Source: Flavisolibacter nicotianae (GTDB taxonomy: Bacteria; Bacteroidota; Bacteroidia; Chitinophagales; Chitinophagaceae). From it: a stretch of DNA of 64,000 bases. Below the pieces are notes generated by a model. It was not told the DNA's origin and made no database searches. It saw only the letters and a program-made list of their open reading frames with translations. The position numbers and the translations under genes were made by a program. Location of the stretch: positions 186,001 to 250,000 of the forward strand of contig NZ_RBCI01000001.1 of assembly GCF_003628535.1 (NCBI RefSeq). The letters run 5' to 3'. Shown here piece by piece: positions 1 to 64,000 of the stretch; the stretch's first letter is position 1, and each line of letters opens with the position of its first letter.

Positions 1-903
1 CCTAACAAAGTGGGTTATATTGCCGAAGGCAGCTACAACCAGCTAACTGCCACCAACCGGTTTATCTCCTACCAGTACACATTCGGCACCCGTTACAGCA
101 ACATGTTCAAGCCCTATGCTTACGACCAGTACGAGGCCTATGCCCGGGGTTTTTGGGTGTTTAAGAACTTCTGGGATGTGGCCCTCAACATCGGCTCGCA
201 GCCCTTTGCATCGCACGATTATTTTGAACTGCGTACGCCCAACCGCTACCTTGTGAAGCCCGCTTTTCATTATGTTTCTGCGGAAGGCAGCAGCGACAGC
301 CGGAAGAAGCTTTTCGTCAATTACATTTTGGGATTTTCGCATGCCGAGGTGGAAAACGGCAATTACTATCTCGTGAACCTGGGTACCCGTTACCGTTTCA
401 GCAACCGGTTTACGCTGGGTCTATCGATTTACAGGGAAGACGAACAAAACCAGATCGGCTATGCGTTTGTGAGAGAGTCCAATGGCGAGCCTATTATCGG
501 CTACCGCAGAAACCTGCAAACGACGGCCGTACTGAACGGCATTTACAATTTTACATCGCGGCTGAACCTGACCCTTCGCACAAGACATTACTGGAACCAG
601 GTGCGTTATCACAGCTTCTTCAACGTAAACCAGGATGGTCACCCCGTGCCGCGGGCCTTTCTTCCCAACCAGGACGAGAACTACAACCTCTTTAACGTGG
701 ATGCTTTTTTTACCTGGGACTTCCGCCCCGGCAGCCGGGTGATTGCAGGCTACAAGAACTGGCTTGGCGATCCGACAGGTGTTGTCTCGCAGTCGCGCTA
801 CCTCGGCAACCTGAAAAACATTTTCCAGACCTCGCACGGTAACGAGTTAACCGTCAAGCTGATTTACTTTCTGGACTACAACCAGTTTCGCAAAAAGCGC
901 TAG
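1..903 (+). CDS. C-terminal part of a DUF5916-like outer-membrane barrel protein (5' end outside window)
   Basis: The frame is open from base 1 and stops at 901-903, so only the last 300 or so residues are present. They are dense in alternating aromatic and polar residues (repeated TRYRFSNRF, NLTLRTRHYW and TWDFRPGSRV-type strands) and end in FLDYNQFRKKR, as expected for beta strands of an outer-membrane barrel. The composition resembles the C-terminal half of DUF5916 proteins, which usually carry a CBM9-like domain at the N-terminus; that domain cannot be seen here. Function is unknown. The gene converges on the histone-deacetylase-like gene, 66 bases away. Another TonB/OMP family barrel is the main alternative. 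Confidence 0.6.
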   Translation, partial: PNKVGYIAEGSYNQLTATNRFISYQYTFGTRYSNMFKPYAYDQYEAYARGFWVFKNFWDVALNIGSQPFASHDYFELRTPNRYLVKPAFHYVSAEGSSDSRKKLFVNYILGFSHAEVENGNYYLVNLGTRYRFSNRFTLGLSIYREDEQNQIGYAFVRESNGEPIIGYRRNLQTTAVLNGIYNFTSRLNLTLRTRHYWNQVRYHSFFNVNQDGHPVPRAFLPNQDENYNLFNVDAFFTWDFRPGSRVIAGYKNWLGDPTGVVSQSRYLGNLKNIFQTSHGNELTVKLIYFLDYNQFRKKR

Positions 904-969
904 GGGCACCACATAAACACTCCTGTGCGTGCTTGTCTGCAGAAATCCCCCCATCTCACTATCCACTCA

Positions 970-1896
970 TTACTCCAAGTCAAAAATTTCTTTCGCCGCC
1001 TTAAACGTGTTGCAGTGCGCCTCCACGATGGTTTTCACCTGTGGCGAGTACCCGCCGCCCATGGCCACCACGCAGGGAACGGAAGCGGCCTTCAGTTGCG
1101 AAAACACCAGCCTGTCGCGCTGCCGGCAGCCCTCCATGGTGACCCTGAGTTTGCCAAACCTGTCGGTTTCCAAAACATCCACACCCGAGAGGAAAAAAGC
1201 CAGGTCCGGTTTTTCGGTTTCCAATAAACGGGGCAGGATAGCCGCTAGTTTCTCCAGGTAAATGTCGTCCGTGCATCCATCCGGCAGTTCCACATCGAGG
1301 TCGCTTTTTTCTTTGACGAAAGGATAGTTATGCTTGCCGTGCATGCTGAAGGTGAAGACCCGCTCTTCGTGTTCGAAGATCTTTGCCGTGCCATTTCCCT
1401 GGTGTACGTCAAGATCGATGATGAGGATCTTGCCGGCCCTGTTTTGCTGCAGTAAAACTGTTGCGGCGACGGCAAAATCATTGAGCAGGCAAAAGCCTTC
1501 GCCCCGGTCGCGAAAAGCATGATGCGTGCCGCCGGCCACGTTGAGGGCCACCCCGTTTTCCAACGCATGCCGGCAACAGTCGATGGTGCCCTGCGTAATG
1601 ACGAATTCACGCAGGGTTAATTGCGGCGACTGCGGAAAGCCAATGCGGCGCTGTTCCCGTGCGGAAAGTGTTTGCTCTTTGAGTTTCGTTACATAGTCCG
1701 GGCAATGCGCCAGCAAAACAACAGCGTCGCTGCAAGGCTGCGGCGAAAAAAGCGCATCGCCGGTGATCACCCCTTCGTAAAGCAATTGCTGCGGTATGAG
1801 TTCGTATTTCAGCATCGGGAACCGGTGCCCTTCGGGCAACGGGTGTGCATAGATCGGATCGAAGGCAATGTGCAGCTTCCGGCTTTTGTTCATCAC
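970..1896 (-). CDS. Histone deacetylase family protein (class IV-like Zn amidohydrolase)
   Basis: 308 residues, the usual size of bacterial histone-deacetylase-fold enzymes. Visible motifs: GGTHHAF near residues 122-128 (the catalytic His pair), DLDVHQGNGTA at 151-161 (Asp and His Zn ligands), the later SGVDVLETDRFG (third Zn ligand region) and MGGGY near the end. The family removes acyl groups from lysines, polyamines or small molecules; the substrate here cannot be read from sequence. The start codon overlaps the pdeM stop by 4 bases, so the two are probably translated together. This ties the enzyme to a DNA-repair neighbourhood, which is an inference from position only. MM at the start leaves one codon of uncertainty. 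Confidence 0.88.
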   Translation of the reverse strand: MMNKSRKLHIAFDPIYAHPLPEGHRFPMLKYELIPQQLLYEGVITGDALFSPQPCSDAVVLLAHCPDYVTKLKEQTLSAREQRRIGFPQSPQLTLREFVITQGTIDCCRHALENGVALNVAGGTHHAFRDRGEGFCLLNDFAVAATVLLQQNRAGKILIIDLDVHQGNGTAKIFEHEERVFTFSMHGKHNYPFVKEKSDLDVELPDGCTDDIYLEKLAAILPRLLETEKPDLAFFLSGVDVLETDRFGKLRVTMEGCRQRDRLVFSQLKAASVPCVVAMGGGYSPQVKTIVEAHCNTFKAAKEIFDLE

Positions 1897-2540
1897 AGTT
1901 TTATCAGTTCGTTTTCAACGATCGCATAAATGGCATCGGCCTGCCCTTTGTCCATACTCACCGCCCCGGTAAACTTGCTGAAGGCCGGCAAAATGCAATG
2001 GTCCGGGCCAAAATAAAAACACGGAAACCGAAGGCTTTGTTTACCCAACCCATGGATGGACACACCGGGATGAATGTGCCCGCAAAACGAATACAGGCCG
2101 GGGGCCGTGTCGCAACGGTCGTGCGCAAACAGGAAAGGCTTTGCAACCAGGGTGGGATGCACCACCTCAATGGCGGCTGCACGGTACCAATCGTCTTTCA
2201 GGATATCGTGGTTGCCTTTTACCAGCGTTATGGCCAGCGAGGAAAATTCGTTCCGCCACCGCCGGAACCAATCCAGTTCAACATTGGCATGGCTGTGAAA
2301 AAAATCGCCAACGACGATCAGTTGCGAAGGCCCGAAATAATGCAGGAGGTTCACCAGCCGCTGTAAATCTTCTTTGTACACGCCCTGCGGAACAGCAATG
2401 CCCGCCTTGCGGAAATGACCCGTCTTGCCAAAATGCAGATCGGACACCACGAGGGCTTTTTCTTCTTCCCAAAACAAGGAGCGCTGGGCCGAAAGCCAGA
2501 GCGTTTGCCCCTGTAATTGATGGCGTAAAGGTGCTTGCAT
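1893..2540 (-). CDS. pdeM: Ligase-associated DNA damage response endonuclease PdeM
   Basis: 215-residue calcineurin-like metallophosphoesterase. The metal-binding blocks are present in order: SDLHFGKTGHFRK, VVGDFFHSH, KGNHDIL and GHIHPG. This subfamily is encoded with an Lhr-type helicase, an MBL exonuclease and an ATP-dependent ligase in many bacteria, and it acts on DNA or phosphodiester substrates with Mn2+. Those partners lie upstream here (helicase at 2668-5385, ligase and exonuclease beyond 12 kb). It overlaps the deacetylase-like gene by 4 bases. A TAATTTTG box (2556-2549) sits 8 bases before ATG, so pdeM may have its own promoter and a very short leader. Confidence 0.9.
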   Translation of the reverse strand: MQAPLRHQLQGQTLWLSAQRSLFWEEEKALVVSDLHFGKTGHFRKAGIAVPQGVYKEDLQRLVNLLHYFGPSQLIVVGDFFHSHANVELDWFRRWRNEFSSLAITLVKGNHDILKDDWYRAAAIEVVHPTLVAKPFLFAHDRCDTAPGLYSFCGHIHPGVSIHGLGKQSLRFPCFYFGPDHCILPAFSKFTGAVSMDKGQADAIYAIVENELIKL

Positions 2541-2548
2541 GAGGGCTG

Positions 2549-2556
2549 CAAAATTA
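2549..2556 (-). promoter_or_regulatory. Putative -7 box (TAATTTTG) of pdeM
   Basis: Reads TAATTTTG on the minus strand, an exact match to the Bacteroidota -7 consensus TAnnTTTG, ending 8 bases before the pdeM ATG. A TTG lies 18 bases further upstream (2577-2575) as a possible -33 element. Promoter function is inferred. Confidence 0.45.
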
Positions 2557-2667
2557 CCGTCTTTGAACCGGGATCAATGGGATGTAGGGCAGCCCCGGGA
2601 TTCTTTTGTTTTTCTTTACAAAACAGTGCCGTTCCATTGTAGCAGGCCGTTTTCTGCTTCCCCAAAA

Positions 2668-5385
2668 TCACAACCGTCCCAGTTCGGACTGCATGCGCCG
2701 CACCCGGTCGGCCAACTTTTCGGAGGTCAGGTTTTCCCGCAGGCTGTCCACTTTGATGGGAAAGCAAAACGGGGTCAGGCGTTCCGGGTAGGTAAGAACG
2801 ATCCTGGATTTCTGTACCCGCTGCAGCATTTCCCGCAGGCGTGCTTCTTCCATTTGCTGGTCGAACACTTCCTGGTAGGCCTGGCGGATCAGCACATTAC
2901 CGGCATCGTATTCATTGAACACGTTGAACAGCAAACCGGCCGAGGCCTGCAGGTGTCTTGCTTTTTTGTATTCGCCGGGAAAACCCTGGAAGATCAGTCC
3001 ACCGATGACGGCAATGTCGCGGAACTTGCGCTTGGCCATTTCGGTTGCATTCACGCTGCGCTGGATATCTTCAATCAGGTTAGCGGGAGAAAAAAGCTCG
3101 TACACATTGCTATCGTCGACGGGGATTGGCTGGTCGCTCAGCAGCTCAAAGCCGTAATCGTTCATGGCAATGGAAAACGTAATGGGCGTAATACGGGAGA
3201 TGCGATATGCAAGAAGCGCCGCCATGGCTTCGTGCACCAGCCTTCCTTCGAAAGGATAGACAAAGAGGTGAAAGCCGTCGCGGGTTTCGATCTGCTCGAT
3301 GAGCAGCTCGGCTTCTTTCGGCAGGTGCGAAAGGCGCCGCTGGAGGTCGAACAGCGGCTGCAGTACCTCCAACTCTACCGGCATCTTTCCAGGGGTTTGC
3401 CGTTTCCCGTTTGACGATTCACCCCTTACGGCCCCCGCATCGTCCACCGTCTGCCGCAGCACTTTTCCCAGGCTGGCCGACAGGGGCAGGCGGCCACCCA
3501 TCCAGCTCGGGATGAGCGCATTTTTCTTGGTGGATTTTTTTACAAAAGCCGTCATTTCCTTGATGGTGACCAGCTCTACATGGCGCCCTGCCAGCGTAAA
3601 GGCATCCCCCGGCTCCAGCCGCGAGATAAAGCTCTCTTCAATAACACCGACATAGCCGCCGCCCAAGAATTTCACCTTCATCATGTTGTCGCTGACGATG
3701 GTGCCGATGTGCAGGCGGTGGCGCATGGCGATGCGGCGGCTGTTGATCCTGTACACGCCGGCCTCCACCTCCACTTTTTTGTATTCGTCGTATTGCTGCA
3801 GGGCATTGCCGCCGGAGGTGATGAAATAGAGCATCTCGTTCCATTCGTCTTCGGTGAGTTCGGCAAAACAATTGGTGGCCTTTACTTCTTCAAAAATGAC
3901 GGAGGGAATAAAGCCATCGGAACAAGCCAGGGTGCAGAGGTATTGCACCAGCACGTCGTAACAAAGCAGCAGGGGCTCGCGGCTTTCGATGAACTGTTCG
4001 CCGATCGCCGACTTGAGGGCCGCGGCTTCGATCAGCTCCAGTGAATGGGTGGGTAAAAAATAAATGCGGCTGATGGCCTCGGGACTGTGGCCGCTCCGGC
4101 CTGCCCGTTGCAGAAAGCGGGCAACACCTTTGGGCGAGCCAACCTGGATGACCGTTTCGACAGGCCGGAAATCAACGCCCAGGTCCAGGCTGGCCGTGCA
4201 GACAACCGCTTTAAGCTTGCCCTCGTGGAGGGCTTCTTCCACCCAGGTTCGCAGCTCCTTTTCGATGCTGCCGTGGTGCAGGGCCAGGGCACCGGCCAGG
4301 TGCGGGGCGATGGTGAGCAGGGTTTGGTACCACAGTTCACTCATGCCGCGGGTGTTGATGAAGATCAGCGTTGTGCGGCTTTCTTCCAGGATGGGCAGGA
4401 TCTTCGCGGCGAGCTTGATGCCCAGGTGACCGGCCCAGGGATATTTTTCGATTTCATCGGGCAGCACGGAAAGGATTTCCAGTTGTTTGTGCAGCTTGGC
4501 CCGAACGATGGTTCCCACCTCACCCCGGCCCTCCGGGGGAAAGCCCTCCTGCCCTCCAAGGGGCGAGTGGCCTGGTTGCGAAGGCCCGCTTTGCGGCGAC
4601 TCCACTTTCAGCAATTTCAGTGGTGCCAGCAGGACGTCTTTTGCTTGTTCCAGGTTGCCGATCGTTGCCGAGATCCCCCAAATGGACAAAGCCTCCCTGC
4701 CCCCCAAGGGGGGAGTGGCCATCTCACTATCCTCGCTTTTCGACGAAGCATTTTTCTTTTTGGATTTTCCGCCGGGTATGGGTTGTGCATCGGCCACATC
4801 TTCCCTGGAAGGTGCGGCGGCCCGACAACCAACAATCCGGCTGAGGGCCAGTTCTACCTGCACGCCCCGTTTGCTGCCAACCAGTTCGTGCCACTCGTCG
4901 GCCGCAATGATCTTCAGCGTGCGGAAGAGATCCGCATAGCCTTTTTGGGTGAGCAGTAGGTGAAGGCTTTCGGGGGTAATGATGAGGACTTCGGGCATCT
5001 GCCGCTTTTGCTTTGCCCGGTCGGCCGTGGAGGTGTCACCATTCCTAATCCCCACCTGCCAGCGCATGTCCAGTTCAAAAAGCACTTCTTCCATGGCCCG
5101 GCCAATGTCCTTGGCCAGTGCTCGCAGGGGAGTGATCCAAATCAGCTGCAGGCCATTTTTCGCTTTGGATTGGTAGGTCTTTGGATGCAGGTTAATGAAC
5201 TGAATCACGGCGCCCAAAAACACGGAGAAGGTCTTGCCCGTTCCCGTCGGCGCATTCACCAAACCGCTTTCGCCGTTGCAGATATGCCGCCAGGCTTCTT
5301 CCTGGTAGGCAAAGGGTTTGTATCCCCTGGTGGCGAGCCAGTCCCGTACCACCGCGTACCCTTTCGATTTCTTCAGGTCCTTCAT
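2668..5385 (-). CDS. Ligase-associated DNA damage response DEXH-box helicase (Lhr-core type)
   Basis: 905 residues when started at MKDLKKSK; the open frame runs 29 codons further upstream, but that stretch looks non-coding and TAGATTTA (5398-5391) lies just before this ATG. Walker A APTGTGKT is at about residues 45-52 and the DEWH box at 163-166; GSPKGVARFLQRAGRSGHSP is the motif VI region. It is expected to be an ATP-driven 3'-5' DNA translocase working with PdeM, the ligase and the exonuclease. It is longer than I would expect for the family. Part of the excess comes from GC-rich repeats read in frame at about residues 222-232 and 272-290 (PPLGGREAL, SPLGGQEGFPP). A polar stretch near residues 653-665 is similarly low in complexity. 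Confidence 0.92.
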   Translation of the reverse strand: MKDLKKSKGYAVVRDWLATRGYKPFAYQEEAWRHICNGESGLVNAPTGTGKTFSVFLGAVIQFINLHPKTYQSKAKNGLQLIWITPLRALAKDIGRAMEEVLFELDMRWQVGIRNGDTSTADRAKQKRQMPEVLIITPESLHLLLTQKGYADLFRTLKIIAADEWHELVGSKRGVQVELALSRIVGCRAAAPSREDVADAQPIPGGKSKKKNASSKSEDSEMATPPLGGREALSIWGISATIGNLEQAKDVLLAPLKLLKVESPQSGPSQPGHSPLGGQEGFPPEGRGEVGTIVRAKLHKQLEILSVLPDEIEKYPWAGHLGIKLAAKILPILEESRTTLIFINTRGMSELWYQTLLTIAPHLAGALALHHGSIEKELRTWVEEALHEGKLKAVVCTASLDLGVDFRPVETVIQVGSPKGVARFLQRAGRSGHSPEAISRIYFLPTHSLELIEAAALKSAIGEQFIESREPLLLCYDVLVQYLCTLACSDGFIPSVIFEEVKATNCFAELTEDEWNEMLYFITSGGNALQQYDEYKKVEVEAGVYRINSRRIAMRHRLHIGTIVSDNMMKVKFLGGGYVGVIEESFISRLEPGDAFTLAGRHVELVTIKEMTAFVKKSTKKNALIPSWMGGRLPLSASLGKVLRQTVDDAGAVRGESSNGKRQTPGKMPVELEVLQPLFDLQRRLSHLPKEAELLIEQIETRDGFHLFVYPFEGRLVHEAMAALLAYRISRITPITFSIAMNDYGFELLSDQPIPVDDSNVYELFSPANLIEDIQRSVNATEMAKRKFRDIAVIGGLIFQGFPGEYKKARHLQASAGLLFNVFNEYDAGNVLIRQAYQEVFDQQMEEARLREMLQRVQKSRIVLTYPERLTPFCFPIKVDSLRENLTSEKLADRVRRMQSELGRL
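4517..4572. repeat. GC-rich palindromic repeat pair inside the helicase gene
   Basis: 4543-4572 belongs to the 30-bp family GCCTCCC...AAGG...GAGTGGC, also at 4691-4720, 35131-35160 and 56349-56378. The adjoining 4517-4540 (CACCTCACCCCGGCCCTC) is the complement of part of another dispersed element at 35481-35517. Both are read in frame in the helicase as HSPLGGQEGFPPEGRGEVG. The insertion keeps the frame open and lies between helicase motifs. Confidence 0.75.
4691..4720. repeat. GC-rich palindromic repeat, second copy inside the helicase gene
   Basis: A 30-bp copy with inverted CCCCCC-AA-GGGGGG core, read in frame on the minus strand as ATPPLGGREAL. It differs from the intergenic copy at 35131-35160 by only a few bases. 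Confidence 0.75.
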
Positions 5386-5862
5386 CCGCGTAAATCTACA
5401 ACGGGATTGCCTGGCAGGTTCCGGGAAACCAGGGAAACAGGAAGCTGAATTGCCAACGCCTTTTTCATGCACTATCCATGCTTTATCTATACATCATCCA
5501 TGCTTTCTGTCTCATCTTCTCTCGTCCTAAAATAGCTGTACAGGTGAGAGAATAAATTCTGCTATGGCTATACCGTTCGGTTGCTTCGTCCTGAACCGGC
5601 TTACCGAAAGGTTTGTTGGCTGCAGGAACCATTCCTGGGTTCTTTTTGGTTCGGTCATTTATCCATTGCTCTCCTCCGGGGAGGGGATGGCCATTTTATG
5701 AGTAGGCAGGGAGAGCCGATTTCTTACAAGAAAAGACAGTCGTATCGGCCATGGCGGAAACGATTGAAGGTTGATGAATAGTGTTGAAGCACGTTTGTGC
5801 GGACTAAAAAAAGACCCGGCAGTAGCCGGGTCTTTTCCAGTTAGGGACGGATGAAAAAATTC
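5386..5862. other. Intergenic stretch between helicase and lipoprotein gene
   Basis: No credible gene. It holds a GC-rich element of the dispersed repeat type at 5668-5692 (CTCCTCCGGGGAGGGG core) and the terminator hairpin at 5809-5836. It is the left boundary of the block that separates the two halves of the ligase-associated repair set. Confidence 0.6.
5809..5836 (-). terminator. Rho-independent terminator of the lipoprotein gene
   Basis: Perfect 12-bp arms (AAAAGACCCGGC / GCCGGGTCTTTT) with a 4-base loop; on the minus strand the stem is followed by a T run. It lies 27 bases after the stop of the 5863-7014 gene. Confidence 0.85.
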
Positions 5863-7014
5863 TTATTGACCGCAACCCAGGAAACCGTTATTCACGGAAC
5901 CGTTGTCGAAGTTTTCATTGATGGCTGTTACCACGTCGTTCATCTGGCTGGGGCTGTAGGCTGTGGATGTGCCACCCAGCACTTTTTGTGCGAGGGCAAA
6001 GATTTCCTGCACCGATTTGCCATTCCAGGACTTCAGGGCGGCCCAACCCTGATGCGCAGTGATGTCGGCGTCGTCGATGTTCACCACCAGGTTGGCCAGT
6101 TTGCCATCGGCCGCACCAAAGGTGGCGACCTGCTCGTCGGCCTTCAGGTTGATGGCAAGGGTCAAGACCTGAGCGGCCAGGGTGCCACCGTTGGGCAATA
6201 CACCCGGGGTGCCGTTGGCTATACCGGATTCCAGGAAGGTCTTGACAGAAGCCGCATCGGCAAAGCTTTGGGTATTGTTGCCGTCACCGATGGTTAGGGG
6301 AAGCAGGCCGGGATGTGCCGTTACGAAAGCCTGGCCGTTGTTGTTGCGCCAGTAGCCGCGGGTTTGGGTACGGTAGTCGCCGGCTGCGATCGTGCAGGTT
6401 TTTACCGGGCAGATGTCACGCAACACGTATTTCAGGGCTTCGGTGGTTGTTACTTCGCCGGCAACCGTTGGGTTGCCACCGCCTTTCACCATAAAGGAAA
6501 AGCTGATTTCGGAACAGGCGGGCAGGGCTTCCCGGGAACGGATCACCTGGATCTTTTTGACCTCTGTTGCAAAACCAAATCTGCCCGGGCCATTGTCGAC
6601 GATGGGAATCACAGCCGGTGAATAAAAGCGGATGTTGCCAAACAGGCCGGTGCTGTTGTTGCGTTCCAGCGTGAAATACACGTTTTGGGCATCGTGGCTA
6701 ACCGTGACGTTTACGTTGCCGACGGTATAGCGTTCGACCGTTGTTGGAATGGTGGTGACGGTCGTTCCGGCAGCGGTTAATACACCGGCTTCCAGTTTCA
6801 GGACCGCATTGGATGCCAACGTTTCCGTTTGGGGCGTAAAATTGGCGACGCAGGTGGGGCAGGTGCTTTGCACGATGCCATCAACTGCTTGTGTGGTTGT
6901 AACCGAAGGAGCCTTCGCCTGGGAAAGGTCCTCATTGGAACTCATATCTTTTTTACAGGAAAGAAAGCCGCAAAAGAGCAGCGTGGCAAGTATGCCGGAG
7001 CGCATTGTTTTCAT
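5863..7014 (-). CDS. Secreted lipoprotein of unknown function with a TQTRGYWRNN-type module
   Basis: 383 residues. The N-terminus has a lipoprotein signal (charged start, hydrophobic stretch, lipobox FLSC near residue 20, then KKD), so export to the cell envelope is likely. The middle (about 60-190) is beta-rich, with CPTC and ACSEISFSF. The second half starts with CTIAAGDYRTQTRGYWRNN and continues through a segment (SFADAASVKTFLESG, GGTLAAQVLTLAINLKAD) that resembles a module of Bacteroidota surface proteins sometimes found with Ig-like repeats. No enzymatic motif was seen. It is codirectional with the T9SS repeat protein but separated from it by a terminator. It may be part of an acquired pair. 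Confidence 0.75.
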   Translation of the reverse strand: MKTMRSGILATLLFCGFLSCKKDMSSNEDLSQAKAPSVTTTQAVDGIVQSTCPTCVANFTPQTETLASNAVLKLEAGVLTAAGTTVTTIPTTVERYTVGNVNVTVSHDAQNVYFTLERNNSTGLFGNIRFYSPAVIPIVDNGPGRFGFATEVKKIQVIRSREALPACSEISFSFMVKGGGNPTVAGEVTTTEALKYVLRDICPVKTCTIAAGDYRTQTRGYWRNNNGQAFVTAHPGLLPLTIGDGNNTQSFADAASVKTFLESGIANGTPGVLPNGGTLAAQVLTLAINLKADEQVATFGAADGKLANLVVNIDDADITAHQGWAALKSWNGKSVQEIFALAQKVLGGTSTAYSPSQMNDVVTAINENFDNGSVNNGFLGCGQ

Positions 7015-7227
7015 GAGAGACGGTTTGTTTTTGATTAAAAATGAATGTGCGGAATTTCAGAGGATGGTCTTCCGGTTTCCAGGAATGCGTTGACCCTGCA
7101 TTCATTCAGAGGATGGGATGATAGCCGGGCCGCAAGGTAAACTGCTTTTCCTGGTTTTGCAAGTATCGCTGAAAAATACCCGAAGTGCTCAATAAAGACA
7201 GGCTATCGGCAGCCTCCCAAAACAAAA

Positions 7228-7249
7228 AAGGTGGCCCAAAGGCCACCTT
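7228..7249 (-). terminator. Terminator of the T9SS repeat protein gene
   Basis: Perfect 9-bp arms (AAGGTGGCC / GGCCACCTT) around CAAA; on the minus strand the stem is followed by a T-rich run. It lies 25 bases beyond the stop codon at 7275. Confidence 0.85.
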
Positions 7250-7274
7250 GTGTTTTTCTTACTAACAATAAAGC

Positions 7275-8792
7275 TTAGTTGGTTTTGACGACCTGCAGTC
7301 GTTCGCGTTTATCGCCCTGGATCACTTCGACAAAGTAGGTTCCCTGCTTGTACGACGCCCCTATCTGAACCGTTTGACCGGAGACGAGGTTGCGTTTTAC
7401 TTCGAGCACCTGGCCCATCTGGTTGTACACGATCATTGTAATGGCATCTGTTGTATTGGTGCCAGTTAGTTTGACGGTAAACTGGGAGATAGCCGGGTTG
7501 GGATAAGCCTGCAGTCCGAGTTTCGAAACTGGCGTTAGGTCCACTTGTGTCGCTCTTACAGTTGGTGCAACAGGTTTGGCTGAATTCGCCTGATGAATAA
7601 CAATAGAACCACCACCCAGAACTGTAATCGGATCGGCATTGTTATCCGTATTTGTTAATTGGTTATCGTAAACAATTGTACCTGTTACTGGATTCCAAAT
7701 CTTGATACGGAATTTATCAACACCACCGCCACCGCTAATTGATCCGTCAATTGCAGAAATCATAAAGTTGTAGTTACCTGTACCATTGATTGTACCCGAG
7801 CCCTGGAAGATTGCTTTTGCACCTGCAATTACCAGCGTTCCCGCAACATAACTCGAGCTCTTGAAGTTCAGATTACCAGCGTTAAACTGAAATTCCGTAT
7901 TACCGTCAACTGCGTTACTACCCTTCTTGTACTGCGCATTGAAGCCAAAGTTTGCTTTTCCAGTCAAAGTTTTGTCGGCAACATAAGCACCTGCCGGAGA
8001 ATTGATCCAACCACCACCTGTAACGAAGCCTGCATTTGGATCGTATACTGTCATATATGATGCAGCAATTGAAGTTGCACAACCCGACGCTGTTGTCGCT
8101 GTCACTTTGTAAAGGCCCAAAGCTAAGCCAGTTATCGGAGTAGTAGTTTTTGCTATTCCGCTCGCATCTGTTACAGCAGTATAGGTCGATGTCGTACCGG
8201 TGTTAGTAGTTAACGTGAATGTGAGATTAACACCGGCTACCGCAGGCAAAATCAATGCGCTCAAAGATGCAGGTGTACCCAAGGCAAATGTGTTACCGCT
8301 GCCAGACACATCGATGCTATTAATTGGCTTAACAGTTAGAATACCATCAACTGGCACAACGTTATAATTGTCAATTGTGGCACCAGTTACAGCAGGGACA
8401 ATAGGATAATTACCAGAAGATGTATTTTGACCTACAATAGTTGTATATGTATCAGTAAACATCTCTCCATTCTGTTGGCCAGTGATCTTTCCTGTAAGTG
8501 TAGGATTGTTCTGTCCACAATACTTTTCCTTATTATCTGCGGTCACTATCAGGGTGGCCTTGTTAATGGTTAGTATCCCGTTTTTGTACGTAATGCTATA
8601 GTTAGAAAGACCAGTACCTGTTGCAGCAGAGGCTACAATCGGATAGCTGCCCACCGCCGCTGTAGCCGCAGCACCGCTGGACACCAGCGTGACACTGGCT
8701 ACCGCATCGCCGTTCACCAGGTCACCCGCATGTGGGGTGAACTCTGTGCCGGCAAACGTTACCGTCTGCCCGTAGGTCCAGCGCCTTCGCAT
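7275..8792 (-). CDS. C-terminal part of a frameshifted T9SS surface protein (MBG repeats, sorting domain)
   Basis: 505 residues in this frame. It begins inside an MBG-type repeat (TYGQTVTFAGTEFTPHAGDL), continues with a second MBG repeat (TADNKEKYCGQNNPTLTG), an Ig-like segment and a domain with GGGWINSPAGAY, and ends in a T9SS type A sorting domain (LQAYPNPAISQFTVKL ... GTYFVEVIQGDKRERLQVVK). The first few residues (MRRRW) are an artefact of frame. Without one base at 8778 the sequence joins the preceding repeat as KALTYGQTV, so this is the 3' part of the gene that begins at 11206. The product, if made, would be secreted through the outer membrane by T9SS. The gene looks AT-richer than its neighbours. 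Confidence 0.8.
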   Translation of the reverse strand: MRRRWTYGQTVTFAGTEFTPHAGDLVNGDAVASVTLVSSGAAATAAVGSYPIVASAATGTGLSNYSITYKNGILTINKATLIVTADNKEKYCGQNNPTLTGKITGQQNGEMFTDTYTTIVGQNTSSGNYPIVPAVTGATIDNYNVVPVDGILTVKPINSIDVSGSGNTFALGTPASLSALILPAVAGVNLTFTLTTNTGTTSTYTAVTDASGIAKTTTPITGLALGLYKVTATTASGCATSIAASYMTVYDPNAGFVTGGGWINSPAGAYVADKTLTGKANFGFNAQYKKGSNAVDGNTEFQFNAGNLNFKSSSYVAGTLVIAGAKAIFQGSGTINGTGNYNFMISAIDGSISGGGGVDKFRIKIWNPVTGTIVYDNQLTNTDNNADPITVLGGGSIVIHQANSAKPVAPTVRATQVDLTPVSKLGLQAYPNPAISQFTVKLTGTNTTDAITMIVYNQMGQVLEVKRNLVSGQTVQIGASYKQGTYFVEVIQGDKRERLQVVKTN

Positions 8793-9008
8793 CTACTGTC
8801 AGGGTGCCCTTCGCATACGTGATGTCGTAGTTGCCCAGCCCTGTACCGGTGGCCGCACTTGCAGTGATGTCATACGACCCTTTGGCCGCTGTAGCCGCAG
8901 CACCGCTGGACACCAGCGTGACACTGGCTACCGCATCGCCGTTCACCAGGTCACCCGCATGTGGGGTGAACTCTGTGCCGGCAAACGTTACCGTCTGCCC
9001 GTAGGTCC
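8656..9008. repeat. Two 124-bp identical direct repeats, period 229, each carrying the same extra base
   Basis: 8656-8779 and 8885-9008 are identical. The period of 229 is 76 codons plus one base, so each unit shifts the frame. The extra base lies in the GGTCC at 8775-8779 and 9004-9008. Removing one base at each site restores KALTYGQTV and NKKATYGQTV. The middle reading frame (8722-8946, minus strand) encodes the MBG repeat between the two shifts. Confidence 0.85.
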
Positions 9009-11206
9009 GCCTTCTTATTTAATAAAAGCCTTGGCGTCGTTTCTGGATTATTATCACTTTCACTTATTGCATAACCATTAGAACCCAGGTATTTTGCCTG
9101 CAATGAATGGTAACCAGCACTCAAACCAGTTATTGAATAACTATAGGTAGCTGTACCAACTGACAGAGGAGAAGTTCCAACCTTGGCACCATCCACATAG
9201 AAATCTACATTTCCCGTTGCTGCATTTGGACTAACATGGGCGACCAAATTAACAACTGCATCTCCATATGTTGCTGTTGCTGCGTCAATGGTCGTGGTTG
9301 TATTTGCCGGGAGAACAGTAAACGTATTACTAATCCCATTCACAGCGCCATTTGTTGCAGTGATGGTAAAATTGCCTGCATTTGCAAAAGAGACACTATG
9401 AGCAGCAAGAACGCCGGCAATAAAATTTGAAGTATTCCCTCCACCAGTACTTAATGTGCCGGAAGAAGTAATTGCGGCTGTACCTGTAAAGACGTTTGGC
9501 CCACTATTCACTATATTATTATTCGCATCTCTTGCCGTTATCTTTATATCAAATGGCGAAGCAACTGTCTGCGTACCTATATTACTACCAGAAGATGATT
9601 GAACTAGAAAATTATTTAGAACCCCTGGTTCAACAGTAAATAAATTACTGGTACCTGAGGTCAAAGTCATTCCAGTGGTTCTGGCTGCTGTGATACTTAC
9701 TCCTGTCTCAGCCTTTGTATAAGTCACACCAGTGATTGTTATACTTGATGTACCATTGGCAATCGTGCCTGTAAGAGTTCCTCCTAAAGTACCCGTACCA
9801 GTTGTCTTAGAAAGGCTGATACCGGTTGCACTTGTTACATTAGATGGGTTGCCTGAGGCGTCTTGCGCCGTAACTGTCACACTGAATCCTGCTCCGGCTA
9901 TTTGTGTTCCAATATTACTTACAACTATTTTAGTAGGGGTACCAGCAGTTATGTTAAAAGAGTTTGATGTAACTCCTGTGAGTGATGGGGTACTTGTAGC
10001 CGACAAAGTATATCCAGTTCCGGAATTATTAATTGACAAATTGCTAAATGTAGCAGTACCTCCAGATACATTGGCCGTTGTAGTGCCTGATAACGTTCCA
10101 GCGCTCGGATTTGTACCTATAGCAACACTTACTTGCGTGCTATTATCTGTTGTTACCAAATTACCGTTCGCATCAAGCACACGTATTGTGACAGCAGGTG
10201 TTATGGCAGTAGTTGCCACAGCATTGGAGGGCTGTTGTCCAAATGCAAGTTTAGTCGCCGCTCCGGCCACCTCTGTCAATGTACCATAGTTAGGATTTGA
10301 CGCTGGTATTGTGGAATAACTTGACGTTCCACCAGCTGCACCACTCTTTCTTTCGATATTTCCTGATGCCAATGGAGCGGTTGCTGAAGTTGGGCGGACT
10401 CTGATATCCTGAAATGTTAAGACATTTGGAGTGCTACCGTTACTTTTAGCGTTTATTGTAATAGTCAATGTGGTCGGGCCTACGGAAACCGGAATAGTTC
10501 CACCATTGGCGACACCATTAATATTTTTACTTGCGTTGCTGGCATCGCCGTTAACTTTTACGGTTGGTGCTGGCCCCGAAGGTCCGCTCGTAACATCAAA
10601 AACGAAACCAGATGGAACTGTAAGTATAATTGTTCCAGGATTATTCGAAGGGCCAAGACCGATGTCCCCTGTCGTTGCTTCAGTCAGTACGGGCCCAGTG
10701 AGTGTCGTCCAAGCACCACCAACATTGTCAGCTGAAATATTTCCCCCTCCAGAAGCTGGTGTTATTGTGACTGCAGCATCTGAAAAGTATGCATAAGCCG
10801 TATCGTGTGATGTTTGCCCTACTGCTCGTAAACGCAAAGAATCCCCAAGGCAATCGCAGACCAACCAATTCGTCACAAATCCACCATTTGCATCTGCAAC
10901 CACCGTCCACGGCTGATAAGACGAATCCGCCGTTACCGTATTACAGGCCCGAAAGAGATTTTTTACCCTCAGCGCAACCGTTTCCCCCGGCTGGAAACCA
11001 GCACCGGTGAAAACAGCGTTTGACCGCGGCGCATAGTCCGGCTTGTCGGTTATTACCGTGGCCGGACCCACATTTTCTTTATACTGCGCATGCAACTTTT
11101 GCACGCCACCAAAGAAAAAGGCGAAAAGCATCAGAGCCATTAAGCCCAGGCGCACGGAAATCGTTCTCTCACTGCGGAGTTGGCGGAAGGGTAAAACTGA
11201 ATACAT
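8951..11206 (-). CDS. N-terminal part of a frameshifted T9SS surface protein with Ig-like repeats
   Basis: About 752 residues from MYSVLPFRQL; the open frame extends 95 codons upstream but that part has no protein-like character, and this ATG is followed by a signal peptide (GLMALMLFAFFFGGVQKLHAQ). After the signal come a VITDKPDYAPRSNAVFTGAGF segment, several bacterial Ig-like repeats (KLAFGQQPSNAVATT, TKIVVSNIGTQIAGAGF, NNFLVQSSSGSNIGTQ) and a group 3-type Ig repeat (YSYSITGLSAGYHSLQAKY). The frame breaks near 9007 and ends in a nonsense tail (DLRADGNVCRHRVHPTCG). Together with the middle frame and 7275-8792 it would make a protein of about 1,300 residues, probably an adhesin or matrix protein. 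Sequencing error and true decay cannot be told apart here. Confidence 0.78.
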   Translation of the reverse strand: MYSVLPFRQLRSERTISVRLGLMALMLFAFFFGGVQKLHAQYKENVGPATVITDKPDYAPRSNAVFTGAGFQPGETVALRVKNLFRACNTVTADSSYQPWTVVADANGGFVTNWLVCDCLGDSLRLRAVGQTSHDTAYAYFSDAAVTITPASGGGNISADNVGGAWTTLTGPVLTEATTGDIGLGPSNNPGTIILTVPSGFVFDVTSGPSGPAPTVKVNGDASNASKNINGVANGGTIPVSVGPTTLTITINAKSNGSTPNVLTFQDIRVRPTSATAPLASGNIERKSGAAGGTSSYSTIPASNPNYGTLTEVAGAATKLAFGQQPSNAVATTAITPAVTIRVLDANGNLVTTDNSTQVSVAIGTNPSAGTLSGTTTANVSGGTATFSNLSINNSGTGYTLSATSTPSLTGVTSNSFNITAGTPTKIVVSNIGTQIAGAGFSVTVTAQDASGNPSNVTSATGISLSKTTGTGTLGGTLTGTIANGTSSITITGVTYTKAETGVSITAARTTGMTLTSGTSNLFTVEPGVLNNFLVQSSSGSNIGTQTVASPFDIKITARDANNNIVNSGPNVFTGTAAITSSGTLSTGGGNTSNFIAGVLAAHSVSFANAGNFTITATNGAVNGISNTFTVLPANTTTTIDAATATYGDAVVNLVAHVSPNAATGNVDFYVDGAKVGTSPLSVGTATYSYSITGLSAGYHSLQAKYLGSNGYAISESDNNPETTPRLLLNKKADLRADGNVCRHRVHPTCG

Positions 11207-12268
11207 AGTCTGGCGGTTTAGGTAAACAACAGAAGTGGCTTTGGGCCACGGTTTATTTGTACGCGAAATGTTTTGCGGTTGAATGGTACCGGGTTTCGGT
11301 CTGCCCTCTTCCCCTTGTGCGGAACTTGCGGGAAAGAAATGGGCTCGAAAGCAAGTCAAAATGCTGCGTAAAGTTTGGTGCATATAGGCGCAATTAGTAG
11401 TCAAACTGTTTGGTGGCTTCACAGGGGAGTGCTGGCAGTAGTCGGTTGGTTCCGGAGAACAAAGACGAAAACGGCAATCTTGGATTTTCAAGGGGTGGAA
11501 CAGACGGTAGGGAAAAACCCGTAGAGAAAGAACGAATATCCACTACCTTCCTCATGTTAGTCCTTCCTTTTATATGTATCCATGTCTTTTGCCGGTGAAA
11601 CGGCCTCTTTTTATCGACGAACGCTGCAGTACTGCTGAGCGAAATCAATCTTCCAACCTTCGCCGCTATCACCAGAACCGGCATCTTACAAATGCCAAAT
11701 CCTACCGGGAATAGGCTGTTCGGCCAACCGGCAGGAATTGTTTCAGGGCAGACGGATAACAACATCTTTTGCAGTTTTGTGTTTCGAGTGGCCTTGCGAC
11801 CGGTGTTTGGCTCTACAGGGAGGAATTGGCAGTTAGCAAAAAGCGCTGGGGCGCCGGTGGTTCAAAGGATGGGACCTGGTGTTTCTGACGGGAACTGCCC
11901 TTCTTTAAATGCGTTTCGTGTTTCTAAAAAGGAGTGGCCCTCATTTCTTCTCTGTTTCCGATATGGCATTTTCAAGTCTAAGAAAACGTATCGGCTGCCG
12001 GGTCGTCCGACTGCATGGTTTTATCGATGTGTAAGGGGTGGTTTGCGCAATCAGTGCTGTTGCCTGAAAGACTTCAAGGGATCGGATCGTCGTTGTGGAG
12101 TGATTTTTCGGGAGGAGCTGGATGAGCAGACAAATATAGTCGGCGGCTTTGCAGAAACAAATCTTTTATCAAAAAAATCTTTCATCCGGCGCAAAGCTAC
12201 CAGGGAAGAAGGAGCAGGTATTGTGGCAAAACATTGGCAGTTGCCTTCTTGAAAATTGATGCTGTTTC
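11207..12268. other. Long gene-poor stretch between the T9SS gene and the ligase gene
   Basis: About 1.06 kb. The longest open frames (11692-12252 on plus, 11394-11765 on minus) use codons unlike the neighbours (many AGG, CGA and TGC) and show no family features, so I call no gene. No clear terminator or promoter was seen. It is the right boundary of the block that splits the repair gene set and may hold decayed sequence. Confidence 0.5.
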
Positions 12269-13870
12269 TTATTTACCATACACCTCGAGCATCTTTTTCA
12301 GGTCTTCCAGGGTGTTGATCTCCTCCGGCTTTTTGTCCCGGCGCCAGCGGCTCATGCGGGGAAAGCGCAGGGCCACGCCGCTTTTGTGGCGGCTGCTGGC
12401 GGCAATGCCCTCAAAAGCAATTTCGAAAACAAGCTCGGGCTTCACCGTTCGCACCGGGCCAAATTTTTCCAGCGAATTCCTTTTGACAAAGGCATCCACC
12501 TGCGCAAACTCCTTGTCGGTGAGGCCGGAATAGGCTTTGGTGAAGGGCACCAGCTTGTCGCCGTCGCGAACGGCAAAGGTGTAGTCGGTATACAAGCCGC
12601 TCCTTCGCCCCGCCCCTTTCTGGGCGTAGATCATCACGGCATCAATCACCAGCGGGTCGATCTTCCACTTCCACCAGTCGCCGCGTTTGCGGCCCACCTG
12701 GTAGGTGGAGGACTTTTTTTTCAGCATGAAGCCCTCGGCGCCCATTTCCCTCGACTGTTCCCGCAGGCGGGCCAGGTCTTCCCAGGAAGTAAAGGGCACG
12801 ATGTCGGAAAGGAGCAGCGTGGGGTGATGGAGGCTTTTGACAATTTCCTCGAGCCTGGCCCGCCGCTCCGTGAGCGGCCGGCCCCGCCAGTCCTCGCCTT
12901 CGTATTCCAGGAGGTCGTAGGCAAAAAAGGCAATTGGCGCTTCCTGGAGTTGTTTTTTGGTGACGTTCTTCCGGCCGATGCGGGTTTGTAAAAGGGCAAA
13001 GGCCAGCGGTTTGCCATCCACCGCGGGAATGATCTCACCGTCCAGCACCAGGCCGTCGGGTAAGATCGTTTGTAAGGCGTGGTACTCCGGGAACTTTTCG
13101 GTCATCAGCCCCTCGCCCCTGCTCCAGACAAAGAGTTCGCCGCCCCGTTTGATGATCTGCCCGCGGATGCCGTCCCATTTCCATTCGGCCTGCCAGTCGT
13201 GCGGATCGCCCAGCGTGGAAAGATCGTCTTCAATGGCATAGGCCAGGTAAAACGGGTAGGGCTTGGAGTTGTCAGAAGTGACGGCGTGCTCGCCCAACAG
13301 TTCCTCAAACGAAATGAGGGCCGGGTCCCACTGCCCGCTGATCCGGTGCGCAATGACGGACGACTCCAACTGGAGCACTTTGGCCAGCGCATTCACCATT
13401 ACGCTCTGCGAAACACCAATGCGAAAGCCGCCGGTTATGAGTTTGTTGAAAACAAATTGCTCCGCCCTGTTCATGCCCCGCCAGCTTTCGAGGATAAAGC
13501 CTTTTTTGACCTCTTCGCTTTCTTTGTCAAGACCGATCAGCCCTTCGATGTAGTCGTGCAGGGGTTCTGCATGTTGCTGCTCCGGCGCGGATTCGGGCAG
13601 CAGCAGCGCAATGGTCTCCGCCAGGTCGCCCACGGTATGATAGCTTTCCTCGAACAACCAGAACGGAAGCCCCGCCACTTCAATGGCGTAGGTGGCCAGT
13701 TGCGTGGTGTTCACTGCCCGTTTCGGCCGCCGGCCGCTAAAAAGGGCTATCACCCACACTTTGTCCTTTTCATCCACAGCCGAGGAAAAGTAGGCCACCA
13801 GCGCATCCAGCTTGTCGTTGGTCTTTGTACTGCTGCCAACCTGCGTTACCAATTCTGCAAATTGCCGCAT
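12269..13870 (-). CDS. ATP-dependent DNA ligase of the ligase-associated DNA damage response set
   Basis: 533 residues with an N-terminal DNA-binding domain, then the nucleotidyltransferase domain with motif I EWKWDGIRGQ (adenylated Lys about 231), SRGEGLM (motif III region), DGEIIP, FMLKKKSSTYQVGRKRGDWWKWK (motifs IV/V) and a C-terminal OB fold (GAGRRSGLYTDYTFAV). It seals nicks by Lys-AMP chemistry. In known clusters it is encoded with the MBL exonuclease, an Lhr-type helicase and PdeM. The exonuclease gene is 44 bases upstream on the same strand, so exo-ligase is likely one transcript; the helicase and pdeM come only after a 6.9-kb interruption. Confidence 0.93.
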   Translation of the reverse strand: MRQFAELVTQVGSSTKTNDKLDALVAYFSSAVDEKDKVWVIALFSGRRPKRAVNTTQLATYAIEVAGLPFWLFEESYHTVGDLAETIALLLPESAPEQQHAEPLHDYIEGLIGLDKESEEVKKGFILESWRGMNRAEQFVFNKLITGGFRIGVSQSVMVNALAKVLQLESSVIAHRISGQWDPALISFEELLGEHAVTSDNSKPYPFYLAYAIEDDLSTLGDPHDWQAEWKWDGIRGQIIKRGGELFVWSRGEGLMTEKFPEYHALQTILPDGLVLDGEIIPAVDGKPLAFALLQTRIGRKNVTKKQLQEAPIAFFAYDLLEYEGEDWRGRPLTERRARLEEIVKSLHHPTLLLSDIVPFTSWEDLARLREQSREMGAEGFMLKKKSSTYQVGRKRGDWWKWKIDPLVIDAVMIYAQKGAGRRSGLYTDYTFAVRDGDKLVPFTKAYSGLTDKEFAQVDAFVKRNSLEKFGPVRTVKPELVFEIAFEGIAASSRHKSGVALRFPRMSRWRRDKKPEEINTLEDLKKMLEVYGK

Positions 13871-13914
13871 GATTTCATTTGAAATTTGACGTTGATGATT
13901 TGAGATTGTTTTCC

Positions 13915-14955
13915 CTACACATTTCCTTCATCATTCGCTATTCCTTGTTCATCTGTTCTGCTATTCCCCTCCTCTTCGTCGTCGCCGTACTCGGTTTTGA
14001 CTTCCCGGGCCTGGATGCCGTTCTCCCGGAGGTAGCGGCTAAAGGCCGCCTGGAAGCCATGCGTTGCATACACGCATTCGGCTTCGGTGGCTTTGCAGGC
14101 CGTGAGCAGGCCGTCCCAATCGGCATGATCGCTCAGGATAAAACCGGCATCGGCATTGCGCCGCCGCACCGCACCCCGCACCTGCATCCAGCCGCTGCAC
14201 ACGCCAATTTCGTAGGGCGCAAAGCGCCGCAGCCAGGGTGTGCCTTCCGCGCTGCCGGGAGTAATGACCACGGCGCCTTTCAGTTCGGCCTTCGGTGTGT
14301 CGGGTGTTACTTTTTCGACCGGCGGCAGTTTCCAGCCGGCATTCACCAGGGCCATGTGCAGGTTGTACACGGCACCGTGCACAAAAATCTTTTCCGTCAC
14401 TTCCGACAGCGGCTGCAACAGGCGCTGCGCTTTGCCCAGGCTGTAGGCGATGAGGATGGATGATTTGCCCGCGGCCTGGTTGCGCTGAATCCAGGCTTTG
14501 ATGCCGCTGTAAATTTCCTGCTGCGGCTTCCACTTGTAAATGGGCAGGCCAAAGGTTGACTCGGTAATGAAGTTGTGGCACTTCACCGGCTCAAAGGCGC
14601 CGCTGATGCCATCGTTCTCCAGTTTGTAATCGCCGCTCACCACCCAGATTTCGCCATTGTGTTCGACCCGGATCTGCGAAGAGCCGATGATGTGCCCTGC
14701 GGGGAAAAACGTAAGCCGGACACCGTTCAGGTACAGCGGCTCGTTCCAGCCGACCGGTTGGTAGTGATTGGGACCCAGGCGCTGCTGCAGCAGGGGCTGC
14801 GAGTCGCGGTGACAGAGGTAGGATTTACTTCCCCAGCGGGCATGGTCGCTGTGTGCATGCGTGATGACGGCACGGTCCACACCCTGCCAGGGATCGATGT
14901 AAAAATCGCCGGCCGGGCAATACAAACCTTTGTCGGAAAATTCAATCAGCGGCAT
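13915..14955 (-). CDS. Ligase-associated DNA exonuclease (metallo-beta-lactamase fold)
   Basis: 346 residues. The MBL metal motif HAHSDHARWG is at 33-42, followed by AGHIIGSSQIRVEHNGEIWV, VVSGDYKLENDGISGAFEP and a late ILSDHADWDGLL, as in the SNM1/CPSF-like branch that includes ligase-associated exonucleases. It is expected to trim DNA ends before the downstream ligase acts. The extreme C-terminus (about 30 residues, EYGDDEEEGNSRTDEQG...) is polar and low in complexity, probably a dispensable tail. It starts 37 bases from the inverted repeat that frames the four-helix-bundle gene. Confidence 0.92.
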   Translation of the reverse strand: MPLIEFSDKGLYCPAGDFYIDPWQGVDRAVITHAHSDHARWGSKSYLCHRDSQPLLQQRLGPNHYQPVGWNEPLYLNGVRLTFFPAGHIIGSSQIRVEHNGEIWVVSGDYKLENDGISGAFEPVKCHNFITESTFGLPIYKWKPQQEIYSGIKAWIQRNQAAGKSSILIAYSLGKAQRLLQPLSEVTEKIFVHGAVYNLHMALVNAGWKLPPVEKVTPDTPKAELKGAVVITPGSAEGTPWLRRFAPYEIGVCSGWMQVRGAVRRRNADAGFILSDHADWDGLLTACKATEAECVYATHGFQAAFSRYLRENGIQAREVKTEYGDDEEEGNSRTDEQGIANDEGNV

Positions 14956-14992
14956 GCGGGTGTTTATGCGATAAACATGCCAGCAGAGGAAC

Positions 14993-15504
14993 AGTTCACG
15001 AGTTCACGGGTTCACAGGTTCACGAGTTGGAGTTCTCAAGTTAGAGCGTTGCCTTCGTCCCTGTTTTTGTACTTTGAGCCTTTGTAAACAGAAGTTTCAA
15101 GGTAGCCAATCAGCTTTTGCAGCATGACGATCACTTGTCGTGCGAGTTCATACAATTCGTCAAATTCATTCTGCGAAATGTATTGGCGGTCCAGTGCCCG
15201 GTACAACTGCGACCGGAATTCACCACAGGATCCCTTTGCTATATATAAAAACTGAAGTAATTCTTTATTGCCGCTTCGTTCAAAGCCTTCAGCAATGTTG
15301 TCCATTATGGAGCCTGCCGATCCTTCTATTTGGTTGATCAGGCGGTAATTGCTTTTAAAGCGCCCAGAATCGATAAACCCGCCCACTCTTTTGTTCAGGT
15401 ACCTTGCTTTTTGCCAGGCAATGATTTCTTCAAACTTTTTGAAAGCAGCCATGCTTAAAAGATAAACTGCCGGAAGGAAAAAACAACTTGTGAACTCGTG
15501 AACT
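14993..15504. mobile_element. Putative inverted-repeat-framed unit carrying a four-helix-bundle gene
   Basis: AGTTCACGAGTTCAC at 14993-15007 recurs as its exact complement at 15490-15504. On the left the motif is repeated three or four times with small changes (GTTCACGGGTTCACAGG), and the stop codon of the enclosed gene lies within this series. The unit sits between the exonuclease gene and an unrelated binding-protein gene. No transposase is present, so mobility is inferred from structure only; it could be a non-autonomous element. Confidence 0.4.
15036..15452 (-). CDS. Four-helix-bundle protein (23S rRNA intervening-sequence protein family)
   Basis: 138 residues. The N-terminal FEEIIAWQKARYLNKRVGGF, the central GSAGSIMDNIAEGFERSGNKE and FLYIAKGSCGEFRSQLYRA are typical of the S23/TIGR02436 family, first seen as open frames in 23S rRNA intervening sequences. 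The family forms small helical bundles, often pentamers, that can bind nucleic acid; the related Avd protein serves diversity-generating retroelements. No reverse transcriptase or template repeat is nearby, so that role is not supported. The last codons lie in the framing inverted repeat, suggesting the gene moved in with it. Confidence 0.88.
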   Translation of the reverse strand: MAAFKKFEEIIAWQKARYLNKRVGGFIDSGRFKSNYRLINQIEGSAGSIMDNIAEGFERSGNKELLQFLYIAKGSCGEFRSQLYRALDRQYISQNEFDELYELARQVIVMLQKLIGYLETSVYKGSKYKNRDEGNALT

Positions 15505-15509
15505 CCACC

Positions 15510-16667
15510 CTACATAAGCCTTTTGAAGCCGCCAGTGACCCGGACGAAATTGATGTTCTTGTTCTCGAAGTAATCCAGCGTCATGTTCTTTTTGTCTTTG
15601 AACACAGGCTGTATGTCGAAGCGGGTGAAGACGTAATTTCCTTTTTGCACGAGGCTGGAGGCCACGTCTTTTTTGGCGTCGAGCAGCAGCAGGGCAAAGC
15701 GCATGGTGACCTCGTAGCCACGGAAAAAATAATCGGTGGGGCGGCTGCCGATCTGCTTTTCGAAATTGCTGGCCAGCCGGCTTTCCAGCGGCGTCAGGCG
15801 GTTGTAGAAAAACGGTGTGGAATAAATAATGTCGAGGGATTTGAACTCGGGCCGGTTGAAATTAAAATTGTCCCAGGTAGGCATGCCAATCAGCGTTGTG
15901 GGATACTTGCTTAGCTGCGACAGGTTTTTGGCCAGCGCCACACCAAAGTCTTCGTCCATGCTGCCGGCGATCACCACGTTGCGGCGGGTGCTGTCCATTT
16001 GTGCCGCCAGCATTTGCGGCGTAAAGTTTTCACCGATGTCCACCATGCGGATGTTCAGCGGCACCGAAGATGTTGTCCGGCCAAACTCCACGAAGTGTGT
16101 CTTGATTGCGTCTTCCTGCTGCCCGCTTTTGCGAAAGAGAATGATGCGGTCGAGGCTATAGCTTTTTTGCAGCATCCGGTAGAGTCCTTCAATGTGTCCC
16201 TGCAAGGTGGTGTTGAGCACCACGAAATACGGATTGTTGGTCACACTGGCATCGTTGGGCAGGGTAGCTGAAAGGAAAGGGATTTTTTTTGCCAGTGCGA
16301 TGTCGGCCAGTTGCCGTGTTTCGAAGGGATTGGATTGGGCGATCACCATTTCCACGTTAGACAGTTCGGCACTGCGCATTTGCTGTGGTATCGATGACCC
16401 TCTTGCTTTTGTATCGAACACAAACACTTCCAGCGGCGCCCCTCTTTTTTTCAGGGAATCAAGCGCCAGCTGAACACCCTGGTAAAACTCCGCACCGGGA
16501 TTTAAAAACTTGGGAAAGGTTTTGCTGAACCGGTACTCACCTGTATATGTAAATGCAGAGTCCAGGTAAAGCGGGGCAAAAATAGCCAGCTTGCGTCGCT
16601 GGGCACCGGCCTGAAAAGACGCTGCCCCAATCGTGAACAAAGCGAGTAGAAGGAAAAGTTTTTTCAT
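15510..16667 (-). CDS. Periplasmic binding protein type 1-like secreted protein
   Basis: 385 residues with a clear signal peptide (KKLFLLLALFTIGAASFQAGAQ). The rest looks like a type 1 periplasmic-binding fold: KLAIFAPLYLDSAF, FYQGVQLALDSLKKRG, VFDTKARGSS, MVIAQSNPFETRQLADIA, FLSATLPNDASV and GYEVTMRFALLLL. Such proteins bind small ligands for transport or signalling, but no permease is encoded nearby. In other Bacteroidota a LysM protein with a similar domain follows guaA; here no LysM segment is visible, so this may be a shorter relative. It lies downstream of guaA on the same strand, 131 bases away. Confidence 0.75.
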   Translation of the reverse strand: MKKLFLLLALFTIGAASFQAGAQRRKLAIFAPLYLDSAFTYTGEYRFSKTFPKFLNPGAEFYQGVQLALDSLKKRGAPLEVFVFDTKARGSSIPQQMRSAELSNVEMVIAQSNPFETRQLADIALAKKIPFLSATLPNDASVTNNPYFVVLNTTLQGHIEGLYRMLQKSYSLDRIILFRKSGQQEDAIKTHFVEFGRTTSSVPLNIRMVDIGENFTPQMLAAQMDSTRRNVVIAGSMDEDFGVALAKNLSQLSKYPTTLIGMPTWDNFNFNRPEFKSLDIIYSTPFFYNRLTPLESRLASNFEKQIGSRPTDYFFRGYEVTMRFALLLLDAKKDVASSLVQKGNYVFTRFDIQPVFKDKKNMTLDYFENKNINFVRVTGGFKRLM

Positions 16668-16798
16668 TCAAAGCATTTAATCCGTAAAACAAGGCGCTGT
16701 GCGTAGACACTCCCTCCCGGACCCATCCGGCCGATGGCCACCTTCACCCGAAGGAGAAGGAAGCGGAACCCTTCTATTTTGGAGAAGGCCGGTGCGGT

Positions 16799-18352
16799 TT
16801 ATTCCCACTCGATGGTGGCCGGCGGCTTGCTGCTGATGTCGTACACCACGCGGTTGATGCCCCTGACCGAGTTGATGATGTCGTTGGAAACATGGGCCAG
16901 GAAATCATACGGCAGGTGCGCCCAGTCGGCCGTCATGCCATCCACACTGGTCACGGCCCGCAACGCCACGGTAAACTCGTAGGTCCGCTCATCGCCCATC
17001 ACACCCACACTGCGTACCGGGAGTAAGATAGCACCGGCCTGCCAAACCGTTGCATACAGCTTGTGCGCCTTCAGGGCTTTAACATAAATGTCATCGGCCT
17101 GCTGCAGGAGGTGCACTTTTTCTTCCGTCACTTCGCCGAGGATGCGGATGGCTAACCCGGGCCCGGGGAAGGGATGACGTGCGATCAGGTCTTCGGGAAT
17201 ACCCAATTCCAGGCCAACTTTTCTTACTTCATCTTTAAATAAAAAGCGAAGCGGCTCCACCAGGCCCAAATGCATTTTTTTCGGAAGTCCACCCACGTTG
17301 TGGTGCGACTTGATGGTGACCGACGGACCATGCACCGATACGCTTTCGATCACATCGGGATAGATGGTGCCCTGTCCGAGCAGCGAAACCCCTTTGATGC
17401 TTTTGGCTTCCTGCTGAAAAATATCGATAAACAGTTTGCCGATGGCTTTGCGCTTTTTCTCCGGGTCGGTTTTGCCTTTCAGCTTTTTGTAAAATTCTTT
17501 TTTGGCGTCGATGCCTTTTACGTTTAGGCCTAGTTGTTTGTAGGTAGCCAGCACGGTTTCAAATTCGTCTTTGCGCAGCACGCCGTTGTCTACGAAAATG
17601 CAGTGCAGGTTGTCGCCGATGGCGCGGCTGATCAGGGTAGCCGCAACGGTGGAGTCTACACCGCCGCTGATGGCCATCACCACCTGCTCGTTACCGATCT
17701 TCTTTTTCAGGGCTTCCACCGTATCGGTAATAAAGTGTGCCGGCGTCCAGTCCTGGCTGCACCCGCAGATGTTCACCAAAAAGTTGCGCAGGATCTTTTT
17801 GCCTTCAATGGAATGGTATACTTCCGGGTGGAATTGCAGGCCGTAGAGGGGGTTTGGGGTTGAGGGAGACTCCTCGTTTGCAGGAATCATCCGAAAGGCG
17901 GCAACAGGAATGGAGTCTGTTGTTGCCAGCACTTCAAAGCCGGCGGGGAGCTCGAGAATGGAATCACCATGGCTCATCCAGACCTGCGAGGCGGGGGTCA
18001 GTCCTTTCAGCAGGCTGTCTTCCTGTTGCGGGTGCAGGATAGCGCGGCCGTACTCCCGTTTGCTGCTTCGCTCCACCCTGCCGCCGAACTGCTTTGCGGT
18101 CAGCTGGGCGCCATAGCAAACGCCCAGTACGGGGGTTTGCTCTATCAGTTCTGTCACATTCACTTCCGGTGCGTTGGGATCGTTCACCGAAAACGGCGAG
18201 CCCGATAAAATAATGCCTTTGATGGAAGGGTCGTGTTGAATTTTTTTACTGAAAGGAAGGATTTCGCAGTACACATTCGCTTCTCTAACGGCACGGGCAA
18301 TGAGTTGGGTGTATTGCGAACCAAAGTCGAGGATGATGATTTTTTCCGTCAT
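16799..18352 (-). CDS. guaA: GMP synthase (glutamine-hydrolysing)
   Basis: 517 residues from [20 protein letters not shown]; the longer open frame upstream contains only repeat sequence. The N-terminal class I amidotransferase has [15 protein letters not shown] (nucleophile Cys) and [10 protein letters not shown] (His, Glu). The ATP-pyrophosphatase domain has [14 protein letters not shown], and the C-terminal dimerisation domain ends in [10 protein letters not shown]. It converts XMP to GMP in the cytosol. It is divergent from purA, so both branches leaving IMP start from one 263-bp region. TATCTTTG (18366-18359) ends 6 bases before ATG, which suggests a leaderless or nearly leaderless mRNA. 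Confidence 0.97.
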
Positions 18353-18358
18353 GCGGTG

Positions 18359-18366
18359 CAAAGATA
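18359..18366 (-). promoter_or_regulatory. Putative -7 box (TATCTTTG) of guaA
   Basis: Exact TAnnTTTG on the minus strand, 6 bases from the start codon. With the usual distance to the transcription start this would place the first transcribed base at or very near ATG. Confidence 0.5.
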
Positions 18367-18368
18367 AG

Positions 18369-18396
18369 GCTCCCCCTGTCCCCTCGAAGGAGAGAC
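18369..18396. repeat. GC-rich palindromic repeat next to guaA
   Basis: Core CCCCTGTCCCCTCGAAGG; its near-exact reverse complement lies at 18560-18586 next to purA. The pair forms long inverted repeats that bracket the rest of the divergent promoter region. Confidence 0.7.
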
Positions 18397-18559
18397 ATCG
18401 ATTTTGCTTTAAACGCGAACATTCATTACAGCATTGGGTCGCAGAAAGGAACTCTTTGCACAAAAGCAAACATTTTGCGTGAAGGTTCTGCAGCGGCCAG
18501 GCTACCGGCTAGATTGTCTCAAAGAAAGGCTGCAAAGAAAAAAAGACTCTCCAATCCAA

Positions 18560-18586
18560 GTCTCCCCTTCGAGGGGACAGGGGGAT
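18560..18586. repeat. GC-rich palindromic repeat next to purA (inverted partner of 18369-18396)
   Basis: Core CCTTCGAGGGGACAGGGG, the inverted partner of the copy beside guaA. It lies where a -33 element for purA would be expected, immediately before the -7 box. Confidence 0.7.
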
Positions 18587-18589
18587 GCG

Positions 18590-18597
18590 TATATTTG
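18590..18597 (+). promoter_or_regulatory. Putative -7 box (TATATTTG) of purA
   Basis: Exact TAnnTTTG, 18 bases before the purA start codon. The -33 region is occupied by the GC-rich repeat, so a normal TTTG -33 element is not visible. Confidence 0.5.
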
Positions 18598-18615
18598 CGG
18601 CCGAATAAAACTTCT

Positions 18616-19878
18616 ATGGTAGATGTTATTTTAGGCCTGCAATGGGGCGATGAAGGCAAAGGAAAAATCGTTGATTATTTTGCTTCGCAATACGACATTA
18701 TAGCCCGCTTCCAGGGTGGGCCCAACGCCGGGCATACGCTGTATGTCGGCGATAAAAAAATTGTGCTGCACCAGATCCCTTCCGGTGTGTTTCACGAACA
18801 AACCGTAAACCTGATCGGAAACGGCGTGGTACTGGATCCCGTGACCCTGCTGAAGGAAGCGGAGAAAGTGGCCGCCTTCGGGATCGACCTGAAAAAAAAT
18901 CTCTTTATCTCGGAACGTACGCACCTGATCCTTCCTACCCACAGGGCACTGGACAAGGCGGCCGAACTCGCGAAGGGAGAATCCAAAATCGGTTCGACAC
19001 TGAAAGGCATCGGGCCGGCCTATATGGACAAGACCGGCCGCAACGGCCTGCGTGTGGGCGACCTGCTGCACAAAAGCTTCACCCAGCAGTACATCAAGCT
19101 GCGCCTGAAGCACCAGACCCTCCTGGACAACTTCAACTTCAACGAGGACATCTCGGTGTGGGAAGAAGAATTTTTCGACGCCATTGAATTTTTGAAATCC
19201 CTGAATATCGTCAACGGCGAATATTTTCTCAACAACAAAATCGGCGAAGGCAAAAAAGTGCTGGCCGAAGGCGCACAGGGCAGCATGCTGGATATTGATT
19301 TTGGCACCTTCCCGTTTGTGACGTCGAGCAATACCATTTCGGCCGGCGTATGCAATGGCCTGGGTGTAGCGCCGCAAAAGATCAGGGAGGTGATTGGCGT
19401 AAGCAAAGCCTACTGCACCCGTGTGGGCGGCGGTCCGTTCCCCACCGAACTGGAAGACGAAACCGGCGAAAAGCTGCGCAAGGTGGGCAACGAATTTGGC
19501 GCCACGACCGGCCGTCCGCGCCGCTGCGGATGGATGGACCTTGTTGCCCTGCACTATGCCTGCATGCTCAATGGCTGTACGCAGATCGTGATGACCAAAG
19601 CCGATGTACTGGATGCGTTTGAAGAACTGCAGGTGTGCACGTCGTACCAGATCGATGGCAAGCCAACGAATGAAATTCCGTTCCAGATGACACACAGCAA
19701 AATTGAGCCGGTGTACCAATCCTTCAAAGGCTGGAATACGGACAGTTCGTTCATCAAGGACCCGGCCGATTTACCTGCTGAAATGAAGGCCTATGTTGCT
19801 TTCCTGAACCAGTCGTTGCCTTGCGACGTAACCTATATTTCCAACGGTCCCGGTCGCGATCAACTGATCAAAATCTAA
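18616..19878 (+). CDS. purA: Adenylosuccinate synthetase
   Basis: 420 residues from MVDVILGLQWGDEGKGK; the frame upstream is repeat sequence. The P-loop GDEGKGK, the GGPNAGHT motif with catalytic His, STLKGIGPAYMDKTGRNGLR and the GATTGRPRRCGW and NGPGRD regions are all present and the length is normal. It joins IMP and aspartate using GTP, the first step from IMP to AMP. It is divergent from guaA, with the acidic-protein and pabB genes following on the same strand. Confidence 0.97.
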   Translation: MVDVILGLQWGDEGKGKIVDYFASQYDIIARFQGGPNAGHTLYVGDKKIVLHQIPSGVFHEQTVNLIGNGVVLDPVTLLKEAEKVAAFGIDLKKNLFISERTHLILPTHRALDKAAELAKGESKIGSTLKGIGPAYMDKTGRNGLRVGDLLHKSFTQQYIKLRLKHQTLLDNFNFNEDISVWEEEFFDAIEFLKSLNIVNGEYFLNNKIGEGKKVLAEGAQGSMLDIDFGTFPFVTSSNTISAGVCNGLGVAPQKIREVIGVSKAYCTRVGGGPFPTELEDETGEKLRKVGNEFGATTGRPRRCGWMDLVALHYACMLNGCTQIVMTKADVLDAFEELQVCTSYQIDGKPTNEIPFQMTHSKIEPVYQSFKGWNTDSSFIKDPADLPAEMKAYVAFLNQSLPCDVTYISNGPGRDQLIKI

Positions 19879-19952
19879 GCAGAAAAAAAATTTTAGAAAA
19901 TTTGGCGGATTAAATTCCTTACGCAAATTTTACACCGCTAATCGAAATAGTT

Positions 19953-20339
19953 ATGGCAGAAATACTGGTAGAGGAAATCACCTCCGGAACAAGTTTGATC
20001 GACACATTACTGGCGCAGGCCAAAGGCCGCTCACCCAAGAAGGCAGCAGAAGACGAAAGTGATGATTTTGATGAGGAAGATGTTGCCCCGGCCAAGGGCG
20101 GGAAAGGCAAATCTGCCGATGATGAGGATGACGACGATGATTTCGATGGCGAGGAAGAAGATGACGACAACTGGGACCCGGATTTCGAAGAATTTGACGT
20201 CCCCAAGTCAAAGAAAGGAAAAGGCAAAGCCGAAGAAGAGGAGGATGAGGATTTCAAGATCGAAGAAGAAGAGGATTTCAGCGACATGGATCCTTTCACC
20301 GGCGGCGGTGGCTTTGACGACGAGGAAGACGATTATTGA
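19953..20339 (+). CDS. Extremely acidic low-complexity small protein
   Basis: 128 residues. The first 30 (MAEILVEEITSGTSLIDTLLAQ) could form a short amphipathic helix; the rest alternates Asp/Glu runs with short basic blocks (KGGKGK, KSKKGKGK) and ends in GGGGFDDEEDDY. It has no signal peptide or transmembrane segment and is predicted to be disordered. It follows purA by 74 bases and precedes pabB by 6, so it is cotranscribed with pabB at least. A histone-like or RNA-polymerase-delta-like polyanion role is only a guess. The codon use is normal for the window, which supports it being real. Confidence 0.75.
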   Translation: MAEILVEEITSGTSLIDTLLAQAKGRSPKKAAEDESDDFDEEDVAPAKGGKGKSADDEDDDDDFDGEEEDDDNWDPDFEEFDVPKSKKGKGKAEEEEDEDFKIEEEEDFSDMDPFTGGGGFDDEEDDY

Positions 20340-20345
20340 TTTTGA

Positions 20346-21626
20346 ATGCATACAACCCTGAAATGCTGCACCTTTCCCGTTGCTGATCTTTCAGGCCTGA
20401 AGAAAAAAGTGCTGAACTGGCTCCGCCCGTTCGGCACTTTTTGTTTTTTGGACAACCAGCAATACCGCCTGGCGCCACCCCATGAAGCCGAATGCCTGGT
20501 AGCCGCCGGCGTACGGGAGTGGATGGAAGGAACAGACATCCGCGAAGCCGACCGTTTTTTCGACCAGGAACAGTGGCTGTTCGGACACCTCTCCTACGAA
20601 TTGAAAAACACCTTGCATCACCTGGTCTCGCACAAAGAAGACAGGATCGGCTTTCCGCCCTACTTCCTGTTTTCGCCGCAGGTGGTGCTGGCCATCAGCG
20701 GGGATTGTTTGACGATCCATGCCGAAGACCCATCGGCCGTTTATGCCAGCCTGGTGCAACAGCCCGGGGCGATCGATGCTGCACAGATGGATTCGTTTGA
20801 AGTGAAACCCGTTCTTTCCAAAGAAGCCTATGTGCAAAAAATCCAATCGCTGCAGCAACATATTCTTCGCGGCGATTGCTACGAGATCAATTTCTGCCAG
20901 GCTTTTTTTGCAGACGGTGTTTCCCTGGACCCGTTTGCCGTTTTTCACAACCTGATGAGGGTTTCGCCCAATCCTTTTTCCGCCTTCTACCGGCTCAACG
21001 GCCGCTATCTTCTTTGTGCCAGCCCCGAACGGTTTCTTGCCCGGAAAGGTGCGCACCTTCTTTCGCAACCGATCAAAGGCACGGTGAAACGCGATGTGCA
21101 GGACCCGGCACATGATGAACAATTGCGGGATAGCCTGCGCCTGAGTCAAAAGGAAAGGGCCGAGAACGTGATGGTGGTTGACCTGGTACGCAACGACCTG
21201 ACCCGGATCTGCAAACCTGCTTCGGTGAAAGTGGACGAGTTGTTCGGTGTTTATTCGTTCCCGCAGGTGCACCAGCTGATCTCGACCATCAGTGGCGAGG
21301 TAGAAGACAATACTTCCTTTTCGCAAATCCTCGAAGCCCTTTTCCCGATGGGCTCCATGACCGGCGCACCAAAGCGCAACGTGATGAAACTGATTGATGC
21401 CTACGAGCAAACTGGCAGGGGGCTTTTTTCCGGCTCGGTGGGCTACAAGGCGCCAAACGGTGATTTTGATTTCAATGTCGTTATCCGGAGTATTTTTTAC
21501 AACAAGGCAACACAACACCTTTCCTACCAGGTCGGCTCGGGCATTACGTTCTACAGCGAGGCTGAAAAAGAATGGGAGGAGTGCATGCTGAAAGCCGAAG
21601 CGATAAAAAAGGTGCTTTCCCTGTAA
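20346..21626 (+). CDS. pabB: Aminodeoxychorismate synthase component I (chorismate-binding)
   Basis: 426 residues. The C-terminal chorismate-binding domain is complete: GDCYEINFCQAF, ASPERFLARKG, QPIKGTVKR, NVMVVDLVRNDL, GSMTGAPK and GSGITFYSEAEKEWEE. The PIKGT motif has Lys (residue 244), which marks PabB-type enzymes; anthranilate synthases have Ala there. It makes 4-amino-4-deoxychorismate for folate with a glutamine amidotransferase, whose gene is not in the window. It starts 6 bases after the acidic-protein gene and converges on the lytic transglycosylase gene across a shared terminator. Confidence 0.9.
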   Translation: MHTTLKCCTFPVADLSGLKKKVLNWLRPFGTFCFLDNQQYRLAPPHEAECLVAAGVREWMEGTDIREADRFFDQEQWLFGHLSYELKNTLHHLVSHKEDRIGFPPYFLFSPQVVLAISGDCLTIHAEDPSAVYASLVQQPGAIDAAQMDSFEVKPVLSKEAYVQKIQSLQQHILRGDCYEINFCQAFFADGVSLDPFAVFHNLMRVSPNPFSAFYRLNGRYLLCASPERFLARKGAHLLSQPIKGTVKRDVQDPAHDEQLRDSLRLSQKERAENVMVVDLVRNDLTRICKPASVKVDELFGVYSFPQVHQLISTISGEVEDNTSFSQILEALFPMGSMTGAPKRNVMKLIDAYEQTGRGLFSGSVGYKAPNGDFDFNVVIRSIFYNKATQHLSYQVGSGITFYSEAEKEWEECMLKAEAIKKVLSL

Positions 21627-21767
21627 GGCTTTTACAGGCGCAGACGAACGGTTTACGAATACACAAACTCTTCCTCCTTAACCTGCCTTCCTCCTCCTGC
21701 ATGGCCAGGACAAAAACGGGCTAAAGCATCACCGTTCCGTTTTGCATTTTTTCCTGGTTTTCTCCAT

Positions 21768-21806
21768 AAAAAAAGTGCTGACGGAAAACCGGTCAGCACT
21801 TTTTTG
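21768..21806. terminator. Bidirectional terminator between pabB and the lytic transglycosylase gene
   Basis: AAAAAAGTGCTGAC pairs with GTCAGCACTTTTTT around a short loop, so it ends in a T run on either strand. The two convergent genes stop at 21626 and 21819. Confidence 0.88.
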
Positions 21807-21818
21807 GTTGAACGAATC

Positions 21819-22838
21819 TTATCCTTTGATGGTACCCAGCAACATGCCAACAGACTGCTGCAGGATCTGGATTTTGTTTTGCCTGAACTGCTCCATTTTG
21901 TCATTCGGCAGTCGCAGGTCGTAATTGCCATGGGCTGAAAGCTGCCTGTCGAAATTCGGGTTCAGTTTATTGAACTCGGACGGGTTCATTTGCAGCACCT
22001 GGGCAATCGCTTTTGAATAGTACTTACCCGAAATGTTCTGCATCGCCATGGAGCCATCAGTGGATACAGCGGGAGCTGCCGCATATCCGTTGAGAAGCTT
22101 CGTGGTCTCGTCCTTCGTCAGCGTGGTCAGTCCGCCTTCGCCTTCCATGATGTAGTGCGTGGCAATGAACTTTTTCACATGACTGCGGGATTCCGCCGGC
22201 AGGTAGTTCTGCAGGTCCCAGAAATTACGGCTGCCGCTGCGTTTGATGGCGGTGTTCACTTTGCCGGGACCACCGTTGTAAGCGGCAATCACCAGCAGCC
22301 AGTCTTCGTACAGGTCGTACAGATAGGCCAGGTAGCGGGCAGCGGCATAGGTGCTCTTGAAATAGTCGCGGCGCTCATCGATTCTTCCGTTGACGCGAAG
22401 GCCAAGGTCGCGGGCCGTTTCGGGCATCAGTTGCCAGGGACCACCGGCTCCTTTTACGGACGTGGCGCTTGACTTCAAATCGGATTCGATCACTGCCAGG
22501 TATTTGAGCTCGGTTGGCAGGTTTCGTTTCGTGAGAGCGGCTTCGATGATGTTGAAATAACGCTTACCGGAAATTTTCAACGCGGCCAGGTTGTCGCCTT
22601 CGTCTTCCATGTAATCCTGGATAAACGCGACAGCTTTGGGGTTCAATTTGCCAAGGCTGAAATCACTTGTTGATGAGGAAGCATCAAAAAGATCTTTAAA
22701 GCCTGCTTTGGGGTCAACTTTCAAAAGCTCTGTGTCAGTGGTGTCGGTTTCGGTTGCTCGTCCCATCGGGGTAGCGGCTGCATAATCCTTCAAAAGAAAA
22801 CTGACGAGGATGGTAGCCAACAATAAAAGTTTGTTCAT
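21819..22838 (-). CDS. Lytic transglycosylase (SLT domain, MltD-like)
   Basis: 339 residues from MNKLLLLATILVSFLL, a signal peptide; the alternative start is 10 codons upstream. The SLT domain runs from about 90 to 250: LAVIESDLKSSATS (catalytic Glu), GAGGPWQLMPETARDLGL, YAAARYLAYLYDL and VIAAYNGGPGKVNTAI. The C-terminus (SKAIAQVLQMNPSEFNKLNPNFD ... YDLRLP) resembles a degenerate LysM domain for peptidoglycan binding. It cleaves murein glycan strands in the periplasm. It is downstream of gatA and tatA on the same strand, probably in one operon. Confidence 0.9.
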   Translation of the reverse strand: MNKLLLLATILVSFLLKDYAAATPMGRATETDTTDTELLKVDPKAGFKDLFDASSSTSDFSLGKLNPKAVAFIQDYMEDEGDNLAALKISGKRYFNIIEAALTKRNLPTELKYLAVIESDLKSSATSVKGAGGPWQLMPETARDLGLRVNGRIDERRDYFKSTYAAARYLAYLYDLYEDWLLVIAAYNGGPGKVNTAIKRSGSRNFWDLQNYLPAESRSHVKKFIATHYIMEGEGGLTTLTKDETTKLLNGYAAAPAVSTDGSMAMQNISGKYYSKAIAQVLQMNPSEFNKLNPNFDRQLSAHGNYDLRLPNDKMEQFRQNKIQILQQSVGMLLGTIKG

Positions 22839-22892
22839 CACAAAAATGTGTTTTAGAGGGTGAACCAAATCGCACGGGAATCTTACTCGCCT

Positions 22893-24305
22893 TTATTGTT
22901 GCATCAGTTGATGCGTAAAGCGTTGCAAACTTACCTCATTCCGGGGAGACGAGAGGACTTGCAGACCAAAAGGAAGGTTAGAGGAATGTTTAAATACTGG
23001 TAAAGAAGCAGCGGGCACACCGGTCAAATTGGCAAAAACGGTGAAGATATCGCCCATATACATGGCCAGTTTATCGGCGTTTTTTTCACCGGCCTTGTAG
23101 GCGACGGAGGTCGCATTCGGCGCAATGATAAAGTCAAAATCGTTGAAGATCAGGGTTGTCTGCCTCTGCAGTAACTGCCGAACCTGCTGCGCCTTTTGGT
23201 AGTAGGCATCGTAGTAACCGGCACTCAGGACAAAAGTTCCGAGCATGATGCGACGCTTGACCTCGCTGCCGAATCCATTTTTACGATTTTGTTGATAAAA
23301 TTTGGCAACAGTTTGTGATTTGTCGTGCCAGTTTTGGCCATAGCGGATCCCATCGTAGCGGGAAAGATTGGAAGAGGCTTCCGCCGTTGTGAGAACATAA
23401 TAGGTGGGAACGATGTAATCGGTCAGGGAAAATGTCACGGGTTCTACCATATGGCCGTCTTCTTTCAGCTGTTGAAGCTTCTCCTGAATGGCCGAGGAAA
23501 TTTCGGGGTCGATAGACGGGTGGTTGATCCATTCGGGAAAGTAGGCAATGCGGTATTTTGTATCCTCTGCTCCCCTGGAAAAGGCTTCCGGTGGCGAGCC
23601 GATGGCCGTGCTGTCGTAGTCGTCGGGACCGGAAATGACAGCCAGGACTCTTGCCGCATCCTCCACCGAGTTGGCCAAAACGCCAATCACGTCAAACGAG
23701 GAAGCATAGGCAATCAATCCGTGGCGGGATACACGCCCATAGGAGGGCTTTATACCAACCACGCCGCAGAAGTCCGCCGGCAGCCGCACGGAGCCCCCTG
23801 TGTCGCTTCCCAGCGCTGCCATGCAAAGGCCTGCCTTTACCGCCGCAGCGCTTCCACCCGATGAGCCACCGGGAACACGGCTTTGGTCAACCGGGTTCAG
23901 GGCAGGCCCATAAAACGAGTTCTCGTTGGTGGAGCCCATACCAAACTCGTCGCAGTTCTGGCGGCCAATGAGAATGGCGCCTTCGTCCAACAGGCGTTGA
24001 ACGGCAGTAGCCGAATAGAGTGATGTAAACTTTTGCAGGATGCCGGACCCGGCGGAAACCCGGTGGTCTTTATAGCAGATGTTGTCTTTGATGCCGATCA
24101 CAACACCGTGAAGGCAGCCTTTGGGCTCCGAGCGGTCTAATGCGACAGCACGGGCCAGGGCTTCTTCGGCAAAAACTTCGACAAAGGCATTCAGGGAAGA
24201 CTGCTCTTCGATGCGGGAAAGAAAGTGTCGTACCGCCTGCTCGCAAGTGGTACGACCGCTATGGATGTCAGCCTGATATTGTTCAATGGAGGTAAACTGG
24301 AACAA
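22893..24305 (-). CDS. gatA: Asp-tRNA(Asn)/Glu-tRNA(Gln) amidotransferase subunit A
   Basis: 470 residues of the amidase-signature family. GVVIGIKDNICYKD carries the catalytic Lys, PGGSSGGSAAAV the cis-Ser and SDTGGSVRLPADFCGVVGIKPSYGRVSR the nucleophile Ser. Length and the C-terminal NLTGVPAASLPVF are typical for GatA. It releases ammonia from glutamine for GatB, which amidates mischarged tRNA in the cytosol; gatB and gatC are not in the window. It starts 32 bases after tatA and is followed by the lytic transglycosylase gene. Confidence 0.94.
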   Translation of the reverse strand: MFQFTSIEQYQADIHSGRTTCEQAVRHFLSRIEEQSSLNAFVEVFAEEALARAVALDRSEPKGCLHGVVIGIKDNICYKDHRVSAGSGILQKFTSLYSATAVQRLLDEGAILIGRQNCDEFGMGSTNENSFYGPALNPVDQSRVPGGSSGGSAAAVKAGLCMAALGSDTGGSVRLPADFCGVVGIKPSYGRVSRHGLIAYASSFDVIGVLANSVEDAARVLAVISGPDDYDSTAIGSPPEAFSRGAEDTKYRIAYFPEWINHPSIDPEISSAIQEKLQQLKEDGHMVEPVTFSLTDYIVPTYYVLTTAEASSNLSRYDGIRYGQNWHDKSQTVAKFYQQNRKNGFGSEVKRRIMLGTFVLSAGYYDAYYQKAQQVRQLLQRQTTLIFNDFDFIIAPNATSVAYKAGEKNADKLAMYMGDIFTVFANLTGVPAASLPVFKHSSNLPFGLQVLSSPRNEVSLQRFTHQLMQQ

Positions 24306-24337
24306 ACCCTTCTTGTCGGCGGAAAGTGATCGGAAGA

Positions 24338-24562
24338 TTAAGGTTGAGAAGGAGTTGTCGTCGTTGTCGTCGTCGTGTTGGGAGTGCGGTCTTTCTCGCT
24401 CAGCCCTTCTTCAATTTCCCTCTTCACGTTGCTTTTGGCATCGTTGAATTCGCGAACGCCACGGCCCAGGCCACGCATCAGTTCAGGAATTTTTTTGCCA
24501 CCGAAAAGGAGAAGAACAATAATCAGGATGATCAGAATTTCATTGAAACCTAGGGGACCCAT
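24338..24562 (-). CDS. tatA: Twin-arginine translocase subunit TatA/TatE
   Basis: 74 residues: a short N-terminal stretch, one membrane segment ([15 protein letters not shown]), the hinge [13 protein letters not shown] and an amphipathic helix [17 protein letters not shown]. It forms the pore of the Tat system for folded proteins in the inner membrane. The C-terminus ends in a run of eight Thr (24345-24368), a microsatellite-like tract likely to vary in length. A TACCTTTG box lies 30 bases before the start. gatA follows in the same direction. Confidence 0.93.
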
Positions 24563-24592
24563 AAACTGGATTTAAAAATGAATGAATAAAAA

Positions 24593-24600
24593 CAAAGGTA
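24593..24600 (-). promoter_or_regulatory. Putative -7 box (TACCTTTG) of the tatA-gatA operon
   Basis: Exact TAnnTTTG on the minus strand, 30 bases before the tatA start. A TTTG (24630-24627) is 26 bases upstream, a little far for a standard -33 element. Confidence 0.45.
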
Positions 24601-24644
24601 TCTGAAAATAACGGTTACGAAATAACCAAATTCTTGTGAAAATG

Positions 24645-24676
24645 AAAAAGCGTCCTGCTTATGACAGGACGCTTTT
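24645..24676 (-). terminator. Terminator of rplS
   Basis: Perfect 12-bp stem (AAAAGCGTCCTG / CAGGACGCTTTT) with a 7-base loop, 17 bases after the rplS stop. Confidence 0.88.
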
Positions 24677-24693
24677 CTATACGTTTAAAATGC

Positions 24694-25059
24694 TTAGGCA
24701 GTTTCCACCGCTCTTTTCTTTTCCTGGATACGGGCTGATTTCCCACTGCGCTCACGCTGGTAAAACAGCTTCGCTCTGCGCACACGACCGGATTTGTTCA
24801 CCACAACGCTTTCAATGTTGGGCGAAAAGAAGGGGAACAAACGCTCTACGCCGACACCGTCGGAGATTTTGCGAACCGTGAACGTGGCTGTTGCGCCCTG
24901 GCCCTGTAATTTGATTACATCGCCACGGAATGACTGGATACGTTCCTTGTTTCCTTCGATGATTCTATAGTTAACGGTGATGTTGTCACCGGCTTTGAAC
25001 TTGGGTAAGCTCTTTTTATTGGTTAACTGTTCGTGTACAAATGCAACAGCGGCGTTCAT
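24694..25059 (-). CDS. rplS: 50S ribosomal protein L19
   Basis: 121 residues, full length. Recognisable by FKAGDNITVNYRIIEGNKERIQ, FRGDVIKLQGQG, FTVRKISDGVGVERLFP and VVVNKSGRVRRAKLFYQRER. It sits at the 30S-50S interface of the ribosome. It has its own terminator; a TACCTTCG sequence about 25 bases upstream (plus-strand CGAAGGTA) could be its -7 box. The usual rpsP/rimM/trmD partners are absent. Confidence 0.97.
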   Translation of the reverse strand: MNAAVAFVHEQLTNKKSLPKFKAGDNITVNYRIIEGNKERIQSFRGDVIKLQGQGATATFTVRKISDGVGVERLFPFFSPNIESVVVNKSGRVRRAKLFYQRERSGKSARIQEKKRAVETA

Positions 25060-25180
25060 GACTTAAAATTTTGGACGGCGAAGGTAGGGAAATGATTTGA
25101 GATTTGACTTTTGAAATTTGAGATTTTTCGTCTGACTTAGGATTTTAGGAGATTTTTGGGATGAACAGGATTGCGCAAAC

Positions 25181-25212
25181 GCAAGAGCCGCTCCTTACAG
25201 AACGGCTCTTGC
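25181..25212. terminator. Hairpin downstream of rny, probable terminator
   Basis: Perfect 10-bp stem (GCAAGAGCCG / CGGCTCTTGC) with a 12-base loop, 61 bases after the rny stop. The T run is weak on the minus strand. Confidence 0.65.
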
Positions 25213-25272
25213 TTTATAAAGTTTGATTGATTTCCTCCAAATCCTTCAAATCTCTCCAAATCACGGTTCAGA

Positions 25273-26838
25273 CTATCTCGCCACGTTCACCGCTCTCTTC
25301 TCCCGGATCACCGTCACTTTAATCTGGCCCGGATAGGTCATCTCGGTCTGGATTTTCTGGGCAATGTCGAAGGACAGGCGTTCGCTTTCGTTGTCGGTTA
25401 CCTTGTCGGCTTCCACAATCACCCGCAACTCGCGGCCGGCCTGGATGGCGTAGGCTTTCTCTACACCGTTGTAGGCTTGTGCAAGGTTCTCCAGGTCCTT
25501 GATACGCTGGATGTACTGCTGCATGATCTCGCGGCGTGCACCCGGGCGGGCACCACTGATGGCGTCGCAGGCCTGGATGATCGGTGAAATCACGTACTGC
25601 ATTTCCATCTCGTCGTGGTGGGCCCCGATGGCGTTGACCACGGCCGGGTTCTCACCGTATTTCTCGGCCAGCTTTGCACCCAGCAAGGCGTGGCTCAGTT
25701 CTGTTTCCTCATCGGGCACCTTTCCAATATCGTGGAGCAGGCCGGCCCGCTTGGCCAGCTTCGGGTTCAATCCCAATTCGGCCGCCATGATGCCACACAG
25801 GTTGGCCACCTCGCGGCTATGCATTAATAAGTTTTGACCGTAGGAAGAACGGAAGCGCATCTTCCCGACCAGGCGCACCAGTTCTTTGTGGAGGCCATGA
25901 ATACCCAGTTCAATCACGGTGCGTTCGCCGATCTCCATGATCTGCTCTTCCAGCTGGCGCTTGGTCTTTTCCACCACTTCCTCGATCCGGGCCGGGTGAA
26001 TACGGCCATCAGTTACGAGGCGCTGCAGGCTGAGGCGGGCAATTTCCCGTCTGAGCGGATCAAAGCAGGAAAGGATGATCGCTTCCGGGGTGTCGTCTAC
26101 AATCAGGTCCACACCGGTAGCGGCTTCAATGGCACGAATGTTCCGGCCTTCCCGACCAATGATCTGGCCTTTGATTTCGTCGCTTTCGAGGTTAAAAACG
26201 GTAATGGCGTTTTCAATGGCCTGCTCGGCCGCCGTGCGCTGAATGGACTGAATAATGATCTTACGGGCTTCCTTGTTGGCTTTTTGCTTGGCTTCGTCAA
26301 TAATTTCCTGCTGGAGACCGATGGCCTGGGAGTGAGCTTCCTGCTTCAGGCTTTCGACCAACTGCGCCTTTGCTTCTTCGGCTGTCAGGTTGGCCAGCTT
26401 TTCGAGGCGGCGGGTGTGCTCTTCCTGGTGCTTTTCCAACTCTGCCTGCTTCAGGTTTACCACGTCGAGCTGACGGGTCAGGTTTTCTTTGATGGCGCTG
26501 TTTTCTTTGATTTGGCGCTCCAGTTGCTCGGTCTTCTGGTTGAGTGCCTGTTCTTTCTGGCGAAGCCGGTTTTCGCTTTCGCCCATTTTGCGGTTGCGAT
26601 CCAGGACTTCCCTGTCGTGCTCCGACTTGAGTTGAACAAACCGTTCCTTGGCAGCCAGTTCTTTTTCCTTGCGGATGTTTTCGGCCCTTAATTCGGCTTC
26701 TCTAATGAGGTTTTGCGCATGAAGGTCGGCTTCTTCAACTTTCTTTTTCGTGTCTTTCGCGAAGATGAATTTCCCCGCTACAATGCCCACCAACAGGGCC
26801 ACAATACCGACAACCAGGGTAACTATGCTGAGTTCCAT
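25273..26838 (-). CDS. rny: Ribonuclease Y
   Basis: 521 residues. An N-terminal membrane helix ([18 protein letters not shown]) is followed by a long coiled coil (about 35-200), the KH domain with [21 protein letters not shown] and the HD domain with [17 protein letters not shown] and AHHDEME. It is a membrane-anchored endoribonuclease that starts mRNA decay. In related genomes rny usually lies close to zapA and pheT; here a glycosylase gene on the other strand separates it from zapA. TATCTTCG (26911-26904) is a likely -7 box, giving a leader of about 60 bases. Confidence 0.96.
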
Positions 26839-26903
26839 TAATCCTTTTTTTAAGTTTTTTTATCGTATACAAGTTTCTCATTCCGACAGATTTGTCAGGA
26901 AGG

Positions 26904-26911
26904 CGAAGATA
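26904..26911 (-). promoter_or_regulatory. Putative -7 box (TATCTTCG) of rny
   Basis: One mismatch to TAnnTTTG, 65 bases before the rny start. Confidence 0.35.
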
Positions 26912-26981
26912 GCTAAAGCGGACGGATTTTCATCATGCGATGAGTGCGGTAGGGTGGAAAGCAATTTGCAATCAGGCAGCC

Positions 26982-27503
26982 ATGGACCACATTCAAATCG
27001 AAAAACATCCGTTCGTTGCTTTCTTGCCGGCCAACCTCCGTTGCCTGATTTTGGGCAGCTTCCCCGGCAAGGAGCAAACCCGGGGCGGGCTGGATGAAAA
27101 CGCCTGGTTCTATGGCGCGCCGCTTAACCAGTTCTGGCGTATTATGGCCAGGGCCTACGGACGGGATTTGCCGACAAAAAAAGCCAAACAGCAATTGCTG
27201 GAGGAAGCAGGCATCGGGATAACGGACATTTTTCGCTCGGTGACCAGGACGAAAGGAAACAACCTGGACGAAAACCTGCAGGTTGAAGAATACAACTGGA
27301 AAACGATTGAAGACATCATCGCTGCATACAAGCCCCCGATACTTTGCACCAGTCGCTTTGTGGAAAAGGAATTTAAAAAGGCGTTCCCGGCTTACGCGGC
27401 GGTGGATGTTCTACCCTCTCCATCGCCACGCTATTTTAAACTAACGGTTGCGCAAAAGGCGGAGATCTATCAAAACAAGTTGCCTCCATTGGATCAACCC
27501 TAA
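26982..27503 (+). CDS. Uracil/hypoxanthine-DNA glycosylase-like protein
   Basis: 173 residues from MDHIQIEKHPF; the frame is open 14 codons further but that part overlaps the rny promoter. CLILGSFPGKEQTRGG and WFYGAPLNQFWRIM match the first motif and the NQFW block of the DNA-deoxyinosine glycosylase branch of the uracil-DNA glycosylase superfamily, and LPSPSPRYFKL matches the late motif region. It should remove deaminated bases from DNA. It is the only plus-strand gene among minus-strand housekeeping genes. Its last codons (LDQP, stop) form the left arm of the inverted repeat shared with zapA. Confidence 0.85.
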   Translation: MDHIQIEKHPFVAFLPANLRCLILGSFPGKEQTRGGLDENAWFYGAPLNQFWRIMARAYGRDLPTKKAKQQLLEEAGIGITDIFRSVTRTKGNNLDENLQVEEYNWKTIEDIIAAYKPPILCTSRFVEKEFKKAFPAYAAVDVLPSPSPRYFKLTVAQKAEIYQNKLPPLDQP

Positions 27504-27536
27504 CAGGTTTGCGAGGCTTGCTAGGGTTGATCCAAT
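27488..27536. terminator. Bidirectional hairpin spanning the 3' ends of the glycosylase gene and zapA
   Basis: Perfect 15-bp arms (27488-27502 and 27522-27536) with a 19-base loop. Each arm encodes Leu-Asp-Gln-Pro plus the stop of the gene it belongs to, so both proteins end in LDQP. Without T runs it is not a classic terminator, but its position between convergent genes fits transcript-end formation. Confidence 0.65.
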
Positions 27537-27817
27537 GCCCCGTCGATCAGTTTTTCCAGGGTTTGGAGCCGGCTGCTCACGTTGTCCATGTTCAACTGGT
27601 TGGATATGGCTGCATTTTGCTCGGTGGCAAACCACACCAGCACCATCGCAATGTAGTCCTGCATATCCTTCCCCGCAAAGGCCGTCTTGAATTCAACGAT
27701 CTTATCGTTGATGGTCTTTACCGTTTTGCGCACCACTTCTTCATCTTTGGGCAGTATGCGTACACGGTAGGTGCGGTCGCCGATCACGAGGTTGGTGGGA
27801 ATAAGTTCTTCGTTCAT
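27521..27817 (-). CDS. zapA: Cell division protein ZapA
   Basis: 98 residues. LIPTNLVIGDRTYRVRILPKDEE is the N-terminal beta/alpha part and VRKTVKTINDKIVEFK with MQDYIAMVLVWFATEQ the helical dimerisation part. ZapA bundles FtsZ filaments at the division site. It lies downstream of the coiled-coil gene and pheT. Its last codons are the right arm of the inverted repeat shared with the glycosylase gene. Confidence 0.9.
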   Translation of the reverse strand: MNEELIPTNLVIGDRTYRVRILPKDEEVVRKTVKTINDKIVEFKTAFAGKDMQDYIAMVLVWFATEQNAAISNQLNMDNVSSRLQTLEKLIDGALDQP

Positions 27818-27840
27818 GGGAGAAAAGCTTCAGGCTGTTA

Positions 27841-27898
27841 GCTGCAAGCTACAAGCAGAGAGATCAATGTAAAGTCTTGTAGCTTGCGACTTGCAGCT
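27841..27898. repeat. Intergenic inverted repeat of AGCTGCAAGCTACAAG type
   Basis: AGCTGCAAGCTACAAG at about 27841-27856 faces CTTGTAGCTTGC plus CTTGCAGCT at about 27876-27898. It fills the gap between the coiled-coil gene and zapA and could form a stable hairpin in their joint mRNA. Confidence 0.6.
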
Positions 27899-27902
27899 CT
27901 AG

Positions 27903-28187
27903 TTATTCACTTAAATAGGCAATGGCCCTGTCGATTTCTTTGATATACTGAGTCAGCTTTCGCTCAAAGGTCTTCTTGTCTTTTTCCGACATTTCGCCGG
28001 CAGCGAGTTTGACGATCGCGAGCTGCTGCTGCATTTCTTCCATCCTGCGCTGCGTGGCCAATTCCCGCTGTTTCGACTGCTCCAGTTCCTCCTTTAGTTT
28101 TTCGGTTTCCCGCTGCAAACGGTTTTGCCGTTGCAGGAGTTGCTGCAGCTTTTCGTACAGGGTGGTAAACTGTTGGTCAACGGTCAT
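27903..28187 (-). CDS. Small coiled-coil protein between pheT and zapA
   Basis: 94 residues, mostly one Gln/Glu/Lys-rich heptad coiled coil (LYEKLQQLLQRQNRLQRETEKLKEEL...), then MSEKDKKTFERKLTQYIKEIDRAIAYL. No signal or membrane segment. It overlaps pheT by 4 bases and precedes zapA, an order I recall from other Bacteroidota. A role with ZapA in cell division is suggested by position only; no function is known to me. Confidence 0.8.
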   Translation of the reverse strand: MTVDQQFTTLYEKLQQLLQRQNRLQRETEKLKEELEQSKQRELATQRRMEEMQQQLAIVKLAAGEMSEKDKKTFERKLTQYIKEIDRAIAYLSE

Positions 28188-30604
28188 TGCTTGCGGATTT
28201 CGGCACCGATGTTTTTCTCCAGCGTGTTCATGATCTTGTTCATCCAGCCGTCGATCTCCTTATCGGTGAGGGTTTTTTCTTCGTCGAGAAAGGTAAAGTT
28301 GACCGCCAGCGATTTTTTGTCGTGCCCGAGCTTCTCGCTTTCGAAAATATCAAAGAGGCGAATGTCCTGCAACTGGCGGATGCGAAGCTGTTTGATTTGC
28401 GCGGGAATTTCGCCGTACTGCAGGCTTTTGGGCACCACCATGGCAAGATCCCGCTCCACCTGCGGGAATTTTGAAAGCCCTTTGAACTGCACACGGCTCG
28501 TGGTGTTTTGCAGCAGTTCGTCCCAATATAGGTCGGCAAACAAAACCGGCTGCCGGATATCGAACCGCGACGCAAGGGATTTTTTCACCAGCCCGATTTC
28601 CCCTACTTTTTCCTTTCCGACCAACACAACGATAGAGGCATCGAAATCGCTGTTATCGCCTTTTTCAAAAGCAGCACCTTTTATATTCAATGCCGTGAAC
28701 AAGGCCTCCGCCACACCTTTCAGGTAGTAAACATCGGCTGCAGCGCTTTTCCCTTTCCAACTGCTTTCCACCAATTGGCCGCTGGCGTACAGACAGAGAT
28801 GGTTTGCTTCGGCATATTCACCCACGCCGCTTGTGCTGTAGGTCTTGCCAAATTCGAAAAGCCGCAGGTTGTTGTTTTTGCGATTCAGGTTAAAGGCGAT
28901 CACTTCCAGTGCCGTTTGCAACATTGAAGGCCGCAGCATGTTCAATTCGTTGCTCAAATTGTTCAGCAGCTTCACGGAATTTTTCAATTCCTCTTCGGTA
29001 AAATAGGCGGCGTTGGTAATGGAATTGGTCAGGATTTCGGTAAAGCCTGCGCCGGTTAATACACCGGCTGTTTTCTCCTTCAACCGTTCGCCCAGGTAAT
29101 TCTCTTCCACGGAAGGTGTGATCGTAATGGAAGTCGGAATTTCAATGTTGTCGAGACCATCGATGCGCAGAATTTCCTCTACCACATCGGCGGGAATGCT
29201 GACATCGGGCTTGTGGTGCGGCACCTGCACCACCATGGCATCGATGCCTTCTTTTACAATGGTGAACTGGAGGCTTTCCAGGATCGACTTCACCGTTTCG
29301 GGATGATACAGCTTGCCACTCAGTTTGCGCAGGTACTGGTAGGGCAGCACCACTTCTTTTTTGGGTTCCGGCGACGGGTAAACATCCAGCACTTCGGAAG
29401 CGATGCTGGCACCGGCCAGCTCCCTGATCAGCATGGCAGCTCTCTTCAGGACATTGGCCGTATTGGAGATGTCTACCCCTTTTTCGAACCGCGTGGCGGC
29501 GTCGGTACGCAAGCCGTGACGGAACGAGGTTTTGCGGATAAACGTTGGATTGAACCAGGCGCTTTCCAAAAAGATGTTGGTCGTGTTTTCCGTTACGCCA
29601 CTGTGCAGGCCACCAAATACACCGGCAATGCACATCGGTGAAGCCTCGTCGCAGATCATCAGGTCTTCACTGCTTAACTTTCTTTCTTTTTCGTCGAGCG
29701 TGGTAAACGAAGACCCATCCGGCAGGGTTTTCACCACGACCTTTTTGCCGCCGATCTTGTCGTAGTCGAAGGCGTGCAGCGGCTGGCCGGTTTCGTGCTG
29801 GATATAGTTGGTGATGTCGACGATATTGTTGATGGGACGAAGCCCAATGGCCTTTAACCGCTCCTGCATCCACCGGGGCGAGGGGCCGACTTTGACATTG
29901 GCAATGCAAACACCCGCATACCGTTTACATGCTTCGGTGTCTTCCACGGTTATGGTGATATCGAGTGAGGGCTGATCGACCTTGAACGCCACATCCGGAA
30001 TCACCGGTTTTGCCGGCAGGCCGTCGTGATGCGACAGGTAAGCGCAAACATCCCGCGCCACGCCCCAATGGCTCATGGCATCCATGCGGTTGGGCGTCAG
30101 CCCGATCTCGTACACCACATCGCTGAACGGCTTGAAATAGTCGGCAGCCTTCATGCCCACTTCCACATCACCAGGCAGCACCAGGATGCCCGCATGCGAC
30201 GTGCCCAACCCGATTTCGTCTTCGGCACAGATCATCCCGTAGCTTTCCACGCCGCGGATCTTGGCCACCTTCATCGTCAGCGGTTCACCGGCGGCCGGAT
30301 AGATCGTTGTTCCCACCGTTGCCACCACCACTTTTTGTCCCGCGGCTACGTTGGGAGCTCCGCATACAATCTGCAGCGGCTCGCCACCCACGGTCACCCT
30401 GGTCAGTTTCAGCTTATCGGCATTGGGATGTTGCTGCACGTCCAGCACTTCACCAAGCAGAAGGCCCTGCAGTCCGCCCTTTACTTCTTCAAACGATTCC
30501 ATTTTTTCCACTTCCAGTCCAATGGATGTCAGAATGCCGGAAAGCCGCTCCGGCTCAATGTTTACAGGCAGGTACTCGCTAAGCCAATTATAGGAAATCG
30601 TCAT
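28184..30604 (-). CDS. pheT: Phenylalanine-tRNA ligase beta subunit
   Basis: 806 residues from MTISYNWLSEYLP. Domains in order: N-terminal B1, tRNA-binding EMAP-like domain (LGEVLDVQQHPNADKLKLTRV, VCGAPNVAAGQKVVVA), the B3/B4 editing region, the B5 domain, the synthetase core and the C-terminal ferredoxin-like anticodon-binding domain (LSKFPQVERDLAMVV). It pairs with PheS, not encoded here. TATCTTTG (30636-30629) gives a leader of under 20 bases. The following coiled-coil gene starts inside its stop codon. Confidence 0.96.
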   Translation of the reverse strand: MTISYNWLSEYLPVNIEPERLSGILTSIGLEVEKMESFEEVKGGLQGLLLGEVLDVQQHPNADKLKLTRVTVGGEPLQIVCGAPNVAAGQKVVVATVGTTIYPAAGEPLTMKVAKIRGVESYGMICAEDEIGLGTSHAGILVLPGDVEVGMKAADYFKPFSDVVYEIGLTPNRMDAMSHWGVARDVCAYLSHHDGLPAKPVIPDVAFKVDQPSLDITITVEDTEACKRYAGVCIANVKVGPSPRWMQERLKAIGLRPINNIVDITNYIQHETGQPLHAFDYDKIGGKKVVVKTLPDGSSFTTLDEKERKLSSEDLMICDEASPMCIAGVFGGLHSGVTENTTNIFLESAWFNPTFIRKTSFRHGLRTDAATRFEKGVDISNTANVLKRAAMLIRELAGASIASEVLDVYPSPEPKKEVVLPYQYLRKLSGKLYHPETVKSILESLQFTIVKEGIDAMVVQVPHHKPDVSIPADVVEEILRIDGLDNIEIPTSITITPSVEENYLGERLKEKTAGVLTGAGFTEILTNSITNAAYFTEEELKNSVKLLNNLSNELNMLRPSMLQTALEVIAFNLNRKNNNLRLFEFGKTYSTSGVGEYAEANHLCLYASGQLVESSWKGKSAAADVYYLKGVAEALFTALNIKGAAFEKGDNSDFDASIVVLVGKEKVGEIGLVKKSLASRFDIRQPVLFADLYWDELLQNTTSRVQFKGLSKFPQVERDLAMVVPKSLQYGEIPAQIKQLRIRQLQDIRLFDIFESEKLGHDKKSLAVNFTFLDEEKTLTDKEIDGWMNKIMNTLEKNIGAEIRKQ

Positions 30605-30926
30605 TGATACGCAGTATTTAAGAGCGGACAAAGATAAAGGACAGATCGGAGTTTGGCGTTTGAGGTTGTCCGTAGCCGGTTGCCTGGGGTTCCAGCATCC
30701 TGCCGGCCGTCGGAGCGGACCTTCGTTTGAAAAACAAGCGATCTAACCTGATAAACTGTTCACCCGTTGTGCCACCCAACGGAAAATGCCGGCACACCAC
30801 TGGCCGCTGGCCGCGACTCCGCTCTGCCGGGCAACCTGCAATAAAAGTCGCGAGGCATTCCGGCCTTTTTATTTTTGAATTGTAACCTCTTTGCTACCTT
30901 GGTTGTCTTAAACCAAAAGACGTTTT
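30605..30926. other. Divergent intergenic region between pheT and the GIN lipoprotein gene
   Basis: Holds the pheT -7 box at 30629-30636 and, toward the plus-strand gene, TATTTTTG (30870-30877) and TACCTTGG (30895-30902), either of which may serve its promoter. The middle 200 bases show no gene and no clear repeat. Confidence 0.5.
30629..30636 (-). promoter_or_regulatory. Putative -7 box (TATCTTTG) of pheT
   Basis: Exact TAnnTTTG on the minus strand, 24 bases before the pheT start codon. Confidence 0.5.
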
Positions 30927-31643
30927 ATGAGAATTCTCCTGATTGCCTCCGCCGCTGCCCTTCTTTTATCTTCCTGCCGGTATTTCGGCGGCGAACGCAT
31001 TGATGGCAATGGCCGGGTGGTAACCGAGCAACGCAACGTGGGCCGGTTCAACAGCGTTGATGTGGGCGGTGCCCTGGAAGTGCGTGTGCGCCAGGATGCA
31101 GCAACCTCCGTCAAAATCGAAGCCGACGAAAACCTGCAGCAATACCTCGAAGCCTATACCGAAGGCAATACGCTTACGATCCGGCAAAAACACGGATACA
31201 ACCTTGACCCGAGCCGGGAGATCATCATCTATGTTTCGGCACCTGCCTTTGAAGACCTGGACGTTTCCGGGGCTTCCAAACTTATTGGCGAAACACCCAT
31301 CACGGGTAACGAACTGGGACTGCATGCCAGCGGTGCCAGCGAGATGAACCTGGCTCTGAAAGTTTCCAAACTCGACACCGAAGTTTCCGGTTCCAGCACG
31401 ATGGAGCTAAAGGGAAGCGCCTCCCGCTTTTACACGGAAGCCACCGGTGCCAGCAGGGCCAGGTGCCTGGAGCTTGCAACCGATGAAGCAAAAGTTGACG
31501 TATCCGGCGCATCGGATGCCGAGGTCACGGCCAACAAACAACTGGACATCGAAGCCAGTGGGGCCAGCCATGTCCGGTATCGCGGCAATGCCAACATCAA
31601 CCAGAAAAGTTCGGGTGCTTCCGGCGTGGAAAAAGTTTCCTGA
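30927..31643 (+). CDS. GIN domain (DUF2807) lipoprotein
   Basis: 238 residues. A lipoprotein signal (ILLIASAAALLLSSC, Cys about 18) is followed by the DUF2807/GIN beta-helix: NVGRFNSVDVGGALEVRV, then repeated VSGASKL, ASGASEMNL, VSGSSTMEL, TGASRAR, VSGASDAEV and ASGASHVRY rungs. The S-G-A-S repeats form the turns of a right-handed helix. The family is common on the Bacteroidota cell surface and has no established biochemical role; adhesion or polymer binding is assumed. It is monocistronic or coupled loosely to the lipid kinase gene 116 bases downstream. Confidence 0.9.
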   Translation: MRILLIASAAALLLSSCRYFGGERIDGNGRVVTEQRNVGRFNSVDVGGALEVRVRQDAATSVKIEADENLQQYLEAYTEGNTLTIRQKHGYNLDPSREIIIYVSAPAFEDLDVSGASKLIGETPITGNELGLHASGASEMNLALKVSKLDTEVSGSSTMELKGSASRFYTEATGASRARCLELATDEAKVDVSGASDAEVTANKQLDIEASGASHVRYRGNANINQKSSGASGVEKVS

Positions 31644-31759
31644 CACCGAACGGCCGGCATTTAAAAACACAGCCGTTGCCCGTTGCTTTCTTTCCTTCGC
31701 GGCAATCCGCCTGCTGATTTAAAACGTAATTTGTGACGCTTAACAGCGTCACTTTTTCT

Positions 31760-32608
31760 ATGCCCTTCGAAGAAAAAAACATCTCGCTTTTGGTGAACCC
31801 GCTTCACCCCTGTGCGCTGCGTGTGGCAGATGAAATTGCGCTGCTGCTAAAAGAGAAAGCCATTGCGCACACGGTCTTCACAACGGAATGGCCGCAAAAC
31901 TGGGTGGATGTAACAGAGGCCTGGATCGTCGGTGGCGACGGCACGCTGCATTATTTCATCAATCGTTACCGCCAGTTCGATCTGCCCATGGCCATCTTCA
32001 GGGGCGGCACGGGCAACGATTTTCACTGGCTGTTGTATGGCGAGATTTCCGTTGCCCAACAAGTGGAGCAGGTCTTAGCGGCAACACCCCGGCCGGTCGA
32101 TGCGGGCCTTTGCAACAACCGTCTTTTCCTGAACGGTGTGGGAATCGGGTTCGATGGCAAAGTTGTGCAGGACCTGGTGGGCAAGAAAAAGAAAGCAGGA
32201 AAAACAACCTACCTGCTAACGGTGCTCAAGAACCTTTTTACCTACCAGGAATTTCTTTGCAGCGTGAACACGGAACGGTTTCACTGGGGCAAAAAATGTT
32301 TTATGATCAGCGTGGCCAACGGCAGGCGCTATGGCGGCGGTTTCCAGGTATCGCCGCAAAGCCTCGTTAACGACGGCCTGCTGGACACGAATATTGTCGG
32401 GAGCCTTCATCCCTTTTTGCGATTGAAATATTTGCCGGTGATCGAAAAAGGCAAACACCTCAACCTGCCTTTTATTACCTATGTCAAATCGTCGATGGTC
32501 ATTGTAAAAGGACTGAAAGAACTGCCGGCCCATGCCGACGGCGAAGCGTTTGCAGCCACCGAATTCAATATTGAATGCTTACCAGCGCGGTTTCTCTTTC
32601 TTTATTAA
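31760..32608 (+). CDS. Diacylglycerol kinase family lipid kinase (YegS-like)
   Basis: 282 residues from MPFEEKNISLLVNP; a GTG nine codons upstream is possible but less likely. The ATP-binding motif VGGDGTLHYF is at about 60-69 and FRGGTGNDFHWLL at about 85-97; NGVGIGFDG and GKKCFMISVANGRRYGGGFQVSP follow. It phosphorylates a lipid (diacylglycerol, sphingoid base or similar) at the inner membrane; substrate not determinable. Its last 30 bases overlap the convergent rhomboid gene. Confidence 0.88.
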   Translation: MPFEEKNISLLVNPLHPCALRVADEIALLLKEKAIAHTVFTTEWPQNWVDVTEAWIVGGDGTLHYFINRYRQFDLPMAIFRGGTGNDFHWLLYGEISVAQQVEQVLAATPRPVDAGLCNNRLFLNGVGIGFDGKVVQDLVGKKKKAGKTTYLLTVLKNLFTYQEFLCSVNTERFHWGKKCFMISVANGRRYGGGFQVSPQSLVNDGLLDTNIVGSLHPFLRLKYLPVIEKGKHLNLPFITYVKSSMVIVKGLKELPAHADGEAFAATEFNIECLPARFLFLY

Positions 32609-33346
32609 CTCCACCTGCCTTGGTTTGTCGAAGGCCTTTACCAGCAACAGCCCGGCAATGAAACCGCCAATGTGCGCCGCGTAGGCCACACCCGAGGCAT
32701 CGTCGCCTCCCAGCATTCCCAGGCCGCTGAGCACCTGGAACACAAACCAAAGTCCCACAGCGATAACAGCCGGTACAGCCACAATAAAAAAGAAGATCCA
32801 AAGTTTAACGCGACGAGCCGGGAACAAGAGAATGTAGCCACCCATCACTCCCGATATCGCCCCGGAGGCGCCGAGGCTGGGCAGGAATACGCTCTGCGCC
32901 GTATAGGCCGTAAACAACACATGCGACAGGCCGGCCAGTACGCCGCACAGCAGGTAAAACGTAAAGTAGCGGCGATGCCCCATGGCGTCCTCGATGTTGT
33001 CGCCGAAGATGAGAAGGAAAAGCATGTTGCCAAACAGGTGCGCCCAGCCGCCGTGCATGAACATGGAGGTGAACAGGGTGAGGTAGACATTGATTGGTGT
33101 AACCTGCAGCCCCGGTATTTGAATCCGTTCGCCTGTCACCACGTCGGTCAGCACTTTGGAATGCGATACCACATCATGGCCTGTCAGGATTTCGGCGGGC
33201 ACGGTGGCATAGGCATAGGTGAAGCGCCAGTCGGTGCCCATTTTCTGCAAAAAGATAAAGACAAGGACATTGATGGCAATAAAAAGATAATTGATATATG
33301 GCGTTGTTCGCCTGTCGCTGTTATCATCTCCGATCGGAAAGAACAT
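32579..33346 (-). CDS. Rhomboid family intramembrane serine protease
   Basis: 255 residues with six hydrophobic segments. The catalytic dyad is Ser161 in GASGAISG and His225 in AAHIGGF; FMHGGWAHLFGNMLFL is the conserved L1/TM2 region. A 40-residue loop after TM1 (about 50-90) is extracytoplasmic. It cleaves membrane proteins within the bilayer; substrate unknown. It converges on and overlaps the lipid kinase gene by 30 bases, so expression of one could interfere with the other. Confidence 0.93.
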   Translation of the reverse strand: MFFPIGDDNSDRRTTPYINYLFIAINVLVFIFLQKMGTDWRFTYAYATVPAEILTGHDVVSHSKVLTDVVTGERIQIPGLQVTPINVYLTLFTSMFMHGGWAHLFGNMLFLLIFGDNIEDAMGHRRYFTFYLLCGVLAGLSHVLFTAYTAQSVFLPSLGASGAISGVMGGYILLFPARRVKLWIFFFIVAVPAVIAVGLWFVFQVLSGLGMLGGDDASGVAYAAHIGGFIAGLLLVKAFDKPRQVELIKKEKPRW

Positions 33347-33610
33347 GAATCTGTTTTATCGACCTGTTGCAAATGCTATTCCTTTACATCGTCCGCGGTT
33401 CGAAGTTCAACGTATGCTGCCTGTTCTTCGCCTTTCCTTCGTCAGCACCGGCATCTTCCGCCAATGAAAAGACAACTGCGAGAACCCAACCCCGAACATC
33501 GAATGTCAAAGCAAAAACGGCCTGTGTGGCAAAATGTCGTGTTTTTGGGCCGGGCCTGGTATTTGTTAGCCTACCTTCCAGTAAATTGCTAAAAATCTAA
33601 TACAGACGAT

Positions 33611-34306
33611 ATGAGTTTTCCTTCCGAATTTGAAAAATATGCCGTTAAGCACAAGGGGATTTCGAGTAACACATTAGATAGTTATAACAAATATCTCGTT
33701 ACCGCTCTGACGCCCAACATCATTGAGGAGCGTCCGATGAACGTCGCCGTGATGGACGTTTACAGCCGCCTGATGATGGACCGCATCATCTTTCTGGGTT
33801 ATCCCATCAACGATGAAGTGGCCAATATCATCACGGCCCAATTGCTGTTTTTGGACAGCACCGACCGCACCCGCGACATCAACATGTACATCAACTCTCC
33901 CGGCGGCAGCGTGTATGCCGGCCTGGGTGTGTACGACACCATGCAATATGTAACTCCCGATGTTGCCACCATCTGTATTGGCATGGCGGCCTCTATGGGC
34001 AGTGTCTTACTGGCAGCCGGCACCCACGGAAAGCGTGCTGCACTAAAACATTCCCGCATCATGATGCACCAGCCCAGTGGCGCCATTGGCGGACAGGCAA
34101 CCGACATCGAAGTAACGGTGAAAGAGATCCGCAAGATCAAGCGGGAACTGTACGACATTGTGGTTAACCACTCCAACCAAAGCTTCGAAAAAGTGGAAGC
34201 CGACTTCGACCGCGACTACTGGATGACGGCCATCGAAGCAAAAGAATATGGCCTGGTGGATGAAGTCTTACTGACTAATCCCCGGAAAGAGAAAAAGGAG
34301 CAGTAA
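33611..34306 (+). CDS. clpP: ATP-dependent Clp protease proteolytic subunit (first paralogue)
   Basis: 231 residues. The catalytic triad is complete: Ser128 in GMAASMGSV, His153 in MMHQPSG and Asp202 in FDRDYWM. This is the ClpP type with a long N-terminal part (MSFPSEFEKYAVKHKGISSNTL) typical of Bacteroidota. It forms the two-ring proteolytic barrel that ClpX feeds. A second, different ClpP gene follows 109 bases downstream, then clpX. Trigger factor is not encoded next to it. Confidence 0.95.
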   Translation: MSFPSEFEKYAVKHKGISSNTLDSYNKYLVTALTPNIIEERPMNVAVMDVYSRLMMDRIIFLGYPINDEVANIITAQLLFLDSTDRTRDINMYINSPGGSVYAGLGVYDTMQYVTPDVATICIGMAASMGSVLLAAGTHGKRAALKHSRIMMHQPSGAIGGQATDIEVTVKEIRKIKRELYDIVVNHSNQSFEKVEADFDRDYWMTAIEAKEYGLVDEVLLTNPRKEKKEQ

Positions 34307-34310
34307 TTCA

Positions 34311-34383
34311 AAATTCAAAAGTAAAAAGTATGGTCATAGCGTTTCAGCCAACCAGTTGAATTTTGACCTTTTACTTTTGACTT
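34311..34383. repeat. Intergenic inverted repeat of AAAAGTAAAAAG type between the clpP genes
   Basis: TCAAAAGTAAAAAG near 34316-34329 faces CCTTTTACTTTTGA near 34367-34380, with CAAAATTCAA words around it. It makes a long AT-rich hairpin that may set the relative output of the two clpP genes. Confidence 0.6.
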
Positions 34384-34415
34384 CAACCGAAATTTAAACC
34401 TAAAAGAACGATACG

Positions 34416-35093
34416 ATGAGCTATCAGGATTTATTGATGAACAGATATATGCATACCATGCAACCACAGCCCGAACCCGGCGTTCCCGGCGAACCGGAAG
34501 AACCGGATGAGGAAAAAGAAGAGCGGGCCGAAGTGGATACCCGCATGCTGTACAAGCGACTGGAAAAATATTTCTTCGAGACACGTGCAATCTACCTCTG
34601 GGGTGTCGTGGACGATAAGTCAGCCAAGGATGTGGTGACGAAACTGCTGCTGCTGGAAGCCGACAAGCCCGGCAAGGAGATCAAGTTTTTCATCAGCAGC
34701 CCCGGCGGCTCGGTTACCAGCGGCATGGTGATCTACGATACCATGAAACTGATCTCCTCCCCCGTGAGCACAATTTGCATGGGCCTGGCAGCCTCCATGG
34801 GCAGTATCCTGCTGAGCGGTGGCGAAAAAGGCAAGCGCTATATTTTCCCGAATGGCGAAGTGATGATTCACCAGCCTTCGCTGGGTGGCCACATCCAGGC
34901 AGTGAGCGCCGACATGGAAATCCATGCCGAGCAAATCCTGCGCACCAAGGAAATGGGTGCCCGTATCCTGGCAGAAAATACCGGCCAGACCATCGAACGC
35001 ATCCGCAAGGATTTTGAGCGGGATTACTGGATGGATGCACAAAAAAGCATCGAGTATGGCATCGTGGACAAGATCATGGACAAACTGATTTAA
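34416..35093 (+). CDS. clpP: ATP-dependent Clp protease proteolytic subunit (second paralogue, acidic N-terminal tail)
   Basis: 225 residues, with complete triad Ser127 (LAASMGSI), His152 (MIHQPSLGG) and Asp203 (FERDYWM). The sequence is clearly different from the first ClpP. Residues 16-40 form a Pro/Glu-rich tail (QPQPEPGVPGEPEEPDEEKEE) before the core, a feature I do not expect in canonical ClpP. It may form mixed barrels with the first ClpP or a separate protease; position before clpX supports use of the same unfoldase. A terminator follows at 35195. Confidence 0.93.
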   Translation: MSYQDLLMNRYMHTMQPQPEPGVPGEPEEPDEEKEERAEVDTRMLYKRLEKYFFETRAIYLWGVVDDKSAKDVVTKLLLLEADKPGKEIKFFISSPGGSVTSGMVIYDTMKLISSPVSTICMGLAASMGSILLSGGEKGKRYIFPNGEVMIHQPSLGGHIQAVSADMEIHAEQILRTKEMGARILAENTGQTIERIRKDFERDYWMDAQKSIEYGIVDKIMDKLI

Positions 35094-35130
35094 GATCACC
35101 ACGGCTTTTGGCCCCCTTGATCTCCTAAAA

Positions 35131-35160
35131 GCCTCCCCGCCCTCCAAAGGAGGGAGTGGC
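35131..35160. repeat. Intergenic copy of the 30-bp GC-rich palindromic repeat
   Basis: GCCTCCC...CCAAAGG...GAGTGGC, the intergenic member of the family that also occurs in frame in the helicase gene (4543, 4691) and the ABC exporter gene (56349). Confidence 0.75.
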
Positions 35161-35194
35161 ATCTGCACAGACCCTTGCTTTTGCACGATACTTC

Positions 35195-35227
35195 AAAGCC
35201 TCCATCATTCATTTTGATGGAGGCTTT
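35195..35227 (+). terminator. Terminator of the clpP genes
   Basis: Perfect 13-bp arms (AAAGCCTCCATCA / TGATGGAGGCTTT) around a 7-base loop, with T residues after the right arm, 101 bases after the second clpP stop. Confidence 0.85.
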
Positions 35228-35282
35228 TCTTTGCCCCGGCGGGGCATCGTATTAATAGAAAAAGAATTGTAGCGGGAATGTA

Positions 35283-35437
35283 GCTCCGAAGGAGCGAAAT
35301 ATTTATGTTTCCAGTAACAGAACAGCCATGAAGCTTCCGTTACACAGTTTATCCTGACAAAGGAAGGGCTCCGTTCAACGTTCGGAACACAGATGGACAA
35401 AAAAGGAATTCCATCCCTTGAAGGGATGGAATTCCTT
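35283..35437. repeat. Palindrome-rich intergenic segment (REP-like) between clpP and clpX
   Basis: GCTCCGAAGGAGC (35283-35295) is a 13-base palindrome followed by GAAATATTTATG, of a type I recall as dispersed in many Bacteroidota. Further on, 35403-35437 is a perfect palindrome with 17-base arms (AAGGAATTCCATCCCTT) around a single G. The arrangement resembles a REP or MITE cluster; no transposase gene is present. Confidence 0.65.
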
Positions 35438-35480
35438 CGCTTAAAATAGCCTCTTGCCTAAGCCGGCTTTGTGGATTGCG

Positions 35481-35517
35481 GCTCCCTCTCCCCGGAAAGA
35501 GGGCCGGGGTGAGGTGA
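35481..35517. repeat. GC-rich dispersed repeat upstream of clpX
   Basis: GCTCCCTCTCCCCGGAAAGA continuing into GGGCCGGGGTGAGGTG. Part of its complement (CACCTCACCCCGGCCCTC) is embedded in frame in the helicase gene at 4517-4534. Confidence 0.7.
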
Positions 35518-35581
35518 CCATATATTCCTAATAATCCTATAAATCAAGGCCCTGATCGTCGCTTCCCACAAATGATTTGTC

Positions 35582-35589
35582 TATTTTTG
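35582..35589 (+). promoter_or_regulatory. Putative -7 box (TATTTTTG) of clpX
   Basis: Exact TAnnTTTG, 57 bases before the clpX start. The leader contains a small hairpin (GCAGC/GCTGC, 35600-35615) followed by TTTTGGTTT, possibly an attenuator. Confidence 0.45.
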
Positions 35590-35646
35590 TCGGCTGAATG
35601 CAGCTTTTGGGCTGCTTTTGGTTTCTACTACTAGACAATACCCAAC

Positions 35647-36894
35647 ATGGCGAAAAATATTTTACACTGTTCGTTCTGTGGCCGCAGCCGGGATGAAGTC
35701 CGGATATTGATTGCGGGGCAGGAAGGACATATCTGCGAGAATTGTGTGGACCATGCCCGTGAAATCATCGAGCAGGAGCTGATGGTGCGTGACGACAAGG
35801 CCTCTGCCCAATCTGCTTTCAAACTGACGGTGAAAAAACCCATCGAGATCAAAAAATTCCTCGACGAATACATCATTGGCCAGGACGAAGCGAAAAAAGT
35901 GATGGCCGTTGCCGTTTACAATCACTACAAGCGCCTTCAATACAAAGCGACCGACACCCCAAAAGACGAGATCGAAATTGAAAAAAGCAACATCGTCATG
36001 GTGGGTGAAACCGGTACGGGTAAAACTCTGCTGGCCAAAACCATTGCCAAGCTGCTGAACGTGCCGTTTGCGATCGTCGATGCAACGGTCTTCACCGAAG
36101 CCGGCTACGTGGGCGAAGACGTGGAAAGCATCCTCACCCGGCTGCTGCAGGTTTGCAACTACGACGTGGCGGCTGCCGAACGCGGCATTGTATACATCGA
36201 CGAGATCGACAAGATTGCCCGCAAAAGCGACAACCCGTCCATCACCCGTGATGTGAGCGGCGAAGGTGTGCAGCAAGGAATGCTGAAGCTCCTGGAAGGA
36301 ACCGACGTGCTGGTTCCGCCGCAGGGCGGTCGCAAGCACCCCGAGCAAAAGCTTATCAAGATCAACACGCAGAATATTCTCTTTATCTGCGGCGGCGCCT
36401 TCGACGGCATCGACCGGATCATTGCCCGCCGGGTACAAACCAACACCATCGGTTTTAACGTGGACAAGGTGCAACAGGACAGCATGAAGAAAAACCTGCT
36501 GCGCTACGTAAACGCACAGGACCTGAAAGCCTTTGGTTTGATCCCGGAATTGCTGGGACGTTTGCCGGTTGTGACCCACCTGGACCCGCTGGATGCATCG
36601 ACCTTGCGGGCCATCCTGACCGAACCGAAGAATGCCCTGATCAAGCAGTATATGCGCCTTTTTGAACTCGAAGGTATCCAGCTCCGCATCGAAGAGGATG
36701 TGCTGGACTTTATGGTGGAAAAAGCCGTGGAGTACAAACTGGGTGCAAGAGGGTTGCGCAGCATCTGCGAAAATATCCTGACCGATGCCATGTTTGAACT
36801 GCCTTCTTCGAAAGAAAAATACTTTACGCTTGACCTCGAATACGCCCAGCGCAAGTTCGACAAGAGCAAGATGAGCCTCTTGAAAGTTGCCTAA
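35647..36894 (+). CDS. clpX: ATP-dependent Clp protease ATP-binding subunit ClpX
   Basis: 415 residues. The N-terminal zinc-binding domain uses Cys8, Cys11, Cys30 and Cys33 (CSFCGRS ... CENC). Walker A GETGTGKT is at 120-127, Walker [14 protein letters not shown] follows, and [12 protein letters not shown] is the sensor 2 region. It unfolds tagged substrates and threads them into ClpP. It has its own promoter box and is separated from the two clpP genes by 553 bases of repeats. Confidence 0.97.
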
Positions 36895-36996
36895 TGTGCA
36901 AATTCGCAAATGTGAAAATTTGAAAATGGAAGAAAGCTAAATGCAGTATACTTCATTTTCAGATTTTCACATTTTCATATTTTCAAATTAACACCC

Positions 36997-37179
36997 ATGT
37001 TTGGACTCAGCAAAGACAATGTACAAGGCCAGGTTGGCGAGTTGGTAGAACGTTTAAAGAGCGGTGCCAACCTTAATGACGAACAGGCACAAAAAGTGCT
37101 GGAAACCATCAAAAGTTTCGTGGTAGAAAAATACCCGATGCTGTCAGGCGCCGTAAACAGTATGTTTGGTGACAAATAA
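36997..37179 (+). CDS. 60-residue helical protein, paralogue of the protein at 40847
   Basis: Sequence is amphipathic throughout; LNDEQAQKVLETIKSF and VEKYPMLSGAVNSMFG align with DKAQQVLGVVASF and KQKFPMMAGQIDSVLG of the protein encoded at 40847-41074. No signal peptide or membrane helix. The stop codon abuts the TTG start of the lipoprotein gene, so the two are likely translated together. Upstream (36895-36990) is an AT-rich inverted repeat of TTTTCACATTTTC words. I do not recognise a named family; the pattern is reminiscent of small DUF937/DUF2780-type helical proteins, without certainty. Confidence 0.7.
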   Translation: MFGLSKDNVQGQVGELVERLKSGANLNDEQAQKVLETIKSFVVEKYPMLSGAVNSMFGDK

Positions 37180-38217
37180 TTGTCATTGCGCAACGGCCCT
37201 CTTTTTTTTCAACGCTGCACCATTTTTTTCTTTCTCTTTCTGCTTTGCTCCTGCAAGGAAAGAGAAGAGCGAAAGGTGCAGCGTTCGTTTTATTACTGGA
37301 AAACCGCTTTTCACCTCTCCCCCGGCGAACACGAAACACTCAACAGGCTTTCCGTACACCGGCTTTATGTCAAATTCTTCGACGTGGAGTGGAATGGCGA
37401 ACGCAACGCTCCGCAGCCGGCCGCCAAAAGCATCTTTCAGCAAAAGCCGCCGGCCGGAATCACTATAACGCCGGTTGTTTTCATCACGCAGGAACCGCTG
37501 CAAAAATCCAGTCCGGCCCAGTTGGATACGATGGCAGCCAACATTGCCAGACTGCTCCAGTCACTTGCCACCAGCAACCAACTAGCGCTTTCGAATGAAG
37601 TGCAAATCGACTGCGACTGGACAGCGGCAACGAAAGAAAACTATTTTCACTTCCTGCAGGCAATCCAAAAGCAGCCCTTCGTTCAAAACAAGGTTCTTTC
37701 AGCCACCATTCGCTTGCACCAGTTAAAGTTTCACAGTCAGACCGGCGTGCCACCGGTGCAAAAAGGCCTGCTCATGTGTTACAACATGGGCAACCTGCGC
37801 TACCCGCAAACTAAGAATTCCATCATCGAAGAATCTGAATTCAAAAAATACATCGGCCACATAGAAAACTATCCCCTGGCGCTGGACGTGGCCCTGCCCA
37901 TTTTTGATTGGTATATCCTCTTCGACGGTAACAATTACAAGGGCCTGGTGCGGGACTTTTCTCCCGGCAGGACGTGGGCCAAAAAAGACCGGATTGAATT
38001 TGCTTCGGATACGCTCATCAGCGGGTACGCCTTTCGAAAAGGACAATGGTTGCGCCATGAACGAAGCGATGCAGAAACCATAAGAAACTGTGCGGCGCTG
38101 CTCGGTAAAAAAATCAAAGCGAACGAACTCACTGTAATTTTATACCACCTCGACGAGGACAACCTGACCAATTACACACTGCATGAACTGGAAAGCTTTT
38201 ACAATCGCCTGCGTTAG
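37180..38217 (+). CDS. Lipoprotein of unknown function, probable TTG start
   Basis: 345 residues. The only usable start is TTG at 37180, immediately after the previous stop codon (or a TTG two codons on); the next ATG is far inside the gene. The N-terminus is a lipoprotein signal (CTIFFFLFLLCSC, then KERE). The body has GITITPVVFITQEPLQKS, NEVQIDCDWTAATKENYF, GLLMCYNMGNLRYP, YPLALDVALPIFDWYILF and LTVILYHLDEDNLTNYT. The DCDW and DVALPIFDWY patterns recall a TIM-barrel-like glycoside hydrolase fold, but that is only an impression. The last 35 bases overlap the start of the following gene in another frame. Confidence 0.75.
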   Translation: MSLRNGPLFFQRCTIFFFLFLLCSCKEREERKVQRSFYYWKTAFHLSPGEHETLNRLSVHRLYVKFFDVEWNGERNAPQPAAKSIFQQKPPAGITITPVVFITQEPLQKSSPAQLDTMAANIARLLQSLATSNQLALSNEVQIDCDWTAATKENYFHFLQAIQKQPFVQNKVLSATIRLHQLKFHSQTGVPPVQKGLLMCYNMGNLRYPQTKNSIIEESEFKKYIGHIENYPLALDVALPIFDWYILFDGNNYKGLVRDFSPGRTWAKKDRIEFASDTLISGYAFRKGQWLRHERSDAETIRNCAALLGKKIKANELTVILYHLDEDNLTNYTLHELESFYNRLR

Positions 38218-40624
38218 TGCCGCGGCCATCTTTTTTCCCCTTAACGGTTTTACCTGCGCCGACTCGGACGATCCGCATGATTATTTCACGTCCTTTTTCA
38301 GCCGCAAGCTAGCCGCGGAACCCGTGTACGAACCGTTTTATTACACGGCCCTCCTGGATTTCTATGATGAAGATGGTTACTGGAGGCGTGAGGATTCCAT
38401 GGCCTTTGTCAACAACAGCGTTGCCCGGGAATGGACTGCTTACGGCAAAGCGGACAGTGTCAAAGCCGCCGTTCAATTGGTGTATAAAACAAAACCGGCG
38501 GAGCTGCAGTCACTCGTGGACTGTATCCGTTCCGGCAAGCCCATTCCGGCTTCATTGGCAAAAAATGCGCTGGCAAGAAACCTTGTGCGGGATAAAAAAA
38601 CAGAAGCCGTCAATTACCTGGTTTTTGCCACCCAAACAGAAAAGGTCAGCTCGTCCACCGATTGGGAAGCGAACCTTCACGACAGCCTGCAGATCGACAA
38701 ATTTATCGGCGAAGCCAATGCCGCTTTCGCAAATGCCAAGGACCCGTTCCTCAAAAACAAATATGCTTTTCAGCGCTGCAAGCTGGCGTTTTATAACAAC
38801 CGGTTTACGGACTGCATTCGCTGGTACGACGACTATTTCACCGAATCCAGTACGGCAGCCGTTGCGCAACTGGCACTTTCTTACAAAGCCGGCAGTTTGT
38901 TCAGGACAGGCAAACTTGCCGAAGCGGCTTATACTTACAGCAAGGCTTTCCTGCTTTCCGATCAAAACAAAAAAAGCAACTACCTCGGCTTTTTGTGGGC
39001 CAGCGATTTTTGCAACCAGGATTTGATCCCGGCCTACACGGCTCTTTGCAAAAACACGAAGGAAAAAGCAGGCATGACCGCTCTATTCGGCCTGTATGGA
39101 ACGGGTTACCGGCTGGACGTTTTGCAAAAACTTCATCAGCTCGATCCGTCTTCCACCTTCCTGCCGCTGCTAGCCACGCGGGAGATCAACAAGCTGGAAG
39201 AGCAGTACCTCACACCATTGCTTGACAAAGAAAAAGGCGGCAAATCGCTTTACGGAAGCTGGATATGGAACGAGGACGATTCAACAAAGGCTAAAGCAGA
39301 CGACAGGGCGCAGGTAGTAAAGACCGCACAGTTTTTTGAAACATTGCTCAACGAAAAATCGCTTCCGCACCGCGGCCTTTACGGTGCCGGCGCTGCCTAC
39401 CTGCATTTTGTGAACAAAGATTACGAAGGCGCCAAAACAATCCTGGCAAAAGCAAGTGCAGTACCCGTTGACGAGAAGACCAAGGAACAACTCCAACTAA
39501 TCAACCTGTTGATTGCGGCCAACGAAGACAAGACGATCGCCAAAGAAAGAGAATCTCAACTGCTGCCTTCACTGAAATGGCTGGTGCAAAAAGCAAAAAC
39601 GGACGGGGATTACCAAATTTTCTGCCGCAACTTTTTTTCGCAGATCCTGGCGCAGAAATACGAGCAGCAGGGCAGTATTGCCAGGGCGGCGCTGGCCTAT
39701 GCCTTGTCCGATATGGCTTTTTTGTACAAAGGAAAGCGGGACGATTATTCGTACGGAATGGCACTTGGGTTTGCACGGGAAGAAATGAATACCGCAAGCC
39801 TGCTCGATTTGTACAACATCATGACCGCACCGGCCACGGAAACGGAAAAGTTCCTGGTGCAAAATGCGTCCATCCAACGCGACGATGTGATCGATGTCAT
39901 TGGCACCTCGCACCTGCGTGACCGCAATTATTCAAAAGCCATCGAATGGCTAAGCAAAGCGCACAAGCTGCAACCGCTTGTTGAAAGCCAGTACAACTAC
40001 CAGACCGACAAAGAGACCACCGTCAACGTAGATCCCTTTCACGATTACCTGAACGACTGGCAGCGGCTCAGCAAATCCGTTGCCGTTCCGTATACCAAGC
40101 TGACGCTGGCCAAAAAGCTGCAGGAAATGGACACAAAGATCCGGAGCGGCGCAGCGGTGGCCGACAAAGCCCGCCTGTATTACCAGTATGCCAGTGCCCT
40201 GTACAACCTGAGCTATTATGGCAACAGCTGGAACGCCGTGGCCTATTACCGCACCGGCGGCGACTGGAACGAAGGCACCTATTCATTGCCCTGGCAGAAA
40301 GAATATTTCGGCGTGTCTACCGCCAAAACGTTTTACCAGAAAGCCTACGAGGCGGCCACCGACAAAGAGTTCAAAGCGGCCTGCCTGTTTATGGTGGCCA
40401 AATGTGCACAACGGCAAATACCCCGGCCAACATATGAATACAACAGCAATTACGAAGCGTACGAAAAAGCAGACTCTCTTTTCCAGCAAAAATTCAAAAA
40501 CAATCTTCTGTTCGGTCGTTTTCAATCCGAATTCAGTACCACACGGTTTTATCAATACGCCTATAACCGTTGCAGTTACCTGCGGGATTATGTAAAGCAA
40601 ACCGCACCGGCGAAGCGGAGGTAA
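38183..40624 (+). CDS. Large secreted TPR-like repeat protein of unknown function
   Basis: 813 residues with a signal peptide (MNWKAFTIACVSAAAIFFPLNGFTCA). The rest is almost entirely helical, with TPR-like pairs such as AAVAQLALSYKAGSLFRTGKL, AAYTYSKAFLLSDQ, SIARAALAYALSDMAFLY, NYSKAIEWLSKAHKLQP and ARLYYQYASALYNLSYYG. No enzymatic motif was found. Its start lies 35 bases inside the lipoprotein gene, implying coupled translation, so the two products probably work together in the envelope. The lipoprotein could be its anchor or cofactor. Confidence 0.8.
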   Translation: MNWKAFTIACVSAAAIFFPLNGFTCADSDDPHDYFTSFFSRKLAAEPVYEPFYYTALLDFYDEDGYWRREDSMAFVNNSVAREWTAYGKADSVKAAVQLVYKTKPAELQSLVDCIRSGKPIPASLAKNALARNLVRDKKTEAVNYLVFATQTEKVSSSTDWEANLHDSLQIDKFIGEANAAFANAKDPFLKNKYAFQRCKLAFYNNRFTDCIRWYDDYFTESSTAAVAQLALSYKAGSLFRTGKLAEAAYTYSKAFLLSDQNKKSNYLGFLWASDFCNQDLIPAYTALCKNTKEKAGMTALFGLYGTGYRLDVLQKLHQLDPSSTFLPLLATREINKLEEQYLTPLLDKEKGGKSLYGSWIWNEDDSTKAKADDRAQVVKTAQFFETLLNEKSLPHRGLYGAGAAYLHFVNKDYEGAKTILAKASAVPVDEKTKEQLQLINLLIAANEDKTIAKERESQLLPSLKWLVQKAKTDGDYQIFCRNFFSQILAQKYEQQGSIARAALAYALSDMAFLYKGKRDDYSYGMALGFAREEMNTASLLDLYNIMTAPATETEKFLVQNASIQRDDVIDVIGTSHLRDRNYSKAIEWLSKAHKLQPLVESQYNYQTDKETTVNVDPFHDYLNDWQRLSKSVAVPYTKLTLAKKLQEMDTKIRSGAAVADKARLYYQYASALYNLSYYGNSWNAVAYYRTGGDWNEGTYSLPWQKEYFGVSTAKTFYQKAYEAATDKEFKAACLFMVAKCAQRQIPRPTYEYNSNYEAYEKADSLFQQKFKNNLLFGRFQSEFSTTRFYQYAYNRCSYLRDYVKQTAPAKRR

Positions 40625-40628
40625 AAGA

Positions 40629-40675
40629 GGGATATTAGATATTGGGATATTGAGATATTGAGATATTGGGATACT
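40629..40675. repeat. Short tandem array of GATATTGA units
   Basis: GATATTGAGATATTGAGATA-type units of about 8-9 bases repeat five or six times right after the TPR protein stop. AT-rich word repeats like this occur in several gaps of the window. Confidence 0.65.
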
Positions 40676-40846
40676 TGCGTAGGGTGACTTTTTTGGAAGG
40701 CCTTGCGGGTAGCAAATGGACCGTCTGTTTTGACGACTTTTCCTACACCATTCACAAGCCAGCACGCACAACTGGGTTTTTCGTTTGCTGACAGCTTGCA
40801 GCGAACAGCTAGCGGCTTCTTTTGTATCTTAGAAAAAACAAATACC

Positions 40847-41074
40847 ATGGTACAAGACTTAATCAACCAGATTGTAGAAAAGACAGGCGTTCCGGCCGAC
40901 AAGGCACAGCAGGTGTTGGGCGTCGTGGCCAGTTTTGTCAAGCAAAAATTTCCCATGATGGCAGGACAGATCGATTCGGTGCTTGGCGCAGGCGGCGGCC
41001 AGGCCGGTGGCAACACCAATGCGGAAGGCGGCAGCAATTTTATGGGCGATATCGGCGGGAAACTCGGTTTTTAA
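40847..41074 (+). CDS. 75-residue helical protein with Gly/Asn-rich tail, paralogue of the protein at 36997
   Basis: Starts at MVQDLINQIVEKTG; the frame upstream is not protein-like. Residues 1-45 align with the 36997 protein (DKAQQVLGVVASFVKQKFPMMAGQIDSVLG). The rest is a Gly/Asn/Ala-rich tail (GAGGGQAGGNTNAEGGSNF). No signal peptide. It is followed by a strong terminator. The two paralogues bracket the lipoprotein and TPR genes, which suggests one functional set. Confidence 0.72.
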   Translation: MVQDLINQIVEKTGVPADKAQQVLGVVASFVKQKFPMMAGQIDSVLGAGGGQAGGNTNAEGGSNFMGDIGGKLGF

Positions 41075-41079
41075 AATAG

Positions 41080-41109
41080 CAAAAGGCCTTCCCCTTGGAA
41101 GGCCTTTTG
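41080..41109. terminator. Bidirectional terminator
   Basis: Perfect 13-bp arms (CAAAAGGCCTTCC / GGAAGGCCTTTTG) with a CCTT loop, between the 75-residue protein gene and the convergent 41129 gene. Confidence 0.88.
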
Positions 41110-41128
41110 TTGATGCGTCGTTGTGCTT

Positions 41129-41851
41129 TTATTTCGAACCCAGTTCCGGCTTCAGGAACAGGAGTTCTCCCCACTGGTGGCTTACGCTGGTTTTGAAAAT
41201 TTCGAGGTAGCGTTTCCAGGCATCCTCGCCCCCGTTTGCCTTGGCAAATGTTACGGCCAGCGGTGGCCTGAAGGCCGTTTCTCTTTCCTTCAAACCCTGC
41301 TTGTACATCGTAATGGTCATGAATTGCGGTTCTCCCGACGAACTACTTTGAAAGACAGCCACGGACTGGTCTGTGTCTGTCCAGTTTTTTTTCATGGCCT
41401 TGTACCACTCCTCTACGTCTCCTATGTAGCCGGGCTTTTGATAAAGATGGTTGATGGCAATCTTTCCGGTGACCGCCGACAGGTCGGCCGTGCTCAGGTC
41501 GAGCCGGTAACTAAAATAGTCGCTGCGCATTTTGTCGGTCAGCAAAGGCTGGACGTTCATTTCCCAGTCGTCCATGTGGGCCTTGCTGATGTCACCCCGG
41601 TTGTCGATTCCCTCCCAATTGTTGGGACCTTCCGCTACCATGTATCCACCGGCATCCGGTCCGCTTTCAATGGAGAAAACCATCCACCGCACATCGGCTT
41701 TATGGTATTTCTGGGCATGAGCACCGACGGCTTTTTCAAACAGGGTCACCTTGTCGGCTTTGGGAAAATAGCGTGAAACGGTGAGGACGCTTTTCTCCTG
41801 TGCAAAAAGCACCACTGGCATAGCCAGCAATAACAGGAATTGCTTTTTCAT
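41129..41851 (-). CDS. Secreted protein of unknown function
   Basis: 240 residues from MKKQFLLLLAMPVVLFAQ, a signal peptide; a start two codons upstream is possible. Mature part contains SVLTVSRYFPKADKVTLFEKAVGAHAQKYH, RWMVFSIESGPDAGGYMVAEGP, MDDWEMNVQPLLTDKM and QFMTITMYKQGLKERE. Two similar halves around VSRYFPKADKV and MTITMYKQGLKER suggest a repeated ferredoxin-like (dimeric alpha-beta barrel) fold. No catalytic motif recognised. It is alone on its strand with a shared terminator downstream. Confidence 0.75.
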   Translation of the reverse strand: MKKQFLLLLAMPVVLFAQEKSVLTVSRYFPKADKVTLFEKAVGAHAQKYHKADVRWMVFSIESGPDAGGYMVAEGPNNWEGIDNRGDISKAHMDDWEMNVQPLLTDKMRSDYFSYRLDLSTADLSAVTGKIAINHLYQKPGYIGDVEEWYKAMKKNWTDTDQSVAVFQSSSSGEPQFMTITMYKQGLKERETAFRPPLAVTFAKANGGEDAWKRYLEIFKTSVSHQWGELLFLKPELGSK

Positions 41852-42059
41852 GTGCAATTGTTTTAACGTTAATCAATAAGAGGCCGCGTTGGTCAGGAGG
41901 AAAACAGCGGTTTAGAAGGGAGAATTAGACGGTTAAAATGACAAGAGAAGTTATCCGAATTTACACCTGTTTTTTCAAACCCTACCCGGCAGATTTGAGA
42001 ATCTGCAGCCCGGAAACTTTCTTACATTTAAGTATTGCGACGTTTTAAAACCCGGGATC

Positions 42060-43235
42060 ATGAACGACATGCGCTTCTACCAGGATCTCCGGCCCGTGAA
42101 ACTCCCGCTTGCAACTGTTTTTTGCCCGCCCAATTTTTATGCTGTCCCGGCCGGGTGGCATGTGATCATTTCCGATGTAAAGAACTCCACACTGGCGGTG
42201 GCAGAAGGCCGTCACAGCGATGTCAATCTTGTGGCAGCCGGCAGCCTTATTGCCGCCTTGAACGTGGCCAAAAAATACCGGATCGAAGTGCCCTTTTTCT
42301 TTGGGGGCGACGGCAGCACCTTGCTGGTACCGGAAGCGGTTCACAAAGAAACCATGGACGGGTTGCTGGCACACAGCCGCAACAGCAAAAAGAATTTTGG
42401 ACTGGAGATGCACATCGGCAGCCTGCCCGTACAGGCAATCTGGGATGCCGGCCATTCTCTCCGGCTGGCGAAGCTTGCCATCGACCCCGCTTACAGCAAA
42501 GCCATCGCGGTGGGTAGCGGGCTGCGGTTTGCCGAACAAACGATTAAACAGAAAGGGGTGGATCAAGCCGATAGGCTGCCGTCGAACGCCCAACTGAATT
42601 TAACCGGGCTGGAATGCCGCTGGAACAAAGTGGCCCCGCCCCGCGAAGAAGCCGAAAACAGTTGCTACCTGATTGAAGCGCCCAATCCGGAAAATCAACT
42701 TCACGTGTATACGGCGGTGTTTGCCACAATTGAAGACATCTACGGCGACCTGCAAAAACGCACCCCGTTGAGCATGGAGCAGCTCAAACCCCTGTACAAC
42801 TGGCAAAAGCTGAAAAAAGAAATGCTGGTCAAATTTGGCCGGTGGAAGCCGGCCTACCTGCTGGAAACATTCCTGCGGATGGTCTTCGGCGTCTTTTCGT
42901 TCCGGTACAATTGGGATATCGGCGGCATCCGGGCCAACGATTACTTGGCACAACTGATTGCCCATGCCGACACGCTGACCGTTGAGGGACGCATCACCAC
43001 CATCATTTGCAGCACGCCGGACAAGCACGGGCAGTTCCTCGATTACCTGTCGCAGGAAGAGCAAAAAGGCCTGCTGGTCTTTGGTCACCATGTCAGCAAG
43101 GAAAGCATCATGACCTGCTATATCGAAAACCGCAATGCCAAGCACATTCACTTTGTCGACGGCGCCGATGGCGGGTATACGGAAGCTTCGAAAGAATTAA
43201 AAGGCAAGCTGAAGAAATTGCACCTCGTCGAGTGA
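42060..43235 (+). CDS. DUF3095 protein with nucleotidyl-cyclase-like motifs
   Basis: 391 residues, full length for DUF3095. Near the N-terminus, GWHVIISDVKNSTLAVAEGRHSDVNLVAAGSLIAALN is followed by VPFFFGGDGSTLLVPEAV (GGDG at 82-85). The Asp39 in ISDVKNST and the GGDG hairpin match the metal-binding pattern of class III nucleotidyl cyclases. The C-terminal half has FRYNWDIGGI and HHVSKESIMTCYIENRNAKHIHFVDGADGGYT. A cyclase role is inference; no catalytic proof is known to me. No signal peptide, so cytosolic. Confidence 0.85.
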   Translation: MNDMRFYQDLRPVKLPLATVFCPPNFYAVPAGWHVIISDVKNSTLAVAEGRHSDVNLVAAGSLIAALNVAKKYRIEVPFFFGGDGSTLLVPEAVHKETMDGLLAHSRNSKKNFGLEMHIGSLPVQAIWDAGHSLRLAKLAIDPAYSKAIAVGSGLRFAEQTIKQKGVDQADRLPSNAQLNLTGLECRWNKVAPPREEAENSCYLIEAPNPENQLHVYTAVFATIEDIYGDLQKRTPLSMEQLKPLYNWQKLKKEMLVKFGRWKPAYLLETFLRMVFGVFSFRYNWDIGGIRANDYLAQLIAHADTLTVEGRITTIICSTPDKHGQFLDYLSQEEQKGLLVFGHHVSKESIMTCYIENRNAKHIHFVDGADGGYTEASKELKGKLKKLHLVE

Positions 43236-43308
43236 AGCGCTACGCTATAAAACACCCGGCGGCAAAGGGGGTGGCAGAACAAGAAAGAAGGGATTTGTTG
43301 ACGCACAC

Positions 43309-43878
43309 TCACACCGGTTTTTTCGATAAATCGACATACACGATCCGGTGCGTTTTTTTGCTAAAACCATCCGACGAAAACAGTTTTTTGAAGAGGAATC
43401 CCAGGCCGAAGGCGCCGCCGGCGATTCCAATCCGGCGTAAATTCTTGCCATCGGTTAGTGGCAGGTCGAACAGGGCGCCGTTCAAAACATTCAGTGCAAA
43501 ATAGCCGGCGCCACCGGTCATGAGCATGGGACTGACCGCACGCTGCAAAAAGCTTTTGCGGCGATTCAGCAAAATGCGTTTGATCTCCCTGACAGGCATA
43601 CCCACGAGTGTGGTGGCGACCGTATCTTTCATATATGTGCCCCAGGCAGTGGGGTAATAACGGATATCGTACAGCAGCAGGAACAGGCTGTCGTTGCGAA
43701 TGTTTTGTACCGGGCCATTCAGGTAACTGCCATCGGTTTGCTGCAGAACGATCTCCGAACCGGTGTAAAAATTTTTCAGCACCCGCCCATTCCAGTTCCG
43801 AACGCTGATGTAATCGAGGCTTTGGGCAAAGGCCGTTTGCAGGGAACAAAGAAACAGGAAGAGAAGCAGCGGTTTCAT
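43309..43878 (-). CDS. Small exported protein of unknown function
   Basis: 189 residues with a signal peptide (KPLLLFLFLCSLQTAFAQ). The mature part starts with YISVRNWNGRVLKNFYTGSEIVLQQTDGSYLNGPVQNIRNDSLFL, a small beta segment also seen in other Bacteroidota hypotheticals, then a Gly-rich hydrophobic region (MLMTGGAGYFALNVLNGALF, GIAGGAFGLGFLFKKLF) that may insert in a membrane. No function assigned. It is convergent with the DUF3095 gene and divergent from yihY. Confidence 0.75.
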   Translation of the reverse strand: MKPLLLFLFLCSLQTAFAQSLDYISVRNWNGRVLKNFYTGSEIVLQQTDGSYLNGPVQNIRNDSLFLLLYDIRYYPTAWGTYMKDTVATTLVGMPVREIKRILLNRRKSFLQRAVSPMLMTGGAGYFALNVLNGALFDLPLTDGKNLRRIGIAGGAFGLGFLFKKLFSSDGFSKKTHRIVYVDLSKKPV

Positions 43879-44070
43879 GTCCTGAAGCTACACGCTGCAC
43901 CCCTATCAAAAGGTTAATTTCCGGATGTTGAATTTCCGGCCTGCTGTTTCTACTTTTAACAAAGCAATTCTTTTCAGCAAGGCAGGTTCTTTCCCTGTTT
44001 TCTGTAAAAGATCGTGCGACAAACCACCACCACGCAGCCACCCTTTTTTACATCACTAAAATGCAGAAAC

Positions 44071-45006
44071 ATGAAAGCATTTTCCGTAAAAGGAATTGGC
44101 ACGCTGGTGAAAGATTCCTTCAAAAGCTTCCTGGACGACAAGGTTCCGAAGCTCGGTGGCTCGCTGGCCTATTTCACAATCTTCTCCATTGGCCCCATGC
44201 TGCTGGTCATCATTTTTCTCGTTGGAATTTTTTTGGGGAAACAGGCGGTTGCCGGCTCGCTGCACCAGCAAATGGAACAACTGGTTGGAACTGGCGCCGC
44301 ACAGCAGATCCAGGAGATCATTAAAAACGCCGCCATCAGCAAGGGTGGCTCACTGGCCTTTATCGTAGGGTTGGTCACCCTGCTGCTGGGCGCCACGTCC
44401 ATCTTTACCGAAATCCAGGATTCCATCAACGGCATCTGGCAGCTGAAGGCAAAGCCCAACCAAAGCTGGTGGCACACCGTCAAAATCCGCCTGCTTTCGT
44501 TTGGCATTGTGGCCAGCATCGGGTTTTTGCTGCTGGTATCGCTGGCCGCCGCTGCGTTTATCGAGGGCCTGGGCAAAAAATTACAGGAGCTTGTTCCCGG
44601 TGTTGGCGTGCTGCTTTTCTACATCATTAGCCAGGCGCTCACCCTGCTGACGGCTTCGTTTTTGTTTGCCCTGATTTTTAAACTGCTGCCATCGGCACAG
44701 CTGCGGTGGGGACAGGTATGGCCGGGTGCCATTGTTACGGCGCTGCTCTTTATGTTCGGCCGGTTTGCCATTTCTTTTTACATCAGCCAAAGCGATTTTG
44801 GCAATGCGTACGGCGCGGCCGGTTCGCTGGTGATTGTGCTGGTATGGGTCTACTATTCTTCGCTGATCCTTTATTTTGGTGCCGAGTTCACCAAAGCCTA
44901 TTGCAACCGGTTTGGCACCGGCATTCTGCCCAATGCGTATGCCGTTTCCACCCGGGTAGCACCAATCGAAGCAACCAATGAAAAGCCCGATGCAAATAAG
45001 GTTTGA
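44071..45006 (+). CDS. YihY/virulence factor BrkB family membrane protein
   Basis: 311 residues from MKAFSVKGIGTLVKDSF. Six hydrophobic segments follow KVPKLGGSLAYFTIFSIGPML, the family hallmark; SIFTEIQDSINGIWQ and FGNAYGAAGSLVIVLVWVYYSSLILYFGAEF are also typical. The family was once called RNase BN in error and has no settled function; transport or lipid movement is assumed. C-terminal tail is polar and cytoplasmic. Confidence 0.9.
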   Translation: MKAFSVKGIGTLVKDSFKSFLDDKVPKLGGSLAYFTIFSIGPMLLVIIFLVGIFLGKQAVAGSLHQQMEQLVGTGAAQQIQEIIKNAAISKGGSLAFIVGLVTLLLGATSIFTEIQDSINGIWQLKAKPNQSWWHTVKIRLLSFGIVASIGFLLLVSLAAAAFIEGLGKKLQELVPGVGVLLFYIISQALTLLTASFLFALIFKLLPSAQLRWGQVWPGAIVTALLFMFGRFAISFYISQSDFGNAYGAAGSLVIVLVWVYYSSLILYFGAEFTKAYCNRFGTGILPNAYAVSTRVAPIEATNEKPDANKV

Positions 45007-45401
45007 CGATCTTTAAAACAAGAAGTCCCGCTTTTCAGCAAGATCTATTTGGTTCGGAAACATAGGTTGGTTCGACCGTCCAAACCATCCTGCTAAGGCG
45101 AATTTTAGATTGCGATCAATGGAAAGCTCCGGAGGACTATTGAAAAGGGTGTGGTAGACATTTGTAAAGAACAGCGTCCTGCCCTGCGAGGGCATCCGAC
45201 GACATTTGCTCCGATACGGGTTATTACCCAGGTCTGAAAGCATCAGCAGAAATTTGTCGGCAGCGGACGGCAAGGCGCTACGAAGCGCAAACAGAACGTT
45301 GACGCAATGAAGTTATTTTCAATGAAAGACAGTTACCTTGTTGCGCAGACACAGCAATCGTTGTAAACCAGCCGGCCCTTCTGCAATAAAATGTACGCAC
45401 G
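45007..45401. other. Intergenic stretch between yihY and the DUF1415 gene
   Basis: About 395 bases. An open frame on the minus strand (45013-45273, 86 codons) has no signal, motif or coding-like composition, and I do not call it. GTTACCTTGTTGC near 45334 contains a poor -7-like sequence. Otherwise nothing recognised. Confidence 0.5.
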
Positions 45402-45959
45402 ATGATGTCAACAGATACAGTTATCGCCCAAACAAAAAAATGGATTCTTGATGTGGTTATTGGCTGCAACTTTTGCCCCTTTGCGGCCAAGGAAGTCAGG
45501 CGGGATAGCATTGCCTATGAAGTAGCAACGGATGGTCAGCCAAAACTTGTTTTGCAAAAACTGCTGGCGGCCTTTGAAAAAATGAAGGATGCGACTTCGA
45601 TAGAAACCTTCCTGTTGATTCTGCCGACTGGTTTTGGATCGTTTGCTTCTTACCTGAAACTGCTGCAGGCTGCCAACGGCCTGTTACGGAAGAAAGGGTA
45701 TGAAGGGGTGTATCAACTGGCTTCCTTTCATCCCGATTACCTGTTTGCCGGAAGCCGGCCCAATGACCCGGCAAACTATACCAACCGTTCGCCTTACCCG
45801 GTGATCCAGATCCTCCGGGAAAGTTCCGTAACCCGTGCGGTGGAAAGCTATCCGGATACCTTGAAGATCCCGGAACGCAATATGACTTTTGCCACTGAGA
45901 AAGGCATTGCGTTTATGAAGGACTTACTGGAAAACAGCAAGAAGCAAAATCGTTTGTAG
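45402..45959 (+). CDS. DUF1415 domain protein
   Basis: 185 residues; ATG at 45402 or 45405. The N-terminal WILDVVIGCNFCPFAAKEVRR (Cys-x-x-Cys) and LASFHPDYLFAGSRPNDPANYTNRSPYPVIQILRE are the DUF1415 signature. The CxxC and the conserved HPDY block may bind a metal or cofactor, but no activity is known. Cytosolic, monocistronic; it ends at a bidirectional terminator shared with nrdJ. Confidence 0.9.
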   Translation: MMSTDTVIAQTKKWILDVVIGCNFCPFAAKEVRRDSIAYEVATDGQPKLVLQKLLAAFEKMKDATSIETFLLILPTGFGSFASYLKLLQAANGLLRKKGYEGVYQLASFHPDYLFAGSRPNDPANYTNRSPYPVIQILRESSVTRAVESYPDTLKIPERNMTFATEKGIAFMKDLLENSKKQNRL

Positions 45960-45975
45960 GACGCTATTAAAACAA

Positions 45976-45999
45976 AAATCCCGCCTTGCAGCGGGATTT
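45976..45999. terminator. Bidirectional terminator between the DUF1415 gene and nrdJ
   Basis: AAATCCCGC / GCGGGATTT arms (9 bp) around CTTGCA, with T run on the plus strand and A/T flanks on both sides. The convergent genes stop at 45959 and 46037. Confidence 0.85.
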
Positions 46000-46036
46000 C
46001 TTTTATTCACCATCGTGAGTCAGTAAACAACTTTTC

Positions 46037-49000
46037 TTAACTGCAACCCATGCTGTTGCCGCAGTTCAAACATTTGTAACACGTTCCGCTTCTGACCGTG
46101 ATATGTCCGCAGGTGTTACAGGCCGGTGCATCGCTTTGCATGCTCTTGGCCGCCACGTTCACTGCGTCCATCGCAGTTACCGGTTTGGTGGCTGCGGCAT
46201 GTGCCTTCACGCTTTGCGGCGTGCTGGCCACCACCCGTACGCTGGATAACTCGGGTTGCTTCACGGGCTCATCCCAGTCTTCTTCGCCGGTGTTGCTCAC
46301 CTCCGGCTTGTCCAGCACATGCACGAGGTCTGTGCGGTTCAGGTATTCGTAACCCAGAAGGCGGAAGATGAAGTCGATGATCGACGTTGCCGATTTGATG
46401 TTCGGATGCTCCACAAAGCCGGCGGGATCGAACTTGGTGAACACGAATTTCTCCACGTATTCGTCCAGGGGCACGCCGTACTGCAAGCCGACGGAGACCG
46501 CAATGGCAAAGCAGTTGAGCATGGAGCGCATGGTAGCGCCTTCCTTCGCCATGTCAATGAAAATTTCACCCAATGTACCGTCGCCGTATTCGCCGGTTCG
46601 TACAAAGATGGCCTGGCCGTTGATCTTTGCTTTTTGCGTAAAGCCGCGGCGCTTGGCCGGCAGGGCACGGCGCTCAACGATCTTGGCCAACTGGCGTTTC
46701 AGTTGCGTATCCGGTGAGGACTGTACACGTTTCTGCACTTCTTCGAGCAACTCCTGCACAGTGAGTTTGCTCATGTCGACGATCGTGGAATCAGATGACG
46801 GATGACCAGTGGTTGATGCCAGTGTTTTTTCCTTGCTCTCATCTGTCACCTGTGTGCTGTCATCTTTTTTCTTTTTGTCGCTTTTGTTGCTGAGCGGCTG
46901 CGAAAGCTTGGAACCGTCGCGGTAGAGCGCACAGGCTTTCAGGCCCAGTTGCCAGCTCAGGAGATAAGCATCGGCGATTTCTTCCACTTCCGCTTCGTGC
47001 GGCAGGTTGATGGTTTTGGAAATGGCGCCGGAGATGAAGGGCTGCGTTGCACCCATCATGCGGATGTGGCCGTGTGCATGAATGTAACGTGTTCCTTTTT
47101 TGCCGCATTTGTTGGCACAGTCGAACACCGGGTAGTGTTCCTGCTTCAGGAACGGTGCACCTTCCACGGTCATGGTACCACACACGAAATCGTTGGCGGC
47201 TTCAATTTGCTCGTCGGTAAAGCCCAGGGCTTCCAGCAGGCTCCATTCGAAATTGTAGTATTGTTCGGGAGTGAAGCCCAACCGCTGCAGGCATTCTTCA
47301 CCGAGGTTGTACACGTTGAACACAAAGCCGATCTCGAAGGCACTGCCAACCGCTTTGTCAAGCTTCTTGATTTCATCGGCGATGAACCCTTTTTCGCTCA
47401 GCGTTTGGTGGTTGATGTGCGGCGCACCGGCAAAACTTCCGGTACCAACGGCATATTTAATAATGGCATCGGTTTGTTTTTCGTTGTAGCCCAAATTTTT
47501 CAGGGCCACGGGAACCGACTGGTTGATGATCTTGAAATAACCGCCACCGGAAAGTTTCTTGAATTTCACCAGGGCAAAATCCGGCTCCACACCCGTTGTG
47601 TCGCAGTCCATCACCAGGCCGATGGTTCCTGTGGGAGCGATCACCGTAGCCTGGGCGTTTCTGTACCCGTATTTTTCTCCTAATTCCACGGCATCATCCC
47701 ACGCCTTGCAGGCGGCTTTCAGCAGGTAGTCGGGGCAGTACTGCGCCTTCAGGCCCTGCGGCTTCAGGCTCAGGCCTTCGTAACTGTCGGCATCGTAAGC
47801 AGCCAGGCGGTGGTTGCGCATCACCCGCAGCATGTGCTCGCGGTTTTCTTCGTAACGGGGGAAGGCGCCGAGTACCTGCGCCATCTCGGCGGAGGTTTTA
47901 TAGGCAATTCCGGTCATCACCGCGGTAACGGCACCGGCAATGGCTCTTGCTTTTTCGCTGTCGTACGGAATGCCGCTCACCATCAGCACCGTTCCGAGGT
48001 TGGCATATCCCAGTCCCAGCGTTCTGTATTCGTAGCTCAGTTGCGCCACTTCTTTGGAGGGGAACTGCGCCATCAGCACGGAGATTTCGAGTACGGTTGT
48101 CCACAGGCGGCACACGTATTCGAAGCCTTCCACATCGAGTGTATTGTTCTCGAAGTTGAAAAACTTAATCAGGTTGGCCGATGCCAGGTTGCAGGCCGTG
48201 TTGTCGAGGAACATGTACTCCGAGCAGGGATTGGACGCCCTGATCTCGCCGCCTTCGGGGCAGGTATGCCACTCGTTGATGGTGGTATTATATTGTGTTC
48301 CGGGGTCGGCACAACGCCAGGCCGCGTAGGAGATCTGGTTCCACAATTCTTTGGCGGGAATACGCTTCATCACGCGGCCATCGGTGCGGGCCTTCAGTTC
48401 CCAATCCTCGCCTTTTTCCAGTTTCTCAAAAAACGAATTGGGGATGCGAACGGAGTTGTTGGAGTTTTGTCCGCTGACGGTGCGGTAGGCTTCGCCTTCG
48501 TAATCGGACGCATAACCGGCTTCGATGAGGGCGGCTACTTTTTTCTCTTCTTCCACCTTCCAGTTCACGAACTCCACGATCTCGGGGTGGTCGATGTCGA
48601 GGCACACCATCTTGGCCGCACGGCGGGTAGTGCCGCCGCTTTTGATGGCACCCGCTGCACGGTCGCCGATTTTCAGAAAGGACATCAAACCGCTGGAGGT
48701 ACCGCCGCCACTCAGCTTCTCACCTTCGCCGCGGATGTTGGAATAATTGGTGCCCACGCCTGAACCGTATTTGAAGATGCGGGCTTCGCGAACCCAGAGG
48801 TCCATGATGCCACCGTCGCCGACCAGGTCATCCTCCACACTTAAGATGAAGCAGGCATGGGGCTGCGGACGTTCGTAAGCAGACGTTGACTTTTTTAGTT
48901 GCCCGTCCGTTTGATCAACATAATAGTGTCCCTGCGGCTTGCCCTTGATGCCGTAGCTTTCGTAAAGGCCGGTATTGAACCACTGCGGGCTGTTGGGCAC

Positions 49001-49393
49001 ACACATTTGGTTCAGGATAGAATAAACCAGTTCGTCGTAAAAAACCTGTGCATCTTTTTCGGAAGCGAAGTAGCCGTACTTCACGCCCCACGCCTTCCAG
49101 CAGTTGGCCATGCGGTGCGCCACCTGCTTCACCGAAGTTTCCCGCCCGAGCGAACCATCGGGCTGGGGCACGCCGGCCTTGCGGAAATATTTCTGGGCCA
49201 GGATGTCGGTAGCGATCTGGCTCCATTGTTTGGGGACTTCCACGTTGTTCATCTCGAACACCACCTCGCCGCTGGGATTGCGGATCACCGAAGTGCGGTA
49301 GTCGTAGTCAAATTGATCGAAGACGGTGATGTCGTCGCGAGTGTACTTACGGGTGAACGTAAGTCCGGATGTTGGTTTTTTAGCACTGGCCAT
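46037..49393 (-). CDS. nrdJ: Vitamin B12-dependent (class II) ribonucleoside-diphosphate reductase
   Basis: 1,118 residues from MASAKKPTSGLTFTRKYTRDD; an upstream in-frame ATG adds 39 codons of non-protein-like sequence. Recognised from IFKYGSGVGTNYSNIRGEGE, LDIDHPEIVEFVNWK, NPCSEYMFLDNTACNLAS (radical/redox Cys region) and the late domain ending in CNTCGHITVRSGTCYKCLNCGNS, with two pairs of Cys that bind zinc or shuttle electrons. It makes deoxynucleotides using adenosylcobalamin, with or without oxygen. No nrdAB or nrdD lies in the window and no B12 riboswitch was seen upstream. Confidence 0.95.
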   Translation of the reverse strand: MASAKKPTSGLTFTRKYTRDDITVFDQFDYDYRTSVIRNPSGEVVFEMNNVEVPKQWSQIATDILAQKYFRKAGVPQPDGSLGRETSVKQVAHRMANCWKAWGVKYGYFASEKDAQVFYDELVYSILNQMCVPNSPQWFNTGLYESYGIKGKPQGHYYVDQTDGQLKKSTSAYERPQPHACFILSVEDDLVGDGGIMDLWVREARIFKYGSGVGTNYSNIRGEGEKLSGGGTSSGLMSFLKIGDRAAGAIKSGGTTRRAAKMVCLDIDHPEIVEFVNWKVEEEKKVAALIEAGYASDYEGEAYRTVSGQNSNNSVRIPNSFFEKLEKGEDWELKARTDGRVMKRIPAKELWNQISYAAWRCADPGTQYNTTINEWHTCPEGGEIRASNPCSEYMFLDNTACNLASANLIKFFNFENNTLDVEGFEYVCRLWTTVLEISVLMAQFPSKEVAQLSYEYRTLGLGYANLGTVLMVSGIPYDSEKARAIAGAVTAVMTGIAYKTSAEMAQVLGAFPRYEENREHMLRVMRNHRLAAYDADSYEGLSLKPQGLKAQYCPDYLLKAACKAWDDAVELGEKYGYRNAQATVIAPTGTIGLVMDCDTTGVEPDFALVKFKKLSGGGYFKIINQSVPVALKNLGYNEKQTDAIIKYAVGTGSFAGAPHINHQTLSEKGFIADEIKKLDKAVGSAFEIGFVFNVYNLGEECLQRLGFTPEQYYNFEWSLLEALGFTDEQIEAANDFVCGTMTVEGAPFLKQEHYPVFDCANKCGKKGTRYIHAHGHIRMMGATQPFISGAISKTINLPHEAEVEEIADAYLLSWQLGLKACALYRDGSKLSQPLSNKSDKKKKDDSTQVTDESKEKTLASTTGHPSSDSTIVDMSKLTVQELLEEVQKRVQSSPDTQLKRQLAKIVERRALPAKRRGFTQKAKINGQAIFVRTGEYGDGTLGEIFIDMAKEGATMRSMLNCFAIAVSVGLQYGVPLDEYVEKFVFTKFDPAGFVEHPNIKSATSIIDFIFRLLGYEYLNRTDLVHVLDKPEVSNTGEEDWDEPVKQPELSSVRVVASTPQSVKAHAAATKPVTAMDAVNVAAKSMQSDAPACNTCGHITVRSGTCYKCLNCGNSMGCS

Positions 49394-49796
49394 GTCCAAT
49401 TTTTTATATTGATTGAGGTAATTTGTCGTTTCGTAGCCCGTCGAAAAAATCTTAAGGCGGACGACGAATGTAGATTTACCTATCGGAAAAAAAGGGCCAG
49501 AGATATGCACATTCGTGGATAAATGGTGTGCGGAAAAATGGTGGTGCTGACTGGATGTGCATTCGCTTCAAAAAGCCGCTTTAAAAAAAGCAACGCCTGT
49601 CAAAAACAGGTCTTTTTATTCACATCGGTGGAATAATTGATGTGAATAGGTCAGCAGGGACAATGATTGGCACGGAAAAAAGCTGAACCGATCGACACGA
49701 AAAAATCCCACAGCTTTCGATGCGGAAGGACCAACTTTGATCAGAGCAAAAAAATTGTCACTTTTAGATTCCCCAACACCAAAACTATCTTTGCGC
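49394..49796. other. Divergent intergenic region between nrdJ and comM
   Basis: No gene. A weak hairpin CCTGT/ACAGG with TTTTTATT follows at 49590-49620. No conserved B12 box was found on either strand. The comM -7 box is at 49786-49793. Confidence 0.5.
49786..49793 (+). promoter_or_regulatory. Putative -7 box (TATCTTTG) of comM
   Basis: Exact TAnnTTTG ending only 3 bases before the chosen ATG; a TTTT-rich stretch 20 bases upstream (49762-49765) may act as -33. Implies a leaderless mRNA, or a start codon further downstream. Confidence 0.45.
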
Positions 49797-51344
49797 ATGC
49801 TTGTAAAAACCTTTGGCAGTGCGGTCTACGGCGTGGAAGCCATCACCATCACCGTGGAGGTTAACTGGATGGGATCCAACACGGGCTGCACCATCGTGGG
49901 CCTGGCCGACAATGCCGTGAAGGAAAGCCTGCAGCGCATCGAAAGCACCTTTAAATGCATCGGCAAGGAAATGCCCCGCACCCGGATCGTGGTGAACCTT
50001 GCCCCGGCCGACATTAAAAAGAGCGGCACCGCCTTTGACCTCCCCATTGCCGTTGGTATCCTGGCCGCCGCCCGGCAAATGAAAAACGCCGAAGCGATGG
50101 ACAAATTCATCATCATGGGCGAGCTGAGTCTGGACGGCGAAGTGCGGCCCATCAAAGGCGCCCTGCCCATTGCCATCCAGGCCCGCAAGGAAGGCTTTAA
50201 AGGATTGATCGTCCCCACGGCCAATGCCCGGGAAGCCGGCATGGTGAATAACCTGGACGTGTACGGCGTGAAACACATCCGGGAGGTGATCGAATTTTTT
50301 GAAAGCGGCGAACAAAGCCTGCAGCCGGTGAAGGTGAACACGCGGGATGAATTCTTCGAAAGCCAGTACGATTTCGAGATCGACTTTGCCGATGTCAAAG
50401 GGCAGGAAAACATCAAACGGGCCCTGGAAATTGCCGCTGCTGGCGGTCACAATGCCATCCTGATCGGCCCGCCCGGTGCCGGAAAAACCATGCTGGCCAA
50501 GCGCCTGCCCACCATCCTGCCGCCCCTTTCGCTGCACGAAGCACTGGAGACCACCAAGATCCATTCGGTGGCGGGCAAGCTGCCGGAGAACACGACCCTC
50601 ATCTCGAGGCGTCCCTTCCGGAGTCCCCACCACACTATTTCCGATGCCGGGCTTGTGGGCGGCGGCGGCGTTCCCCAACCGGGAGAAATTTCACTGGCCC
50701 ACAACGGTGTGCTGTTTCTCGACGAACTGCCCGAGTTTAAACGGACCGTGTTGGAAGTGATGCGCCAGCCGATGGAAGAACGGCGGATCACGATCTCGCG
50801 GGCCAAGGTGGCCGTAGACTTTCCCGCCTCGTTCATGCTGATCGCATCGATGAACCCCTGCCCCTGCGGCTACTACAACCACCCGGAAAAAGCCTGCACC
50901 TGTCCACCCGGTGCCGTGCAGAAATATTTGAACAAGATCTCGGGGCCGCTCCTGGACCGCATTGACCTGCACGTGGAAGTCACGCCGGTGCCCTTCAGTG
51001 AACTGGCGGCTCTCAGGCCACAGGAGGCGTCCGAAACCATCCGTGAAAAAGTAATCAAGGCAAGAACCATCCAGGAAGAACGTTACAAAACCCACAGCGG
51101 TATTTACTGCAATGCGCAAATGAGCAGCAAGATGCTCAAGGAAATTTGCGTCATCTCCACGCCCGGTCAGAATTTGCTCAAGACGGCCATGGAACGGCTG
51201 AATCTTTCGGCACGGGCTTACGACCGTATCCTCAAAGTGTCCCGCACCATCGCCGACCTGGCGGAAAGTCCCGAAATCAAAATCGAGCACCTGGCCGAAG
51301 CCATCCAGTACCGCAGCCTGGACCGCGAAGGCTGGGCGGGATAG
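49797..51344 (+). CDS. comM: YifB/ComM family AAA+ ATPase
   Basis: 515 residues from MLVKTFGSAVYGVEAITITVEVN. The N-terminal Lon-like ChlI domain has STFKCIGKEMPRTRIVVNLAPADIKKSG, the AAA+ domain GPPGAGKTMLAKRLPTILPP (Walker A) and ISLAHNGVLFLDELPEF (Walker B), and a late zinc-like CPCGYYNHPEKACTCPP. In other bacteria ComM is a hexameric helicase for branch migration during natural transformation. No other competence gene is in the window, so that role is inferred from the family. Confidence 0.94.
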   Translation: MLVKTFGSAVYGVEAITITVEVNWMGSNTGCTIVGLADNAVKESLQRIESTFKCIGKEMPRTRIVVNLAPADIKKSGTAFDLPIAVGILAAARQMKNAEAMDKFIIMGELSLDGEVRPIKGALPIAIQARKEGFKGLIVPTANAREAGMVNNLDVYGVKHIREVIEFFESGEQSLQPVKVNTRDEFFESQYDFEIDFADVKGQENIKRALEIAAAGGHNAILIGPPGAGKTMLAKRLPTILPPLSLHEALETTKIHSVAGKLPENTTLISRRPFRSPHHTISDAGLVGGGGVPQPGEISLAHNGVLFLDELPEFKRTVLEVMRQPMEERRITISRAKVAVDFPASFMLIASMNPCPCGYYNHPEKACTCPPGAVQKYLNKISGPLLDRIDLHVEVTPVPFSELAALRPQEASETIREKVIKARTIQEERYKTHSGIYCNAQMSSKMLKEICVISTPGQNLLKTAMERLNLSARAYDRILKVSRTIADLAESPEIKIEHLAEAIQYRSLDREGWAG

Positions 51345-51382
51345 GGAACGGAAGAACCAGGAATGTTGAATATCGATGTAGT

Positions 51383-51400
51383 GACACGCCGTGGCGTGTC
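51383..51400. repeat. GACACGCC-GT-GGCGTGTC palindrome
   Basis: Perfect 8-bp arms with a 2-base centre, 38 bases after the comM stop. The sequence type (GACACGCC/GGCGTGTC) recurs as a short dispersed palindrome in several phyla, as far as I recall. It is not followed by a T run, so a terminator role is weak. Confidence 0.55.
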
Positions 51401-51551
51401 CCTGGCCTGTCCGAAAGAAAACCACACAGATCCCAAAGAAAAAACGAGTTGACGCTTTCCGACTTTTGCCCATCGCTACATCATCCGCCGACATGAACCG
51501 TGAATTTGTCTTTCCTTTGCATGCGCTCTTCGCCAGGAGACATTTCAAAAA

Positions 51552-52331
51552 ATGGATGACGTGCAGGCTTTTTTTTCACAACTGAATCAATTCTTCGACA
51601 AGATCTATGTCATCACGCTTGAGCGTGCAGGCGACCGACAGGCGCAGATCCGGAAAGAACTGGACGGGTTGAACTACACTTTCTTTTTCGGCAAGGATAA
51701 ACAGCATTTTTCCGTAGAGCAATTGCAGGCAGACGGCATTTACAACGAAACGCTGGCACGCCGGCACCACCGGTACGGAAAACCCATGCAGGCAGGTCAG
51801 GTCTGCGTTTCCTGGAGTCATGCCGAAGTGTATCGTGACGTGGTACAAAACGGTTTTCAGAAAGTCCTCATCATGGAAGACGACGTGGTGCTCGACGCGG
51901 CTGCCGCACAAAACTTCCCGGCAATCGTCCGGGAACTGCCCGCGGATTGGGAACTGGTTTATTTCGGTTTTGCCGAACGGGAAAAAGCGCCTGCCGGCCT
52001 TGTATTCAAAAAACTGTTTTATCATTTCTTGCGGCTTTTCCATGCCATCCGGTTCTCCCATGCCACCATCAACCACCTCTACCCGAAAAAAATAGCGCCG
52101 CACGTTTACCGGGCCGGTTACCACGACTGCATTCATGCCTATGCCATCACGCAATCGGCTGCCCGCAAACTGCTGCACCTGCAAGAGCCGATCTCCTTTA
52201 TTGCCGACAACCTCACCGCCCATGCCGTTACCAATGAAATTGTGAACGGTTATGTGGTGTGGCCCAGGATCTTTTACCAGCAGTACCAGCTTGGCAGGTC
52301 CACTGCTTCCTATCTCAACGACAGGCTGTAA
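51552..52331 (+). CDS. Glycosyltransferase family 25 protein
   Basis: 259 residues. FDKIYVITLERAGDRQAQIRKEL is the family 25 N-terminal signature, followed by GQVCVSWSHAEVYRDVV and VLIMEDDVVLD, whose acidic cluster (109-111) probably binds metal and nucleotide sugar; AYAITQSAARKLL is also typical. It is expected to add a sugar to lipopolysaccharide core or a glycoprotein. First of four codirectional genes that make and export surface glycan (51552-56399). Confidence 0.87.
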   Translation: MDDVQAFFSQLNQFFDKIYVITLERAGDRQAQIRKELDGLNYTFFFGKDKQHFSVEQLQADGIYNETLARRHHRYGKPMQAGQVCVSWSHAEVYRDVVQNGFQKVLIMEDDVVLDAAAAQNFPAIVRELPADWELVYFGFAEREKAPAGLVFKKLFYHFLRLFHAIRFSHATINHLYPKKIAPHVYRAGYHDCIHAYAITQSAARKLLHLQEPISFIADNLTAHAVTNEIVNGYVVWPRIFYQQYQLGRSTASYLNDRL

Positions 52332-52445
52332 CGGCGTTTGCTGCAAACAGAAAAAATGCGCTGCCTGCATGCTGCGCTAACCCCTTCCGGCCCCTTTCAC
52401 GAAAAGTTTGGTTTTCTCTGTATTGTTGCAGGCAAATCGCCGCTG

Positions 52446-53585
52446 ATGGATTCCATTTTTTTTCTTTCGCTGATGAATGGCGCTGCCTGGGGCGGAAGCG
52501 AAGAGTTGTGGTACCGCACAGCCCTGCAGGCAGCGGCAAAGGGCCTGAAGGTGGGTTGCGCTTTTTATGCATGGAAAGAAAAAGAGCAAAAGATCGAAAC
52601 GTTGCGAAAGGCCGGCTGCCAGGTCTACCTGTTGCCCAACAAGGGCCGGGACAAAGCAAATCTTGGTGAACGGCTCCGGTACAAAATCAGCCGGTGGCAG
52701 GTAAACCAAATTGCCGGCAACCTTCCCTTTCACGACTACAGCCTTGTTGTGGTAAACCTCGGCGGCTTCGAGATCTACACGTCCACCTGGAAAAACCTCT
52801 ATCGAAAACTACCGGCCTATGCCCTGTTGTTTCACAATTACGACGAAGGAGCAAACTTTAAACCGGCCAAGGCAAAGCGCCTTCGCCGGTGGATTGGCGG
52901 GGCTGCGGCCAATCTCTTTGCCGCACGGCGGATTGGGGAAACACTGGAAGAAAAGCTCCACATCTCCATCCCGCACAGCGGTGTTTTCATCAACCCCATC
53001 ACCTTTATACCCCCGTCCGCACCGGCTCCCTATCCTGCGCTGGAACAAACAGTTTCGCTGGTCATGCTTGCCGAACTGGATGTGAGCCGCAAGGCGCAGG
53101 ACAACCTGCTGAAGGCGCTGGCTTCGCCCAAATGGAAGATCCGCGACTGGCATTTATCGCTCTACGGAAAAGGCAATGACAAGTCCCTGCTGCAGGGACT
53201 CATCGGCCAGCTTGGACTGTCGGAGAAAGTGGCGTTGATGGGCCATTCGTCCAACGTCAAAGACGTGTTGCAGCAGGCACACCTGGTATTGCAGATCACG
53301 CACCGCGATGCCATGCCGCTGGCCGTTATGGAAGCCATGGCCATGGCCCGTCCTGTGGTCGTAAGCAAGGTTGGCGATATGCCTTCCTGGGTAGAAGAAG
53401 ACCGGAACGGCTGGATGGCCGCCAACGCTTCTGTCGGCCAAATCGACGCCGTGCTGGAAAAGGCCTGGCAGCATAAAAACCAGTGGCCGGTGGCCGGCAG
53501 GCAATCGTTTGCGCGGTTTGCTGAAAAATTCCCGGCTTCCCCGGAAGAGCGCTTTCTCCGGCAATTGCAGCCTGCTGCCCGGTGA
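52446..53585 (+). CDS. Glycosyltransferase family 4 protein
   Basis: 379 residues from MDSIFFLSLMNGAAWGGSEELWYR; the frame is open 36 codons upstream but that part is not protein-like. GT-B fold with GGSEELW near the N-terminus, LHISIPHSGVFINP as linker, VSLVMLAELDVSRKAQDNLLKAL, then MPLAVMEAMAMARPVVVSKVGDMPSWV, the GT4 nucleotide-sugar-binding block. Donor and acceptor unknown. It follows the GT25 gene and precedes another transferase. Confidence 0.85.
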   Translation: MDSIFFLSLMNGAAWGGSEELWYRTALQAAAKGLKVGCAFYAWKEKEQKIETLRKAGCQVYLLPNKGRDKANLGERLRYKISRWQVNQIAGNLPFHDYSLVVVNLGGFEIYTSTWKNLYRKLPAYALLFHNYDEGANFKPAKAKRLRRWIGGAAANLFAARRIGETLEEKLHISIPHSGVFINPITFIPPSAPAPYPALEQTVSLVMLAELDVSRKAQDNLLKALASPKWKIRDWHLSLYGKGNDKSLLQGLIGQLGLSEKVALMGHSSNVKDVLQQAHLVLQITHRDAMPLAVMEAMAMARPVVVSKVGDMPSWVEEDRNGWMAANASVGQIDAVLEKAWQHKNQWPVAGRQSFARFAEKFPASPEERFLRQLQPAAR

Positions 53586-53651
53586 CCGGGTTTCTGCTAT
53601 CGGGCGACACCTCATTTAGGGTTGGCATTACTTCTGCTACACGGCAATGAG

Positions 53652-53659
53652 TAAGTTTG
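53652..53659 (+). promoter_or_regulatory. Putative -7 box (TAAGTTTG) before the third glycosyltransferase gene
   Basis: Exact TAnnTTTG, 15 bases before ATG at 53675, giving a very short leader. Suggests a second promoter within the glycan gene block. Confidence 0.45.
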
Positions 53660-53674
53660 CACTTAACAGAAACT

Positions 53675-54574
53675 ATGCAGAACGCACTTTTGTATCAGGC
53701 CTACGGCGGTCAGGACTTCGTGAACGAATGCCGTTATTCTCTTTTGAAGTATTTACAGGTATACAACCTGACCCCGCCGGTTCATACGGGCATCGTGGTG
53801 TACACCGATACGCCGAATGCGTTTGCCGACTTTCAACCTTTTCTGCCCTACCTGTCTACGCGGCCTTTGACGAAGGACCGCGTGCAGCAATGGCGGGGCA
53901 CCATCAATTTTGTGCACCGGGTAAAAATTGAAATGCTGATCGATTTTCTGCGCACCTTCGAGGGTAATGTGCTCTACTGCGATACCGACACCTACCTTAC
54001 CGCACCCATTCAACCGGTTTTTGAAAACATCGGCAAAGGCGTGTTTTACCTGCATGCTTACGAAGGCGTGATCGACAAAACCCTCAGCCCCTCTTTTCAC
54101 AAATGGGAGAATTTTCTTTCCACCACGCCGATTCGTTTCAACGACAAAGAGCTCCAGTTCAGCCCGTCGCTGAAAATGTATAACGCCGGCGTGGTGGGAC
54201 TTCGGCATGCCAACAAGGCAATCCTGCACGACGTGCTGGCCCTGACCGATGCGGTTTATGCCCAATTTCCCAAACACATTGCCGAGCAGTTTGCCTTTAG
54301 CTACTGCATGCAAACCAGCGGCACCGTACAAACTGCCGAAAACGAAGTAGCACATTACTGGAACCTGAAAGAGTTTCGCCGCCTGCTGCAACGGTTCTTT
54401 ACAGCCAACGCGGAAGAAAGCATTCCCAACCTGATAAAAAAGCTGAATGCCATCGATGCCATGGCCATCCAGGCCGAGAAGAATGCCTACGAGAACCTGC
54501 CTTTGCTGCAGCGGCTGATCCGCCAGTTGTCGGGCAAGGCCTGGAAAATAGCGCCGTATGAAAAACGACTCTAG
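53675..54574 (+). CDS. Putative glycosyltransferase (nucleotide-diphospho-sugar transferase-like)
   Basis: 299 residues from MQNALLYQAYGGQDFVNEC. VHTGIVVYTDTPNAF and LRTFEGNVLYCDTDTYLTAPI have the shape of a GT-A domain with a DTD metal-binding motif (about 100-106). MYNAGVVGLRHANKAIL and HIAEQFAFSYCMQ fit family 8/32-type transferases. Likely cytosolic, acting on a surface glycan precursor. The ABC exporter gene follows 16 bases later. Confidence 0.75.
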   Translation: MQNALLYQAYGGQDFVNECRYSLLKYLQVYNLTPPVHTGIVVYTDTPNAFADFQPFLPYLSTRPLTKDRVQQWRGTINFVHRVKIEMLIDFLRTFEGNVLYCDTDTYLTAPIQPVFENIGKGVFYLHAYEGVIDKTLSPSFHKWENFLSTTPIRFNDKELQFSPSLKMYNAGVVGLRHANKAILHDVLALTDAVYAQFPKHIAEQFAFSYCMQTSGTVQTAENEVAHYWNLKEFRRLLQRFFTANAEESIPNLIKKLNAIDAMAIQAEKNAYENLPLLQRLIRQLSGKAWKIAPYEKRL

Positions 54575-54590
54575 CCCGTAGCTTTACATT

Positions 54591-56399
54591 ATGAAAGTTT
54601 TGCTCAATTATCTTAAACCATACAAGGGACTTGTGTTCCTGGTGCTGCTGCTGGCGGCCATGAACATTGGGTTCTCCCTGATCGATCCCATCATCTTTGG
54701 CCGGCTGATTGACCTGGCGAACAGGTATACCAACAACAAATCCGCCTATCCTTCTTTCTTCTGGAGTTTTGCCACGCCGGTGCTTTGGCTGCTGGGTGCT
54801 TCCATTGGCGTGGCCATGGTGAGCCGCATTGCCAAAAACTTCCAGGATTATTTCCTCAATGTCATTCAGCAAAAATTCGGGGCAAAGGTTTTTACCGATG
54901 GCCTCAAGCATGCCATGCGCCTGCCCTACCAGGAATTTGAAGACCAGCGCAGCGGCGAAACGTTGAGCATTCTGCAAAAAGTGCGGACAGATACTGAGCG
55001 GTTCATGAACTCGTTTGTCAACGTTTTATTTACGGTTATCGTGGGCATCGTTTTCGTAGCCATTTTTGCCTCCAATATCCACTGGTCGCTTCCATTCATC
55101 TATTTCGGCGGCATTGCCCTGCTGGTGGTGATCTCGAACCTGTTGAGCAAAAAAGTCAAGACCATTCAAAAAGTCATCGTTTCGCAAACAACCTCCCTGG
55201 CCGGCACTACAACGGAAAGCTTGCGCAACATCGAACTGGTGAAAAGCCTTGGGCTGACAGGCCAGGAAGTGGAACGCCTGAACAAAAACACCTACAAGAT
55301 TCTCGGTCTTGAACTGACCAAGGTAAAACGTATCCGCAGCATTTCGTTTGTACAGGGCACCTTTGTGAACACGCTGCGGCAGGTGATTCTTTTTATGTTG
55401 TTGTGGGTGGTGTACCAGGGTAAATTATCGGCCGGGCAACTGGCCACCATGCAGATCTTTTCCTTTTTTGTTTTTGGTCCGCTGCAGGATATCGGCAACA
55501 TTCTTTTGAGTTATCGTGAAGCCGAAGCCTCGCTCAACAATTTTGAAAACCTGATGAAGAAAGAGCCCGAGAAAGAGCCGGGCCAGCCCAGGCATCTAGG
55601 CCCCGTGCAGACACTGGAGTTCCGCCACGTTTCGTTCAAACACCAGACGGCGCAACACAAGGCCATCGACAACATTTCCTTCAAAACACAAAAAGGCGAA
55701 ACCATTGCGTTTGTGGGCCCGTCGGGTTCGGGAAAAACCACGCTGATGAAATTGCTGGTGGGTTTGTATCGTCCGCTCGAAGGCAATATTTTTTACAATA
55801 GCCTGGACGAAAACAGCATCTTCTTCGATGACCTGCGCAGGCAGATCGGCTTCGTTACACAGGATACACAACTCTTTAGCGGCACGATCCGCGAAAACCT
55901 CCTGTTCGTAAACCCGGAAGCATCGGAAGACGATCTTTTGGATGCGTTGCAAAAAGCATCCTGCAACAATCTTTTGCTTCGTGCCGAGAAAGGTATCGAT
56001 ACGATGATCGGTGAAGGCGGCCTGAAATTATCGGGCGGCGAAAAGCAGCGTTTGTCCATTGCCCGTGCGCTGATCCGCAAACCCAACCTGCTGATCTTCG
56101 ACGAAGCCACATCCGCATTGGATTCGCTGACGGAAGAAGAGATCGGCAAAACCATCCGCACGGTTTCGTCGCTGCAAAACCAGATCACCATTCTCATTGC
56201 GCACCGCCTGTCGACCATCATGCACGCCGACCGGATTTATGTGTTGGAAAGAGGCATTGTAACCGAAACCGGCACACACGAAAGCTTGCTGGAAGAAAAA
56301 GGTTTGTACTATGCCATGTGGCGGCAACAGATCGGCGAACGGAAAACAGCCCCCCTGCCCCCCAAGGGCGGCGTGGCAACCGCACAGATGCCGGCGTAA
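54591..56399 (+). CDS. ABC transporter, fused permease and ATPase (MsbA/lipid exporter type)
   Basis: 602 residues. Six membrane segments in residues 1-320 are followed by the ATPase: Walker A VGPSGSGKTTLMK, Q-loop FVTQDTQLFSGTIREN, signature LSGGEKQRLSIARAL and Walker B LLIFDEATSALDS, with IAHRLST (H-loop). It is a half-transporter that must dimerise. Context with three glycosyltransferases suggests export of a glycolipid. The last 20 or so residues (TAPLPPKGGVATAQMPA) are encoded by the GC-rich repeat, an added tail not needed by the fold. Confidence 0.92.
   Translation: MKVLLNYLKPYKGLVFLVLLLAAMNIGFSLIDPIIFGRLIDLANRYTNNKSAYPSFFWSFATPVLWLLGASIGVAMVSRIAKNFQDYFLNVIQQKFGAKVFTDGLKHAMRLPYQEFEDQRSGETLSILQKVRTDTERFMNSFVNVLFTVIVGIVFVAIFASNIHWSLPFIYFGGIALLVVISNLLSKKVKTIQKVIVSQTTSLAGTTTESLRNIELVKSLGLTGQEVERLNKNTYKILGLELTKVKRIRSISFVQGTFVNTLRQVILFMLLWVVYQGKLSAGQLATMQIFSFFVFGPLQDIGNILLSYREAEASLNNFENLMKKEPEKEPGQPRHLGPVQTLEFRHVSFKHQTAQHKAIDNISFKTQKGETIAFVGPSGSGKTTLMKLLVGLYRPLEGNIFYNSLDENSIFFDDLRRQIGFVTQDTQLFSGTIRENLLFVNPEASEDDLLDALQKASCNNLLLRAEKGIDTMIGEGGLKLSGGEKQRLSIARALIRKPNLLIFDEATSALDSLTEEEIGKTIRTVSSLQNQITILIAHRLSTIMHADRIYVLERGIVTETGTHESLLEEKGLYYAMWRQQIGERKTAPLPPKGGVATAQMPA
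56349..56378. repeat. GC-rich palindromic repeat encoding the C-terminal tail of the ABC exporter
   Basis: Copy of the family GCC(T/C)CCC...AAGG...G(A/C)GTGGC, read as APLPPKGGVA in the plus direction, opposite to the helicase copies. The stop codon follows 18 bases later. Confidence 0.75.
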
Positions 56400-56496
56400 G
56401 CAAGTGTTTTTTTCCTGCCCGGCCATGTTTTGAACGCTGAAGTGTGCGACGCAACAGGCGATGCCAAACAATTCGATCGCTCGTCTCATAAATAAA

Positions 56497-56530
56497 ACAA
56501 AGCCTCAGCTTTATAAGACTGAGGCTTTGT
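56497..56530. terminator. Bidirectional terminator between the ABC exporter and the TonB receptor
   Basis: Perfect 12-bp arms (ACAAAGCCTCAG / CTGAGGCTTTGT) around a 10-base loop, between genes ending at 56399 and 56597. Confidence 0.85.
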
Positions 56531-56596
56531 TGCATCGTGCGAAAGCCAGGGCCTGTGTTCAAGCCTCTCCCCTCCTTTTGATGGTGACGATGCTTT

Positions 56597-58984
56597 TTAC
56601 TTTACGTTAATGGGCACGTTCAGTTTCACGGAAAAATTCCGGCCCATGTTGAACACGCCCTGCCGGCCGGTCAGGTTGTTCACGTCCGTGTATTTCAACC
56701 GGCTCAAATGCTCCTGGTAGGCCACATCGGTGATGTTGTTCAAGGCCAGGTGCAGGCTGGCAACGGTCTTTCCTTTCTTCGAAACGAAATCGGTTCCGAC
56801 CCCGCTGTTGTACAACACATATCCCCGTGTTGAGGTTTCGGTGTTGTAGCCGGTGAACGGGTGAACCTGCCGGAAAACGGAATTGGCTTCGACAAGAAAA
56901 TACAGGTTGCGCAGGCTTTTTCCCGTCTTTTGAAAATGCGCTCTCAACTCGCTGTTCAGCCGTACGGCCGGAATCTGCGGCAGGTTTTTACTACCGTCCA
57001 ATGCTTCGCCAAAGGTGCCCCGCACATAGGAAAACGTGTTTTCAAAATGCAACCAGTCCAACGGGTGCGGATGGATGTCCAGTTGCGCTTCAACGCCGGC
57101 CAGGCTGGCGGTGTTCTGGCTGAACGCAAAGACCTGGAAGGCCTGCCCGTTGTTTTCAATGATGGAGTCCTCACCGGCGCGGTTTTGCAAACGGCGGTAG
57201 AAAATAAAATCATTGATATGGTTGTAGAAAGCGTTCAGTGTAAGGTTAAAGTGCAGGTGGTCGACTTCGAGGCCGGCATCGGCCTGGAAGCTTTTTTCGC
57301 TGCGCAGGTTTTGTTGCCCGATCTCGTAGCGGTAGGTGCCCTCGTGTGCGCCGTTTGAAGCCAGTTCGGAAAGCGCCGGCGCCCTGAATCCCTTGGCCAC
57401 ATTTGCTTTCAGCGTCACCGCATGCGAAGCCCGGTAGCTAAGGCCCGCACTGCCCGAAACGTTGGCGAAGTTGCGGGTGAAGGGGGCGAACTTGGTTGTG
57501 CCACCTTCCATCAATTCTTTGGAATGGATGGTGCGGTGATCGAAACGAAGGCCGCCGGTCAGGGTTGTTTTTTCAAAGAACCGTTGGGTAAACAAAAACG
57601 TCCCGATGTCGAACAGGTTATAGGCCGGGATGATCACCTCCTCGCCACGATTGCGGTTGGCTTGCTGCATGCCGCTAACGCCGAGGGTTGTTTGCCAGTC
57701 CCGCACTTGCGGCAAGGTCCACTGTAGGTTATAGCTCAGTGTCTTCAGGTCGAAAAACATGTTGGCCGCCTCCGGTTTTTCCGCATCGCCGAATTCCTTG
57801 CGCAAATTGTTTTGCCAGGCCAGGTTTAGTTTCACACGGCTGTGCCCAATGTTGAAACTGTTGTCGGAGATCACCTTGTAGTGGCGGACATTCTGGTAGG
57901 GCACAAGAGGCGAATGCCCTTCGTAATCGCCGGTGGCGGCAATGCGCTCGAGCGGCGTGTCGGCATAGAGCAGGAACTTTCCAGTTGCGGAGTCCCTTCT
58001 TCCCTCCACCAAACCCAGGTTCTGGTTAAACGAGCTAAAGATCAAATGGCTGAAGCCCCAGCTTTTGTTCAGCCCTACGTAACCGCCCAGGTTTTTTTCG
58101 TTGAAGCGGGAGTTCAGCACGGCACCATCGTAGCGATTGTGGTAGTCGCCGGCCGTACGCAATGAGCCGTACACATTCCAGTTAAACCCGTTTTGATTGC
58201 CGGCCAGGTTGCCGTTCAGCCCGACCATGGAATTGTTGCTTTGGTAATTGGTGTAGATATTGCCATGCACCGTGCCATCCGTAACCGGCACATTGGTAAT
58301 AAAATTGATCACGCCGGCCAGTGCATCACTTCCGTACATCAGCGAAGCGGGACCTTTGAGCACTTCGGCACGGTTCACGCTCAGTTCATCGATCTCTACG
58401 CCGTGCTCCTCGCCCCATTGCTGGCCTTCCTGCCGCACACCGTCGTTCACCACCACCACGCGGTTAAATCCAAGGCCGCGGATCACCGGCTTTGACACGG
58501 CCGGGCCGGTACTGACCTGCGACACGCCAGGCTGTCGCGATATCAGGTCGATGATGTTTGTCGCCGGCGTTTGCAGCATTTCCTGTTTACGCATCACCGT
58601 TACCGCGATAGGCGCATTGCGAATCGACGTGGCATGGGCCACCCCGGTGATGGTCACGCCCAGTTGCTCTTTTACGGAAGGCGCAACGGAAAAATTCTTG
58701 ACGGTGCTTTCTTTGATATCGAGATGCTCCACCAGGGTATTGAACCCGGAATAACTCACTTCGATTGTATGGTGGCCAGCCGGCACGTTTTTGATTGTGT
58801 AGTTGCCCGCCGTGTCGGTAAGGCCGCCAATGCGGGCCTCGGCAAGCGAAATTGAAGCGCCAGCCAGGGGCTCACCGGTTTGCGCATCGATCACTTTTCC
58901 GCTCAGGGTGATCTTGTTGGCTGGCTGGGAAAACGAAAACAGATAAATGAAAGAAAAGAAAATAACCAGTAGGCATGCCCTCAT
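56597..58984 (-). CDS. TonB-dependent receptor with carboxypeptidase-like regulatory domain
   Basis: 795 residues from MRACLLVIFFSFIYLFSFSQ, a signal peptide; the frame is open 144 codons upstream, where it overlaps the small Cys/His-rich gene in another frame. The N-terminal repeat ITLSGKVIDAQTGEPLAGASISL is the CarboxypepD_reg domain. The plug has DLISRQPGVSQVSTGPAVSKPVIRGLG and RAEVLKGPASLMYGSDALAGVINF; the barrel ends in FSVKLNVPINVK. The substrate is unknown; the partner gene upstream suggests a metal. Not a SusC type and no SusD follows. Confidence 0.93.
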   Translation of the reverse strand: MRACLLVIFFSFIYLFSFSQPANKITLSGKVIDAQTGEPLAGASISLAEARIGGLTDTAGNYTIKNVPAGHHTIEVSYSGFNTLVEHLDIKESTVKNFSVAPSVKEQLGVTITGVAHATSIRNAPIAVTVMRKQEMLQTPATNIIDLISRQPGVSQVSTGPAVSKPVIRGLGFNRVVVVNDGVRQEGQQWGEEHGVEIDELSVNRAEVLKGPASLMYGSDALAGVINFITNVPVTDGTVHGNIYTNYQSNNSMVGLNGNLAGNQNGFNWNVYGSLRTAGDYHNRYDGAVLNSRFNEKNLGGYVGLNKSWGFSHLIFSSFNQNLGLVEGRRDSATGKFLLYADTPLERIAATGDYEGHSPLVPYQNVRHYKVISDNSFNIGHSRVKLNLAWQNNLRKEFGDAEKPEAANMFFDLKTLSYNLQWTLPQVRDWQTTLGVSGMQQANRNRGEEVIIPAYNLFDIGTFLFTQRFFEKTTLTGGLRFDHRTIHSKELMEGGTTKFAPFTRNFANVSGSAGLSYRASHAVTLKANVAKGFRAPALSELASNGAHEGTYRYEIGQQNLRSEKSFQADAGLEVDHLHFNLTLNAFYNHINDFIFYRRLQNRAGEDSIIENNGQAFQVFAFSQNTASLAGVEAQLDIHPHPLDWLHFENTFSYVRGTFGEALDGSKNLPQIPAVRLNSELRAHFQKTGKSLRNLYFLVEANSVFRQVHPFTGYNTETSTRGYVLYNSGVGTDFVSKKGKTVASLHLALNNITDVAYQEHLSRLKYTDVNNLTGRQGVFNMGRNFSVKLNVPINVK

Positions 58985-59022
58985 GGCAAATCGTTTTGTT
59001 GAAAAAATAAGAGAAAGAAAAA

Positions 59023-59376
59023 TCAGCTTGGTCGACCAACAGGAGGGCCGCGGTTTTCGGCGCGGAGGAGCACTGCCGGTAAAAGAGCGGGAAGAAAAAA
59101 CGACACCGGCCGGTTGTCGAAACAAGGGGGCGCAGCAACTGCCAAAGGCAGGGGTGCGAGATAAGGGGCCGTTACCACCAGGTCGTTGAACGAACAGTGA
59201 AAGGCCTGCCGGTGAAAGCAAGGTAGATTTTTTCCCGGGTGCTGGCATACAATCCCATCCCGGTGACCGGCAAAGGCTTCGTGCAGGAATGTTCTGGGTG
59301 TAATGCTCAGTGCAAAAACCAACAGCAGGAAAAAGCCCCCTTTCTTTCGTATCCGGTCGTTGCCGTTCAAATCCAT
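59023..59376 (-). CDS. Small Cys/His-rich exported protein upstream of a TonB receptor
   Basis: 117 residues from MDLNGNDRIRKKGGFFLLLVFALSI, a basic start plus hydrophobic segment (signal or anchor). Next comes TFLHEAFAGHRDGIVCQHPGKN and LPCFHRQAFHCSF, with three Cys and several His in 35 residues, a likely metal-binding cluster. The FLHEAFAGHRD motif is one I recognise from small proteins next to TonB receptors in other Bacteroidota. 38 bases separate it from the receptor gene, so both are probably one operon from TACTTTTG at 59428-59421. Metal identity unknown. Confidence 0.72.
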   Translation of the reverse strand: MDLNGNDRIRKKGGFFLLLVFALSITPRTFLHEAFAGHRDGIVCQHPGKNLPCFHRQAFHCSFNDLVVTAPYLAPLPLAVAAPPCFDNRPVSFFLPALLPAVLLRAENRGPPVGRPS

Positions 59377-59420
59377 AGATTCCTTTCGGTAGCGTAGATG
59401 GCAAAAATGCCGCCATTGTG

Positions 59421-59428
59421 CAAAAGTA
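59421..59428 (-). promoter_or_regulatory. Putative -7 box (TACTTTTG) of the TonB receptor operon
   Basis: Exact TAnnTTTG on the minus strand, 44 bases before the small Cys/His protein start, in the 64-base gap after the response regulator gene. Confidence 0.45.
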
Positions 59429-59440
59429 CCGGCAAAATGC

Positions 59441-59833
59441 TCAACCAACGAAAGGAATGAGTTGCTGCAGGATGGTCTGCCAGGCCGTGAATGTATGCGG
59501 CTTGCTTAAATAAAGATCGGCGCCCAGGTATCGACAGGTTTCACGGTCAAGATTGCTGGAGGAGGTAGAAACAATAGCGACCGGGATGTGTCCAAACCGC
59601 GGATGCCCTTTTAACCGCTTGAGGGTTTGCCGGCCATCCAGTTTAGGCATGTTGAGGTCAAGGACGATCAGGGCAGGCATTTCTGCCGTAGACAGCGGTT
59701 GCAGAAAGTCCAACACTTCCTGGCCGTTTTGCAGGAACGAAACAGCCAGGGAGGCGCCGAGTCTGCTGCAGGTTTCCTGCACACAGGCACGGTCGTCCAC
59801 ATCATCATCAGCATATAAAACAAATTTCCCCAC
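59441..59833 (-). CDS. Single-domain response regulator (REC)
   Basis: 130 residues, only a receiver domain. FVLYADDDVDDR holds the acidic pocket, LIVLDLNMPKLDG the phosphorylated Asp, VAIVSTSSS the Thr/Ser and LSKPHTF the Lys. No output domain, so it acts through protein contacts, like Rcp1-type partners of phytochrome-like histidine kinases. A one-base gap separates it from a second receiver gene upstream; no kinase gene is in the window. Confidence 0.92.
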   Translation of the reverse strand: MGKFVLYADDDVDDRACVQETCSRLGASLAVSFLQNGQEVLDFLQPLSTAEMPALIVLDLNMPKLDGRQTLKRLKGHPRFGHIPVAIVSTSSSNLDRETCRYLGADLYLSKPHTFTAWQTILQQLIPFVG

Positions 59834-59834
59834 G

Positions 59835-60251
59835 TCAGGAGGCTTTCATATACCGGTTAAAATTGTTCACAATGGTGATGTATTCGTCGTACTTATAGGG
59901 CTTTTTAAAATAAGAAGCAGCCCCCAATTGCGCAAAAAATTCCTTGTCCGTTTTGTTGTCGGAGGTAGAGAACACAACAACGGGAATACCGGCCAGGTGC
60001 GGCTGCGATTTCAGGTAACTCAACGTTCGTCTTCCGTCCCAGCGGGGCATGTTGATGTCGAGTACAATCAGGTTAGGAAGCGATGCAGCGGGAACAGCAT
60101 TGAGGTATTGCATGGCCTCTTCGCCGTCGCTGGCGCAAATGAGCCTGGCCTTGTTTCCGGCATCTTCCATGGAAGACCGGAGGATCAGGCAATCATCACT
60201 GTCATCGTCGATGTACAGTATGGTTGCATTGGTGGTGCTGGTGGTGGTCAT
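59835..60251 (-). CDS. Single-domain response regulator (REC), second of a tandem pair
   Basis: 138 residues from MTTTSTTNATILYIDDDSDD; seven codons longer if the upstream ATG is used. LIVLDINMPRWDG carries the phosphorylated Asp, VVVFSTSDN the Thr/Ser and FKKPYKYDEY the Lys. Same order and spacing of motifs as the gene that follows, which is probably a duplicate. Cotranscribed with it. No output domain. Confidence 0.92.
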   Translation of the reverse strand: MTTTSTTNATILYIDDDSDDCLILRSSMEDAGNKARLICASDGEEAMQYLNAVPAASLPNLIVLDINMPRWDGRRTLSYLKSQPHLAGIPVVVFSTSDNKTDKEFFAQLGAASYFKKPYKYDEYITIVNNFNRYMKAS

Positions 60252-60374
60252 AAAATTGGTGGTTGGTGGCAAAACGAATATAACGATTTACCGTAATAAT
60301 TCATACCAAAAAGATGAGGTTCCTCTTCACGCAGTTGAAACCCCTTTTCTGCCAGACAAACACCAAAAAATCTC

Positions 60375-61550
60375 TCAGAGCCGCTCGAGGATACCAGCGA
60401 TGCCCTGACCCCCACCTACACAGGCGGTGATCATGCCGTATTTTTTCCCCGTGCGCTTCAGGTCAGCCAGGTTCTGGATAGTGAGTTTGGCACCGGTGCA
60501 GCCAAGCGGATGGCCAAGGGCAATGGCACCACCGTTGACATTGACAGTACCCGGGTTCAGCCCGGCTTCGCGGATAACGGCCAGGGCCTGCGAGGCAAAG
60601 GCTTCATTCAGCTCTGTTAAATCGATCTGGCCGAGGTTCATCCCGGCCTGTTGCAGCACTTTCGGAATGGCCGCCACCGGCCCGATACCCATGATGCGTG
60701 GATGCACACCGGCCGATGCGCAGGCTACGAGTCGGCCAATGGGTTGAACACCCAATTCCCTGACCAGCCGTTCGCTCATAACGAGAACAAACGCAGCACC
60801 GTCAGAGGTTTGTGAAGAATTGCCGGCCGTTACGGTACCACCGGCAGCAAACGCCGGTTTTAATTTGGCCAGGGCTTCCCGCGAGGTATCGGCACGGGGC
60901 CCTTCGTCTGTATCGACCGTGAATTTTTTTGTTGCTTTTTTCCCTTTTTCATCCACGTACACCTGCTCCACTTCCATGGGCAGAATGCCGTCCCTGAAGT
61001 AACCTGCCTCGATGGCTTTCAGGGCTTTCTGGTGCGACTGCAGGGCAAATTCGTCCTGGTCGTCGCGGCTTACGTTGTATTCTTTCGCCACGGCTTCGGC
61101 CGTAAGGCCCATGCTGAGGTAATAATCCGGTTCGTCTTTGGCAATGGAGTAGGCAGGAACGGTTTTCCACCCGGCCGTGGGTACGAGGCTCATGCTTTCG
61201 GTCCCACCGGCAATGATGCAATCGGCCATGCCCATCCGAATTTTAGCCGTGGCAATGGCAATGGTTTCCAAGCCGGATGCACAATAGCGGTTTACCGTCA
61301 TGCCGGGGGTATCGAAGCCCACCGCCCGGGCGGCAATGATGCGGCCCACCTGCAAACCCTGCTCGGCCTCGGGCACGGCATTTCCCACGATCACATCATC
61401 GATCTGTTTCCTGTCGAGTTGCGGCACAGTGGCCAGCAACCCTTTTATCAGATCAATCGCCAGGTCGTCCGGACGATAAAACCGGAACCCGCCCCGTTTG
61501 GCTTTGCCGACTGCGGTTCTGAATCCGGCTACAATATAGGCTTCCTGCAT
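60375..61550 (-). CDS. Acetyl-CoA C-acyltransferase (thiolase)
   Basis: 391 residues from MQEAYIVAGFRTAVGKAKRGG; the longer open frame upstream overlaps pyrD and is not coding. The acyl-enzyme Cys90 is in NRYCASGLETIA, NEAFASQALAV and GGAIALGHPLGCTGAKL hold the His pair region, and CVGGGQGIA the second Cys. Thiolase cleaves 3-ketoacyl-CoA in beta-oxidation or runs in reverse. No 3-hydroxyacyl-CoA dehydrogenase is next to it in the window. Divergent from pyrD. Confidence 0.93.
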   Translation of the reverse strand: MQEAYIVAGFRTAVGKAKRGGFRFYRPDDLAIDLIKGLLATVPQLDRKQIDDVIVGNAVPEAEQGLQVGRIIAARAVGFDTPGMTVNRYCASGLETIAIATAKIRMGMADCIIAGGTESMSLVPTAGWKTVPAYSIAKDEPDYYLSMGLTAEAVAKEYNVSRDDQDEFALQSHQKALKAIEAGYFRDGILPMEVEQVYVDEKGKKATKKFTVDTDEGPRADTSREALAKLKPAFAAGGTVTAGNSSQTSDGAAFVLVMSERLVRELGVQPIGRLVACASAGVHPRIMGIGPVAAIPKVLQQAGMNLGQIDLTELNEAFASQALAVIREAGLNPGTVNVNGGAIALGHPLGCTGAKLTIQNLADLKRTGKKYGMITACVGGGQGIAGILERL

Positions 61551-61631
61551 AGCAAAATTTTGTGTACTAAAAATAGGGAAAAAGGGAATTGGTTGCACCA
61601 ACAACCAATGCATGCTTCCCGCCGCTTCTCC

Positions 61632-61639
61632 TATCTTCG
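61632..61639 (+). promoter_or_regulatory. Putative -7 box (TATCTTCG) of pyrD
   Basis: One mismatch to TAnnTTTG, ending 6 bases before the pyrD start codon. Confidence 0.35.
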
Positions 61640-61645
61640 CAACCC

Positions 61646-62707
61646 ATGTACCAGGCAATCCGACGCGTTTTATTTTTGCTGTCCGCCGAAACGGCGCATT
61701 CGTTTTCCATGCGTGCCCTGACTCTTTTTTGTTCGGTTGGTTTTGTACGCAAAGCCCTTCGAAACTATTTTCGTCCGAAAGCCGCTGCATTTCCGGCGTT
61801 CGGGCTTTCCTTTCCGAACCGTGTTGGTCTTGGCGCCGGCTTTGACAAAAACGCCCGGTATTTGCGGGAACTGGAAACGCTTGGGTTTGGCTTCGTGGAG
61901 ATCGGCACCGTAACGCCCCGGCCGCAGGCAGGAAACGACAAGCCAAGGCTTTTCCGCCTGCCAAAAGACAAGGCACTGATCAATCGCATGGGGTTTAACA
62001 ACGATGGCGTGGATGCTGTTGCAAAGCGCCTGAAACAGTGGAGAAAGAATGATGGCAGGTCGCAGAGGAAAGAGGACAGTCGCTACCCGCCAGCTCTGCT
62101 CATCGGCGGCAACATCGGCAAGAACAAAACCACGCCCAACGAAGAAGCCTGGAAGGACTACGAGATTTGCTTTCGCACCCTGCATCCCTACGTGGATTTT
62201 TTTGTGGTGAATGTCAGCTCGCCCAACACACCGGGCTTGCGGGAGTTGCAGGAGAAAGACGCGCTGAAGAAAATCCTGACGCATTTGCAGGAGATGAACA
62301 AAACCTTTGCGCACCCAAGACCCATCCTTTTAAAAATTGCACCCGACCTTACCCTGGAGCAGATTGACGATGTGATAGACCTGGCCAAAGAGATCAGCCT
62401 TGACGGCCTTGTGGCAACCAATACCACCATCAGCCGTGCGGGTCTTCAGACGGCCGCCGGCGAAGTGCAGGCCATCGGTGCCGGTGGCGTCAGCGGGAAG
62501 CCGCTGGAACAGCGAAGCACGGAGATCGTTCGCTATATCCATCAAAAAACAGGCGGGCAAATTCCCCTCATTGGGTCCGGCGGCATTTTTACAGTTGATG
62601 ATGCCCGAAACAAGCTGGCAGCAGGCGCTTCCCTTATCGAAGTGTGGACAGGTTTTATCTATGAAGGCCCGGGAATTGTAAAAAGAATTTGCGGGGCATT
62701 TGCGTAA
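61646..62707 (+). CDS. pyrD: Quinone-dependent dihydroorotate dehydrogenase
   Basis: 353 residues from MYQAIRRVLFLLSAETAH, whose N-terminal helix is the membrane/quinone-binding part of class 2 enzymes. FMN and substrate motifs: GLGAGFDKNA, GFVEIGTVTPRPQ, INRMGFNNDG, NVSSPNTPGLRELQ (catalytic Ser), LVATNTTI and LIGSGGIFT. A polar stretch of about 15 residues (WRKNDGRSQRKEDSRYP) before LLIGGNIGKNK looks longer than usual. It oxidises dihydroorotate in pyrimidine synthesis and passes electrons to menaquinone. terC follows 18 bases later. Confidence 0.95.
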   Translation: MYQAIRRVLFLLSAETAHSFSMRALTLFCSVGFVRKALRNYFRPKAAAFPAFGLSFPNRVGLGAGFDKNARYLRELETLGFGFVEIGTVTPRPQAGNDKPRLFRLPKDKALINRMGFNNDGVDAVAKRLKQWRKNDGRSQRKEDSRYPPALLIGGNIGKNKTTPNEEAWKDYEICFRTLHPYVDFFVVNVSSPNTPGLRELQEKDALKKILTHLQEMNKTFAHPRPILLKIAPDLTLEQIDDVIDLAKEISLDGLVATNTTISRAGLQTAAGEVQAIGAGGVSGKPLEQRSTEIVRYIHQKTGGQIPLIGSGGIFTVDDARNKLAAGASLIEVWTGFIYEGPGIVKRICGAFA

Positions 62708-62725
62708 TTATTTTTAATCAGTTTT

Positions 62726-63529
62726 ATGGCAGAATTATTCTCGGTAGAAAGTCTTGTTAGTTTTTTGGTATTGGTGATTCTAGAAGTCGTGCTGGGTATT
62801 GATAATGTCATTTTTGTGAGCCTCATCTTAAACCGCCTGAAAGAAGACATGAAAAAAAAGGCACGGCGTGCCTGGATGATCAGCGGCATTATTATCCGCA
62901 GCATATTATTAATGGGATTGAGCTGGCTGCTTTCGCAACGGGGCAAACCATTGTTTAGCGTTGGGGAAAAAGGCTTTGACCTGGCAAGCCTGGTGATGCT
63001 CGTAGGCGGGCTGTTTTTGATTTACAAGTCGGTAAAAGAAATTCATGGCAAGCTGGAAGGCGACGACGAAGAAGGCGGCCTTGGCAACGCGGCTTACCTT
63101 TCGTTTGGCAAAGCCATTCTGCAAATCATGCTCATTGATACCGTGTTTTCCTTCGACAGTGTGATTACAGCAGGCGGCACGGCCAAACACGTTGAAATTA
63201 TGATCGCCGCCGTTGTCATTGCCATGATCATCATGTTTTTATTCAGCCCCAAAATTTCATCCTTCATCCACAAACACCCAACGCTCAAAATGCTGGCACT
63301 TTCGTTTTTGGTGATGATCGGGTTAAGCCTTGTCATTGAAGGCTGGGCTGCGGAAAAGGCCGAAGAACTGCACCTGAAAAACTACATCTACTTTGGCATG
63401 GCCTTTTCGTTTGGCGTAGAATTGCTGAACATGACGATGTTCAAGCGCAAACGGCAAAGAAAAGTTGTAGAACTGCACGAACCGATCCTCCGTTCGAATG
63501 AAGAAAACATTTCAGACGAAGCGCATTAA
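62726..63529 (+). CDS. TerC family membrane protein
   Basis: 267 residues with seven or so membrane segments. EVVLGIDNVIFVSLI and LIDTVFSFDSVITA are the two acidic TerC motifs (Asp and Asn/Ser in the membrane) likely to bind a metal ion. The family is linked to manganese or calcium export and tellurium resistance. The C-terminus is cytoplasmic and acidic (NEENISDEAH). Cotranscribed with pyrD; no ter operon is present. Confidence 0.93.
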   Translation: MAELFSVESLVSFLVLVILEVVLGIDNVIFVSLILNRLKEDMKKKARRAWMISGIIIRSILLMGLSWLLSQRGKPLFSVGEKGFDLASLVMLVGGLFLIYKSVKEIHGKLEGDDEEGGLGNAAYLSFGKAILQIMLIDTVFSFDSVITAGGTAKHVEIMIAAVVIAMIIMFLFSPKISSFIHKHPTLKMLALSFLVMIGLSLVIEGWAAEKAEELHLKNYIYFGMAFSFGVELLNMTMFKRKRQRKVVELHEPILRSNEENISDEAH

Positions 63530-63641
63530 ACAGGCACTCAACCAGCCCGCTGCCAAGCCATAGAGAAAGGTGAGACGGCAGACGTCAAACAAAAGGCCTT
63601 CCATTTCGCCTTTCCCGTCTTACTGATGCAGCCGCATCGTT

Positions 63642-64000
63642 TCATAGTAGTGAGGCATTCATCTTCAGAAGTGTGGCCGCTACAATGCCGGCTGTTTCGG
63701 TTCGCAGCCGCGTATTCCCCAGGGCAACGGGTTGAAAGCCTTCGTTCAGGGCCAGCGCAATTTCTTTGGGTGTAAAATCCCCTTCGGGGCCAATGAGGAT
63801 AAGGGCTGAGGGTTGGCGGATGCGGGATGACAGTTGAGTCTTTTGATCGGGCAGGCAATGGGCAATGAACCTGCTTTCCTGCTTTGCATTTTTTACCGCG
63901 TCCGGAAAATTTTGCGGCTCGTGTAAGAGGGGCAACCAGGCTTGCTGCGATTGCAGCATGGCGCTAACCAAAATACCTTTCATCCGGTCGTAGCGGAACT
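63642..64000 (-). CDS. rsmE: 16S rRNA (uracil-1498-N3)-methyltransferase RsmE, C-terminal part
   Basis: The frame remains open to the right edge, so the 5' half is missing. The visible part has FRYDRMKGILVSAMLQSQQAW at the edge, then LILIGPEGDFTPKEIALAL and ALGNTRLRTETAGIVAA, the SPOUT knot motifs that bind S-adenosylmethionine. It methylates U1498 of 16S rRNA. Converges on terC across 112 bases, in which no clear terminator was seen. Confidence 0.9.
   Translation of the reverse strand, partial: FRYDRMKGILVSAMLQSQQAWLPLLHEPQNFPDAVKNAKQESRFIAHCLPDQKTQLSSRIRQPSALILIGPEGDFTPKEIALALNEGFQPVALGNTRLRTETAGIVAATLLKMNASLL

Follow-up and report, generated by a model that had tools for sequence, protein, structure and literature searches.

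Palindromic repeats read in frame within a Flavisolibacter helicase are probably nuclease-less remnants of an unspliced DUF559 element

The 64,000-nucleotide stretch of Flavisolibacter nicotianae DNA analysed here (contig NZ_RBCI01000001.1, positions 186,001 to 250,000; hereafter the window, numbered from its first letter) contains a ligase-associated helicase gene in which short GC-rich palindromes are translated as part of the protein. The palindromes belong to two families, which we call A and B. The family A unit of about 65 bp was modelled as a covariance model, R1, and the four window copies score 62.4 to 76.7 bits against it. Further copies lie between genes and at the 3' end of an ABC-transporter gene. 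The features are listed below.

2668..5472, minus strand: ligase-associated DEXH-box helicase, the host gene, a 934-aa frame with a putative start codon (translation; TIGR04121, 1042.7 bits, cut-off 850).
4517..4540, minus strand: piece of a terminal palindrome of family B, adjoining the outer end of a family A copy, peptide FPPEGRGEV (GGCCGGGGTGAGG, exact at 4518-4530).
4540..4604, plus strand: family A terminal palindrome with inner tail at helicase site 2, in frame, peptide ...PSQPGHSPLGGQEGF... (R1 64.2 bits; absent in the same-genus genome G004).
4688..4751, plus strand: family A terminal palindrome with inner tail at helicase site 1, in frame and antisense to the gene, peptide ...SKSEDSEMATPPLGGREA... 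(R1 76.7 bits; absent in G004).
35128..35193, plus strand: intergenic family A copy (R1 62.4 bits).
35480..35516, plus strand: intergenic family B copy, boundaries by eye (sequence; same motif as the helicase fragment, at 35502-35514).
54591..56399, plus strand: ABC-transporter frame whose last codons lie inside a family A copy (translation; Pfam ABC_tran 114.4 bits, ABC_membrane 84.2 bits).
56346..56410, plus strand: family A copy at the 3' end of the ABC-transporter gene, left arm of an inverted pair (R1 63.8 bits).
56530..56596, minus strand: mirror arm of the copy at 56346, a weak match (R1 21.3 bits); the pair measures 251 bp outer to outer.

The original prediction, that palindromes of about 30 bp are read in frame in the helicase and belong to a dispersed family, is confirmed: all three helicase pieces, two of family A and one of family B, are read through in a frame that scores well above the TIGR04121 cut-off. 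Its 30-bp spans (4543-4572, 4691-4720, 35131-35160 and 56349-56378) proved to be the cores of the longer 65-bp unit, and the copy at 4688-4751 has the top R1 score genome-wide among the matches listed. The piece of a second element proposed at 4517-4540 is also real, its minus-strand motif recurring in the intergenic family B copy, and by eye it resembles the ends of in-frame DUF559 elements of relatives. The relationship drawn to an intergenic copy near 35131 and a coding one near 56349 is borne out by R1.

Family A is abundant in this genome (6.09 Mb, 70 contigs). Allowing up to 3 mismatches, a 25-base core is matched at three places in the window (mean of shuffled sequences 0.00) and at 19 in the genome, where its reversed pattern has 0 matches, so the prediction does not founder on a lack of further copies. 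R1 finds at least 85 genomic matches at E<=0.1 and at least 70 at E<=0.001; these figures rest on the scoring of 150 out of roughly 1000 initial candidates and so are minima. Across 18 genomes of the genus, matches at E<=0.001 occur in at least nine, with at least 70 here, at least 25 in G215 and at least 24 in G230; the remaining six positive genomes have 7 or fewer each among the matches listed. Where neighbouring copies lie within 700 bp of each other, 23 of 24 such pairs are inverted with their ends outward, 138-530 bp long, the sole exception being the direct pair in the helicase; the longest ends-out pair encloses a DUF559 gene (PF04480). The 19 closest copies in the genome comprise nine inside conserved proteins (helicase twice, NAD synthase twice, tryptophan 2,3-dioxygenase (TDO) twice, RecQ, pyruvate dehydrogenase E1 and error-prone DNA polymerase), seven at protein ends and three assigned to neither. 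The palindrome part is free of stop codons in 18-20 of 20 copies in each of the six frames, so that insertion of a multiple of three nucleotides leaves the frame mostly intact in either orientation and adds a Pro/Gly-rich linker to the protein. Counting the inner tail as well lowers the stop-free number to 13-19 of 20 copies per frame.

Within the helicase, the two family A copies share one orientation and occupy two separate loops, with the SATIG motif between the inserts (residues 244-261 and 290-321). The G004 orthologue has 87 nt less at site 1 and 93 nt less at site 2, lengths divisible by three, and the relatives examined lack both segments, as the original prediction expected. PPLGG or SPLGG was found, among 110 helicase rows, in the window and in its own genome copy (L023) only; the 108 others are without it. 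A structure model built from the window protein and 50 orthologues gives pLDDT below 50 at residues 228-257 and 291-315, and the neighbouring ten-residue blocks score 79-92.

The named relatives of the window helicase are mostly Chitinophagaceae, together with other Bacteroidota. After one of the 110 loci was left out as having no full frame, 108 frames including that of the window gave 99 distinct helicases, in which three loops collect inserts, near residues 220, 286 and 682. Among inserts of at least 10 aa, a GC palindrome is present in 8 of 16 in the loop near 286 (against 5.0% of control segments), in 5 of 23 near 682 (against 8.3%) and in 2 of 42 near 220 (against 3.8%). Loop 286 is thus a recurrent landing place for palindromes, and loop 220 is filled mostly with other material, in part tandem repeats. 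Some orthologues carry other palindrome-encoded segments, different in sequence, within the same loops; from their sequences these are read as separate insertions and not as ancestral sequence. Single-strand folding of the two helicase inserts was no better than that of shuffles (z 0.32 and -0.16; typed consensus -1.44), so we call the repeats palindromes for their symmetry and recurrence as sequences and draw no support from folding energy. The G080 version of this ligase-associated helicase holds a full element, nuclease included, between its WH_Lhr and DEAD_assoc domains.

TDO connects the repeats to a nuclease gene. In this genome TDO is a 517-aa open frame in which Trp_dioxygenase is matched in two stretches with DUF559 between them, and the DUF559 part is bounded by family A copies (R1 69.1 and 64.2 bits); in G215, DUF559 likewise lies between family A ends (54.1 and 53.2 bits). 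Both halves of the gene were present in 11 genomes of the genus, and we compared the site in 10 of them (all but G217). Seven are empty and show an ordinary host loop, two are full (this genome and G215), and one, G219, is nuclease-less, with both palindromes and about 75 bases between their cores (by eye). The ends in G219 match family A weakly (R1 19.0 and 16.5 bits), so the pair there may have come from a different element and is not necessarily what a deletion left of the same one. All three occupied genes lack the host's own loop, which means that the element replaces the loop and is not a clean insertion; no target duplication was found in this comparison. A structure model of the fusion was poor outside DUF559 (mean pLDDT 60; DUF559 blocks 58 to 97) and for that reason is left out of the argument; the best 50 rows of a PDB search with it were all TDO chains at TM-scores of 0.17 to 0.27, with no nuclease.

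Because family A bounds an in-frame DUF559 in TDO, and because full, nuclease-less and empty states occur there, we take the repeats to be the ends of a larger DUF559 element. The likeness to the Rickettsia palindromic elements (RPE) drawn in the original prediction therefore stands in part: a dispersed palindromic family does enter open frames without breaking them, and the relatives examined are without the segments, but the repeats are not stand-alone units.

DUF559 is present in 27 of 60 Chitinophagaceae genomes and in 61 of 118 Bacteroidota genomes. In the 60 Chitinophagaceae genomes, 30 of 52 DUF559 matches of at least 80 bits lie inside stop-to-stop frames of at least 282 aa, against 1 of 40 equally strong matches to the RAYT-type transposase domain Y1_Tnp, and that one with stops inside (both hand counts). 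Outside Chitinophagaceae, the 118-genome survey gave 16 of 95 such DUF559 matches in long frames (hand count), so the in-frame habit is stronger in Chitinophagaceae. A Pfam scan of 18 long frames found DUF559 and a host family in 18 of 18, with the host on both sides in 14. The hosts include leucyl- and methionyl-tRNA synthetase, methionine synthase, chorismate synthase, adenine deaminase, methylmalonyl-CoA mutase, HsdR, the helicase and TDO. The frames that are not two-sided are L153, with a host domain on one side, L134 and L172 (argB), which are N-terminal fusions, and L165, which lies at a contig end; one leuS gene (L167) contains two elements. No intein splicing (Hint) domain was detected at E<=0.001 when the 18 long-frame proteins were compared with Pfam, and no Rfam family matched at its gathering score in 11 loci or in the window. 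On these scans we reject an intein or an intron as the explanation.

Palindromes are visible on both borders of most in-frame blocks examined, and in many cases (L143, L152, L168 and L171 among them) the one on the left is the reverse complement of the one on the right even in the bases of the loop. By eye, the ends are of two types, family B-like (CCTCACCCC...CCTCTCC) and family A-like (AAGCCCCC...CCCCC). Exceptions are L176, which has no palindromes, L163, whose right end is incomplete, and L165, which is cut by the contig end; in L144, L145 and L177 both sides bear palindromes, but these match each other poorly (score 12). We quantified the symmetry by a flank score, obtained as the best local alignment of the 240-bp flank upstream with the downstream flank in reverse complement. 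For 50 Chitinophagaceae copies (52 rows, less DUF559 fragments below E 1e-8 and duplicates) the mean was 19.5 in 31 long-frame copies and 19.8 in 19 free-standing ones, against a mean of 11.0 and a maximum of 20 in 292 displaced control windows. In 28 copies from other Bacteroidota, which had not been used in forming the idea, 17 exceeded the 99th percentile of the control.

Pooled, 49 of 78 copies score at least 17 and 33 at least 20, compared with 1.27% and 0.13% of 3000 random placements (Mann-Whitney p 8e-32); the long-frame copies alone reach 17 in 28 of 43 cases, and 29 of the 78 fall under 17. These 78 are a non-random set of best-ranked loci plus 20 stretches (one being the G080 helicase, many picked for long frames), and the unbiased proportions are those of the 60-genome and 118-genome surveys. 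Twelve plasmid loci from Cyanobacteria, Alphaproteobacteria and Deinococcota were scored in addition. Nine reach 17 and eight beat all five of their own control windows, in a setting where the 60 controls average 13.7 and those of high GC themselves reach the maximum of 28; one of these loci (Pseudanabaena) has DUF559 in frame in a 4.9-kb coding sequence.

The enzyme at the centre of the element appears to be a Vsr-like nuclease. A profile of 35 DUF559 copies (A5) matches the endonuclease-like protein 3hrl at E 2.7e-32 and, remotely, 3r3p at E 5.4e-6; the latter is the homing endonuclease I-Bth0305I (PMC11879112), a Vsr-like EDxHD enzyme. D45, E56, D58, H62 and D71 are invariant in 35 of 35 copies. 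The nuclease is under purifying selection, with dN/dS of 0.10-0.25 for the domain in 7 of 11 pairs with estimable dS; dS is saturated in the other four and in the TDO pair, and is high or saturated generally. A tree of the 78 copies groups 33 nucleases that lie in frame in nine unrelated genes (named by Pfam or by reading) into a single clade (98/92), which includes no free-standing copy; from this it follows that the element changed host gene at least eight times within the clade. The argB, HsdR and helicase elements fall outside it. At one leuS site the tree suggests several independent insertions, but a single origin per host site is not rejected by AU tests (p 0.19, 0.25 and 0.38), so we do not claim them.

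Taken together, the helicase palindromes are best read, with a probability of roughly 0.77, as nuclease-less copies or remnants of an in-frame, unspliced mobile element built as palindrome, DUF559 gene and inverted palindrome.

The palindromes might instead have come first, as pre-existing pairs into or between whose arms DUF559 genes insert, which would make them targets and not ends. Such an order of events would suit the numbers in this genome, where at least 85 R1 matches stand beside three strong DUF559 matches, one of them with a stop, and the nuclease-free pair at the TDO site of one genus genome. Yet the seven empty TDO genes show an ordinary loop and no pair, both arms are present in both genomes that have the nuclease there, and the frequent complementarity of left and right palindromes down to their loop bases also speaks against it. 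We consider this account improbable.

A different mobiliser is even harder to sustain. A RAYT (Y1_Tnp) transposase could be moving the palindromes as REP-like repeats in their own right, with DUF559 hitchhiking, given that the genome has three Y1_Tnp loci and that RAYTs are tied to GTAG REPs (PMC3733652). However, the palindromes on either side of the two strong Y1_Tnp genes are different ones (GCTCCGTAGGAGC and GCCCCGAAGGGGC, by eye), none of the three loci contains a family A or B core, R1 gives a single weak match near the third (E 0.59), and the matched inverted ends belong to DUF559 genes. RAYT as the mobiliser is rejected on these grounds. Finally, that the inserts are conserved helicase parts with a protein function, as the complete family score of the helicase might suggest, is very improbable, and we reject a reading of them as ancestral helicase sequence: G004 lacks them, none of the 108 other rows has these sequences, they lie in the low-confidence stretches of the model, and their DNA recurs in unrelated proteins.

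Returning to the mobile element with its own DUF559 gene, we propose that it would settle in frame inside protein-coding genes and stay there without splicing, the host protein keeping its frame, presumably still working, and bearing the nuclease as an extra surface domain. The DUF559 nuclease would cut DNA, and repair of the break would copy the element, as in homing endonucleases. Internal deletion would leave the ends-out pairs or single palindromes seen in the window; these gene-less forms may be moved in trans, and selection would retain only inserts in tolerant loops.

Each part of this arrangement is familiar; the combination belongs to none of the families tested here, RPE having been compared by description. 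As in RPE, palindromic repeats lie in frame inside likely functional proteins and are absent in orthologues; unlike RPE, for which the accessible text of PMC3733652 names no nuclease partner, the repeats here are the ends of a nuclease element. In-frame palindromes are also described outside Rickettsia, where the original prediction had placed them: Di Nocera et al. 2013 (PMC3733652) report that REPs lie inside genes in several species, in many cases repair genes, and suggest in their discussion that such insertions may be neutral, being in flexible linkers or loops. Going by the same paper, the GTAG/CGTC REPs resemble family A in being short palindromes with frequent inverted pairs, intragenic copies and repair-gene hosts. 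They differ in that the gene linked to the palindromes here is DUF559 and not a Y1 transposase. The family A consensus has neither a GTAG nor a CGTC tag beside the palindrome, the other-strand TCGTC occurring only in the inner tail about 25 bases away, and no RAYT gene flanked by the same repeat was found at this genome's three Y1_Tnp loci.

Inteins and intron-borne homing endonucleases share with the element a nuclease in conserved genes, one clade in several unrelated genes and the remote I-Bth0305I match, but 18 proteins here have no intein domain and 11 loci no RNA match, and the insert seems to stay in the protein. Homology to I-Bth0305I likewise places the nuclease near the EDxHD (Vsr-like) homing endonucleases, and it may share their site-specific DNA cleavage and homing. 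MITEs and their autonomous partners offer a parallel in the ends-out inverted pairs (138-530 bp), which share ends with the gene-carrying form; the element departs from them in having a Vsr-like nuclease, not a known transposase. As to target duplication, none came to light at the TDO site, where the host loop is missing from occupied genes. At the TDO site (G219) the ends of the short form match those of the gene-carrying form more weakly.

We found no description joining DUF559 to palindromes, mobility or in-frame insertion in the open-licence literature, a body of work that covers few subscription papers. Whether palindrome-bounded Vsr-like (DUF559) elements form a separate, widespread bacterial class that sits unspliced in open frames, with part of the orphan REP- and RPE-like palindromes being its cast-off ends, is evenly balanced. 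For the present family, the element would give in-frame protein palindromes a concrete source with its own nuclease, would represent an intein-like existence, but with no splicing, in leuS, metG and other conserved genes, and hints at what DUF559, a family of unknown function, may do. Since empty, full and nuclease-less sites occur within one genus, the mechanism is directly testable.

Of the 85 matches listed for family A, the GC-rich palindromic repeat of about 65 bp, 67 fall on C1 and C2, two of the genome's 70 contigs. A pattern search of the genome shows the same lean towards these two contigs (17 of 19 matches). Two family A copies, L010 and L015, have 231 bp in common at 92% identity, as would fit the spread, in one piece, of an element of about 235-250 bp that carries no gene.

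Other material is also found in the loops of the ligase-associated helicase. The loop near residue 220, which holds the window's first palindrome, carries apparent short tandem repeats in frame (VNGQWSMVNGQ; THDSRLTTHDS) in three relatives (L024, L069 and L113), and in two others (L037 and L064) an in-frame segment, LSLSKDAPCHPEPAEG, which may be another dispersed repeat. Further along, helicase residues 680-696 (window 3385-3435; GAVRGESSNGKRQTPGK) match in position the site of the full element in the relative G080, and this stretch could be a worn remnant of family B, the second palindrome.

Each of the genome's two strong Y1_Tnp genes is bordered, by eye, by a palindrome family of its own, GCTCCGTAGGAGC and GCCCCGAAGGGGCGGTAATCATTAACC, respectively. 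An intergenic window copy at about 35280-35311 is similar to the first of these. The window also contains a perfect direct repeat.

L020:1390-2030, strong Y1_Tnp (RAYT-type) gene with flanking palindromes, by eye
L021:1160-2030, strong Y1_Tnp (RAYT-type) gene with flanking palindromes, by eye
Window 8656-8779 and 8885-9008, perfect direct repeat of 124 bp, spacing 229

Finally, a GIY-YIG nuclease domain occurs together with DUF559 in a type I restriction HsdR frame (L137:106-3318), both of them in frame, and other small nucleases may therefore share the in-frame way of life of DUF559.
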